From Alphaproteobacteria bacterium HGW-Alphaproteobacteria-6 (GTDB lineage: Bacteria > Pseudomonadota > Alphaproteobacteria > Rhodobacterales > Rhodobacteraceae), in contig PHEC01000033.1 in the NCBI GenBank assembly GCA_002841115.1, positions 1-44,975 of the forward strand: DNA of 44,975 nucleotides. The letters run 5' to 3'. The first letter of the stretch is position 1. The number at the start of each line of letters is the position of its first letter. The position numbers and the translations under genes were made by a program. Positions 1 through 44,975 of the stretch are shown piece by piece. The notes below the pieces were generated by a model. That model ran no database searches and had not been told where the DNA came from. It worked only from the letters and a program-made list of their open reading frames with translations.

Positions 1-97
1 CGTTCATTCGCATTCACGCGACCCACTCTAACCTTCTGATTTCGCATGTCCGAATAGCGCAAAACCGGTTCCCACTTTTGCGCGACATGCTCTAGCA
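1..97. repeat. Intergenic palindromic repeat R1, copy A (may extend past the window edge)
   Basis: Colinear with 38904..39000 (86 of 97 positions identical by eye). Contains hairpin arms GCATGTC..GCGCAAAA / TTTTGCGC GACATGC around CCGGTTCCCAC. Confidence 0.85.
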
Positions 98-409
98 GGT
101 TGCTGAAAAAGTCACGCGTCCAGCCGTTTCCAGCCACCAGATCGGAAATCCGTTCCGCGCCACGCTCCCCACAAGCCCGGGCCCGGGCGACCAGCCCGGG
201 CCGCGCCCGACCCTCCCCCCGGGAGGGCGCATTGCAATGGCGCAGATTGCTCGACGGCTGGAATGGCCTGGCCGCCATAAAGCATCGCAGCCCCGGCGTG
301 GCAAAGCGCCCCCCCAGGGTCGGGCGCGTCCCTCGGCGCCAGGATCAGATGGCACGACCGGAAAAGTTTCCTCGCCAGACACCGCCCGAACTCCTTTTTC
401 AGCAGCCCC
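98..409. mobile_element. Candidate MITE-like or degenerate IS remnant with short terminal inverted repeats
   Basis: GCTGAAAAAG at 102-111 and its inverse CTTTTTCAGC at 394-403; GC-rich non-coding interior ending at the SDR stop codon. No transposase ORF. Confidence 0.4.
275..340. repeat. Intergenic repeat R2, copy 1
   Basis: ATAAAGCAtCGCAGCCCCGGCGTGgCAAaGCGCCCCCCCAGGGTCGGGCGCGTCCCTC is nearly identical to 18210..18275. Confidence 0.75.
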
Positions 410-1159
410 TCAGATTGCGGTATAGCCGCCATCCGCCGTCAGGACGGTGCCGGTGATGTAGCTGGCCGCGTCCGAAGCCAGGAATGCCACCGCCAGCGCA
501 ATCTCGCGCGGGTCGGCCAGCCGTCCCATCGGGATGCCGCGCAACCAGGTGTCGAACCATTCGGGCTTCGAGCGGCCCAGCAGCGTCAACTCGGTCGCGG
601 TATAGCCGGGCGCGACCGCGTTCACCCGAACCTTTCCCGCCCATTCCACCGCCAGCGATCGGGTCAAGAGGTTCACCCCGGCCTTGGCCGCGTTGTAGGC
701 GGCCTGCGGTTGCGGATGCACCGCCACCTCGCCGCAGATCGAACTGATGTTGACCACCGATCCCGCGCCCGCCGCCACCATGTGCCGCCCGAAGGCGCGC
801 GCGGTGTGAAAGACCCCGTGCAGGTTGACCTCGATCACCCGCCGCCAGTCGGCCAGATTGACCTCGAGCGCCGGCGCGTTCTGCACGATGCCGGCGTTGT
901 TGACCAGAATCGCCGGCGCGCCATGGTCGCGCGCCAGCCCGGCGGCGGCGGCCTCGGCCGCCTCGGCATCGGTCACGTCAAGCGCCAGCGCCACGCCGTT
1001 CAGCGTCGCGGCAAGCGCCGTTGCCGCCGCCAGGTTGCGGTCGGCGATCACCACCCTGGCGCCGCCCTCGGCCAGCACCTCGGCAATCGCGCGGCCAATG
1101 CCCGCGGCACCGCCGGTGACCACCGCCAGCCGTCCGGTCAGATCGAATTCGCGGATCAT
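410..1159 (-). CDS. SDR family NAD(P)-dependent oxidoreductase
   Basis: 249 aa; TGGAAGIGRAIA cofactor motif, NNAG, YNAAK active site, C-terminal DGGYTAI. Confidence 0.93.
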   Translation of the reverse strand: MIREFDLTGRLAVVTGGAAGIGRAIAEVLAEGGARVVIADRNLAAATALAATLNGVALALDVTDAEAAEAAAAGLARDHGAPAILVNNAGIVQNAPALEVNLADWRRVIEVNLHGVFHTARAFGRHMVAAGAGSVVNISSICGEVAVHPQPQAAYNAAKAGVNLLTRSLAVEWAGKVRVNAVAPGYTATELTLLGRSKPEWFDTWLRGIPMGRLADPREIALAVAFLASDAASYITGTVLTADGGYTAI

Positions 1160-2646
1160 CCAAGCACCCCCTTCAAGGCCGGATAGAGCGCGCGGTAGCG
1201 CTGGAATATCTCGTCATAGCGCGCCACGTTTTCGGGCCGCGGATCGATGCTGGTGCCGGGACGGACCATGGCGCTGATCCCGTCGTCGATGCTGGCAAAG
1301 CGGCCCGCGCCATGTGCGGCCAGAACCGCGGACCCGGTCGACGGCGCATCGGCCGAGGCCGGAATCCGCACCGGCAGGCCGGCGGTATCGGCGTGGATCT
1401 GCATCCACAGGCGCGAGGCCGTGGCCCCGCCGCCGACCGTGATCTCGGTCGAGGCATAGCCGCCCGCCCTGAACGCCTCCAGGATCGCGCGGGTGCCGAA
1501 ACCGATGCCTTCCATGATCGCGCGAAACACATGATGCGGCTCGTGCGCCAGGGTCAGGCCGATGATCGCGCCGCGCGACAAAGGGTCGGTATAGGGCGTG
1601 CGATTGCCCTGGAAATGGTCCTGCACGATCAGACCGTCACTGCCGGGCGCCAGGGCCTCGGCCTTGCGGTTCAGCGCGTCGAGGTCCAGCGAGCCGCCGC
1701 AAAAGCGCCGTAGCCAGTTGATGATCGACCCGGTCGAGGTCTGGCCGCCCTCGACGATCCAGCGGCCGGGATAGACGATGTCGGGATAGGCGCCCCAGAC
1801 CCCCGGCGCATGCAGGGGCGCCTCGGTGACGCCGAACTGCAGATGCGACGATCCGGTGATCAGCGCCAGTTGCCCGGGCTGCGCCACGCCCAGCCCGATC
1901 ATCCCGATCAGCGCATCGGCCCCGCCCTGCACCACCTTGACCGAAGGCCTCAGCCCCAGCGCATGGGCGGCGGCAACGGTCAGCGTGCCCACCACCTCGC
2001 CCGGCGGCACCACGCGGGCGGGCCATTTGCCGGCCAGATCCTCGATCCCCAGCGCCCGCAGGATGCCCAGCGCCCAGCCGCCGTCGCGGCTGGAATAATG
2101 CCAGCGCAGGCCGGCGTTATCGAGGCTGGCACAACGCTCGCCGGTCAGCCGCAGGGTCAGGAAATCCTGGTATTCGCAGATCGTCTCGGCCGCGTCATAG
2201 ACCCAGGGTTCGTTGCGCTTCAGCCACAGCGCCTTGGGGATCATCCATTCCGCCGAAACCGGCCCCTTGCCCGCGCCGTTGATCGCCAGCGCCTTGTCGC
2301 CGGTGGCCAGCACCGCATCCGCTTCGGCATGGGCGCGCACATCCATCCACATCAGGGCCGGGCGCAGGGCGCGGCCATCCTTGTCCAGCGCGACCACGGT
2401 GCAACAGGTGGTGGCAAAGCACATCGCCTCGACCTCGGCCGCATCGATGCCGGCATCGGCAATCGCCCCGGCGGTTGCGGCCACCAGCGCCTGCCACCAG
2501 TCCTCGGGGCTCTGCTCCGCCCGCGCGCCGGGAGAAAAGCGGGTTCCGTAAGGCACCGCCTGTTGCCCCAGGCAGCGCCCGGTCAGGTCATGGATGCGGG
2601 CCCGCAGGCTTTCGGTGCCGCCATCGGCGGTCAGGTAATAGGCCAT
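1156..2646 (-). CDS. FGGY-family carbohydrate kinase
   Basis: 496 aa; N-terminal DGGTESLRA phosphate-binding motif, WMDVRA, C-terminal GGGATASRLWMQIHAD typical of FGGY kinases. Overlaps the SDR start by 4 bp. Confidence 0.9.
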   Translation of the reverse strand: MAYYLTADGGTESLRARIHDLTGRCLGQQAVPYGTRFSPGARAEQSPEDWWQALVAATAGAIADAGIDAAEVEAMCFATTCCTVVALDKDGRALRPALMWMDVRAHAEADAVLATGDKALAINGAGKGPVSAEWMIPKALWLKRNEPWVYDAAETICEYQDFLTLRLTGERCASLDNAGLRWHYSSRDGGWALGILRALGIEDLAGKWPARVVPPGEVVGTLTVAAAHALGLRPSVKVVQGGADALIGMIGLGVAQPGQLALITGSSHLQFGVTEAPLHAPGVWGAYPDIVYPGRWIVEGGQTSTGSIINWLRRFCGGSLDLDALNRKAEALAPGSDGLIVQDHFQGNRTPYTDPLSRGAIIGLTLAHEPHHVFRAIMEGIGFGTRAILEAFRAGGYASTEITVGGGATASRLWMQIHADTAGLPVRIPASADAPSTGSAVLAAHGAGRFASIDDGISAMVRPGTSIDPRPENVARYDEIFQRYRALYPALKGVLG

Positions 2647-2685
2647 ATCTCCCTCCCTCGGCGCGCCCGTCCTGCGCGCGTCCCG

Positions 2686-2790
2686 TCAAGCCGGCGCCCG
2701 AAGGTTTTCCGGCGCTTTGCCTGCATGCCTGATGGCCGGGCCGCCGCCCATTTCCACCGCCACCTCCAGCGCCTCGATGGCGTCAGCCAT
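2686..2790 (-). CDS. Candidate 34-aa small ORF, function unknown
   Basis: ATG overlaps the acoC-like stop codon (ATGGCTGA); translation MADAIEALEVAVEMGGGPAIRHAGKAPENLRAPA. Below the length cutoff of the ORF track. Confidence 0.2.
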   Translation of the reverse strand: MADAIEALEVAVEMGGGPAIRHAGKAPENLRAPA

Positions 2791-4036
2791 CGGCGCCTCC
2801 CTTCAGAATCAGATCGACCACCTCGCGCGGGACATCCCATTGCGGCATGTGGCCGGCCGGCAGGAAATGTGCCGCCACCTGCGGCGGCAGGTTCAGCGCA
2901 TCACTGGCAGGGACCACCTGATCCTCGGTGCCGAACAGCGCCATGACCGGGGTCTGCGCGGCAAGAAGGGCAAGCGGGCGCAGGATGTCGATCCGCTGGC
3001 GGCCGTCGGCAGAGGCAAGCGTCCGGGCCAGGTCGACCAGACGCCCCCGCGCCATCTCTGCCGCAAGCTGCGCCAGCGCCGGCTCCGACAGCGCGCCGCC
3101 CTTCGGGCCGAGCCGGCGCAGAAGATGCGCCACCTCGCCCGGGGTTTGCGCCGCGACCATACCCCGCAGGAAGCCGGCGTTGATCCCTGGCCCGCATCCG
3201 GCCGGAGCCAGCAGCACCACGCGCCCGACCCCCGGCCCCAGCCGCCCGGCCGCGGCGACGGCGACCGCGGCGCCAAGGCTGTGGCCGACCAGCGTCACCG
3301 GGCCGGACACTGTCCCGGCCAACCGGGTGACCGCCTCGACCAGCGGTTCCAGATCGGCCGCCTCAAGCGTGGTCGCGCCATGGCCCGGCAGATCGGGCAC
3401 GACCGCGGTATGGCCGGCGCGGGTCAGGGCCGCCGTCAGGTGCGCCCAGGCGTTGCGGTCGCCGGTCAGGCCGTGGATCAGCAGATGCACCCGGCCCGAA
3501 CCGCCCGCCACGGCATAGGCCAGCCGCCCCCCGGGCAGGTCCAGCCAGTTCGGATCGCCGGCGGCGGGCGCGCCGATGGCGCGCTCCACATCCGCCCGCT
3601 CGATCCGTCCGCGCCGGCCAGAACCAGTGATCCCGTCCAGCGCCACGCCGTTTGTGCGCGCGATGCGGCGGGCAAGCGGCGTGGCCCGAAGCGCACCGCC
3701 CTCGGCCCCCGCTGCGACCACGGCGACGGGCTGCGGCACCGCCGTTTCGATTTCCTCGACCGCCGCCTCGCCGTTCCCGGCCCAGTCGCCAACCGCCACC
3801 ACCCGGGCCCGGGCGATCGGCTGACCGACGCCGACCCGGTCGCCCGGCCCGGCGATGACCTCGTCGATGACCCCGTCGCCGAGCGCCGGAAATTCCACCA
3901 CCGTCTTGTCGGTCTCCAGTTCCAGAATCGGCTGGCCGCGCCTGAACGCCTCGCCCGGCGCCACCATCCAGCCGACGATCTGGCCCTCTTGCATGGTTTC
4001 GCCGAGGCGCGGCATGGTCAGGGTCAGGACGGTCAT
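2783..4036 (-). CDS. acoC: Acetoin dehydrogenase-type E2: lipoyl domain fused to alpha/beta hydrolase (AcoC-like)
   Basis: Lipoyl motif ELETDKTVVEF, E3-binding-like segment, hydrolase GHSLGAA motif. Start reassigned to MTVLTLTMPRLGETM, overlapping the E1-beta stop. Confidence 0.88.
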   Translation of the reverse strand: MTVLTLTMPRLGETMQEGQIVGWMVAPGEAFRRGQPILELETDKTVVEFPALGDGVIDEVIAGPGDRVGVGQPIARARVVAVGDWAGNGEAAVEEIETAVPQPVAVVAAGAEGGALRATPLARRIARTNGVALDGITGSGRRGRIERADVERAIGAPAAGDPNWLDLPGGRLAYAVAGGSGRVHLLIHGLTGDRNAWAHLTAALTRAGHTAVVPDLPGHGATTLEAADLEPLVEAVTRLAGTVSGPVTLVGHSLGAAVAVAAAGRLGPGVGRVVLLAPAGCGPGINAGFLRGMVAAQTPGEVAHLLRRLGPKGGALSEPALAQLAAEMARGRLVDLARTLASADGRQRIDILRPLALLAAQTPVMALFGTEDQVVPASDALNLPPQVAAHFLPAGHMPQWDVPREVVDLILKGGADG

Positions 4037-5028
4037 GCCGCGACCCGTCCCGAAACCATCCGCCGCGCGGTATCGGCAATCAGCCGCACCCCCGGAACCG
4101 AGCCGGCCTCGAGCGTCGGCGAAACCGAGATCGGGATATCCTCGCCCGCGACGCGAACCACCGGGTCTTCGAGGAAATCGAAGCATTCCTCGCTGATCCG
4201 CGCCGACAGTTCGGCCGCCACGCCGGCGGTCATCGCGCCTTCCGACACCACCATCGCGCGGCCCACCCTTTCGACATGCTCGCGGATCGGCTCGAAATCC
4301 AGCGGGTTCAGGGTGCGCAGGTCGATGACGGTGGCCTCGATCCCCTCGGCGGCCAGCTTTCCGGCCGCATCCATCACATGATGCAACTGCCGCGAATAGG
4401 TGACGATCACCAGATCCTTGCCGGTGCGCCGCACCGCCGACCGGCCCCAGGGCAGCGGCGGGACATCCAGGTCGACCGTCTCCTTCATCGTGTAAAGCGC
4501 CTTGTGCTCGATGAAGACCACCGGGTCGGGTCGGGTCAGCGCCTGGCGCAGGAGGTGATAGGCATCGGCCACCGTGGCCGGCATCGCCAGCCGCAGGCCG
4601 GGGGTGTGCATCACATAGGCCTCAAGGCTCTGGCTGTGCTGGGCGCCGGCCGACCGCCCGGTGCCGCCCTGCGTGCGAAGCACCATCGGCACGCCGATCT
4701 GGCCGCCGAACATGTAGCGGATCTTGGCGGCCTGATTGCCCAGCTGATCCATCGTCATGCCGATGAAATCGACATACATCAGCTCGGCCACCGGTCGCAG
4801 CCCGGCCATCGCCGCGCCCACCGCGGCGCCGACGATCGCCGGCTCGGAGATCGGGGTGTCGATCACCCGTTCGGCCCCGAACTCCTTGATCAGGTCCTTC
4901 GTCACCGCATAGGCGCCGCCATAGCGCCCGACCTCTTCGCCGATGATCACCACATCGGGGTTTTCGCGCATCGCATTGATCAGCGCCTGACGCAGCGCGT
5001 CGCGGTAGGTGAGTTCCTGAAGTGCCAT
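4033..5028 (-). CDS. acoB: TPP-dependent dehydrogenase E1 beta subunit (AcoB-like)
   Basis: 331 aa; TYRDALRQALINAMRENPDVVIIGEEVGRYGGAY, DTPISEPAIVG. Confidence 0.92.
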   Translation of the reverse strand: MALQELTYRDALRQALINAMRENPDVVIIGEEVGRYGGAYAVTKDLIKEFGAERVIDTPISEPAIVGAAVGAAMAGLRPVAELMYVDFIGMTMDQLGNQAAKIRYMFGGQIGVPMVLRTQGGTGRSAGAQHSQSLEAYVMHTPGLRLAMPATVADAYHLLRQALTRPDPVVFIEHKALYTMKETVDLDVPPLPWGRSAVRRTGKDLVIVTYSRQLHHVMDAAGKLAAEGIEATVIDLRTLNPLDFEPIREHVERVGRAMVVSEGAMTAGVAAELSARISEECFDFLEDPVVRVAGEDIPISVSPTLEAGSVPGVRLIADTARRMVSGRVAA

Positions 5029-5040
5029 TGCGCAGTCTCC

Positions 5041-6087
5041 TCAGTCGCGGGCCAGAACGCGGTCGATGCGGGCGCGCACCGGCTCGGGCTCGGGTTCCTC
5101 GGGGGCGTAGACATCGCGGAACATCGACGACAGCGGCGGTTCCTTCTGCGCGATGGTGAAGTCGATGGCGGCATCCATCTCGGCATCGATCTCGCTGTCC
5201 AGCGCTGCCAGGTCGGTCTCGGCGGCCAGGCCGCGTTGCAACAGCAGGGCGCGGGCATGGGCAACCGGATCCTTCCGGCGACCGGCTTCTTCCTCGGCGG
5301 TATCGCGGTAGGGCGACTTGTCCTTGCGGGCATGGCCGTAGAACCGATAGCAATCGACAGCCAGAAACGCCGGCTGGCCGCGCCGCGCCCCGGCCACCAG
5401 CCGGGCGGCGGCTTCGGCCACCGCTTCCACATCCAGCCCGTCAACGGTTTCCCCCGCCAGGCCGAAGGCCAGCGCGCGTTCATGCAGGCGCGGGTTGGCG
5501 GTGGCCTGATCGATGCGCGTGCCCATGCCGTACTGGTTGTTGATGCAGACGAACAGGCACGGCAGCCGCCAGAGCGCGGCCATGTTCATGCTTTCATAAA
5601 GAATGCCCTGCCCGGTAGCCCCGTCGCCGAAGAACGCCGCCGAAATCCTGCCCGAGCCGAAGTGGCGCGCCGCCAGACCCGCGCCGACCACCGCCGCAAT
5701 GCCGCCGCCGACGATCGCATTGGCCCCGAGATGGCCCAGCCCCATGTCGGCGATATGCATCGAGCCGCCCTTGCCGTGGCAATACCCCGCCTCCTTGCCG
5801 CCGATCTCGGCCATCATCCGCGCCGGGTCGGCGCCGCGGGCCAGAAAGATGCCGTGGCCGCGGTGATGGGTGGTGAAGGTGTCGCCCCCCTCCATCGCGG
5901 CACAGACCCCGGCCGCGGCGCTTTCCTCGCCGATCGACAGGTGCAGCATCGAGCCGGCCGACTGGCCGCGCACGAAAAGCTCTCCCACCCGCTCCTCGAA
6001 GCTGCGGATGCGCCGCATCACCCGGTAATGCCGGGGAAGCGCCGAGTTCGGCCTTGCGGCCGGGTGACGACCCTCGGGTTTGGTCAT
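5041..6087 (-). CDS. acoA: TPP-dependent dehydrogenase E1 alpha subunit (AcoA-like)
   Basis: 348 aa; HHRGHG, GGKEAGYCHGKGGSMH, TPP motif GDGATGQGILYESMNMAALW..NNQYGMGT. Confidence 0.92.
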   Translation of the reverse strand: MTKPEGRHPAARPNSALPRHYRVMRRIRSFEERVGELFVRGQSAGSMLHLSIGEESAAAGVCAAMEGGDTFTTHHRGHGIFLARGADPARMMAEIGGKEAGYCHGKGGSMHIADMGLGHLGANAIVGGGIAAVVGAGLAARHFGSGRISAAFFGDGATGQGILYESMNMAALWRLPCLFVCINNQYGMGTRIDQATANPRLHERALAFGLAGETVDGLDVEAVAEAAARLVAGARRGQPAFLAVDCYRFYGHARKDKSPYRDTAEEEAGRRKDPVAHARALLLQRGLAAETDLAALDSEIDAEMDAAIDFTIAQKEPPLSSMFRDVYAPEEPEPEPVRARIDRVLARD

Positions 6088-6103
6088 CCCTGACTCCGAT
6101 CAT

Positions 6104-7090
6104 TCACAGAAGGTTGAGCTTCGTGCTGCGCGATACGACCGCGACAGCGACGAGAATGATGAGGCCCTTCACGATGGACTGGATGTAGGTGTCCATGCCC
6201 ATCAGGTTCAGGCCGTTGTTGATGGTACCGATGAACAGCGCCCCGCAGAAGGTGCCCGGCACGGTGGCGGTGCCGGGGCGCAGCATGGTCATGCCGATGA
6301 AGACCGTGGCCAGCCCGTCCAGCAGATAGCGCTCGCCGGCATTCGGCTGGCCCGAGCCAAGCCTTGCGGCCAGCAACGTGCCGGCGATCGCGGCGAAAAG
6401 GGCACAGACCACCAGCGCCGCCGCGCGGTAGCGGCGCACCTGCACGCCGGACAGTTCGGCAGCCTTCTGGTTGCCGCCGACCGCGTAGATGTAGCGGCCG
6501 AAGATCGTGCGCTCCATCACGAACCAGGCCAGCAGCACCGCGCCCAGCATGAACCAGGCCAGCAGGGGAATGCCAAGGACGCGGCCCTGACCCAGCCACA
6601 GATAGCTGTCGGGCAGGCCGCCATAGATTGCCCGGCCACCGGTCATCAGAAAATTGATGCCGAACAGGATCGACCCCATCGCCAGCGTCGCGATCAGCGA
6701 CGGGATGCCGACGACGGTCACCAGAAAGGCGTTCACCCCGCCGACCGCCAGACCGGCGCCCAGCCCGGCCAGCAGGGCCAGCGGCAAGGGCGTGCCCGCG
6801 ACCAGCAGCAAGGGCACCAGCACGCCCGCCATCCCGACGGTAAAGCCGACCGACAGGTCCATCTCGCGCGCCGCAAGGCCGAAGGTCAGCCCCGCGCCGA
6901 CGATGGTCAGCATCGATATCTGCTGCGCGATGTTCATCAGGTTCTGCGCGGTCAGGAAGCGATCCACCCCGATGCTGAAACCGGCGAACATCAGGACCAG
7001 CACGACCAGCGTGCTGTAGCGTTGCAAGTAATCCTTGCGGACGACCCCCAGCACCTTGTCGTGGCGGCTTTCAGCCAGGCTCTCGCTCAT
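6104..7090 (-). CDS. Sugar ABC transporter permease (RbsC-like)
   Basis: Start MSESLAESRHD, 4-bp overlap with the ATPase gene; multiple TM segments; GLAAREMDLSVG and YAVGGNQKAAELSGV motifs. Confidence 0.92.
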   Translation of the reverse strand: MSESLAESRHDKVLGVVRKDYLQRYSTLVVLVLMFAGFSIGVDRFLTAQNLMNIAQQISMLTIVGAGLTFGLAAREMDLSVGFTVGMAGVLVPLLLVAGTPLPLALLAGLGAGLAVGGVNAFLVTVVGIPSLIATLAMGSILFGINFLMTGGRAIYGGLPDSYLWLGQGRVLGIPLLAWFMLGAVLLAWFVMERTIFGRYIYAVGGNQKAAELSGVQVRRYRAAALVVCALFAAIAGTLLAARLGSGQPNAGERYLLDGLATVFIGMTMLRPGTATVPGTFCGALFIGTINNGLNLMGMDTYIQSIVKGLIILVAVAVVSRSTKLNLL

Positions 7091-8592
7091 GCTGCGGTTC
7101 CTGAAATGGCGGCGATGAAGCTGCTTTCCGAGAATGCGCCGCCGCGGATCTCGGCGCCCGGCCGCTGGTTGGCGAAGGGGATGACACGATGCGCCACGGA
7201 TTCGATTTCCAGAAGGTCGGACGAGGCGATGACGATCCCCATCCCGGCTGCGGCCAGACGGCGCATCTCGGCATAGATCTCGCCCTTGGCGCCGATATCG
7301 ACGCCTTCGCTCGGCTCGACGAAGATCATCACCCGATAGCGGCCTTCGGCGCCGTAAAGCCATTTGCCGATCGAGATCTTCTGCTTGTTGCCGCCGGACA
7401 GCTCTTTCAGCATCTGCCCGGAGGACTGCGCCTTGACGGTCATCAGCCGCAGCACGCGGCCGGCCTCGGCCTCTTCGCGGCGCGGCGACAGGACGCCGCA
7501 ACCAAGGCTGCCGTGCTGCGGATGCACCATGGCGAGGTTCTCGCGCAGCGTCCAGTCACCGATCAGGGCGTTTTCCATGCGGTGATCCGGCACCAGCGCG
7601 ATGCCGGCGGCCTGCATCCGGTGCGGCGACCCCGGCCTGACCGGGCGGCCTGCCACCTCAAGCGCCGCGCATTTCACGCCGGCGCCGTTGTGCAACGAGC
7701 GGGCGAAACCGAAGTGCCCGGCGCCGGTCAGGCCGATCAGCCCGACGATCTCGCCCGCGCGCAGGGTGAAGTCCGGCACCTGCACCGCACCCACCGACCA
7801 GTCGCGCAGACGCAGCACCACCGGGCCATGCGCCGCGGCGATATCGGCGGTCTTCAGCCGCGCGCCCCCGGCGCGGCGCAGCATCAGCGCGACCATCTCA
7901 TCCTCCGACAGGTCGGACGCCGGCCTAGTGCAGATGTGGCGGCCATCGCGCAGCACCGTGACGGTATCGGACAGGGCGCTGATCTCGCTGAGGAAATGGC
8001 TGACCAGCACGACGCCCACACCGCGCCCGGGCAGGCTGCGGATGATCTGCCAGAGCTGCTGCTTTTCCTGCGCGGGCAAGGTGGCCGTCGGCTCGTCAAG
8101 GATGACGATCCGCGGGCTTCCCCGCAGGGCGCGGACAATCTCGATCACCTTGCGGTCGGCCATCGGCAGGTCGCCGACCGGGCGGGACAGGTCGATCCTC
8201 AGCTTCGGAAACCATGTCTGCATCAGTGCCGTCGCCTGCTGGCGCAACGCCCGGGCGCGGATCAGCACCCCGCCCAGGCGCGGCTCATGGCCGAGCAGGA
8301 TGTTCTCGGCCCCGTTCAGCCCGGGCACCAGGCTGCCCTCCTGGCTGACATGGGCGATGCCCTGGGTCAGCGCCCCGTGCGGCGACCCGAGGCGCACCGG
8401 CCGGCCGCCGATCTCGATCCGGCCGCGGGTCGGTTGCAGACTGCCACCCAGCACGTTGACCAGTGTCGACTTGCCGGCGCCGTTCTCGCCGACAAGGCCA
8501 TGCACTTCGTCGCCGCGAAAGCCGACGCTGACGCCATCCAGCGCCCGGGTGCCGGGGAACTGCACGACGATGTCGGTCAGGCGAATGTCCAT
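7087..8592 (-). CDS. Sugar ABC transporter ATP-binding protein (RbsA-like, two NBDs)
   Basis: 501 aa; GENGAGKSTL Walker A, VILDEPTATL, second-domain LSGGNKQK. Confidence 0.93.
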   Translation of the reverse strand: MDIRLTDIVVQFPGTRALDGVSVGFRGDEVHGLVGENGAGKSTLVNVLGGSLQPTRGRIEIGGRPVRLGSPHGALTQGIAHVSQEGSLVPGLNGAENILLGHEPRLGGVLIRARALRQQATALMQTWFPKLRIDLSRPVGDLPMADRKVIEIVRALRGSPRIVILDEPTATLPAQEKQQLWQIIRSLPGRGVGVVLVSHFLSEISALSDTVTVLRDGRHICTRPASDLSEDEMVALMLRRAGGARLKTADIAAAHGPVVLRLRDWSVGAVQVPDFTLRAGEIVGLIGLTGAGHFGFARSLHNGAGVKCAALEVAGRPVRPGSPHRMQAAGIALVPDHRMENALIGDWTLRENLAMVHPQHGSLGCGVLSPRREEAEAGRVLRLMTVKAQSSGQMLKELSGGNKQKISIGKWLYGAEGRYRVMIFVEPSEGVDIGAKGEIYAEMRRLAAAGMGIVIASSDLLEIESVAHRVIPFANQRPGAEIRGGAFSESSFIAAISGTAA

Positions 8593-8645
8593 GCTGTCCC
8601 TGTTCAGGTGCAGAAAGGTGATGCCGGGGCAAGGGTGCAGGCCCC

Positions 8646-8676
8646 GCGGCAGGGGGGGCGCCCCCCTCCCCGCCGC
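8646..8676. other. Strong GC stem-loop between the SBP gene and the ATPase gene (candidate attenuator or mRNA stabiliser)
   Basis: GCGGC-AG-GGGGGGCGCCCCCC-...-GCCGC, including the perfect palindrome GGGGGGCGCCCCCC at 8653-8666. Confidence 0.5.
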
Positions 8677-8697
8677 CCTGGCCCCGGCAGGGTCGGC

Positions 8698-9645
8698 TTA
8701 CATGAAGTCCTTGCAGTTCTGCTTGGTGATCAGCGGCGCGTCCATGTAGACGATGGCGCTGGGGATCACCTCGGCGGCGGGCTTGCCATCGACGACGATG
8801 GCCTCGATCCACGCACCGACCTGCGCGCCCATCTTCTCGAAGGGCTGCCCGACGGTGGCGATCATCTGGCTGTCCGGCTTGCAGACTTCGGCAATCGCCT
8901 GCGGGTGGCCGTCGATGCCGATCACCTTGACATCGCTCAGGCCGGCCGCATTCAGCACATTGACCACTGCCTGGGCCGGTTCATCCCAGGGCGCCCAGAC
9001 GGCATCGATCTCGCCGCCGAAGCGGGCCGAGAAGTCTTCCATCGTGCGGTTGGTGTCCTCGAAGAAGGCGGTATAGTCGATGTTGTGCTCGGCCAGAACC
9101 TTGACGCCCGGATATTCCTTCAGCGCCACTTCCATCACGTCGCCGCGCTTGCGGGTGCCGTGGTGTTCGGCCATCCGGAAGAACACGATGTTGCCCGAGC
9201 CCTTGAGCTGGTCAAGCAGATAGATCGACACGTCGGAGGACATCGCCCAGTTGTTGGTGGTCACGTCCACCACAACCCCGTCCACATAACCCGAATCGAT
9301 GGCAAAGACCGGGATGCCGGCCGCCCTGGCCGCGCCCAGGGCCGCGGCGCTGGCGCGCAGGTCGGCCATGGTGACGATGATGGCGCCGACGCCGCGGCTG
9401 GCCGCATCCTGGATGTTCGATGCCGTCGCCTCGCCCGAGCCGCCGCTGTCAAGGAAGCTGACGTTCCAGTCGGACTTGCCGGTTTCGGCGATCCAGGCCT
9501 CGAAGCCGGCCTTGGTGCGCTGGTCCGACTGTGCGGCGGCGTTCGAGTTGATCATCACGATATCAAGCGCCTGCACTGCACCGGCGCCGCCGAACACGGC
9601 AGCGATCGAGCATGCGGCTGCGATACCGGAAATCCGGTTTTTCAT
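8698..9645 (-). CDS. Periplasmic sugar-binding protein, RbsB-like ABC transporter substrate-binding protein
   Basis: 315 aa; signal peptide MKNRISGIAAACSIAAVFGGAGAVQA; GIPVFAIDSGY, VIGIDGHPQAI. Start at 9645 follows an AGGGAGGATTTG-like RBS. Confidence 0.92.
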   Translation of the reverse strand: MKNRISGIAAACSIAAVFGGAGAVQALDIVMINSNAAAQSDQRTKAGFEAWIAETGKSDWNVSFLDSGGSGEATASNIQDAASRGVGAIIVTMADLRASAAALGAARAAGIPVFAIDSGYVDGVVVDVTTNNWAMSSDVSIYLLDQLKGSGNIVFFRMAEHHGTRKRGDVMEVALKEYPGVKVLAEHNIDYTAFFEDTNRTMEDFSARFGGEIDAVWAPWDEPAQAVVNVLNAAGLSDVKVIGIDGHPQAIAEVCKPDSQMIATVGQPFEKMGAQVGAWIEAIVVDGKPAAEVIPSAIVYMDAPLITKQNCKDFM

Positions 9646-9750
9646 GTGCAAATCCTCCCTGAGCCAGTTATCCGGACAACAGGCGCCGCTGGTCCGGTGC
9701 TGGGCTGAGCCACGCCGGTCCTCTTCCGGCAGGGTCAGGCTGAACCGGGC

Positions 9751-9790
9751 CATTACAATTGTCAATATTAAATACATTTGCAATTGTGGG
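9751..9790. promoter_or_regulatory. Candidate operator/promoter region between the SBP operon and the SorC regulator gene
   Basis: AT-rich island containing two CAATTG palindromes at 9756-9761 and 9781-9786, 25 bp apart, in a divergent intergenic region. Confidence 0.5.
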
Positions 9791-9811
9791 CGAACAAGGA
9801 GAGGCAGGGCG

Positions 9812-10801
9812 ATGCGCTGGAACGGGACGGAACCGGTTGAGGATGACGTGCTCATGGCCCGTGCGGCCTGGCTTTACTACGTCGGCGGGCTGAATCAGGA
9901 AGCGACGGCGAAACGCCTGAACACCACCCGGGCGCGGGTCAACAAGATGCTGTCCGACGCCCGCGAGACCGGCCTGGTCAGCATAACGATCAACCCTGCA
10001 AACGTCGGCCTGCTGCCGGTGGAAGAGTTGATTCGAACCCGCTACGGCCTTGATTTCTGCATCTGTACGCCGGCCCTCGGCCCCGATCCGGGCGACGGGT
10101 CCGCGGCGGTTCTGGCGCCCTTCGCCTTTCGCGCGGTCGGCGCGGCGGCGGCAGCCCATCTGCGCCGCCACCTCTCGGAAGAGCCGAACGCCGTGATCGG
10201 CACCGGTTGGGGCCGCACGCTTGAACAGATGACGCTGCAGATGGCCGGTGTGTCCGCCCCCGGCGCGCGCTTCATCAGCCTGATGGGTTCGCTGACCGCG
10301 AATTCCGCCTACAACCCGTTCGAGGTGGTGCATTCGCTGGCGCGCAGCACCCGGGGCGAGGGCTTCTTTCTTCCCGCCCCGTTCATCGCCGACACGCCCG
10401 AGGCGCGCGCGGTGCTGATCGCGCAGCAATCGGTGCAACATGCGATGGCGCTGGGTCGATCGGCGACGATGGCCTACATTTCCCTTGGTGAATTGCGCGA
10501 AGGCTCGCTGTTGCGCGAACAGGGCATGATCACCGCCGCCGAGATGGCGGACCTGCGCGCCCTCGGGGCGGTGGGCGACACCAACGGGCTGTTCTTCGAC
10601 ATTCAGGGCCGGGCGGTCGCCCATCCCCTGAACCTGCGCACCATCGCGCTCGGGCTTGAGGATCTGCGCAAGATCTCCACGGTGGCGCTGGTTGCCGGGC
10701 GCAGCAAGCTGTCGGCGACCCGCGGCTTTCTGGCCAGCGGAATCGCGCGCGGCCTGATCATCGACGGCGATACCGCAATCGAACTGGCCGACGCGCCGTA
10801 G
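9812..10801 (+). CDS. SorC/DeoR-type sugar-binding transcriptional regulator
   Basis: 329 aa; N-terminal HTH ARAAWLYYVGGLNQEATAKRLNTTRARVNKMLSDARETGLV; C-terminal VAGRSKLSATRGFLASGIARGLIID. Confidence 0.92.
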   Translation: MRWNGTEPVEDDVLMARAAWLYYVGGLNQEATAKRLNTTRARVNKMLSDARETGLVSITINPANVGLLPVEELIRTRYGLDFCICTPALGPDPGDGSAAVLAPFAFRAVGAAAAAHLRRHLSEEPNAVIGTGWGRTLEQMTLQMAGVSAPGARFISLMGSLTANSAYNPFEVVHSLARSTRGEGFFLPAPFIADTPEARAVLIAQQSVQHAMALGRSATMAYISLGELREGSLLREQGMITAAEMADLRALGAVGDTNGLFFDIQGRAVAHPLNLRTIALGLEDLRKISTVALVAGRSKLSATRGFLASGIARGLIIDGDTAIELADAP

Positions 10802-10863
10802 GGCGCCTGCCGGCGGGGGTGCCCCGGGGACCAGAAGGCCTTCGGCAGCGGGCCGGCCGGCGA

Positions 10864-11577
10864 TCAGTTCGCGCGCGGGTCGCCGTCGCCGACCACGGCC
10901 AGCCGCCGCTTCAGTTCGGCACCGGCACCAAGGACATGCGCCCTGAGCGCCGCGCAGGCGGGTTCGGCGTCGCGGGCGATGGCGGCCAGGGCAATCGCCT
11001 CATGCTCGGCCAGCGCGGCGCGGCCCGGCGGCGAGGCGGTCGGATAAAGCCGGTGATAACGCTCGGTCATGTTGTGCAGCACCGAACAGAACCCCAAGAG
11101 CACCGGCATCGCGCAACCGCGGATCAGGGTGCGGTGGAAATCGCCATGCGCGGCCTCCCAGGCCTCGTCCGGCTGCGGCCCCTCCCCCTCTGGTCCGGCC
11201 CTCTCTGGCCCGGCGGCCGCCCGGCCGAGAAGGTGCAGCGCCCGCATCACGTCGCTTTCCCAGTCCAGATCGCCGCGCCCGATGCTGGCACGCAACGCGA
11301 TGACCTCGCATTCGGCGCGCAGTTCCGTCACCTCGTCGAGGTTCGCCATCGACACCGGCGCGACCCGGTAGCCGCGCTGATCCTCGAAGGTCACCAACCC
11401 GTCGGCGACCAGCCGCGCCACCGCCTCGCGCAGCGGGCTGATCGAGATGTCGTGGCGTTCGCGCAGCCGGTCGAGGTTGATCCGCGCCCCCGGCGCAAGC
11501 TCGCCGCGCAGGATGGCCTGGCGCAGGGTCGCCGAGATCCGGCTGGACAGGGTTTCCTTGCGGGGTGGCTCTGCCAT
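10864..11577 (-). CDS. GntR family transcriptional regulator (FCD domain)
   Basis: RISATLRQAILRGELAPGARINLDRLRERHDISISPLREAVARLVADGLV; start MAEPPRKETL chosen (ORF extends to 11628). Confidence 0.9.
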   Translation of the reverse strand: MAEPPRKETLSSRISATLRQAILRGELAPGARINLDRLRERHDISISPLREAVARLVADGLVTFEDQRGYRVAPVSMANLDEVTELRAECEVIALRASIGRGDLDWESDVMRALHLLGRAAAGPERAGPEGEGPQPDEAWEAAHGDFHRTLIRGCAMPVLLGFCSVLHNMTERYHRLYPTASPPGRAALAEHEAIALAAIARDAEPACAALRAHVLGAGAELKRRLAVVGDGDPRAN

Positions 11578-11720
11578 CCTGGCCTCCGATCCGCGCTGGA
11601 GCATAAATGATGAACCGGCGCCAGACAATGCGAGGCTTGGAAAAATGGATGATTTCTGAAAAGCTGTCCATGACGGGAATCCGCAAAGGATAACCGCCGG
11701 TCCCGCCGCCGGAAGGTATC

Positions 11721-12404
11721 GTGATGTCGCTGTCGCTGTTCCAGACCACCCATGCCCGCCTGCGCGGCGACATCCTGTCCGGCAGGCTGGCCCCCGGCCA
11801 GCGGCTGCGGCTTGAGGATCTGCACGCCGGCTATGGCGCGTCGGTGCCGACCCTGCGCGAGGTACTGAACCGGCTGGCCTCGGAGGGGCTGGTGGTCAGC
11901 GAGGATCAGCGCGGCTTTGCCGTGGCGCCGATCTCTGCGGCGAACCTGCTGGAGCTGGCGGGTTTGCGCAAGCTGATCGAGGGGCACGCGCTGGAACTGT
12001 CGTTCCGGCGCGGCACGGTGGCCTGGGAAAGCGAGGTGGTGGCCGCGCATCACAAGCTGTCGCGGATCGAGAACCGGCTGATGGCCGGCGAGCCAGCCGA
12101 CCGCGACGAGTGGAAGCGCTATGACTTCGGCTTTCACCAGACCCTGATCGCCGCCTGCGGGTCCGGCGAATTGCTGGCGATCCATCGCGCGGTCTTCGAC
12201 AAGTATCTGCGCTATCAGATGATCTTCCTGACCTTCCGCGGCGCGATAGCCGCGAAGGAACACAAGGCGCTGCTCGAGGCTGCGCTGACGCGCGACATCG
12301 TGACCGCGCGGGCGGTGCTGGACCGTCATGTCGATGGCGGCGTGCAGCACGCGCTGGCAGCCCAGGGTGAGCCGGCGCACCAGCCTGTCAGGGCCGGTGA
12401 GTGA
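11721..12404 (+). CDS. GntR family transcriptional regulator (FCD domain)
   Basis: 227 aa; HARLRGDILSGRLAPGQRLRLEDLHAGYGASVPTLREVLNRLASEGLV. Start may be 11724 (second Met). Confidence 0.9.
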   Translation: MMSLSLFQTTHARLRGDILSGRLAPGQRLRLEDLHAGYGASVPTLREVLNRLASEGLVVSEDQRGFAVAPISAANLLELAGLRKLIEGHALELSFRRGTVAWESEVVAAHHKLSRIENRLMAGEPADRDEWKRYDFGFHQTLIAACGSGELLAIHRAVFDKYLRYQMIFLTFRGAIAAKEHKALLEAALTRDIVTARAVLDRHVDGGVQHALAAQGEPAHQPVRAGE

Positions 12405-13272
12405 TGACGCCGCGCACCCAGTCCTGATCCGGCCTCGCCCCGGTGAAGATCGCGAAGGCCTGCACGCCCTGGTGGAAATAGAGATCAAAGCCCGACAGGA
12501 AGGCGGCACCCAGCCGCTCGACCTGGGCACGAAACCGGGTGTGTTCCGGGGTGTAGACCGCATCGAAGGCCCAGCCCGGCGCCCCCCGGACCTGATCCGG
12601 CAGCGCCGACCCGGGCCGGCCCTCCATGCCGAGCGGCGTGCAGTTCACCACCCCGTCAAGGCCGGACAGGTCGGCGACCGCCCCGGCCCCGGCCGCGCCG
12701 GTCGTCACCGCGGGATACTGGCCGCGCAGCGCAGTCGCCAGCGCCGCCACCTTGGCCGGGTCGGTGTCGTGCAGCAGGATCGCGCGCGCCCCGAGATCGG
12801 CCAGGCCGAAGGCCACCGCCCTGCCGACGCCGCCGGTGCCGAGCAGCAGCACCCGGCCCGGCGACCGGTCGGCGAACTGCGCCCGGAACGCGGCGACAAA
12901 GCCGGTGCAGTCGGTGTTGTAGGCGCGCGGCCCGCCGGCTGCGAAACGCACCGTGTTGGCCGAGCCCATCGCCGCCACCACCGGATCGCCGGGCGGAACC
13001 AGCCGGGCGGCCTCTTCCTTGTAGGGATAGGTGACGTTGACGCCGTCGAACCCCGACCGGGCGCAATGCTCCAGCATCGTGGCAAAGCTCCTGTCGTGCT
13101 CGGCCGGGATCAGAAGATCATAGCTGGCATTGCCACCGACCGACAGCGCGCAGACCGCATGCAGCACCGGCGAGCGCGAGGCGACGATATTGCCGCCGAT
13201 CAGGCCCAGCCGCCAGGTCCGGCCTGCCGGACCGTCCGCGCGCTCCGGGTCGGCAGGGGCGGGTGCGGTCAT
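12388..13272 (-). CDS. Shikimate dehydrogenase family protein (AroE-like)
   Basis: 294 aa; GLIGGNIVASRSPVLH, GVNVTYPYKE, GTGGVGRAVAFGL, NCTPLGM. Confidence 0.88.
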   Translation of the reverse strand: MTAPAPADPERADGPAGRTWRLGLIGGNIVASRSPVLHAVCALSVGGNASYDLLIPAEHDRSFATMLEHCARSGFDGVNVTYPYKEEAARLVPPGDPVVAAMGSANTVRFAAGGPRAYNTDCTGFVAAFRAQFADRSPGRVLLLGTGGVGRAVAFGLADLGARAILLHDTDPAKVAALATALRGQYPAVTTGAAGAGAVADLSGLDGVVNCTPLGMEGRPGSALPDQVRGAPGWAFDAVYTPEHTRFRAQVERLGAAFLSGFDLYFHQGVQAFAIFTGARPDQDWVRGVITHRP

Positions 13273-14564
13273 TGGTTGTATCCAAGCAGCCGGGGAAGAA
13301 AAAGCACGAGGTCGGGGAAGGCGACCAGCACCGCCAGCGCCACGAGCAGCACCGCCAGGAACGGCAGGACACCGCGGACGATCTCCCTGATCGGGATGCC
13401 GGTCACCGCGTTGATCACGAAGATCAGGATGCCGTAGGGCGGGGTGATCAGCCCGATCATCGTGTTGACCACGGCAAAGACGCCGAAGTGCACCAGATCG
13501 ATGCCCAGCACCCGTGCCGTGGGAATGAACAAAGGCAGCACCACCAGAATGATCGTGCCGCCGTCAAGAAGCATCCCGAGCACCAGCAGCAGGATGTTGA
13601 ACCCGATCAGGAATTCCACCTTGCCGACATCGCGCGCCGCCAGCCAGTCGGCCAGCGCGTCGGGGATCCGCTCGGTCGAGACGATATAGTTGAAGATCAG
13701 CGCCGAGCCGATGACGATGCCGACCGTCGCCGCCTGCCGGGCACTGTCGGAAAAGACACCCCAGAGGCCGCGCGGGCTGAGCTGACGGTAAAACAGCATC
13801 GACAGCACCAGCGCGTAAAGTGCGGCGATGGCGGCGGCCTCGGTCGGGGTGACGGCGCCGCCGTAGATGCCGCCCAGCAGGATCACCGGCAGCATCAGCA
13901 CCGGAAATGCCCGCACCGTCAGCCCCGGAATCGCTTGCAGCGGCACCGGTTCCTGACGGATCATCTCGTTCCGGCCGGCCAGGGCATAGTTCATCGCCGC
14001 CAGGACCAGGGCCATCATCAGCCCGGGCAGCACGCCGGCCAGGAACAGATAGCCCACCGACTGATCCGAGATCAGCGCATACATCACCATCGGGATCGAC
14101 GGCGGGATGATCGGCCCGATGGTGGCCGAGGCGGCGGTGATCCCGGCGGCATAGCCGCGCCTGTAGCGCCCGTCCCTGGTCATCAGCCCGATGATCATCT
14201 TGCCCGGACCCGCCGCATCGGCCACCGCCGATCCCGACATGCCGGCGAAGATCACCGAGACCGCGATGTTGACATGGCCCAGCCCACCGCGGAACCGCCC
14301 GACGATGGCATTGCAGAAATCCAGAAGCCGGTCCGAGATCGACCCGGCATTCATGATGTTGGCGGCGACGATGAACAGCGGCACCGCCAGCAGGATATAG
14401 CCGTCGTAGATCGACTGGATAAGCTGCTCGCCGGCCAGCGACAGGTCCGACCCGGTCAGCGCCAGATAGGCGATCGCGGCAACCAGCAGCGAATAGCCGA
14501 TCGGCGTGCCGATCGCGGCGACCGCGAAGAGGACCGCAAGGCAGATCAGGAAGGCGGTGCTCAT
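13269..14564 (-). CDS. TRAP transporter large permease (DctM-like)
   Basis: 431 aa hydrophobic protein; AAASATIGPIIPPSIPMVMYALISDQSVGYLFLAGVLPG. Confidence 0.93.
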   Translation of the reverse strand: MSTAFLICLAVLFAVAAIGTPIGYSLLVAAIAYLALTGSDLSLAGEQLIQSIYDGYILLAVPLFIVAANIMNAGSISDRLLDFCNAIVGRFRGGLGHVNIAVSVIFAGMSGSAVADAAGPGKMIIGLMTRDGRYRRGYAAGITAASATIGPIIPPSIPMVMYALISDQSVGYLFLAGVLPGLMMALVLAAMNYALAGRNEMIRQEPVPLQAIPGLTVRAFPVLMLPVILLGGIYGGAVTPTEAAAIAALYALVLSMLFYRQLSPRGLWGVFSDSARQAATVGIVIGSALIFNYIVSTERIPDALADWLAARDVGKVEFLIGFNILLLVLGMLLDGGTIILVVLPLFIPTARVLGIDLVHFGVFAVVNTMIGLITPPYGILIFVINAVTGIPIREIVRGVLPFLAVLLVALAVLVAFPDLVLFLPRLLGYNQ

Positions 14565-14591
14565 CGGGCTCTGCTCCGCGAATGGGGGGGG

Positions 14592-15092
14592 TCAGTCGAG
14601 CGGATGGTCGCGCTGGTCATGGCCCGGGTCATGGCCCCGGACGATCGCGACGACGCGCCAGGCGTAGCGCAGGATCAAGACCCCGCAGAACACCAGATAG
14701 ATCGAGAATATCCAGATCAGCGGCACCCGCAGCACCGCGGATTTCTTGATCTTGTAGAAGGTCACATAATCCCAGCTGTCGGGCATCGCCGCCACCAGCG
14801 CCACCACGATCACCGCCGCCGACAGCAGCCCATAGATGCGGCGGGTGCCGGGGCGGGCATTCACCACCAGCACGTCGAAGCGGACATGATCCCTTTCGCG
14901 CAGAACGAAGGCGCAGGTGAACAGCACCAGCCACAGCCACAGCGTCAGCGTGACCTCGATCGTCCATCCGACCGAGATCGCGAAGATGTAGCGGGCGGCG
15001 ATCTGAAAGAGGAAGGTGGCGAAGATGGCGGCGAGCATCGCCGCCGCCATCGCCTCGGCCGCCTTCGACAGGGCGGACAGGGCGCGCCCCAT
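14592..15092 (-). CDS. TRAP transporter small permease (DctQ-like)
   Basis: About 166 aa, four hydrophobic segments, between DctM and DctP genes; start MGRALSALSKAAEAM. Confidence 0.88.
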   Translation of the reverse strand: MGRALSALSKAAEAMAAAMLAAIFATFLFQIAARYIFAISVGWTIEVTLTLWLWLVLFTCAFVLRERDHVRFDVLVVNARPGTRRIYGLLSAAVIVVALVAAMPDSWDYVTFYKIKKSAVLRVPLIWIFSIYLVFCGVLILRYAWRVVAIVRGHDPGHDQRDHPLD

Positions 15093-15093
15093 C

Positions 15094-16092
15094 CTACCTG
15101 GCCAGTTCGTTGATCCGGTCCAGCATGCCGGCCGGCCAGTCCTTGGCATAGTCCGAGGCCAGATAATCGGCCTGCACCTTGGCACGGAAGGCGGCGACAT
15201 CGGGCTCATAGACGGTGATGCCCTTTTCGGTCAGGAACGCCACCCCGTCGGCCTCTTTCTGCAACTGCAGGTCGCGTGCATGATCGGCCGCGGCATCGGC
15301 GGCGGCCTGGACCGTGGCCTGCTGGTCGGCACTCAGCCCGTCCCAGACCGCTTTCGAGATGGTCAGGTAGTTCAGGTCGACCAGATGCGAGGTCAGGACG
15401 ATCTGATCGGTGACCTCGTAGAATTTCGAATCGATCACCGTCGGCAGCGGGTTGTCCTGTCCGTCCACCGCCCCGGTCTGCAACGCGGTGTAAAGCTCGG
15501 AAAAGGCGATCGGCACCGGCGAGGCGCCCAGCGCAGCGCCGAGGAACTGCCACGAATCGGTTCCCGGCATCCGCAGCTTGACCCCGGCCAGATCGGCGGG
15601 GGTCACAACCTTCCGGTCGCCCTTCAGGTTCAGCTGGCGCTTGCCCAGATACATCACCGTCAGAAGCTTGACACCCAGATCGGCCTCGACCCGGGCCTTC
15701 AGCGGGTCCATTACCGGATCGTTGAAGACCGCGATCTGATGCTCGGCCGACTGGTGGACATAGCCCGCGGTCAGGATCGAGAATTCGGGAAAGAAGCTGG
15801 AAAATTCCTGGGCCGAGGCGATCGACATCTCGAGGTTGCCGCGGGCGATCGCCTCAAGCTCGGTGCCCTGCTTGAACAGCGTGCCGTTCCAGTGCGGCTC
15901 GAACTCGGCGAATTCGGCCACGCCGGGGCCGAACTTCTCGATCAGGCCGATGGCGCGGCTGTCGGTTTCGGTGTTCACCGAGGCCAGGCGCAGCTTGACC
16001 CTGTCCTGCGCAAGGGCGGCGCCCGCGCCGAGGATCATCGCGGTGGCCGCAACCGCCGAAAGCAAGGCGCGGCGCGTGGTGGTGCGTGTCAT
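15094..16092 (-). CDS. TRAP transporter substrate-binding protein (DctP-like)
   Basis: 332 aa; signal peptide; GVKLRMPGTDSWQFLGAALGASPVPIAFSELYTALQTGAVDGQDNPL. Confidence 0.93.
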   Translation of the reverse strand: MTRTTTRRALLSAVAATAMILGAGAALAQDRVKLRLASVNTETDSRAIGLIEKFGPGVAEFAEFEPHWNGTLFKQGTELEAIARGNLEMSIASAQEFSSFFPEFSILTAGYVHQSAEHQIAVFNDPVMDPLKARVEADLGVKLLTVMYLGKRQLNLKGDRKVVTPADLAGVKLRMPGTDSWQFLGAALGASPVPIAFSELYTALQTGAVDGQDNPLPTVIDSKFYEVTDQIVLTSHLVDLNYLTISKAVWDGLSADQQATVQAAADAAADHARDLQLQKEADGVAFLTEKGITVYEPDVAAFRAKVQADYLASDYAKDWPAGMLDRINELAR

Positions 16093-16233
16093 GGTTTCCT
16101 CCCTCTGACCGTGTCATCGCCAGCCCATCCCGCTGTCGATGGCGAAGTCTTGCAGAAATCAGGGCACATGTCCACGATGCATCTTATCTGTTCCAATTTC
16201 TACCATTTACAGTGATTGATATTATATAACGCA

Positions 16234-16247
16234 AATAATCGATTATT
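16234..16247. promoter_or_regulatory. Candidate regulator operator upstream of the TRAP operon
   Basis: Perfect 14-bp palindrome AATAATCGATTATT in an AT-rich intergenic stretch of a GC-rich window. Confidence 0.5.
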
Positions 16248-16350
16248 ATGTGGATCCCGCCAGGACCGACCCTGACCGGAACCGCCCGGAACGACAAGCG
16301 CGGTTCGCCGCAGCCAGTGGAAATCAGGCGCCGCGAAAGGTCCAGGGTCA

Positions 16351-18084
16351 TCAGTTGATCTCCGGTTCTGCTGTCGGCCCGCCGAAGTCGTGGCGGAGAA
16401 AGTCGAAGTCGCAGCCCTTGTCGGCCTGCTCGACATGCTTGCCGAACAGGTGGCCGTAGCCGCGCTCGTAACGCGGCGCCGGCGGCGCCCATCCGGCGCG
16501 GCGCCGGGCCAGTTCGGCCTCGGGCACCCGCATGTTCAGGCGGCGGGCGGGAATGTCGAGATCGACGATATCGCCGGTCGTGAGCAGCGCCAGCGGCCCG
16601 CCGACGAAGGATTCGGGCGCCACATGCAGCACGCAGGCCCCGAACGAGGTGCCCGACATCCGCGCATCCGACAGCCGCACCATGTCGCGGTGGCCCTGCT
16701 GCAAAAGCGCCTTCGGCATCGGGATCATCCCCCATTCCGGCATCCCCGGCCCGCCCTGCGGCCCGGCGTTCCTGAGCACAAGCACGGTGTCCGGGGTCAT
16801 CGGATGATCGGGATCGTCGATGATCGCCTTCAACGCGCCGTAGCTGTCGGCGACCAGCGCCGGGCCGGAATGGACATGGAATTTCGGGTCGCAGGCGGCC
16901 GGCTTGATCACCGCGCCGTCGGGGGCAAGGTTGCCCTTCAGCACGGCAAGCGAGCCCTCGTGATAGACCGGGTTCGACAAGGGCCGGATCACGTCGTCGT
17001 TCCAGACCTGCACCGCATCCAGCCCCTCGGTCAAGGGCCGGCCGGTGACGGTGATCGCGCTGTCGTCCAGCTTTTCGCGGATCTGCTTCATCAGCGCGCG
17101 CAGGCCGCCGGCGTAATAGAAGTCCTCCATCAGGTAATCCTTGCCCGAGGGCCGGATATTGGCCACCACCGGGGTCGTCCGTCCGATCCGGTCAAGATCG
17201 TCCAGTGCAAGGGCCACCCCCGCCCGCCGCGCCATGGCGATCAGGTGGATGATCGCATTGGTCGAACATCCCGTCGCCATCGCCACGGTCACGGCATTGT
17301 CCACCGCGGGCCGGGTGATGATCCTGTCCGGGGTCAGGTCTTCCCAGACCATCTCGACGATGCGGCGGCCACATTCGGCGCTCATCCGCTGGTGATTGGC
17401 ATCCGCCGCCGGGATCGACGAGGCCCCCGGCAGGGTCAGCCCCATCGCCTCGGCAATCGCGGTCATCGTGCTGGCGGTGCCCATGGTCATGCAGTGGCCG
17501 TAGCTGCGCGCGATGCCGCCCTCGATGCCCTGCCACTGTTCCTTGCTGATCGTCCCGGCGCGGCGTTCGTCCCAGTACTTGAACCCGTCGGTGCCGGACC
17601 CCAGTGTCTGCCCGGCGTAATGGCCGCGCAGCATCGGACCGGCGGGCAGGAAGACGAACGGCAGCCCCATGCTGACCGCGCCCATCACCAGGGCCGGCGT
17701 GGTCTTGTCGCAGCCACCCATCAGCACCGCCCCGTCGACCGGGTGCGAGCGCAAAAGCTCCTCGGTCTCCAGCGCCAGAAGGTTGCGGTAAAGCATTGTC
17801 GTCGGCTTGACGAAGGTCTCCGACAGCGACAGCGCCGGCAGTTCCATCGGAAACCCGCCCCTTTGCAGGATGCCGCGCTTGACCCAGTCGACCCGGTCCC
17901 TGAAATGCATGTGGCAGGGCTGGGCATCCGACCAGGTGTTGATCACCGCGATGATCGGCTTGCCTTCCCAGTCCTCGGGGCCGTAGCCCATCTGCATGGT
18001 GCGTGAGCGGTGCCCGAAACTGCGCAGATCATCCGGCGCCATCCAGCGCGCCGACCGCAGATCGCCGTATTGCTTTCTGGTCAT
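16351..18084 (-). CDS. IlvD/Edd family dehydratase (probably sugar-acid/aldonate dehydratase)
   Basis: GGCDKTTPALVMGA, AVATGCSTNAIIHL; start MTRKQYGDLRSARWM chosen over the ORF start at 18324. Confidence 0.9.
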   Translation of the reverse strand: MTRKQYGDLRSARWMAPDDLRSFGHRSRTMQMGYGPEDWEGKPIIAVINTWSDAQPCHMHFRDRVDWVKRGILQRGGFPMELPALSLSETFVKPTTMLYRNLLALETEELLRSHPVDGAVLMGGCDKTTPALVMGAVSMGLPFVFLPAGPMLRGHYAGQTLGSGTDGFKYWDERRAGTISKEQWQGIEGGIARSYGHCMTMGTASTMTAIAEAMGLTLPGASSIPAADANHQRMSAECGRRIVEMVWEDLTPDRIITRPAVDNAVTVAMATGCSTNAIIHLIAMARRAGVALALDDLDRIGRTTPVVANIRPSGKDYLMEDFYYAGGLRALMKQIREKLDDSAITVTGRPLTEGLDAVQVWNDDVIRPLSNPVYHEGSLAVLKGNLAPDGAVIKPAACDPKFHVHSGPALVADSYGALKAIIDDPDHPMTPDTVLVLRNAGPQGGPGMPEWGMIPMPKALLQQGHRDMVRLSDARMSGTSFGACVLHVAPESFVGGPLALLTTGDIVDLDIPARRLNMRVPEAELARRRAGWAPPAPRYERGYGHLFGKHVEQADKGCDFDFLRHDFGGPTAEPEIN

Positions 18085-18209
18085 TTCCTTATCCGATGCT
18101 CTTTGCCGGAACCGCCCAACCTTGTATAGTCCGTTGGCGTCCTTGTTGGCATAAGCCGAATTGTCGGCGGCGTCGATCACGCCCTTTTCCAGCGAGTGAG
18201 TGATTTGGC

Positions 18210-18275
18210 TGCGATAAAGCACCGCAGCCCCGGCGTGCCAAGGCGCCCCCCCAGGGTCGGGCGCGTCCCTCTCCG
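18210..18275. repeat. Intergenic repeat R2, copy 2
   Basis: Near-identical to 275..340: ATAAAGCACCGCAGCCCCGGCGTGCCAAGGCGCCCCCCCAGGGTCGGGCGCGTCCCTC. Confidence 0.75.
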
Positions 18276-18376
18276 CCGGGTTCCACAAGGCGCATTTCCT
18301 GCGCGCCGAGCGGCCCGAATACATCCTCTGACCGGCCGGATCGGGGCGGCGCCCACATGATCCGCCGGCCCCCCTG

Positions 18377-19783
18377 TCAGCCGAGAACCCTGCGCACCGC
18401 GCGGCTGGTGGCCAACACCACCCGGTCGGCCTCGGCCGGGGTCAGGCACAGCGGCGGCGCAAAGCCGAGGATATCGCCCTGCGGCATGGCGCGGCCGATC
18501 ACCCCCTCGTCCAGCAGCGCCGCGGCGATCGCCGGCCCGACCTTCCGCCCGGGATCGAAGAACCGGCGGTCGTCGCGGTCCTCGACAAATTCCACCGCCG
18601 CCATCAGCCCGTCGCCGCGCACCTCGCCGACATGGGCATGGCCGCCCAGCGCATCGGTCAGGGCGGCGCGGAAATGCGCCCCGGTCGTGGCCGCATTGCC
18701 GACCAGGCCGAGGTCGTCGATGAGCCGCAGGTTGGCGACCCCGGCCGCGGCGCAGATCGGATGGGCAGAATAGGTCCAGCCATGGCCGATCGCCCCGAAC
18801 CGGTCCGACCCCTGCACCAGCACCTCCCACATCGCCTGCGAGACGATCGACCCCGACAGCGGCGCATAGGCCGAGGTCAGGCCCTTGGCGATGGTGATGA
18901 GATCCGGTTCCATCCCGTAATGGACCGATCCGAACATCGTGCCGAGGCGGCCGAAGCCGGTCACCACCTCGTCGGCGACCAGCAGGATGTCGTATTTCTT
19001 CAGCACCGCCTGGATCGCTGCCCAGTAGCCTTTCGGCGGCGGCACGATGCCGCCGGTGCCGAGGATCGGCTCGCCGATGAAGGCGGCGATGGTGTCCGGC
19101 CCCTCGGCAAGGATCATCGCTTCGAGTTTCGCCGCGCAATGCGCGCTGAAGTCCGCCTCGCTCTGGCTGCGATCCTCGCGGCGGAAGTAATAGGGCGCCT
19201 CGGTGTGCAGGATCGGGGCGCGCGGCAGGTCGAAATGGGCATGAAACAGTGCCAGCCCGGTCAGGCTGCCGGTCATCACGCCCGATCCGTGGTAGCCGCG
19301 CCAGCGGCTGATGATCTTCTTCTTCTCGGGCCGGCCGAGGATGTTGTTGTAATACCAGATCAGCTTGATGTTGGTCTCGTTGGCATCCGAACCCGAAAGG
19401 CCGAAGTAGACCCGGCTCATCTGCGCCGGCGCGCGCTCGATGATCATCCGCGCCAGCGTGATCGAGGCTTCGGTGCCGTGACCGACATAGGAATGGTAAT
19501 AGGCCAGTTCGCGCGCCTGTTCGGCGATCGCCTCGGCGATCTCGCTGCGGCCATAGCCGACGTTCACGCAATAAAGCCCGGCGAAGGCGTCAAGGCTCTG
19601 CCGGCCTTCGGTATCGACGATGGTGCAGCCCTCGCCCCCGGCGATCACCCGGCGCGGGCTGTCGCCGCGGGCGTGCTGGCCCATATCTGTCGAGGGATGG
19701 AAGAAATGGTCGCGATCCCAGGCGTTCAGGTCGTTGTCGCGCCCGGCAAGGTCCCCGGCAAGATTGTCGTCACGCTCGGTCAT
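18377..19783 (-). CDS. Class-III PLP aminotransferase (possibly DoeD-like)
   Basis: GLSGSDANETNIKLIWYYNNI, ADEVVTGFGRLGTMFG, TIAKGLTSAYAPLSG (PLP lysine). Start MTERDDNLAG. Confidence 0.9.
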   Translation of the reverse strand: MTERDDNLAGDLAGRDNDLNAWDRDHFFHPSTDMGQHARGDSPRRVIAGGEGCTIVDTEGRQSLDAFAGLYCVNVGYGRSEIAEAIAEQARELAYYHSYVGHGTEASITLARMIIERAPAQMSRVYFGLSGSDANETNIKLIWYYNNILGRPEKKKIISRWRGYHGSGVMTGSLTGLALFHAHFDLPRAPILHTEAPYYFRREDRSQSEADFSAHCAAKLEAMILAEGPDTIAAFIGEPILGTGGIVPPPKGYWAAIQAVLKKYDILLVADEVVTGFGRLGTMFGSVHYGMEPDLITIAKGLTSAYAPLSGSIVSQAMWEVLVQGSDRFGAIGHGWTYSAHPICAAAGVANLRLIDDLGLVGNAATTGAHFRAALTDALGGHAHVGEVRGDGLMAAVEFVEDRDDRRFFDPGRKVGPAIAAALLDEGVIGRAMPQGDILGFAPPLCLTPAEADRVVLATSRAVRRVLG

Positions 19784-20022
19784 CTGCGGTCCTTTCCTGG
19801 CCATCGGCCGCGGCCATGGTTGCCGGGGCGCCTGCCGGCCCACTGTCAGACTCGCACGGGGCAGCCAGAGAAAGAGACCAAAGCCGGCCGCCGCGATGGA
19901 CCATCCTGCCCGGTCCGGGCCGGCGCGGCAGAGAGTTTCTCTGGCCGGGGGGGCCGCCGCCGGCGGCCTTCGGCCCGGCCCGGGGGCAAGGCGGTCGGGC
20001 GGCCTGACCGGCAGGACCGCCG

Positions 20023-20427
20023 TCAGCCGCCGGCGAACAGCGCCAGCGGCAGCGGCGCGTCCTCTTTCACCGTCCGGGTGACGATATAGGTGAAATAGCG
20101 GTCGATCCCGATCTCGGCCGCCAGCATCCGGTCGATCAGGCGCTGATAGGCGTCGATGTCGCGCGCCACCAGCTTGAGGATGTAATCCACCCCGCCGCCG
20201 ACTGCCCAGCAGGCGAGGATATCCTCGATCCCGGCCACCGCGCGTTCGAAGCGATCGAAGTCGGCCTGACGGTGGCTGGCCAGCGTCACCTCCACCAGCA
20301 CGGTGGCAAAGGCCGCCACCCGGCGCGGGGCGAGGCGGGCGTGATAGCCGGCGATGATGCCGGCCTGCTCCAGCTTGCGCAGCCGCAGCGCCTCGAGGAT
20401 CCGTAGGTCGATGCTGTCAAGTTTCAT
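20023..20427 (-). CDS. Lrp/AsnC family protein lacking the HTH core (RAM/ligand domain retained)
   Basis: 134 aa; begins MKLDSIDLRILEAL then joins directly to RLRKLEQAGIIAGYHARLAP. The usual HTH segment (GRISNxELAERVGLSPSPCxRRx) is absent. Confidence 0.82.
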   Translation of the reverse strand: MKLDSIDLRILEALRLRKLEQAGIIAGYHARLAPRRVAAFATVLVEVTLASHRQADFDRFERAVAGIEDILACWAVGGGVDYILKLVARDIDAYQRLIDRMLAAEIGIDRYFTYIVTRTVKEDAPLPLALFAGG

Positions 20428-20534
20428 GGCCTGGCCCTAGTTGCAGATGACCGGGTCAGATGGCGCAAAACCGCCGGAAAAGTCAAAGCGGATCGGGGCC
20501 GGTCCGGCAGCGACGGGGCTGGCACCGATAGCGG

Positions 20535-21683
20535 TCAGCGCAGGATCGGGCCGCGCTCGGTGCGGCCCAGCACCTCGGCACCGGACTGGGTGACGAGGAC
20601 CGTATCGGACAGGAAGTCGTCGCCCCGCCCGGTGGCCATCAGCCAGGACAGGACATGAAAGCTCATCCCGGCCGCGATCACCATCCTTGATGCAGGTCCG
20701 AGGCCGACCACGGTATTGCCCCCGGTCCAGGACGGTGGCAGGCCGACCCCCACGGCATAGCCGCAATGGTGGCGCCGGTAGTGCGCAAGCCCGGCGGCAT
20801 CGACCACCGCCTGCCAGGCGGCATAGACCTCGGCCGCCGTTCGGCCCGGGCGCAGCGCTGCCACCACCGCATCGAACGCGGCGCGCACCACCTCGGCGAT
20901 ACGGGCATCGGCATCCGGAATGGCACCGATGCGCACCAGCCGGCCAAGCGGCGCGTGATAGCGCGACACGCAACCGGCCAGTTCCAGAAACACCGGCTCG
21001 CCGCTGCGGTAACGCCCCGCGCCCCAGGTCGCGTGCTCTTCGCCCAGCCGCGCGCCGGGGCGGATGAAGGGGCCGAAGCCGGGCGGATGGCCACCGGCGC
21101 GGGTCATCGCGGCCAGACATTCGGCGGCCACGTCCGCCTCGCCGGCGCCGTCGTGGATCGCCGCGATCGCCGCTTGCGCCGCCCTGTCGGTCACCGCGGC
21201 GGCGCGGCGCATCAGCACCTGTTCCTCGGCGCTTTTCACCAGCCGCAGGTCGTCGACCAGCCGGCCCAGATCCTCCCACCGCGCCGGAGCCTGCGCCATC
21301 AGCGACAGCGCCAGGCCATGGCTGGTCCCGGCCGCCCAGAATTCCAGGCCCAGCCGCTCGCCCGCCAGACCGATGTCGCGGATCGCCCGGGCGGCTTCGT
21401 CGGCGGCGGTTTCGCTGTCGGGGTGGCCACGGAATCCGACCAGGCTGACCTGCCTCTCGACCGTCACCCGCTCCATCGCGCGGGTCACCAGCACCGGCTG
21501 GCCGACGACCGGAAGGATCACCAGATGCGGCGCGAAATAGCCCCAGTGATCCAGTCCGGTCAGCCAGAACACGTTTTCGGGCGAGGCGAACACCCCAGCC
21601 GCAAGGCCGCGCGCGGCAAGCGCCATGCGCACCCGGTCATGCCGGCCCGCGATTTCGGCCTCGGTGAAGGGGTTGGCCTGCAT
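20535..21683 (-). CDS. M24 (creatinase/Xaa-Pro peptidase fold) family hydrolase, paralogue of the adjacent gene
   Basis: FASPENVFWLTGLDHWGYFAPHLVILP, RYHAPLGRL; start MQANPFTEAEI abuts the upstream stop. Confidence 0.85.
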   Translation of the reverse strand: MQANPFTEAEIAGRHDRVRMALAARGLAAGVFASPENVFWLTGLDHWGYFAPHLVILPVVGQPVLVTRAMERVTVERQVSLVGFRGHPDSETAADEAARAIRDIGLAGERLGLEFWAAGTSHGLALSLMAQAPARWEDLGRLVDDLRLVKSAEEQVLMRRAAAVTDRAAQAAIAAIHDGAGEADVAAECLAAMTRAGGHPPGFGPFIRPGARLGEEHATWGAGRYRSGEPVFLELAGCVSRYHAPLGRLVRIGAIPDADARIAEVVRAAFDAVVAALRPGRTAAEVYAAWQAVVDAAGLAHYRRHHCGYAVGVGLPPSWTGGNTVVGLGPASRMVIAAGMSFHVLSWLMATGRGDDFLSDTVLVTQSGAEVLGRTERGPILR

Positions 21684-22867
21684 CACCGCACCACGATCAA
21701 CTCGCGTGGCGCATCGCAGAGCCGCTCGCCGCCGGCGGGGCCGACGACGCAGCTTTCCGAGATCGCCGCGCCATGATCGGTCAGCCACAGGCCCGACTGG
21801 ATGTGAAAGCACATCCCCTCTTCCAGCACGGTCCGGTCGCCGGGGCGCAGGCTGACGGTGCGCTCGCCCCAGTCGGGTGGATAGGCAAGGCCGATCGAAT
21901 AGCCGACCCGGCTTTGCTTGCTCAGCCCGTGCCTGTTCAGGACCGCCTGCCAGGCCGCCTCGACCGCTTCGGCGGTATGGCCCGGCCGGGCCATCGCCAG
22001 CGCGGCATCGACCCCCTCGACGATGATCTTCGCCAGATCGCTGATCGCGGGCGGCGGTTCGCCGATATGGAAGGTCCGGGTCAGCGGCGCGTGATAGCGC
22101 CGGCGCACGCCCGAGATCTCCAGCATCGCCAGCGTGTTGTCCGGCAGCGGCCGGTCGGTCCAGGTCAGATGCGGGGTCGAGGTGCCTTCGCCGACCGGCA
22201 TCAGCGGCACGATCGCCGCATAGTCGCCGCCCGCCCCCGGCACCCCGCGCGTCAGCGTGTCGAGAACCGCGGCGATCACGTCCTGCTGCGGCACCCCCGG
22301 CCGCATCGCCCCGGTGGCGCGGTCGATGGCGGCGGTGCAGATCCGCCCCGCCTCGCGCATCAGCGCCACCTCGGCCGGCGACTTCACCAGCCGCGCCCAG
22401 TTCACCAGATCGCCATTGTTGGCAAGGCTCGCCCCGGCAAGGCCGGCGACCAGGTGCTGATGACAGCGCGCAGTATAGTAATGCGCATCCATCTCGACGC
22501 CGATCCGGGCCCGGCCCCAGCCCCGGTCGCGGATCAGCGCGGCCAGTTCGTCATAGGGGTGCTCCTGCGGGTGCTGGACCAGCCGTTCGGAAAAGGCAAC
22601 GATGTCGGCATCCGGCAAATAGGTGGTGAGGCGGGCACTTTTCGCGTCCTGGGCGCGGCCGAACCAGACCGGATTGGCCGCATCGACCTGCAGCACCACG
22701 CATTGCGGCACATAGAAGGACCAGCCGTCGAAGCCGGTCAGCCAGCACATGTTCGCCGGATCCTGGCACAGGATCACATCGAAGCCGGCGGCCCGCATCC
22801 GGGCCTGCACCGCCCGAACCCGGCCGGCATATTCCTCGGGCGCAAAGAGCTTGTCGAAGATGGTCAT
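21683..22867 (-). CDS. eutD: Ectoine hydrolase-like M24 family protein (EutD/DoeA)
   Basis: 394 aa; CQDPANMCWLTGFDGWSFYVPQCV, RYHAPLTRTFHIGEPP; adjacent eutC/eutB-like genes. Confidence 0.8.
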   Translation of the reverse strand: MTIFDKLFAPEEYAGRVRAVQARMRAAGFDVILCQDPANMCWLTGFDGWSFYVPQCVVLQVDAANPVWFGRAQDAKSARLTTYLPDADIVAFSERLVQHPQEHPYDELAALIRDRGWGRARIGVEMDAHYYTARCHQHLVAGLAGASLANNGDLVNWARLVKSPAEVALMREAGRICTAAIDRATGAMRPGVPQQDVIAAVLDTLTRGVPGAGGDYAAIVPLMPVGEGTSTPHLTWTDRPLPDNTLAMLEISGVRRRYHAPLTRTFHIGEPPPAISDLAKIIVEGVDAALAMARPGHTAEAVEAAWQAVLNRHGLSKQSRVGYSIGLAYPPDWGERTVSLRPGDRTVLEEGMCFHIQSGLWLTDHGAAISESCVVGPAGGERLCDAPRELIVVR

Positions 22868-22879
22868 GGCTTTCCCCGT

Positions 22880-23866
22880 TCAGGACTGGATGATGGTTCC
22901 GGCGCCGGCGGTCCGCGCCGTGCGCAGCGCATGGGTGGCAATCGCGGTGTCCTGCGCCCCGGTTCCGGTCAGGTCGCAGATGGTCATGTCGCGCTCGCTC
23001 TGCCGGCCCCGGACCGTGCCGGCGATGACGGCACCAAGTTCAGGCGGGTCGCGGTCGGCCAGCAGCCCGGCGGCACGAGCGACGCGCAATTCGCCAAGTG
23101 CCGCAGCCTGGGCGACGCTGTCGCAGAAATAGCCATCGGCCCGCGCCAGGGCGGCGGGTTCGATCTCGGTCTTGCCGGCCTGGTCCGAGCCCATCGCGGT
23201 GATGTGCAGGCCGGGGTGCAGCCAGTCCGCCATCAGGATCGGCGACCGCGCCGGGGTGGTGGTGACGACAAGCTGGCTGTCGCGCACCACCGTCTCGGCG
23301 GTGGTGGCGTGCGCCTCGACGCCGAGGCTGCGCGCCAGGTCGGCGGCGCAGGCGGCGGCGGCCTCGGGGCGGCGCGCCCAGACCAGGACGCGGGTGAAGG
23401 GGCGCACCAGATGCGCCGCCTCGATCTGCAGCCGCGCCTGCCGGCCGGCGCCCAGCACGCCCGCCGTCACCACCCTTGCCGGGGCCAGATGGCGGGCCGC
23501 GACGGCACCGGCGGCGGCGGTGCGCAGATCGGTCAGATAGCCGTTGTCGAGATGCAGCGCCTCGACCAGGCCGGTCTTCGCCGAAAAGACGATCATCAGC
23601 CCGTTCAGGCTGGACAGGCCGATCTTCGGGTTGTCGAAGAAGCCCGGGCTGACCTTGATCGCGAAACTGTCGAGCCCGGGTATCCAGGCGGTCTTGACAT
23701 CGACCTCGCCATGCACCGCCGGCAGGTCCATCGACAGGACCGGCGGCATCACCACCGTGCCGGTCGCCAGCGCGCGAAAGGCATCCTCGATCACCGCGAC
23801 CGTGGCCAGGTCAAGCCCGACAGAGGCGCGCAGCTCTGCCTCGTTCAGCACCGTTATATCGCGCAT
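22880..23866 (-). CDS. eutC: Ornithine cyclodeaminase/mu-crystallin family protein (EutC-like)
   Basis: 328 aa; GFFDNPKIGLSSLNGLMIVFSAKTGLVEALHLDNGYLTDLRTAAAGAVAARHLA, GVLGAGRQARLQ. Confidence 0.82.
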   Translation of the reverse strand: MRDITVLNEAELRASVGLDLATVAVIEDAFRALATGTVVMPPVLSMDLPAVHGEVDVKTAWIPGLDSFAIKVSPGFFDNPKIGLSSLNGLMIVFSAKTGLVEALHLDNGYLTDLRTAAAGAVAARHLAPARVVTAGVLGAGRQARLQIEAAHLVRPFTRVLVWARRPEAAAACAADLARSLGVEAHATTAETVVRDSQLVVTTTPARSPILMADWLHPGLHITAMGSDQAGKTEIEPAALARADGYFCDSVAQAAALGELRVARAAGLLADRDPPELGAVIAGTVRGRQSERDMTICDLTGTGAQDTAIATHALRTARTAGAGTIIQS

Positions 23867-24891
23867 CCCGTCCCCTCCACCGTCATCCCGCCCAGCGTGA
23901 CCGGCAGGCCCCGGGCCACCGCCAGCACCTGCTTCATCGCCACGTTCTGCCCCGAGACGATGATCGCCGTCGGACCCTCGGGGCGGACCTTCCCTGCCAG
24001 CAGCGCCGCGGCGCCGACCGCGGCCGCCCCTTCGACGACGATGCGTTCCTGCATCAGCATCCAGCGCATGCCGTCATAGATCTCGGCCTCGCTCAGCAAG
24101 ATGACATCATCGACCAGATCGCGACAGAGCGCGAAGGTCCAGCGATTGGCCAGGCCGATGCCACCGCCCAGCGAATCCGCCAGCGTCGCCACCTCGGGCA
24201 CCGCCACAGGGCGGCCGGCGCCGAGGCTGGCGGCCATCGCCGCACCGCGATCCATGCTGAGGCCGATCACCCGCACCGACGGCTTCAGGGCCTTCACCGC
24301 GACCGCGATCCCGGCCAGCAGGCCGCCCCCCGAAAGCGGCACCAGGATCGCCCCGAGGTCGGGACGGTCGGCCAGCAGTTCCAGCCCGATGGTGCCCTGT
24401 CCGGCGATGACATCGGGATGGTCGAAGGGCGGTATCTCGGTCAACCCCTCGGTCGCGACCAGCCGGCTGGCCTCGCGCTGCGCGTCATCCTGACTGTCGC
24501 CATGGCGCAGCACGCGGGCGCCGAGGGCGGCAACCGCATCGACCTTTGCGGGCGGCACCAGCGCCGACAGGCAGACCGTCGCCGCGATGCCGCGCGCGCG
24601 GGCCGCATGGGCGACCGCCCGGCCATGATTGCCGGTCGAGCAGCAGACCACGCCGCGCCCGGCCTCGGTGTCGGTCAGCCGCGCGATCGCATGGCTTGCG
24701 CCGCGCAGCTTGAAGGCGCCCATCGGCTGAAGCACTTCCATCTTCATCAGGATATCGGCGCCGAATCGCCGCGAAAGCGGCTCGGACCGCAGCATCGGAC
24801 TGCGCAGCACTCCGCCCTGCCCGGCCAGATCGCGGGCCGCGGCGGTGATCGCCGCCAGCGTCACCGATTTTTCGTCAATGTGCACAACCAT
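23854..24891 (-). CDS. eutB: Threonine dehydratase-like PLP enzyme (EutB-like)
   Basis: KMEVLQPMGAFKLRGA PLP lysine, STGNHGRAVA, PLSGGGLLAGIA; start MVVHIDEKSVTL. Confidence 0.82.
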   Translation of the reverse strand: MVVHIDEKSVTLAAITAAARDLAGQGGVLRSPMLRSEPLSRRFGADILMKMEVLQPMGAFKLRGASHAIARLTDTEAGRGVVCCSTGNHGRAVAHAARARGIAATVCLSALVPPAKVDAVAALGARVLRHGDSQDDAQREASRLVATEGLTEIPPFDHPDVIAGQGTIGLELLADRPDLGAILVPLSGGGLLAGIAVAVKALKPSVRVIGLSMDRGAAMAASLGAGRPVAVPEVATLADSLGGGIGLANRWTFALCRDLVDDVILLSEAEIYDGMRWMLMQERIVVEGAAAVGAAALLAGKVRPEGPTAIIVSGQNVAMKQVLAVARGLPVTLGGMTVEGTGCAI

Positions 24892-24951
24892 GGGTGATCT
24901 CGTGCGGCCTTCGGTCAGAGTGCAGAAGGATTTGCGATCTGTCCAGCATTG

Positions 24952-24961
24952 TTGTATACAA
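24952..24961. promoter_or_regulatory. Candidate GntR (FCD) operator in the eutB/ehuB divergent intergenic region
   Basis: Perfect palindrome TTGTATACAA, of the form bound by FCD-type GntR regulators. Confidence 0.6.
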
Positions 24962-25020
24962 ATATCCACCCGATCGCAGAAGCGGGGCCATCAATTCCAT
25001 CCAGCAAGGGAGCCACCACG

Positions 25021-25884
25021 ATGAAACGAGCCTATCTGTCCCGTCGCGGACTGCTGATCACGGCCCTGTCCTGTGCCGCCGCGTCACTGGCCGCGACTGC
25101 CGCCCTGGCCGAGACGGCGCTGGAGCGGATCAAGGCGCAAGGCTACATCCGCATCGGCTTTGCCAACGAGGCGCCCTTCGGCTTCGCCACCCCCGACGGC
25201 AAGCTTTCGGGCGAGGCGCCCGAGGTCGCCAAGGCGGTTCTGGCCCGGATCGGCATCACCGAGGTCGACGGGGTGCTGACCGAGTTCGGCTCGCTCATTC
25301 CCGGCCTCAAGGCCGGGCGCTTCGACATCATCGCCGCGGGCATGTTCATCAATCCCCGGCGCTGCGAAGAGATCGCCTTTTCCGAACCGTCCTACGGCAT
25401 CGGCCAGGCGTTTCTGGTGCCCGCCGGCAACCCCAAGGGGCTGAACGACTACGCCTCCATCGCCGCCAACCCTGACGCCAGGCTTGCCGTCATGTCCGGC
25501 GCGGTCGAGGCCGATTATGCCCGCTCCGCCGGCGTGCCCGAGGGCCAGCTTGTGGTCCTGCCCGACCAGTCGAGCCTTCTGGCCGCGGTCCAGGCCGGGC
25601 GTGCCGATGCCGCGGCACTGACCGCGCTGTCGATCGCCGACATGGCCGCGAAGGGCGAAGGCGTGGAATCGACCAGGCCCTTCGGCGAGGTGGCCGGCGT
25701 GTCGGTAAAGGGTCATGGCGGCTTCGGCTTTCGCAAGGACGACACCGATCTTTACGAGGCCTTCAACGGCGAGTTGACGGCGTTCCTCGGCTCGCCCGAG
25801 CATGTCGCGCTGGTCGAGCCCTTCGGCTTCGGCGCCGACTATCTGCCGAACAAGACGATGGCCGAACTCTGCGCCGGGCAATAG
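25021..25884 (+). CDS. ehuB: Ectoine/hydroxyectoine ABC transporter substrate-binding protein (EhuB-like)
   Basis: Tat/Sec-like leader; IRIGFANEAPFGFATPDGKLSGEAPEVAKAVL, MFINPRRCEEIAFSEP, GFGADYLPNKTMAELCAGQ. Confidence 0.85.
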   Translation: MKRAYLSRRGLLITALSCAAASLAATAALAETALERIKAQGYIRIGFANEAPFGFATPDGKLSGEAPEVAKAVLARIGITEVDGVLTEFGSLIPGLKAGRFDIIAAGMFINPRRCEEIAFSEPSYGIGQAFLVPAGNPKGLNDYASIAANPDARLAVMSGAVEADYARSAGVPEGQLVVLPDQSSLLAAVQAGRADAAALTALSIADMAAKGEGVESTRPFGEVAGVSVKGHGGFGFRKDDTDLYEAFNGELTAFLGSPEHVALVEPFGFGADYLPNKTMAELCAGQ

Positions 25885-25951
25885 GCTCTGCCGGCGGCCG
25901 TGGCATCCCTGCACCGGCCGCCATCCCGCCCGGACCCGGAAAGGACAGCCC

Positions 25952-26680
25952 GTGGGACTTCGCGCGCTTGCGGTCCTCTTGACCCTGACCCTTGCGACGA
26001 TCCTCTATCTGTCGCGGCTTGAAGACTTTCGCATCTTCGTGCCGGGGCTTGCCCAGGGCGCGCTGATGACGCTGCGCATCACCGCGGCCGCCGCGGTGCT
26101 TGCGGTGCTGGCCGCCATCACCGCCGGCCTGCTCAAGCTTTACGGCCCGGCCCCGCTGCGCTGGCTTGCCGTGGCCTATATCGAGGTCTTTCGCGGCACC
26201 TCGGCGCTGGTCCAGCTGTTCTGGCTCTATTTCGTCCTGCCGGGGTTCGGCATCACCATCGAGGCCTATACCGCCGCGGTGATCGGCATCGGTCTGAACA
26301 TCGGCGCCTATGGCGCCGAGGTGGTGCGCGGCGCGGTCGTCTCGGTCGCCCGCGGCCAGTGGGAGGCGACGGTGGCGCTGAACATGACCCGCGCCCAGGC
26401 GCTGCGGCGGATCATCCTGCCGCAGGCCTTCGCGGCGATGATCCCGCCCTGGGGCAACCTGTTGATCGAGTTGCTCAAGACCACCGCGCTGGTCTCGATG
26501 ATCACCCTCGGCGATCTTGCCTTCCGCGCCCAGCAGATGAACCAGACGACGATGAAGACCGCGCAGATCTTCACCCTCGTGCTTCTGGTCTATCTGGCGA
26601 TGTCGCTGACCGTCACCCTGGGCATGCGCCTGCTGGAAAGACGTGCCGCGCGCGGCATCCTGCACGCGAGGGCCGCCTGA
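25952..26680 (+). CDS. ehuC: Polar amino acid-type ABC transporter permease (EhuC-like)
   Basis: GTG start (VGLRALAVLL); EVFRGTSALVQLFWLYFVLP; EAA loop GQWEATVALNMTRAQALRRIILPQA. Confidence 0.87.
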   Translation: MGLRALAVLLTLTLATILYLSRLEDFRIFVPGLAQGALMTLRITAAAAVLAVLAAITAGLLKLYGPAPLRWLAVAYIEVFRGTSALVQLFWLYFVLPGFGITIEAYTAAVIGIGLNIGAYGAEVVRGAVVSVARGQWEATVALNMTRAQALRRIILPQAFAAMIPPWGNLLIELLKTTALVSMITLGDLAFRAQQMNQTTMKTAQIFTLVLLVYLAMSLTVTLGMRLLERRAARGILHARAA

Positions 26681-27336
26681 TGTGGGACTGGGCCTTCACG
26701 CTGGAGATCCTGCCGGCGCTGGCAAGGGCCGCGGTGATCACCGTCGAGGTCACCATCCTCGGTTTCCTGATCGCCCTGACGCTGGGCCTGGCGCTGGCGG
26801 TCTGCCGCATCGCGCTGCCCTGGACCCGGCTGCCGATCTCGCTGCTGGTCGAACTGATCCGCTCGACGCCGCTGCTGATCCAGATCTTCTTTCTCTACTT
26901 CGTCGGGCCCTCCTTCGGGCTGACGCTGGATGCGATGACGACCGGGGTGCTGGCGGTGGGCGTCCATTACGCGACCTATTGCTCCGAGGTCTACCGGGCC
27001 GGGTTCGAGAGCGTGCCGCGCGGCCAGTGGGAAGCCTCGGTCGCGCTGAACCTCGGCCGCGCCACCACGCTGCGCGACGTCATCATCCCGCAGGCGATCC
27101 CGCCGGTGGTGCCGGCGCTCGGCAACTATCTGGTGGCGCTGTTCAAGGAAACCCCGCTGCTGTCGGCGATCGCGGTGCTGGAACTGATGCAGACCGCCAA
27201 GATCATCGGCTCGCAGACCTTCCGCTATACCGAGCCGATCACCCTTGTCGGCCTGTTCTTCCTTGCCATGAGCCTGGTTTCGGCCTGGGCAATCCGGCGG
27301 GTCGAGGCGGGCATCAACCGGAGATACAGGCGATGA
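26680..27336 (+). CDS. ehuD: Polar amino acid-type ABC transporter permease (EhuD-like)
   Basis: ELIRSTPLLIQIFFLYFVGP; RGQWEASVALNLGRATTLRDVIIPQA; ATG overlaps the ehuC TGA. Confidence 0.87.
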   Translation: MWDWAFTLEILPALARAAVITVEVTILGFLIALTLGLALAVCRIALPWTRLPISLLVELIRSTPLLIQIFFLYFVGPSFGLTLDAMTTGVLAVGVHYATYCSEVYRAGFESVPRGQWEASVALNLGRATTLRDVIIPQAIPPVVPALGNYLVALFKETPLLSAIAVLELMQTAKIIGSQTFRYTEPITLVGLFFLAMSLVSAWAIRRVEAGINRRYRR

Positions 27337-28112
27337 GCGAACCCCCGATGGTCAGCTTCGAGAACGTCACCAAGCGCTATGGTTCGCTGACCGTCCTCGA
27401 CGGGCTGAACCTGACGATTTCGCGCGGCGAGAAGGTGGCGATCATCGGCCCGTCGGGATCGGGCAAGACCACCGTGCTGCGCATGCTGATGACGCTGGAA
27501 ACCATCGACGGCGGCGTGATCCGGGTCGAGGGCGAGCCCTTGACCCACACGGAGCGCCAGGGCCGGCTGGTGCCGGCCAACCTCGCCCATATCCGCAAGG
27601 TCCGCGCCAAGATCGGCATGGTCTTCCAGTCGTTCAACCTCTTTCCCCACATGACCGCGCTGCACAACTGCATGGAGGCGCCGGTCAAGGTGCTTGGCCT
27701 TTCGCGCGCCGAGGCCGAGGCCCGGGCGGCCGATCTTCTGGAAATGGTCGGCCTGTCGAACCGGCGCGACTATTACCCCTCGCAGCTTTCGGGCGGCCAG
27801 CAGCAACGGGTGGCGATTGCCCGGGCGCTGGCGATGCGCCCCCGCGTCATGCTGTTCGACGAGGTGACCTCGGCGCTTGATCCCGAACTGGTCGGCGAAG
27901 TGCTGCAGGTGATCCGCAAGCTGGGCGAGGAGCATGACCTGACCATGCTGATGGTCACCCACCAGATGGGCTTTGCCAGAGAGTTTGCCGATCGCGTCTG
28001 CTTCTTCTATGAAGGCCGGATATGCGAGGAAGGCGAGCCGAAGGCCTTCTTCCAGAACCCGCAGAACGAGCGTTCGCGCCAGTTCCTGCGCGCCGTGTTG
28101 GAGGCGGGATGA
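27333..28112 (+). CDS. ehuA: Amino acid-type ABC transporter ATPase (EhuA-like)
   Basis: GPSGSGKTTVLRML, LSGGQQQRVAIARALAMRPRVMLFDEVTSALDPELVGEVL. Confidence 0.92.
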   Translation: MSEPPMVSFENVTKRYGSLTVLDGLNLTISRGEKVAIIGPSGSGKTTVLRMLMTLETIDGGVIRVEGEPLTHTERQGRLVPANLAHIRKVRAKIGMVFQSFNLFPHMTALHNCMEAPVKVLGLSRAEAEARAADLLEMVGLSNRRDYYPSQLSGGQQQRVAIARALAMRPRVMLFDEVTSALDPELVGEVLQVIRKLGEEHDLTMLMVTHQMGFAREFADRVCFFYEGRICEEGEPKAFFQNPQNERSRQFLRAVLEAG

Positions 28113-28807
28113 AGGATCAGGCCCGGATCGACGAGGCGCGCCCGATCACCCTGGCGCGCGAGCGTTTCAACACCATCTACCGCGCCCTGCGCGACCGGAT
28201 CTGCCTGCTCGACTACAAGCCGGGAACCCGGCTTGGCGAAGAGGAACTGGCGCGCGAATTCGGCGTGTCGCGCACCCCGCTGCGCCGGGTCCTGTCGCGG
28301 CTCGAGGCCGAGGGGCTGGTCGAAAGCCGGCACGGCGTCGGCACCTTCGTCACCACCGCGGAACTGGCCGACCTGATCCAGACCTACCGGCTCAGGATGG
28401 AACTGGCGCCGCTGATCGGCCGGCTGGACCCGATCGCGCCGGATCGCGCGGTGCTGGAGCGGATCCGCGCGCTGATCGCCGATTGCGATCCCGCCCGCCT
28501 GGCCGCCGACCCCGGCTATTTCGCCCGGATGAACATGGTCTTCTTCCAGCAGGTCGCCGGGATGATCGGCAACCAGCCGCTGCGCGAGATCACCGAGCGG
28601 CTATACTACCTGACCCATCGCATCTGGCTGACCTTCATGCCCAAGCTCGATCTTGGTGCCGAGGTCGAGGCCTTCCGCCGCGAGATGGCCGACACGCTGA
28701 GCGCGATGGAGATCGGCGACCTGGAAACCGTCGGCTTCATCCGGCGCAACCACATCTCGATGTGCCTGCGCCGGATATCGCTCTTCGCCCGCAAGGACCG
28801 GTCATGA
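28109..28807 (+). CDS. GntR family transcriptional regulator (FCD domain)
   Basis: NTIYRALRDRICLLDYKPGTRLGEEELAREFGVSRTPLRRVLSRLEAEGLVESRHGVGTFV; overlaps the ehuA stop. Confidence 0.92.
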   Translation: MKDQARIDEARPITLARERFNTIYRALRDRICLLDYKPGTRLGEEELAREFGVSRTPLRRVLSRLEAEGLVESRHGVGTFVTTAELADLIQTYRLRMELAPLIGRLDPIAPDRAVLERIRALIADCDPARLAADPGYFARMNMVFFQQVAGMIGNQPLREITERLYYLTHRIWLTFMPKLDLGAEVEAFRREMADTLSAMEIGDLETVGFIRRNHISMCLRRISLFARKDRS

Positions 28808-29799
28808 GGCCCTCGCCGGTCGCCGCCACCGTCGATTTCGATGCCGACGGCGTCCAGCACGGCTTCCTGCGCCTGCCCTACAGCCGCGACGATTCGGCCT
28901 GGGGGTCGGTGATGATCCCGGTCGCCGTGGTCCGCAACGGCCCGGGGCCGACAGCACTTCTGACCGGGGCCAACCATGGCGACGAATACGAAGGCCCGAT
29001 CGCGCTTTACGACCTGGCGCGCAGCCTTGCGCCAAAGGCGATCGCCGGCCGGGTGATCATCGTGCCGGCAATGAACCAGCCGGCCTTCGCCGCCGGCACC
29101 CGGACCTCGCCGATCGACCGCGGCAACCTGAACCGCAGCTTTCCCGGCCGCCCCGACGGCACGGTGACCGAAAAGATCGCCGATTATTTCCAGCGCGTCC
29201 TTCTGCCGATGGCCGATGTGGTGCTGGATTTCCATTCCGGCGGCAGGACGCTGGATTTCCTGCCCTTCTGCGCCGCCCATGTGCTGGAGGACAAGCGCCA
29301 GGAGGCGCGCGCCTTCGATCTGGTCCGTGCCTTCGGCGCGCCCTACAGCGTGCGGATGCGCGAGATCGACGCCGTCGGCATGTATGACACCGCCGCCGAG
29401 GCGATGGGCAAGGTCTTCGTCACCACCGAGCTCGGCGGTGGCGGCACCGCTTCGGCGCGGACCGCCGGGATCGCCATTCGCGGCTGCCACAATTTCCTGG
29501 TCGCGGCCGGCATCCTGAAGGCAAGGCCGCAGCCGCAGCCGACGCAATGGCTGGACATGCCCGACGCCGACTGCTTCACCTTTGCCGAGGACGGCGGGAT
29601 GATCCGGTTCCTTGTCGATCTCGGCGACCGGGTCGACCGCAGCCAGACCGTCGCGCTGATCTATCCGCCGGGCCGCACCGGGCTGGATCCGGCGCCGGTC
29701 CTGGCGCGGCGGCCGGGCCTGCTGACCGCGCGCCACTTTCCCGGCCTGATCCGGCCCGGCGACTGCGCCGCGGTGATCGCCGACGAGGTCGCGGCCTAA
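28804..29799 (+). CDS. eutE: Succinylglutamate desuccinylase/aspartoacylase family deacetylase (EutE/DoeB-like)
   Basis: 331 aa; LLTGANHGDEYEGPIAL, NLNRSFPG, VLDFHSGGRTLDFLPF, TTELGGGGTAS. Confidence 0.85.
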   Translation: MRPSPVAATVDFDADGVQHGFLRLPYSRDDSAWGSVMIPVAVVRNGPGPTALLTGANHGDEYEGPIALYDLARSLAPKAIAGRVIIVPAMNQPAFAAGTRTSPIDRGNLNRSFPGRPDGTVTEKIADYFQRVLLPMADVVLDFHSGGRTLDFLPFCAAHVLEDKRQEARAFDLVRAFGAPYSVRMREIDAVGMYDTAAEAMGKVFVTTELGGGGTASARTAGIAIRGCHNFLVAAGILKARPQPQPTQWLDMPDADCFTFAEDGGMIRFLVDLGDRVDRSQTVALIYPPGRTGLDPAPVLARRPGLLTARHFPGLIRPGDCAAVIADEVAA

Positions 29800-29887
29800 G
29801 CCAGTCGCCGCCGGCAACGCCATCCGGCCCCGGGGCCGGGGCCACAACCTTCGACCGCCCGCGCGGGCCTGTGACCAGAGGACCGAG

Positions 29888-30793
29888 ATGAACCACGCGA
29901 TCCAGGGCGTCCATTGCGCCGCCGCCACGCCGGTGACGGCCGATGGCGCACCGAACCTGCCCGCCTTCGTCGCCCATTGCCACGCGCTTCTGGCCGAGGG
30001 TTGCCACGGGCTTGCGCTTCTCGGCACCACCGGCGAGGCCAACAGTTTCGGCCGCGACCAGCGCATCGCCCTGGTCGAGGCGGCGATCGCCGGCGGGGTG
30101 CCGGCCGGCACCCTTCTGCCCGGCACCTCGGCGCCCTCGGTCGAGGATACCGTGGCGCTGACCGCCCATGCGGTGAGCGCCGGGGCGAAGGGCTGCCTTC
30201 TGCTGCCGCCCTATTACTACAAGGAGGTCAGCGACGAGGGCCTCTACCGCTTCTACGCGCGGGTGATCGAGGGGGTCGGCGACGACCGGCTGCGCATCGT
30301 CCTTTACCACATCCCGCAGGTCAGCCTGATCCCGATCAGCCATGAACTGATCGCGCGGCTGATGGCGGGTTTCCCCGGCATCGTCACCGGCATCAAGGAC
30401 AGTTCTGGCGACCTTGCCAACATGATCGCGATGGCGGCGCGCTTTCCCGGCCTTGGTGTGCTGGCCGGCGCCGACCCGCTGATGCTGCCCTTGCTGCGGG
30501 CCGGCGGCGCGGGCTGCATCACCGCCGCGGCGAACCTGCGCGCCGACGCGCTGCGCCTGGTCTGGGACGGCTGGAACGATCCGGCCCGCCAGGACGCGGT
30601 CGCGGCGGCGCAGGCGCGGATCAGCGACTGGCGGGCGCTGTCGAACAGCCATGCCCTGCTGGCGACGATCAAGACCATGCTGGCCCGCCGCCACGACGAT
30701 CCCGGCTGGCTCAACCTGATGGCGCCGCTGGTCGAACTGACCACGGCCGAGCGTGACAGCGTCTGGGCGGCGATGGCCCGGCTTGGCGGCTGA
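29888..30793 (+). CDS. Dihydrodipicolinate synthase/N-acetylneuraminate lyase family aldolase
   Basis: 301 aa; LLGTTGEANSF, LLPPYYYK, YHIPQ, GIKDSSGD Schiff-base lysine. Confidence 0.9.
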   Translation: MNHAIQGVHCAAATPVTADGAPNLPAFVAHCHALLAEGCHGLALLGTTGEANSFGRDQRIALVEAAIAGGVPAGTLLPGTSAPSVEDTVALTAHAVSAGAKGCLLLPPYYYKEVSDEGLYRFYARVIEGVGDDRLRIVLYHIPQVSLIPISHELIARLMAGFPGIVTGIKDSSGDLANMIAMAARFPGLGVLAGADPLMLPLLRAGGAGCITAAANLRADALRLVWDGWNDPARQDAVAAAQARISDWRALSNSHALLATIKTMLARRHDDPGWLNLMAPLVELTTAERDSVWAAMARLGG

Positions 30794-30843
30794 GGGGCGG
30801 CACCGGCACGGGCGGGGGCCGCCGCGCCGGGGGGCAGGGAAAA

Positions 30844-30871
30844 TTGCACGGGCCACGGTCTTTGCTATTGT
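30844..30871 (+). promoter_or_regulatory. Candidate sigma70-type promoter upstream of the MHYT-LytTR gene
   Basis: TTGCAC (30844-30849), 16-bp spacer, TATTGT (30866-30871). Confidence 0.4.
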
Positions 30872-30898
30872 GTCGGCGGGCCTTGGGGAATCGCTGCC

Positions 30899-32053
30899 TT
30901 GCTGGACTTCACGCATAATCCCTGGATGGTTGCGGCCTCTTTCGTCGTCGCGTTCTTTGCCGGCTTCAGCGGGCTGTCGCTGATGCAGGGCGCCTCGGGG
31001 CTGGCGCCATCGCAACGCAAGCTGCTGGTGGCGGTGGCCGCGATCGTGCTCGGCAGCGGCATCTGGTCGATGCATTTTGTCGCCATGCTCGGCCTGCGGC
31101 TGCCAATTCCGTTCTACTACGACGGCCTGATCACGCTGATCTCGGCGCTGGTGGCGATCCTGATGGTCGGGCTGGCGCTGCTGATGCTGCATTTCGCCAG
31201 CCGCAGCCCGGTGATGATCACCGCCGCGGGCTGCGTCGTCGGGGCCGGCATCGTGCTGATGCACTATATCGGCATGCTCGGGATGAAGCTGTGCGGCCCG
31301 GTGTTCTCGCCCCTCGGGGTCGGCCTCGCCCTGGGTGCGGCGCTCGGCCTGTCCAGCCTTGCCGTCTGGGTCGCCTATGGCGCCCGGACACGGGGCAACA
31401 TCCTGCTGGGAACCGTCTGTTTCGCCGGTGCGGTCGTCACGGTGCATTTCATCGCGATGGCCGGCACATCGTTCTACGCCGTCGATGACATGACCGCGGC
31501 CGGGCCGCTGCTGGGCAATTCCGCCCTGGCGATGATCGTGGCCCTGTCTTCCTTCGTGATCAGCGGTGCGTCGCTTCTCAGCGGGGTATCCTTTTTCGGC
31601 GCCTCCGGGGCCGCCGCAGCGCAGACGCCCCGCCCCGCGGCCGCCGCCGCCCCGCCAGCCTCCGCCGCCCCGCCAGCCTCCGCCACCCTGCCGGCCTCCG
31701 CCGACCCGGTGCCCGACAGGCCCTCGCCGGTGCCCTATGAAAAGGACGGCCGCACGCTTTTTGCCGACGCCGCGACGATTGCCGCCGTCCGGGCCGAGGG
31801 CCATTACACCGTGCTTTACCGCGGCACCGAAAAGCTGTTCTGCCCCTGGTCGATCTCGGTCGCCTCGGCCCGTCTCGGGACAGGCCGGTTCATCCGCGTC
31901 CACCGCTCCTATCTGATCAATCCCGCCCATGTCAGCGCATTCCAGCGCACCAAGGATACCGGCACCTGCTTTTTCGCCGGCGTCGAGTCGCTGACACAAG
32001 TGCCGGTCAGCCGCTCGCGTCTGGCCGACCTGCGCCGGGCGCTTGGCGTCTGA
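30899..32053 (+). CDS. coxC: MHYT sensor domain plus LytTR DNA-binding domain regulator (CoxC/CoxH-like)
   Basis: 384 aa, TTG start; MHFVAM, MHYIGM and VHFIAM motifs in TM helices; C-terminal FIRVHRSYLINPAHVSAF; directly upstream of coxMSL. Confidence 0.85.
   Translation: MLDFTHNPWMVAASFVVAFFAGFSGLSLMQGASGLAPSQRKLLVAVAAIVLGSGIWSMHFVAMLGLRLPIPFYYDGLITLISALVAILMVGLALLMLHFASRSPVMITAAGCVVGAGIVLMHYIGMLGMKLCGPVFSPLGVGLALGAALGLSSLAVWVAYGARTRGNILLGTVCFAGAVVTVHFIAMAGTSFYAVDDMTAAGPLLGNSALAMIVALSSFVISGASLLSGVSFFGASGAAAAQTPRPAAAAAPPASAAPPASATLPASADPVPDRPSPVPYEKDGRTLFADAATIAAVRAEGHYTVLYRGTEKLFCPWSISVASARLGTGRFIRVHRSYLINPAHVSAFQRTKDTGTCFFAGVESLTQVPVSRSRLADLRRALGV
31646..31699 (+). repeat. In-frame 18-bp tandem repeat, 3 units, encoding the AAPPAS/ATLPAS linker
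   Basis: GCCGCCCCGCCAGCCTCC x2 followed by GCCACCCTGCCGGCCTCC. Confidence 0.8.
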
Positions 32054-32055
32054 CA

Positions 32056-32091
32056 TCGCATTTCGTGCAGCGCAGTCGCATCCCGTGCAGC
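32056..32091 (+). promoter_or_regulatory. Candidate LytTR-regulator binding site upstream of coxM (direct repeat)
   Basis: TCGCATTTCGTGCAGC (32056-32071) and TCGCATCCCGTGCAGC (32076-32091), period 20 bp. Confidence 0.65.
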
Positions 32092-32189
32092 AAGGCGCGG
32101 CATTCGCCAGCGCGCGGTTTGCGGCACGGGGCGCTTTGCTAGGATCGGCCCGGGAGGTGCGTGAACCGCGCCGCAGGGAGGACACCATC

Positions 32190-33023
32190 ATGATACCAGC
32201 CGGGTTCGAGTATCATCGGCCGGCCGATCTGGCGTCGGCGATCGGCCTTCTTCAGGACCATGGCGACGAGGCGCGCGTCGTCGCCGGCGGGCACAGCCTG
32301 ATCCCGATGATGAAGCTGCGCATGACCGACCTCGGCCACCTTGTCGACCTGCAGGATATCGGCGAGCTGAGGGGCATCGCCATCGGCGCCGGCCATGTCA
32401 CCATCGGCGCCATGACCTCGCAACACGATCTGATCGCCGATGACCGGCTGGCCGCGGTGCTGCCGATCATCCGCGAGGCATCGCTGCAGATCGCCGACCC
32501 GCAGGTGCGCTACATGGGCACGATCGGCGGCAATGTCGCCAACGGCGATCCCGGCAACGACATGCCCGGCCTGATGCAATGCCTGAACGCAAGCTATGAT
32601 CTGGCCGGCCCGGACGGCACCCGCCAGGTCGCGGCCCGCGGCTTTTACCAGGCCGCCTATTTCACCGCCCGCGAGGATGACGAGATCCTGACCCGCATCG
32701 TCATCCCGGTCCCGGCGGCCGGCACCGGCCATGCCTATGTCAAGCAGAAGCGCAAGATCGGCGATTATGCCACCGCCGCGGCGGCGGTGCTGGTCGGCAC
32801 GACTTCGGCCTCGGTCGCGATGACCAACCTTTCCGATACGCCGGTCTGGTCCGAGGCGGCGGGCAAGGCCCTTGCCGCCGGCGACACCGAGGGCTGCGTT
32901 GCCGCGATACTTGCCGCGATCGACCCGCAGGAAGACATGCGCGGCCCGGTCGAGTTCAAGAGACACGTCGCCGCGGTGGTTCTGCGCCGCGCCATCGACA
33001 GCGCCCTGGCGCGCCGGACATGA
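32190..33023 (+). CDS. coxM: Carbon monoxide dehydrogenase medium (FAD) subunit
   Basis: 277 aa; [13 protein letters not shown] and [14 protein letters not shown] motifs. Confidence 0.93.
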
Positions 33024-33036
33024 GGGAGGCCAGGTC

Positions 33037-33531
33037 ATGAGCAAGATGCACATCACGCTGACCGTCAACGGAACCGCGGTCGAGGGGCTTGCCGAACCGC
33101 GCACGCTTCTGATCCATTTCCTGCGCGAGACCCTGAGGATCACCGGCCCCCATATCGGCTGCGAGACCAGCCATTGTGGCGCCTGCACCATCGACATGAA
33201 CGGCAAGTCGGTGAAATCCTGCACCGTCTTCGTCGGCCAGGCCCAGGGCGCCGAGATCACCACCGTCGAGGGGCTGGTCAATGCCGACGGCTCGCTTGGC
33301 GTCATCCAGGAGAACTTCCGCGAGCACCACGGGCTGCAATGCGGCTTCTGCACGCCGGGCATGATCACCCGCGCGCATCGCTTCTTGCAGGAAAACCCCG
33401 CGCCGACCGAGGCTGAGGTGCGCTTCGGCATGGCCGGCAACCTCTGCCGCTGCACCGGATACCAGAACATCGTCAAAGCCATTCTGGCGTCGGCCGCCCA
33501 GCTGAACGCCGCCAAGGAGGCCGCGGAATGA
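33037..33531 (+). CDS. coxS: Carbon monoxide dehydrogenase small (2x[2Fe-2S]) subunit
   Basis: [21 protein letters not shown] and [18 protein letters not shown]. Confidence 0.95.
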
Positions 33532-35948
33532 ACGACCAGTCGAACACCCCCGAAGACCGCAGCACCCGGCTGAAAGGCATGGGCTGCTCGCGCAAGCGCG
33601 TCGAGGACGTGCGCTTTACCCAGGGCAAGGGCAACTATGTCGACGACATCAGGATGGACGGCATGCTGTTCGGCGATTTCGTCCGCTCGCCCTATGCCCA
33701 TGCCCGCGTGGTCTCGATCGACAGCGCGGCGGCGATGAAGGTGCCCGGCGTGCTGGCGGTCATCACCGCCAAGGAACTGGAGCCGCTCGGCCTGCACTGG
33801 ATGCCGACACTTGCCGGTGACAAGCAGATGGTGCTGGCCGATGGCAAGGTCCTGTTCCAGGGCCAGGAGGTCGCCTTCGTCGTCGCCACCGACCGCTATG
33901 CCGCATCCGACGGTGTCGCCGCGGTCGAGGTGGAATACGATGAGTTGCCGGTCGTCGTCGATCCCTTCAAGGCGCTTGAACCCGATGCACCGGTGCTGCG
34001 CGAGGATCTTGCCGGCCAGACGACCGGCGCGCATGGCCCCCGCCGCCATCACAACCACATCTTCACCTGGGAGGTGGGCGACAAGGAGGCCACCGAGGCG
34101 GTTCTGGCCGGCGCCGATGTCGTCGCCGAAGAGATGGTCTATTACCACCGCACCCATCCCAGCCCGCTGGAGACCTGCGGCTGCGTCGCCTCGATGGACA
34201 AGGTGAACGGCAAGCTGACGGTCTGGGGCACCTTTCAGGCGCCGCATGCGGTGCGCACGGTGGCCTCGCTGATATCAGGAATAGCCGAGCACAACATCCG
34301 AATCATCTCGCCCGATATCGGCGGCGGGTTCGGCAACAAGGTCGGCGTCTACCCGGGCTATATCTGCGCGATCGTCGCCTCGATCGTCACCGGCAAGCCG
34401 GTCAAGTGGGTCGAAAGCCGGATGGACAACCTGATGGCCACCGCCTTTGCCCGCGACTACTGGATGAAGGGCCGGATCGCCGCCACCAAGGCCGGCAAGA
34501 TCACCGGCCTCTGGTGTCACACCACCGCCGACCACGGCGGGTTTGACGCCTGCGCCGACCCCTCGAAATTCCCGGCCGGGTTCATGAACATCTGCACCGG
34601 CAGCTACGACATTCCGGTCGCCTATCTGGCGGTCGACGGTGTCTATACCAACAAGGCGCCAGGCGGCGTGGCCTATCGCTGTTCGTTCCGGGTGACGGAG
34701 GCCGCCTATTTCATCGAGCGGATGATCGAGGTGCTGGCGATCAGGCTGGGCATGGACGCCGCCGAACTGCGCCGGATCAACTTCATCCGCAAGGACCAGT
34801 TTCCCTATCAGTCGGCGCTCGGCTGGGAATACGATTCCGGCGATTATCACACCGCCTGGGACAAGGCGCTGAAGGCGGTCGGCTACGACGCCTTGCGCGC
34901 CGAACAGGCGCAGCGGCTCGCCGACTTCAAGGCAGGCAAGACCCGCCGGCTGATCGGCATCGGGCTGGCGCATTTCACCGAGATCGTCGGCGCCGGGCCA
35001 GTCAAGAACTGCGACATCCTCGGGCTTGGCATGTTCGACAGTTGCGAGATCCGCATCCATCCGACCGGATCGGCGATCGCGCGGCTTGGCACCATCAGCC
35101 AGGGCCAGGGCCACGCCACGACCTTCGCCCAGATCATCGCCAGCGAGATCGGCATCCCCGCCGACGACATCACGCTGGAAGAGGGCGACACCGATACCGC
35201 CCCCTACGGACTTGGCACCTACGGCTCGCGTTCGACGCCGGTCGCCGGGGCCGCGACGGCGATGGCCGCGCGCAAGATCCGCGCCAAGGCGCAGATGATC
35301 GCGGCCTACCTTCTGGAAGTCCACGACGACGACGTGGAATTCGATGTCGACCGTTTTGCCGTCAAGGGCGCACCCGAGCGGTTCAAGACGATGAAGGAGA
35401 TCGCCTTCGCCGCCTACAACCAGGCCATTCCGGGGCTGGAGCCGGGGCTGGAGGCGGTCAGCTACTATGACCCGCCCAACATGACCTATCCCTTCGGCGC
35501 CTATATCTGCGTGATGGAGATCGACGTCGACACCGGCGAACACGAGATCCGCATGTTCTACGCGCTCGACGATTGCGGCACCCGGATCAACCCGATGATC
35601 ATCGAGGGCCAGGTCCATGGCGGCGCCACCGAAGGCTATGCCATCGCGATGGGCCAGGAGATCGCCTATGACGAGATGGGCAACCACAAGACCGCGACGC
35701 TGATGGATTTCTTCATCCCGACATCGTGGGAGACGCCGCACTACACCACCGACCACACGGTCACCCCCAGCCCGCATCACCCGATCGGCGCCAAGGGTGT
35801 GGGTGAAAGCCCGAATGTCGGCTCGGTCCCGGCCTTCTCGAACGCGGTGCATGATGCTTTCCGGCCGTTCGGCCTTGTCCACAGTCACATGCCGCATGAT
35901 CACTGGCGGGTCTGGAAGATCGCCCGTGATCTTGGCCTGCACGGCTAG
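33528..35948 (+). CDS. coxL: Form I aerobic carbon monoxide dehydrogenase large (Mo-Cu) subunit
   Basis: 806 aa; active-site loop AYRCSFR at codons 382-388 (34671-34691), the form I signature; [10 protein letters not shown]. Confidence 0.95.
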
Positions 35949-36008
35949 GGGTGCCGTGCCGCCCGTCCGGAACGATACCGGCGGGCGGCACGCTGCAACG
36001 GATCGGCG

Positions 36009-36872
36009 ATGACAGCCAGACCCCATACCGACCTGAAGGAGGCGCTGGTCCGAACCGGCTATGTCGCCGATGACAGCCTTGCCATGGCGCTTCACCTGGC
36101 CCTGTCGCTGGGCCGGCCGCTGCTGCTTGAAGGACCGGCCGGGGTCGGCAAGACCGAGGTCGCCAAGTCGCTTGCCGACCATCTCGGCGCCCGGCTGATC
36201 CGGCTGCAATGCTATGAGGGTCTCGATGCGTCGCATGCGATCTATGAATGGAACTATCAGCGCCAGCTTCTGGCGATCCGCGCCGATCACGCCAGCGAGG
36301 AGACCCTCTTTTCCGATCGATACCTGCTGAAGCGACCGCTGCTGGAAGCGATCAGCCAGGACCGGGCACCGGTTCTGCTGATCGACGAGATCGACCGGGC
36401 CGACGAGGAATTCGAGGCCTATCTTCTGGAAATCCTGTCCGATTTCCAGATCACCATCCCGGAGATCGGCACCGTCACCGCCAAGGCACGCCCGATCGTC
36501 ATCCTGACCGCCAACGGCACCCGCGACCTGTCCGACGCGCTGCGCCGCCGCTGCCTTTATGCCTATATCGACTATCCCGACCGCGAGACCGAACTGGCGA
36601 TCCTGGCCCGGCGCGGCCCCGCCCTCGAAGCCCGGCTTGCCCGCCAGATCATCGGCGTGGTGCAGGCACTGCGCCGCGAGGATCTGGACAAGAAGCCCGG
36701 CATCGCCGAGATGCTGGACTGGGCCGCCGCCCTTGCCGGGCTTGGCATCAACGACCTGACCGAGGATCGCGCCGCGCTTCAGGCCACCCTGGTCTGCCTG
36801 CTGAAGACCGCCGCCGACCGGGACGCCGCGCCGCCCGAGGTGCTGGACCGCATCATCGGCAGGGTCGCCTGA
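36009..36872 (+). CDS. coxD: MoxR-type AAA+ ATPase, CODH maturation (CoxD-like)
   Basis: GPAGVGKTEVAKSLA Walker A, VLLIDEIDRADEEFEAYLLEILSDFQITIPE. Confidence 0.92.
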   Translation: MTARPHTDLKEALVRTGYVADDSLAMALHLALSLGRPLLLEGPAGVGKTEVAKSLADHLGARLIRLQCYEGLDASHAIYEWNYQRQLLAIRADHASEETLFSDRYLLKRPLLEAISQDRAPVLLIDEIDRADEEFEAYLLEILSDFQITIPEIGTVTAKARPIVILTANGTRDLSDALRRRCLYAYIDYPDRETELAILARRGPALEARLARQIIGVVQALRREDLDKKPGIAEMLDWAAALAGLGINDLTEDRAALQATLVCLLKTAADRDAAPPEVLDRIIGRVA

Positions 36873-38053
36873 TGGCGGTCACCCGCTTTCCCGCCCGCGC
36901 CTCGGGCATCGCCGACCGGATCGCCGGATTCGTCGCCCATCTGCGCATGAACGGGTTGCAGCCGGGGCCCGCCGAGACCGCCGATACCCTTGCTGTGCTG
37001 GGTCTGGTGACGGCCACCGACCCGGCCGAGGTGCGCCTGGCGCTGAAATCGCTGATGGCGACCGACGCCGCAGGCTGGCGGCGATTCGACGACCTCTTTG
37101 ACGCCTACTGGTTCAACGCCGGCAAGACCCGCAGCGCCACGACCAGCGCCCATGTCCGGATCCAGTCTGCCCGACCGACGCTTTGGCAAGGCCACATCGA
37201 CCCGGTCGGCGAGGCCGGCGACAGCGACGGCGAGACCGCCCCCGGCGCCGAGGACGGCGAGGCCGAGGGCATCGACGGCCGCCTGATCGCCACGCGCACC
37301 GACAATTTGCGCAAGCGCGACCTGCGCGAACTGATGGACGAGGACAGCCGCCGTGCCGCCGAACGCGCGGCCCGCGACCTTGCCCGGGCGATCCGCGACC
37401 GCCGCTCGCGCCGCCGCAGGCAGGCCCGGCGCGGCGCCATGCTCGACCTGCGCCGGATCCAGCGCGCCAGCCTTGCGCGCGGCGGCGAACCCATCGACCT
37501 TTTCCGCAAGGCGCGGCCCGACCGGCCGATGCGCATCGTCGTGCTGTGCGATGTCTCGGGGTCGATGCAGGTCTATGCCCGGGTCTTTCTGGCCTTCGTC
37601 AAGGGGCTGATCGACACCGATGCCAGGGCGGATGCCTATCTGTTCCACACCCGGCTGATGCGCGTCACCGGGGCGCTGCGCGACCATGACAGCTTGCGCG
37701 CGGCCGGGCGGCTTTCGCTGATGGCCGAGGGCTTCGGCGGCGGCACCGACATCGGCGGCGCGCTGGCGGCCTTTGCCGATGCCCATGCGGCCAGGGCGCT
37801 GTCGTCACGCTCGATCGTCATCATCCTGTCGGACGGCTACTGCACCGGCACCCCGGCAAGGCTGGCCGAGGCCCTCGCCCGCATCCGCCGCCGCGCCGGA
37901 CGCATCGTCTGGCTGAACCCGCTTCTGGGCTGGAAGGACTATGCGCCGGTCGCCGCCGGCATCGCCGCCGCGCTGCCCTGTCTCGACGCCCATCTGCCCG
38001 CCAATACCATCGACGCGCTCGCCGCCCTGGAACCCGAGTTCGCCCGGCTCTGA
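36872..38053 (+). CDS. coxE: VWA-domain protein, CODH maturation (CoxE-like)
   Basis: MIDAS CDVSGSMQVYARVFLAFVKGL, GGGTDIGGAL; ATG overlaps the coxD TGA. Confidence 0.92.
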   Translation: MAVTRFPARASGIADRIAGFVAHLRMNGLQPGPAETADTLAVLGLVTATDPAEVRLALKSLMATDAAGWRRFDDLFDAYWFNAGKTRSATTSAHVRIQSARPTLWQGHIDPVGEAGDSDGETAPGAEDGEAEGIDGRLIATRTDNLRKRDLRELMDEDSRRAAERAARDLARAIRDRRSRRRRQARRGAMLDLRRIQRASLARGGEPIDLFRKARPDRPMRIVVLCDVSGSMQVYARVFLAFVKGLIDTDARADAYLFHTRLMRVTGALRDHDSLRAAGRLSLMAEGFGGGTDIGGALAAFADAHAARALSSRSIVIILSDGYCTGTPARLAEALARIRRRAGRIVWLNPLLGWKDYAPVAAGIAAALPCLDAHLPANTIDALAALEPEFARL

Positions 38054-38064
38054 AAGGTCCGACC

Positions 38065-38877
38065 ATGGGAAAGTTCGACATCTTCGACACCATCGACCAG
38101 CAGCGCCGGACCGGTCGCCCGTTCTGCGTGGCAACCGTGGTGCGCACCGCCGACGTGACCTCGGCCAAGGCCGGGGCCAAGGCGGTGGTGACCGAGACCG
38201 GCGAGATCCTCGGCCATCTCGGCGGCGCCTGCGTCGGGCGCGCGGTGACGGCGGCAGGACGGCAGGCCATCGCCACCGGCGAAACCCGCCTGATCCGGGT
38301 CAAGCCATCGGAAAAGGTCGTCGCCCTGATCGACGAGGACGGCGCCCAGGTCTTCAAGAGCGGCTGCCCCTCGGGCGGCACCGTCGATGTGCTGATCGAG
38401 CCATACGAGTTGCCGCCGATGCTGGTCATCTTCGGCAACACGCCGATCAGCCGGGCACTCGCCGGCCATGCCGCACTGGCGGGCTATCGGCTGGCCCTGC
38501 CGCAGGAGGCCGGCGAAGCACTGCCGGCCACACGCTTCAGCGGCACCGACATCGCTGGCCTGGCGCTGGGTCCGCGCGACTTCATCGTCGTCGCCAGCCA
38601 GGGCACCCAGGACCTTGCCTGCCTTGGCGCCGCACTGCAAAGCCCGGCCGCCCGCGTCTCGATGATCGCCTCGCGCCGCAAGGCCGCGACACTGACCGCA
38701 AAGCTGGCCGGCGCCGGACTGTCACCCGAAAGGCTCGCGCGGCTGAAATCGCCGGCGGGCCTGGATATCCAGGCCATCGACCCGCAGGAAATCGCGCTGT
38801 CGGTGATGGCCGAGATCGTCCAGTGGCGAAACCTCGACCGCAAGGGCGACGCGGCGGCCGGCGCAGGCCCTGCCTGA
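38065..38877 (+). CDS. coxF: XdhC/CoxF family maturation protein
   Basis: 270 aa; TSAKAGAKAVVTETGEILGHLGGACVGRAV, CPSGGTVDVLIEPY. Confidence 0.9.
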   Translation: MGKFDIFDTIDQQRRTGRPFCVATVVRTADVTSAKAGAKAVVTETGEILGHLGGACVGRAVTAAGRQAIATGETRLIRVKPSEKVVALIDEDGAQVFKSGCPSGGTVDVLIEPYELPPMLVIFGNTPISRALAGHAALAGYRLALPQEAGEALPATRFSGTDIAGLALGPRDFIVVASQGTQDLACLGAALQSPAARVSMIASRRKAATLTAKLAGAGLSPERLARLKSPAGLDIQAIDPQEIALSVMAEIVQWRNLDRKGDAAAGAGPA

Positions 38878-38903
38878 CCGGTCGGGCCGGCCAGAGCGGA
38901 TCG

Positions 38904-39000
38904 CGTTCATTCGCCTTCACACACCCCACTCTGACCTTTTGATTTAGCATGTCCGAGTCGCGCAAAACCGGTTCCCACTTTTGCGCGACATGCCCTAGCC
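38904..39000. repeat. Intergenic palindromic repeat R1, copy B, at the convergent coxF/luxR junction
   Basis: 86 of 97 positions identical to 1..97; its CTAG overlaps the stop codon of the 38995..39573 gene. Confidence 0.85.
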
Positions 39001-39573
39001 GACCCTGGCCAGGGGCGGGGACGGCGCCGGGGCCGCGTCCATCAGATCCTCGATGAACAGGCTGAGCAGTTGCGGCCGGCCACTGACCCCGGCCTTGCGG
39101 AAGATCGCATTGGTCTGCGCCTTGACCGTGCCTTCCGAGGTGTTGCGCAATCCGGCGATCTCGGCGGTGCTCATCCCCTTGATCGCGAAAAGCGCCACAT
39201 CGGCTTCGGCCGGGGTCAGGCCCCATTCGCCGAAGCGTTCCCGCAAGAGGTCCATGAAGGCCCCCGAGGCACGGCGCAGCTTTTCCTCGGCCTGGCGTTG
39301 ATCGCGCATCGACCGCGCCAGCGCCAGCCCGCCCGAGACGATGCCGAGGACAAGGCCCAGCGCCGCGCCCAGTTCGATGTATTCGCGCAATTGCCAGTTG
39401 ATCGGCGGGATGTAGATGCCGAGGACCGAAAGCAGGATGTCGGAAATGAAGAAGAAGGCGCAAAGCACCTGAACCGCCAGTGTGACCAGAACAAAAACCT
39501 TCAGCCTCACGCCCCTTCCCGCCCCGGTTGCAGCCCCGGTGGCAGCCCGGCGGGCGAGACGGTCTTCACCCAA
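38995..39573 (-). CDS. Membrane-anchored LuxR-type HTH regulator
   Basis: 192 aa; two N-terminal hydrophobic segments; C-terminal LTPAEADVALFAIKGMSTAEIAGLRNTSEGTVKAQTNAIFRKAGVSGRPQLLSLF. Confidence 0.88.
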   Translation of the reverse strand: MGEDRLARRAATGAATGAGRGVRLKVFVLVTLAVQVLCAFFFISDILLSVLGIYIPPINWQLREYIELGAALGLVLGIVSGGLALARSMRDQRQAEEKLRRASGAFMDLLRERFGEWGLTPAEADVALFAIKGMSTAEIAGLRNTSEGTVKAQTNAIFRKAGVSGRPQLLSLFIEDLMDAAPAPSPPLARVG

Positions 39574-39576
39574 GGG

Positions 39577-39981
39577 TCAATCGTCATCGTCATCATCCCG
39601 GTCATCGTCGTCATCGTCATCGTCATCGCCCGAGCCCGAGCCAGAGCCAGAGCCAGAGCCACCGGATCCCGATCCGCCCGAGGCCGAATGGTCGGTCCCG
39701 CCATCATCGCCGATTGCGATGACAACGCTACTGCCATCGAGCGGGCGCCGCAGATCGCGCAGAATCTCGCCGTTGCGCGGGTCAAGCACGATCTCGCGCC
39801 GATAGCGACTGCTTGTGCCGACGATGCGCATCCGGCCCAGCAGGGTGCGGCTGACGGTCACCTCGGCATAGCCCATGCGCTTGAGTTGCGCGGCAACCTG
39901 ATCACCCGGACCCTGCGCCATGGCAGGCCCGCCCAGAAGGATCACCGCAAGCATCGAATAAAGGACCGTCCGCCGTCGCAT
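39577..39981 (-). CDS. Secreted PepSY-like protein with Ser-Gly linker and poly-Asp C-terminus
   Basis: Signal peptide MRRRTVLYSMLAVILLGGPAMAQ; RREIVLDPRNGEILRDLRR; GSGSGSGSGDDDDDDDDDRDDDDDD tail. 3 bp upstream of the LuxR gene. Confidence 0.75.
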   Translation of the reverse strand: MRRRTVLYSMLAVILLGGPAMAQGPGDQVAAQLKRMGYAEVTVSRTLLGRMRIVGTSSRYRREIVLDPRNGEILRDLRRPLDGSSVVIAIGDDGGTDHSASGGSGSGGSGSGSGSGSGDDDDDDDDDRDDDDDD

Positions 39982-40095
39982 CCTGACACCTTCCGGGAAA
40001 CCGAATGGCCCCCGGTGACCAGTATCGGTCAGCCCGGGGGCCATCACAAGGGCAAGCCTGCTTGCCCAGGCTTTCATGCCTGACTGCGGATGCGA

Positions 40096-40431
40096 TCAGT
40101 CGTCGTCGCCGCCGTGGTCGTCGTCATGGTCGTCGTCACGATCGCCACCGTGGTCGTCGTCGTGGTCGTCGTCATCATCACGGTCGTCGTCATCATCACG
40201 GTCATCGTCATCGCCTTCGCGATCATCATCGCCGTCGTCGTCGTTCGAGTCGTCTTCCGACCCGGACTCGTCGTCGCTGCTGTCATCGCTCGACGAGGAA
40301 TCGTCGCAGCTTCCGCTTTCGCTGCCGCAAGAGGTCGCCTCGCCAAGGCCCTGGTCGTCCGAGGTGCCTTCCGCCGTCGCCATGCCGCCGGCCAGGGCGA
40401 ATGCTGCCGCGATGATGAAAATCCTGTTCAT
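40096..40431 (-). CDS. Secreted Asp/Ser-rich low-complexity acidic protein
   Basis: 111 aa; signal peptide MNRIFIIAAAFALAGGMATA then a Ser/Asp-rich region ending HDDDHGGDRDDDHDDDHGGDDD. Confidence 0.65.
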   Translation of the reverse strand: MNRIFIIAAAFALAGGMATAEGTSDDQGLGEATSCGSESGSCDDSSSSDDSSDDESGSEDDSNDDDGDDDREGDDDDRDDDDDRDDDDDHDDDHGGDRDDDHDDDHGGDDD

Positions 40432-40635
40432 GGTTCTTTCCCTTTTACTCTCGTTTACATGCGGCCGCGTGATCGTGGTGATCGGCCAGGTTGATCGCCG
40501 TGCCGCCCGCCTTTCGGCGCTGCTGCTTCCGGCGAGGGCGCCGCAGTCCGCGGCCCCGAATCGACAAGGACACGAATCGTCCCCCGCTGGCCATGCACCC
40601 AGGGTTTAGGCGGCAAGGATCAAGGCCTTGGGCCC

Positions 40636-40657
40636 CGCATAAACCAGAGTTTATGCG
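40636..40657. promoter_or_regulatory. Candidate dyad operator (or terminator stem) upstream of the Asp-rich cassette
   Basis: Perfect inverted repeat CGCATAAA-CCAGAG-TTTATGCG. Confidence 0.45.
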
Positions 40658-40710
40658 AAAATCCAATGTTTGCAGAGATTTGCAAGTGGCGACATATCGC
40701 CCGGCCGTGC

Positions 40711-40751
40711 CCGCTTCCCCCGCCTGCCCGCTTCCCCCGCCTGCCCGCTTC
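40711..40751. repeat. 17-bp tandem repeat, about 2.4 units
   Basis: CCGCTTCCCCCGCCTGC x2 followed by CCGCTTC, just downstream of trpB. Confidence 0.8.
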
Positions 40752-40774
40752 GTAGCCGGCAGCGCGGTGGCCGC

Positions 40775-42007
40775 TCAGATCTTCATGTCGAAGCCGAGGT
40801 GCTTCGCCACCGTGAAGATGTCCTTGTCGCCACGCCCGCACATGTTCATCACGATGATATGGTCGGCCGGCAGGTCGGGGGCGATCTTCATCACATGGGC
40901 AAGCGCGTGGCTCGGCTCCAGCGCCGGGATGATCCCTTCGAGCGAGCAGCAAAGCTGGAACGCCTCCAGCGCCTCGGCGTCGGTGATCGCGACATATTCG
41001 GCGCGCCCGGTCTCGTGCAGCCAGGCATGTTCCGGACCGATGCCGGGATAGTCGAGGCCGGCCGAGATCGAGAAGCCTTCAAGGATCTGCCCGTCATCGT
41101 CCTGCAGCAGATAGGTGCGGTTGCCGTGCAGCACGCCGGGCCGCCCGCCGGTCAGCGAGGCACAGTGCTGCATCCGGTCATCGACGCCCTTGCCGCCGGC
41201 CTCGACCCCGATGATCCGCACCGAAGGATCGTCGAGGAAGGGAAAGAACAGGCCCATCGCGTTCGATCCGCCACCGATCGCGGCGATGATCGTGTCGGGC
41301 AGCCGGCCCTCGCCTTCCTGCTCGGCAAGCTGCCAGCGCACCTCGCGGCCGATGATCGACTGGAAATCGCGCACCATCGCCGGATAGGGATGCGGGCCCG
41401 CCACCGTGCCGATGCAGTAGAACGTATCGCGCACGTTGGTCACCCAGTCGCGCAGCGCATCGTTCATCGCGTCCTTGAGCGTGCCGCGCCCGGAGGTGAC
41501 CGGCACCACCTCGGCGCCGAGAAGCCGCATGCGAAAGACGTTCGGCGCCTGACGCTCGACATCATGGGCGCCCATGTAGACGATGCATTTCAGCCCGAAC
41601 TTGGCGCAGACCGTCGCGGTCGCCACGCCGTGCTGTCCGGCACCGGTCTCGGCGATGATCCTTGTCTTGCCCATCCGGCGGGCAAGGATGATCTGGCCCA
41701 GCACGTTGTTGATCTTGTGCGCGCCGGTGTGGTTCAGCTCGTCGCGCTTGAGGTAGATCTTCGCGCCGCCCAGATGCCCGGTCAGCCGTTCGGCGAAATA
41801 AAGCGGCGAGGGCCGGCCGACGTAATGCTTCCAGAGCCAGTCCATTTCCGACCAGAAGGCCGGATCGGTCTTGGCATGTTCATAGCGCGCCTGAAGATCG
41901 AGGATCAGCGGCATCAGCGTCTCCGACACGAAGCGGCCGCCGAATTTGCCGAAACGGCCGCGCTCGTCGGGGCCGTTCATGAAGCTGTTGAACAGATCGT
42001 CGGCCAT
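40775..42007 (-). CDS. trpB: Tryptophan synthase beta subunit
   Basis: [18 protein letters not shown] lysine, [40 protein letters not shown] start. Confidence 0.97.
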
Positions 42008-42023
42008 CGCGGTTGCCCCCCTG

Positions 42024-42470
42024 TCAAGACAGATCGCGTTTATAGCCAATGTGCGATGGGGTAAAGCCAAGCCGCTCATAGAAACGCTGCGCATCGGCGC
42101 GGGTCCGGTTCGAGGTCAGCTGCATCAGCCGGCAGCCGGCGGCACGCGCCCGCGCCTCGGCATCGGCCATCAGCGCGGCGCCCGCACCCCGGCCGCGCAG
42201 GTCGGCCGCGACGCGGACCGATTCCACCTGCGCCCGGCGGGCGGCGCGCAGCGACAGGCCGGAAATGAGGGTGATCTGGTAGGTGGCGACGATGCGGCCA
42301 CCCTCCTCGCCGACGATCAGCCGGTTCGCCCCCTCGGACTGCATCGCATCGAAGGCGGCCAGATAGGGGGCAAGATCGGTGCCCTCGCGCGCCTTGCCAA
42401 GCGTGTCATCGGCCAGAAGCGCCACCACCGCCGGAACGTCGGCCCGGGTTGCCTCGCGAAAGCGGATCAT
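42024..42470 (-). CDS. GNAT family N-acetyltransferase
   Basis: About 148 aa; [55 protein letters not shown]. Confidence 0.92.
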
Positions 42471-43114
42471 CCGGCGGCCCGCTGTGCGGCGGCGATGAAG
42501 GCACGGATCAGCCCTTCGTCCTTGACCCCCGGCGCGGATTCCACACCGGACGAGACATCGACCTGCCGCGCCCCGGTCAGCCGCACCGCCTCGGCGACGT
42601 TGCCGGGCGTCAGCCCGCCGGCCAGCATCCACGGACAGGGCCAGTATTTGCGCGCCACCAGGCGCCAGTCGAAGGCCAGGCCATTGCCGCCCGGCAGGGC
42701 TGCGTCCTTCGGCGGCTTGGCGTCGACCAGAAGCTGATCGGCGACCCGTCCGTAGCTCTGGATCGCGGCGAGGTCGGTGGCCTCGCCGACCCCCACCGCC
42801 TTCATCACCGGCAGGCCGTAGCGGGCGCGCACCGCGGCCACCCGCGCCGGGCTTTCGGCGCCGTGAAGCTGCAGCATGTCGATCGCCACGGCGGCGGTGA
42901 TCGCGTCAAGCTCGGCATCGGTCGCGTCAACCGTCAGCGCCACCTTCGCAACCCCGGGCGGGACCGCGGCGGCCAGCGCGGCGGCGGCGGGGATGGCCAG
43001 GTGGCGGGGTGATTTCGCGAAGAAGACAAAGCCCAGATAGGCAGCGCCGGCCTCGACCGCGGCGGCGACATGGGCGGGCTCCTTCAGCCCGCAGATCTTG
43101 ACCCGGATCGTCAT
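42467..43114 (-). CDS. trpF: Phosphoribosylanthranilate isomerase
   Basis: [57 protein letters not shown]. Confidence 0.96.
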
Positions 43115-43226
43115 GCGCCGCGCCCTTCCCCGTGTCCGGCGAACCCGCGCCCGGCGACCCTGCACCGCGGCAGGCGACCGGCGCGCCCGGGAACCATGGC
43201 CGCCAGGCCGCGGCCGCCTCCGGCTG

Positions 43227-43589
43227 TCACCGTGTCGTTCCCCGGCCTTCCAGAAGCGCCAGCACCTCGTCCTCGGGCACCGCCTTTTCATCCTTCAGCC
43301 GCGCGACCTCACCGGCCAGTTTCCCGGCGGTGCGGCGGTGCTCGCTCGCTGCGGCGCGGTGCTTGGCCTCGCGGAACCATTCCCAGACGAAACCGACCCC
43401 CAGGCCGGCGATGATCCCGGCGAAGATGACGATGAAAAGCGGCGCCTCGACCGACCAGCCGGCGCCAAGGAAGGGATCGACCTCGGTCGGCAGCAGGCGC
43501 AGCGTCACCATGCCGCGATTGGCCGAGGCAATCACGACCAGCGCGATCCCGAGGGCGGCAAGAAAGGCAAGGCGCAGGGCACGCAGCAT
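43227..43589 (-). CDS. LapA family (DUF1049-like) membrane protein
   Basis: 120 aa, two TM helices ([43 protein letters not shown]); position before ihfB is typical. Confidence 0.8.
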
Positions 43590-43598
43590 GGCGCCTGC

Positions 43599-43880
43599 TT
43601 ACCCGCCGTTCAGGCGGTCCCGCAAGAGCTTTCCGGTCTTGAAGAACGGCACATGCTTTTCCTCGACCGCAACCGCCTCGCCGGTGCGCGGATTGCGACC
43701 GATGCGGGCATCGCGGTTCTTGACCGAGAAGGCGCCGAAGCCGCGCAACTCGACCCGGTCGCCGCGCGCCATCGCCTCGATGATCTCCTCGAAGATCGTG
43801 TTCACGATCCGCTCGACATCGCGCTGGAAGAGATGCGGATTTTCCTCGGACAACTTCTGGATCAGTTCGGACCGGATCAT
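43599..43880 (-). CDS. ihfB: Integration host factor subunit beta
   Basis: [60 protein letters not shown]. Confidence 0.96.
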
Positions 43881-44124
43881 TCGAAACCCCCCCTTGCGGC
43901 CAGTCCCGCGCGACAGCCGCCGTTTTTTATACGCAGCGACTATAGGCGCAATCGCGCCGGCGACAAACAGGAAAGCCATTGGAAAAGCGTGGTATTCCAC
44001 GTCACAGTTCGGTCATCTGAACGGGAAACCGGCCTCGGGAGGCCATGGCTGCCCCGCAATCGCGGCGCGGCGGTGCGCGCCGGCGCCCGCGGCAGTGCCC
44101 GCAACCCGCCTGATTCGGGCATGA

Positions 44125-44154
44125 AAAGGCCCCGCCCCCGGGGGGGGCGGAGCC
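44125..44154 (-). terminator. Rho-independent terminator of rpsA
   Basis: Minus strand: GGCTCCGCCCCC-CCCC-GGGGGCGGGGCC followed by TTTT, 26 bp after the rpsA stop. Confidence 0.8.
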
Positions 44155-44179
44155 ATGATCGCTTCACCGGCCGGTCGAC

Positions 44180-44975
44180 TTACTTGTCGCCCGAGCCCTT
44201 CAACGCGGCACCAAGGATATCGCCCAGTGAGGCGCCCGAGTCCGACGAGCCGTATTGTTCGACGGCTTCCTTTTCCTCGGCGATCTCGCGCGCCTTGATC
44301 GACAGACCCAGACGGCGGGTCTTGCTGTCGACGTTGGTCACGCGCGCATCGACGTGGTCCCCGACCTGGAAACGCTCGGGGCGCTGGTCGGTGCGGTCAC
44401 GCGCAAGGTCGGAGCGGCGGATGAAGGACTTCATGCCGTTGTATTCGACCTCGATGCCACCCTCCTCGATCGCGGTGACGGTGGTGGTGATGACCGTGCC
44501 GCGCTTCACGCCATCGACCGCATCGGTGAAGGTGTCGGCACCAAGCGACTTGATCGACAGCGAGATACGCTCTTTCTCGGTGTCGACCTCGGTGACCGAA
44601 GCCTGCACGACATCGCCCTTGCGGTAGTTCTGGATCGCGTCCTCGCCGCGCTGGTCCCAGCTGAGATCGCTGAGGTGGACCATGCCGTCGATATCGCCCT
44701 CGAGACCGATGAACAGACCGAATTCGGTGATGTTCTTGACCTCGCCCTCGATGACGGTGCCGGCCGGATGGGTCTCGGCAAAGACCTCCCATGGGTTGCG
44801 CATGGTCTGCTTGAGACCAAGCGAGACGCGGCGCTTGGCGGTGTCGATCTCCAGCACCATCACGTCGACTTCCTGGCTGGTCGAGACGATCTTGCCGGGA
44901 TGGACGTTCTTCTTGGTCCAGGACATCTCCGAGACGTGGACAAGCCCCTCGACCCCGGCTTCCAGCTCGACGAAG
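44180..44975 (-). CDS. rpsA: 30S ribosomal protein S1, C-terminal part (5' end outside the window)
   Basis: S1-domain repeats (GTVIEGEVKNITEFGLFIGLEGDIDGMVHLSDLSW); frame is open to the window end. Confidence 0.95.
   Translation of the reverse strand, partial: FVELEAGVEGLVHVSEMSWTKKNVHPGKIVSTSQEVDVMVLEIDTAKRRVSLGLKQTMRNPWEVFAETHPAGTVIEGEVKNITEFGLFIGLEGDIDGMVHLSDLSWDQRGEDAIQNYRKGDVVQASVTEVDTEKERISLSIKSLGADTFTDAVDGVKRGTVITTTVTAIEEGGIEVEYNGMKSFIRRSDLARDRTDQRPERFQVGDHVDARVTNVDSKTRRLGLSIKAREIAEEKEAVEQYGSSDSGASLGDILGAALKGSGDK

Follow-up and report, generated by a model that had tools for sequence, protein, structure and literature searches.

Which protein reads the pair of direct repeats that lies between coxC and coxM, and does the pair control the cox genes behind it? 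These bacteria oxidise CO aerobically and are a real sink for it. How this oxidation is controlled has been learnt from very few promoters; to our knowledge, the CoxC protein of Afipia carboxidovorans is the only CoxC that has been characterised. We analysed the repeats in the window (the whole stretch of 44,975 nucleotides), in the genome that contains it and in related cox clusters. The features are listed below, and r2 denotes the start of the repeat 2 core, from which offsets are counted.

30899 to 32053, forward strand: coxC, with MHYT (PF03707, 1.3e-28) and LytTR (PF04397, 1.7e-14, profile positions 3-97 of 98) domains, the presumed binder
32056 to 32071, forward strand: repeat 1, TCGCATTTCGTGCAGC, with the core CGCATTTCGTGCA at 32057-32069, conserved in 96 of 97 family coxM loci
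32076 to 32091, forward strand: repeat 2, TCGCATCCCGTGCAGC, with the core at 32077-32089, starting 20 bp from repeat 1, unique genome-wide with repeat 1 and conserved in the family
32098 to 32110, forward strand: degenerate repeat 3, CGGCATTCGCCAG, sharing TTCG, at the conserved r2+21 position
32119 to 32124, forward strand: TTGCGG, the -35 of the preliminary description, with 15 bp between it and the -10 and without conservation
32140 to 32145, forward strand: -10-like box TAGGAT, 63 bp after the repeat 2 core start, with position-locked conservation
32176 to 32182, forward strand: Shine-Dalgarno sequence of coxM, GGGAGGA, similar in most relatives
32190 to 33023, forward strand: coxM, CO dehydrogenase medium/FAD subunit (FAD_binding_5, CO_deh_flav_C), first gene of coxMSLDEF

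The open reading frame at 30899-32053 encodes an N-terminal MHYT domain and a C-terminal, full LytTR domain at 31736-32050, both Pfam matches being above the cut-off, and it lies beside coxMSL, as expected of CoxC. The MHYT-LytTR protein, which the preliminary description had treated as a separate neighbour of coxC, is therefore CoxC itself. The start of coxM was assigned to the ATG at 32190 and not to the TTG at 32043. It is followed by coxS, coxL and, according to the translations of the open reading frames, MoxR-, VWA- and XdhC-like genes, which correspond to coxD, coxE and coxF. CoxC is the sole LytTR protein found in the genome, which is 87% complete, so that a further LytTR gene could be hidden. 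Among 22 genomes of its genus, this one alone has coxC (region 30899-35948), which suggests a gain of the cox cluster, its frequent loss, or a misbinned contig in a genome of this completeness. Just after the coxF-like gene, the reverse strand encodes a LuxR-type helix-turn-helix membrane protein (38995-39573, from its translation) and, further on, a small secreted-looking protein (39577-40077) that contains GSGSGS and ends in a long tail made up mostly of Asp.

The coordinates of repeats 1 and 2, their 20-bp period and the identity of 14 out of 16 positions were confirmed as first described, together with their position, which is just past the end of coxC (stop codon at 32051-32053) and ahead of the coxM ATG. 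Both repeats have the core CGCANNTCGTG. The genome-wide consensus search that the preliminary description had suggested was performed with TCGCATNNCGTGCAGC, and exactly two matches, repeats 1 and 2, were obtained in 3,770,977 bases (3.77 Mb); the reversed TCGCATNNCGTGCAGC, used as a control, gave zero matches across the same genome. The paired two-copy pattern is unique in the 3.77-Mb genome with up to 3 mismatches allowed, and as a dyad of CGCATTTCGTGCA the pair scores 24/26, the runner-up anywhere in the window reaching 17/26. A single motif is unremarkable in the 45-kb window, where 29 of 100 shuffles gave at least two matches at 2 mismatches; the case therefore rests on the pair, on its genome-wide uniqueness and on its conservation. 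The 20-bp period lies within the two helical turns (18-21 bp) expected of CoxC/RcoM-type LytTR operators. Repeat 1 contains TTCGTGCA, an exact match to the published RcoM1 half-site TTCNNGCA, and is the only repeat of the window with the exact published 8-mer. Repeat 2 (CCCGTGCA) has 2 mismatches to this half-site (TTCNNGCA / TTNNNGCN) and departs from the consensus at the TTT core (CGCATCCCGTGCA); repeat 3 is weak. The third element of the preliminary description (cggcATTCGccag, 32098-32110) lies at the conserved r2+21 position, but in the window its sequence is weak.

In order to examine conservation, coxM upstream regions were taken from the genomes with CoxC relatives, which were found in 100 of 397 family genomes sampled essentially one per genus, and from named plasmids. 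The CoxC proteins of these relatives are 39 to 69% identical to that of the window. In the first set of 70 loci, the two best CGCATTTCGTGCA copies were 20 bp apart in 39 and 21 bp apart in 30, and the single exception also holds a 20-bp pair; the rest of the coxC-coxM spacer has mostly near-zero information. In the final set, 96 of the 97 family coxM loci score at least 19/26 with two copies at a period of 20 or 21 bp, a score reached by none of 2,910 shuffled spacers. The mean best-match score over the 97 loci rises above background at these two spacings only, and other spacings were rejected. Copy 2 starts mostly 104-118 bp upstream of the coxM ATG, and the family consensus TTCGTGCA matches the published half-site. 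A third repeat is also kept at r2+20/21: a match of at least 5/6 to TTTCGT occurs at r2+17 to r2+25 in 44% of loci, compared with 0-10% in other stretches, although repeat 3 of the window matches only 4/6.

Conservation in related cox clusters, on which the preliminary description had made its proposal depend, was thus observed in 96 of the 97 family loci, and it extends to other alphaproteobacterial families and to Afipia. Clear sites are present in the cox clusters of Bradyrhizobium, Rhizobium and Shinella, and the locus of Ruegeria sp. HKCCD7303, the sole useful relative from a separate contig scan, also carries the dyad. A weaker triplet (21-bp spacing, 7.0 bits) occurs in a cox cluster of Paraburkholderia that adjoins a LytTR gene. 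The loci compared come mostly from one family with a few others, so that shared ancestry contributes to this conservation. Operator and coding sequence overlap in 12 relatives (L036, L059, L061, L063, L064, L068-L073 and L076), where the 3' end of the coxC open reading frame includes repeat 1.

The dyad is associated with both genes. The pattern TCGTGN{9,10}CGCANYTCGTG was matched in 64 of 97 coxC genomes, in 57 directly 3' of coxC, and in 25 of the 300 genomes that lack this gene, which is close to the background of the reversed pattern (about 40 matches in 397 genomes). A match in the genome G115 appears to be accidental: CCA/NUDIX/Hsp33-like genes are close to it, and none of its neighbours is a cox gene. 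In four genomes coxC and coxM are separated (by 3.7 kb, 14 kb, 32 kb or a contig), and in these the dyad is found 98-117 bp upstream of coxM. As the dyad stays with coxM when coxC is elsewhere, the site belongs to coxM and not to the end of coxC. Autoregulation of CoxC through such a dyad was rejected, as neither the window nor the collected related loci showed one upstream of coxC.

The analysis was extended to Afipia, whose CoxC is reported to bind three direct repeats at PcoxB and to need all of them (PMC11347149); the half-site is TTNNNGCN, which is related to the TTCNNGCA of RcoM1. In E. coli this CoxC acts as a repressor of PcoxB, and both repression and binding are relieved by CO through copper; the Afipia fragments described as tested in the consulted sections do not include the coxC-coxM gap (PMC11347149). 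A matrix built from the two strong copies, and trained without Afipia, was scanned over 8.1 kb of the Afipia cox region and detected exactly two strong dyads, the best of 30 shuffles scoring 10.9. One of them, CGCAGTTCATGCG/CGCCGTTGGTGGA at PcoxB (23.1 bits), is the operator for which CoxC binding was experimentally shown (PMC11347149). The other, CGTATTTCGTGCA/TGCTTTTGGTGAC (20.6 bits), lies between coxC and coxM, at 4724-4756 of the locus L033 from pHCG3 of OM5 (upstream region of coxM at about 28,720-28,880 of pHCG3), and is a candidate second CoxC-type dyad. The PcoxB1 mutation, reported there to abolish repression (PMC11347149), changes the invariant G of copy 2, and the matrix score falls from 7.7 to -1.0. 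The published PcoxB repeats TTACCGCC, TTTGGGCA and TTGCGGCA are found at L033 1701, 1730 and 1756, with start-to-start distances of 29 and 26 bp, whereas the matrix places the repeats at 1684, 1705 and 1725 (region 1684-1737), with an even 20-21 bp spacing; the register found here therefore differs from the published one.

The conservation of the dyad, its association with coxC and coxM and the recovery of the Afipia operator give good support to the original idea of a LytTR-type direct-repeat operator for the adjacent MHYT-LytTR protein. We consider it highly probable that the repeats are the CoxC operator at the coxM promoter (PcoxM), leaving the sign of the regulation aside. The site is strong and conserved, it adjoins the predicted promoter of the cox genes, and it very probably serves the CO-sensing membrane regulator encoded next door. 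Binding by the CoxC of the window, its response to CO and its sign are what we infer from these sequence comparisons. Membrane-bound CoxC would sense CO through its MHYT domain, and its LytTR domain would bind the two strong half-sites (core CGCATTTCGTGCA) and the weak third one, which are predicted to share one face of the helix, at intervals of two turns, and to lie immediately before a promoter with TAGGAT at 32140. Binding of CO to the MHYT domain would alter the occupancy of the operator, and transcription of coxMSL would follow CO.

The promoter itself bears on the sign. Expectation-maximisation 3' of the repeats identified a box resembling [CT]AGNCT that is locked in position, 63-65 bp downstream of copy 2, with an A at position 2 in 92% and a T at position 6 in 87%. 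With a tolerance of 2 bp around offset 63, the pattern AnnnT is present in 71% of the loci, versus 7-23% at other offsets. Of the -35/-10 pair proposed in the preliminary description, TAGGAT at 32140 is thereby retained as a -10-like box, but TTGCGG at 32119 is not conserved and was discarded as a -35. No conserved -35 was found in the family loci, where columns -23 to -18 have an information content of at most 0.27, and a search anchored on the -10 gave no conserved hexamer and only a weak TG. Neither was there a match to the sigma-70 consensus (TTGACA-N17-TATAAT) by which an intrinsic promoter would be recognised. The layout of Afipia PcoxB is the same, with a -10-like TATCGT at r2+64. It is not obvious in the Hyphomicrobiales loci L183-L186, and we therefore claim the -10 layout for the main family set only. 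Many relatives have a conserved AGCCAGAA near the predicted transcription start, at about r2+75 to r2+79, which is absent in the window.

By homology with Afipia CoxC, the likeliest mode would be repression without CO and release with CO, to which we give an even chance. Nearly as likely, the same protein could act at the same operator as a CO-dependent activator that recruits RNA polymerase to a -10-only promoter. The phase-locked -10-like box without a conserved -35 is consistent with activation, as is the distance of about 7-10 bp between the end of the repeats and the would-be -35 position; in positively autoregulated LytTR promoters the repeats lie 4-11 bp, typically 10, upstream of the -35 (PMC6193735). 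A similar layout of three repeats is seen at a betaproteobacterial cox promoter beside an RcoM-like LytTR gene, and PMC11347149 describes RcoM1-type regulators as activating. However, in E. coli PcoxB is repressed by Afipia CoxC, which comes off the DNA when CO is supplied (PMC11347149); this promoter has the same layout, and an activator would need the opposite response to CO. Somewhat lower is the probability we assign to the joint case that the sign is reversed in this family, with a CO-dependent activator at a -35-less coxM promoter, or that the sign measured for Afipia in E. coli fails in the native host.

It is improbable that a different regulator binds the repeats and that CoxC is linked to them by neighbourhood only. 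Four genomes have coxM without coxC: two of them have no dyad, in one the contig is too short, and the fourth (G131) retains a degenerate dyad upstream of coxM (15.8 bits) with no coxC detected, which would fit another binder. G131 has only one other LytTR protein, a short membrane-LytTR protein that on inspection does not resemble RcoM. The incompleteness of the window genome also leaves room for such a regulator, but CoxC is the only LytTR protein found in it, and the motif tracks the presence of coxC and matches both the RcoM1 half-site TTCNNGCA and the CoxC operator demonstrated in Afipia. A structured RNA or leader element in a coxC-coxM transcript, for which the position between two co-directional genes might speak, is very unlikely and was rejected: the site lies upstream of the predicted promoter, the repeat is direct rather than inverted and has helical-turn spacing, and Rfam gave no match apart from one chance hit far below gathering. 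Finally, a duplication by slippage could yield a two-copy repeat with 14 of 16 identities and the window scan alone leaves chance similarity possible, but a functionless repeat is a negligible prospect for a pair unique in 3.77 Mb and kept in 96 of 97 family loci amid otherwise unconserved spacers, and this reading is refuted by the conservation.

An operator of this type is already known from Afipia and RcoM. What is new, as predicted from sequence, is the coxM-proximal site with its conservation, a sharper 13-bp consensus and register, the phase-locked -10-like box and the candidate site in Afipia. For about 100 genera, the conserved site supplies a target gene and a predicted promoter box, together with a 13-bp consensus whose spacing is fixed. 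A second candidate CoxC-type site, directly upstream of coxM, is present in Afipia, the best-studied organism, and the repressor-or-activator question for MHYT-LytTR sensors is now directly testable.

Among the known systems, the HdrRM and BrsRM promoters of Streptococcus mutans also have direct repeats in pairs, separated by 11-12 bp and placed a few bp before the -35 position; they differ in repeat sequence, in belonging to autoregulatory operons and in having a separate membrane inhibitor protein (PMC6193735). The RcoM1 operator of Paraburkholderia xenovorans LB400 is closer, as it serves a LytTR regulator of aerobic CO oxidation and consists of three direct repeats TTCNNGCA with 12-13 bp spacers (PMC11347149), and repeat 1 of the window contains TTCGTGCA. 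RcoM, however, has an N-terminal CO-binding haem domain and is described there as an activator, whereas the regulator of the window is a membrane MHYT sensor. Closest is the CoxC system of Afipia (OM5, formerly Oligotropha). Its published site lies upstream of coxB at the start of the cluster and its half-site TTNNNGCN is in another register, whereas the site of the window lies between coxC and coxM and has only two strong copies. Both systems share an orthologous MHYT-LytTR regulator adjoining coxM and direct repeats that are spaced by about two turns and lie close to a cox promoter, and the Afipia repeats (PMC11347149) were recovered by the family matrix.
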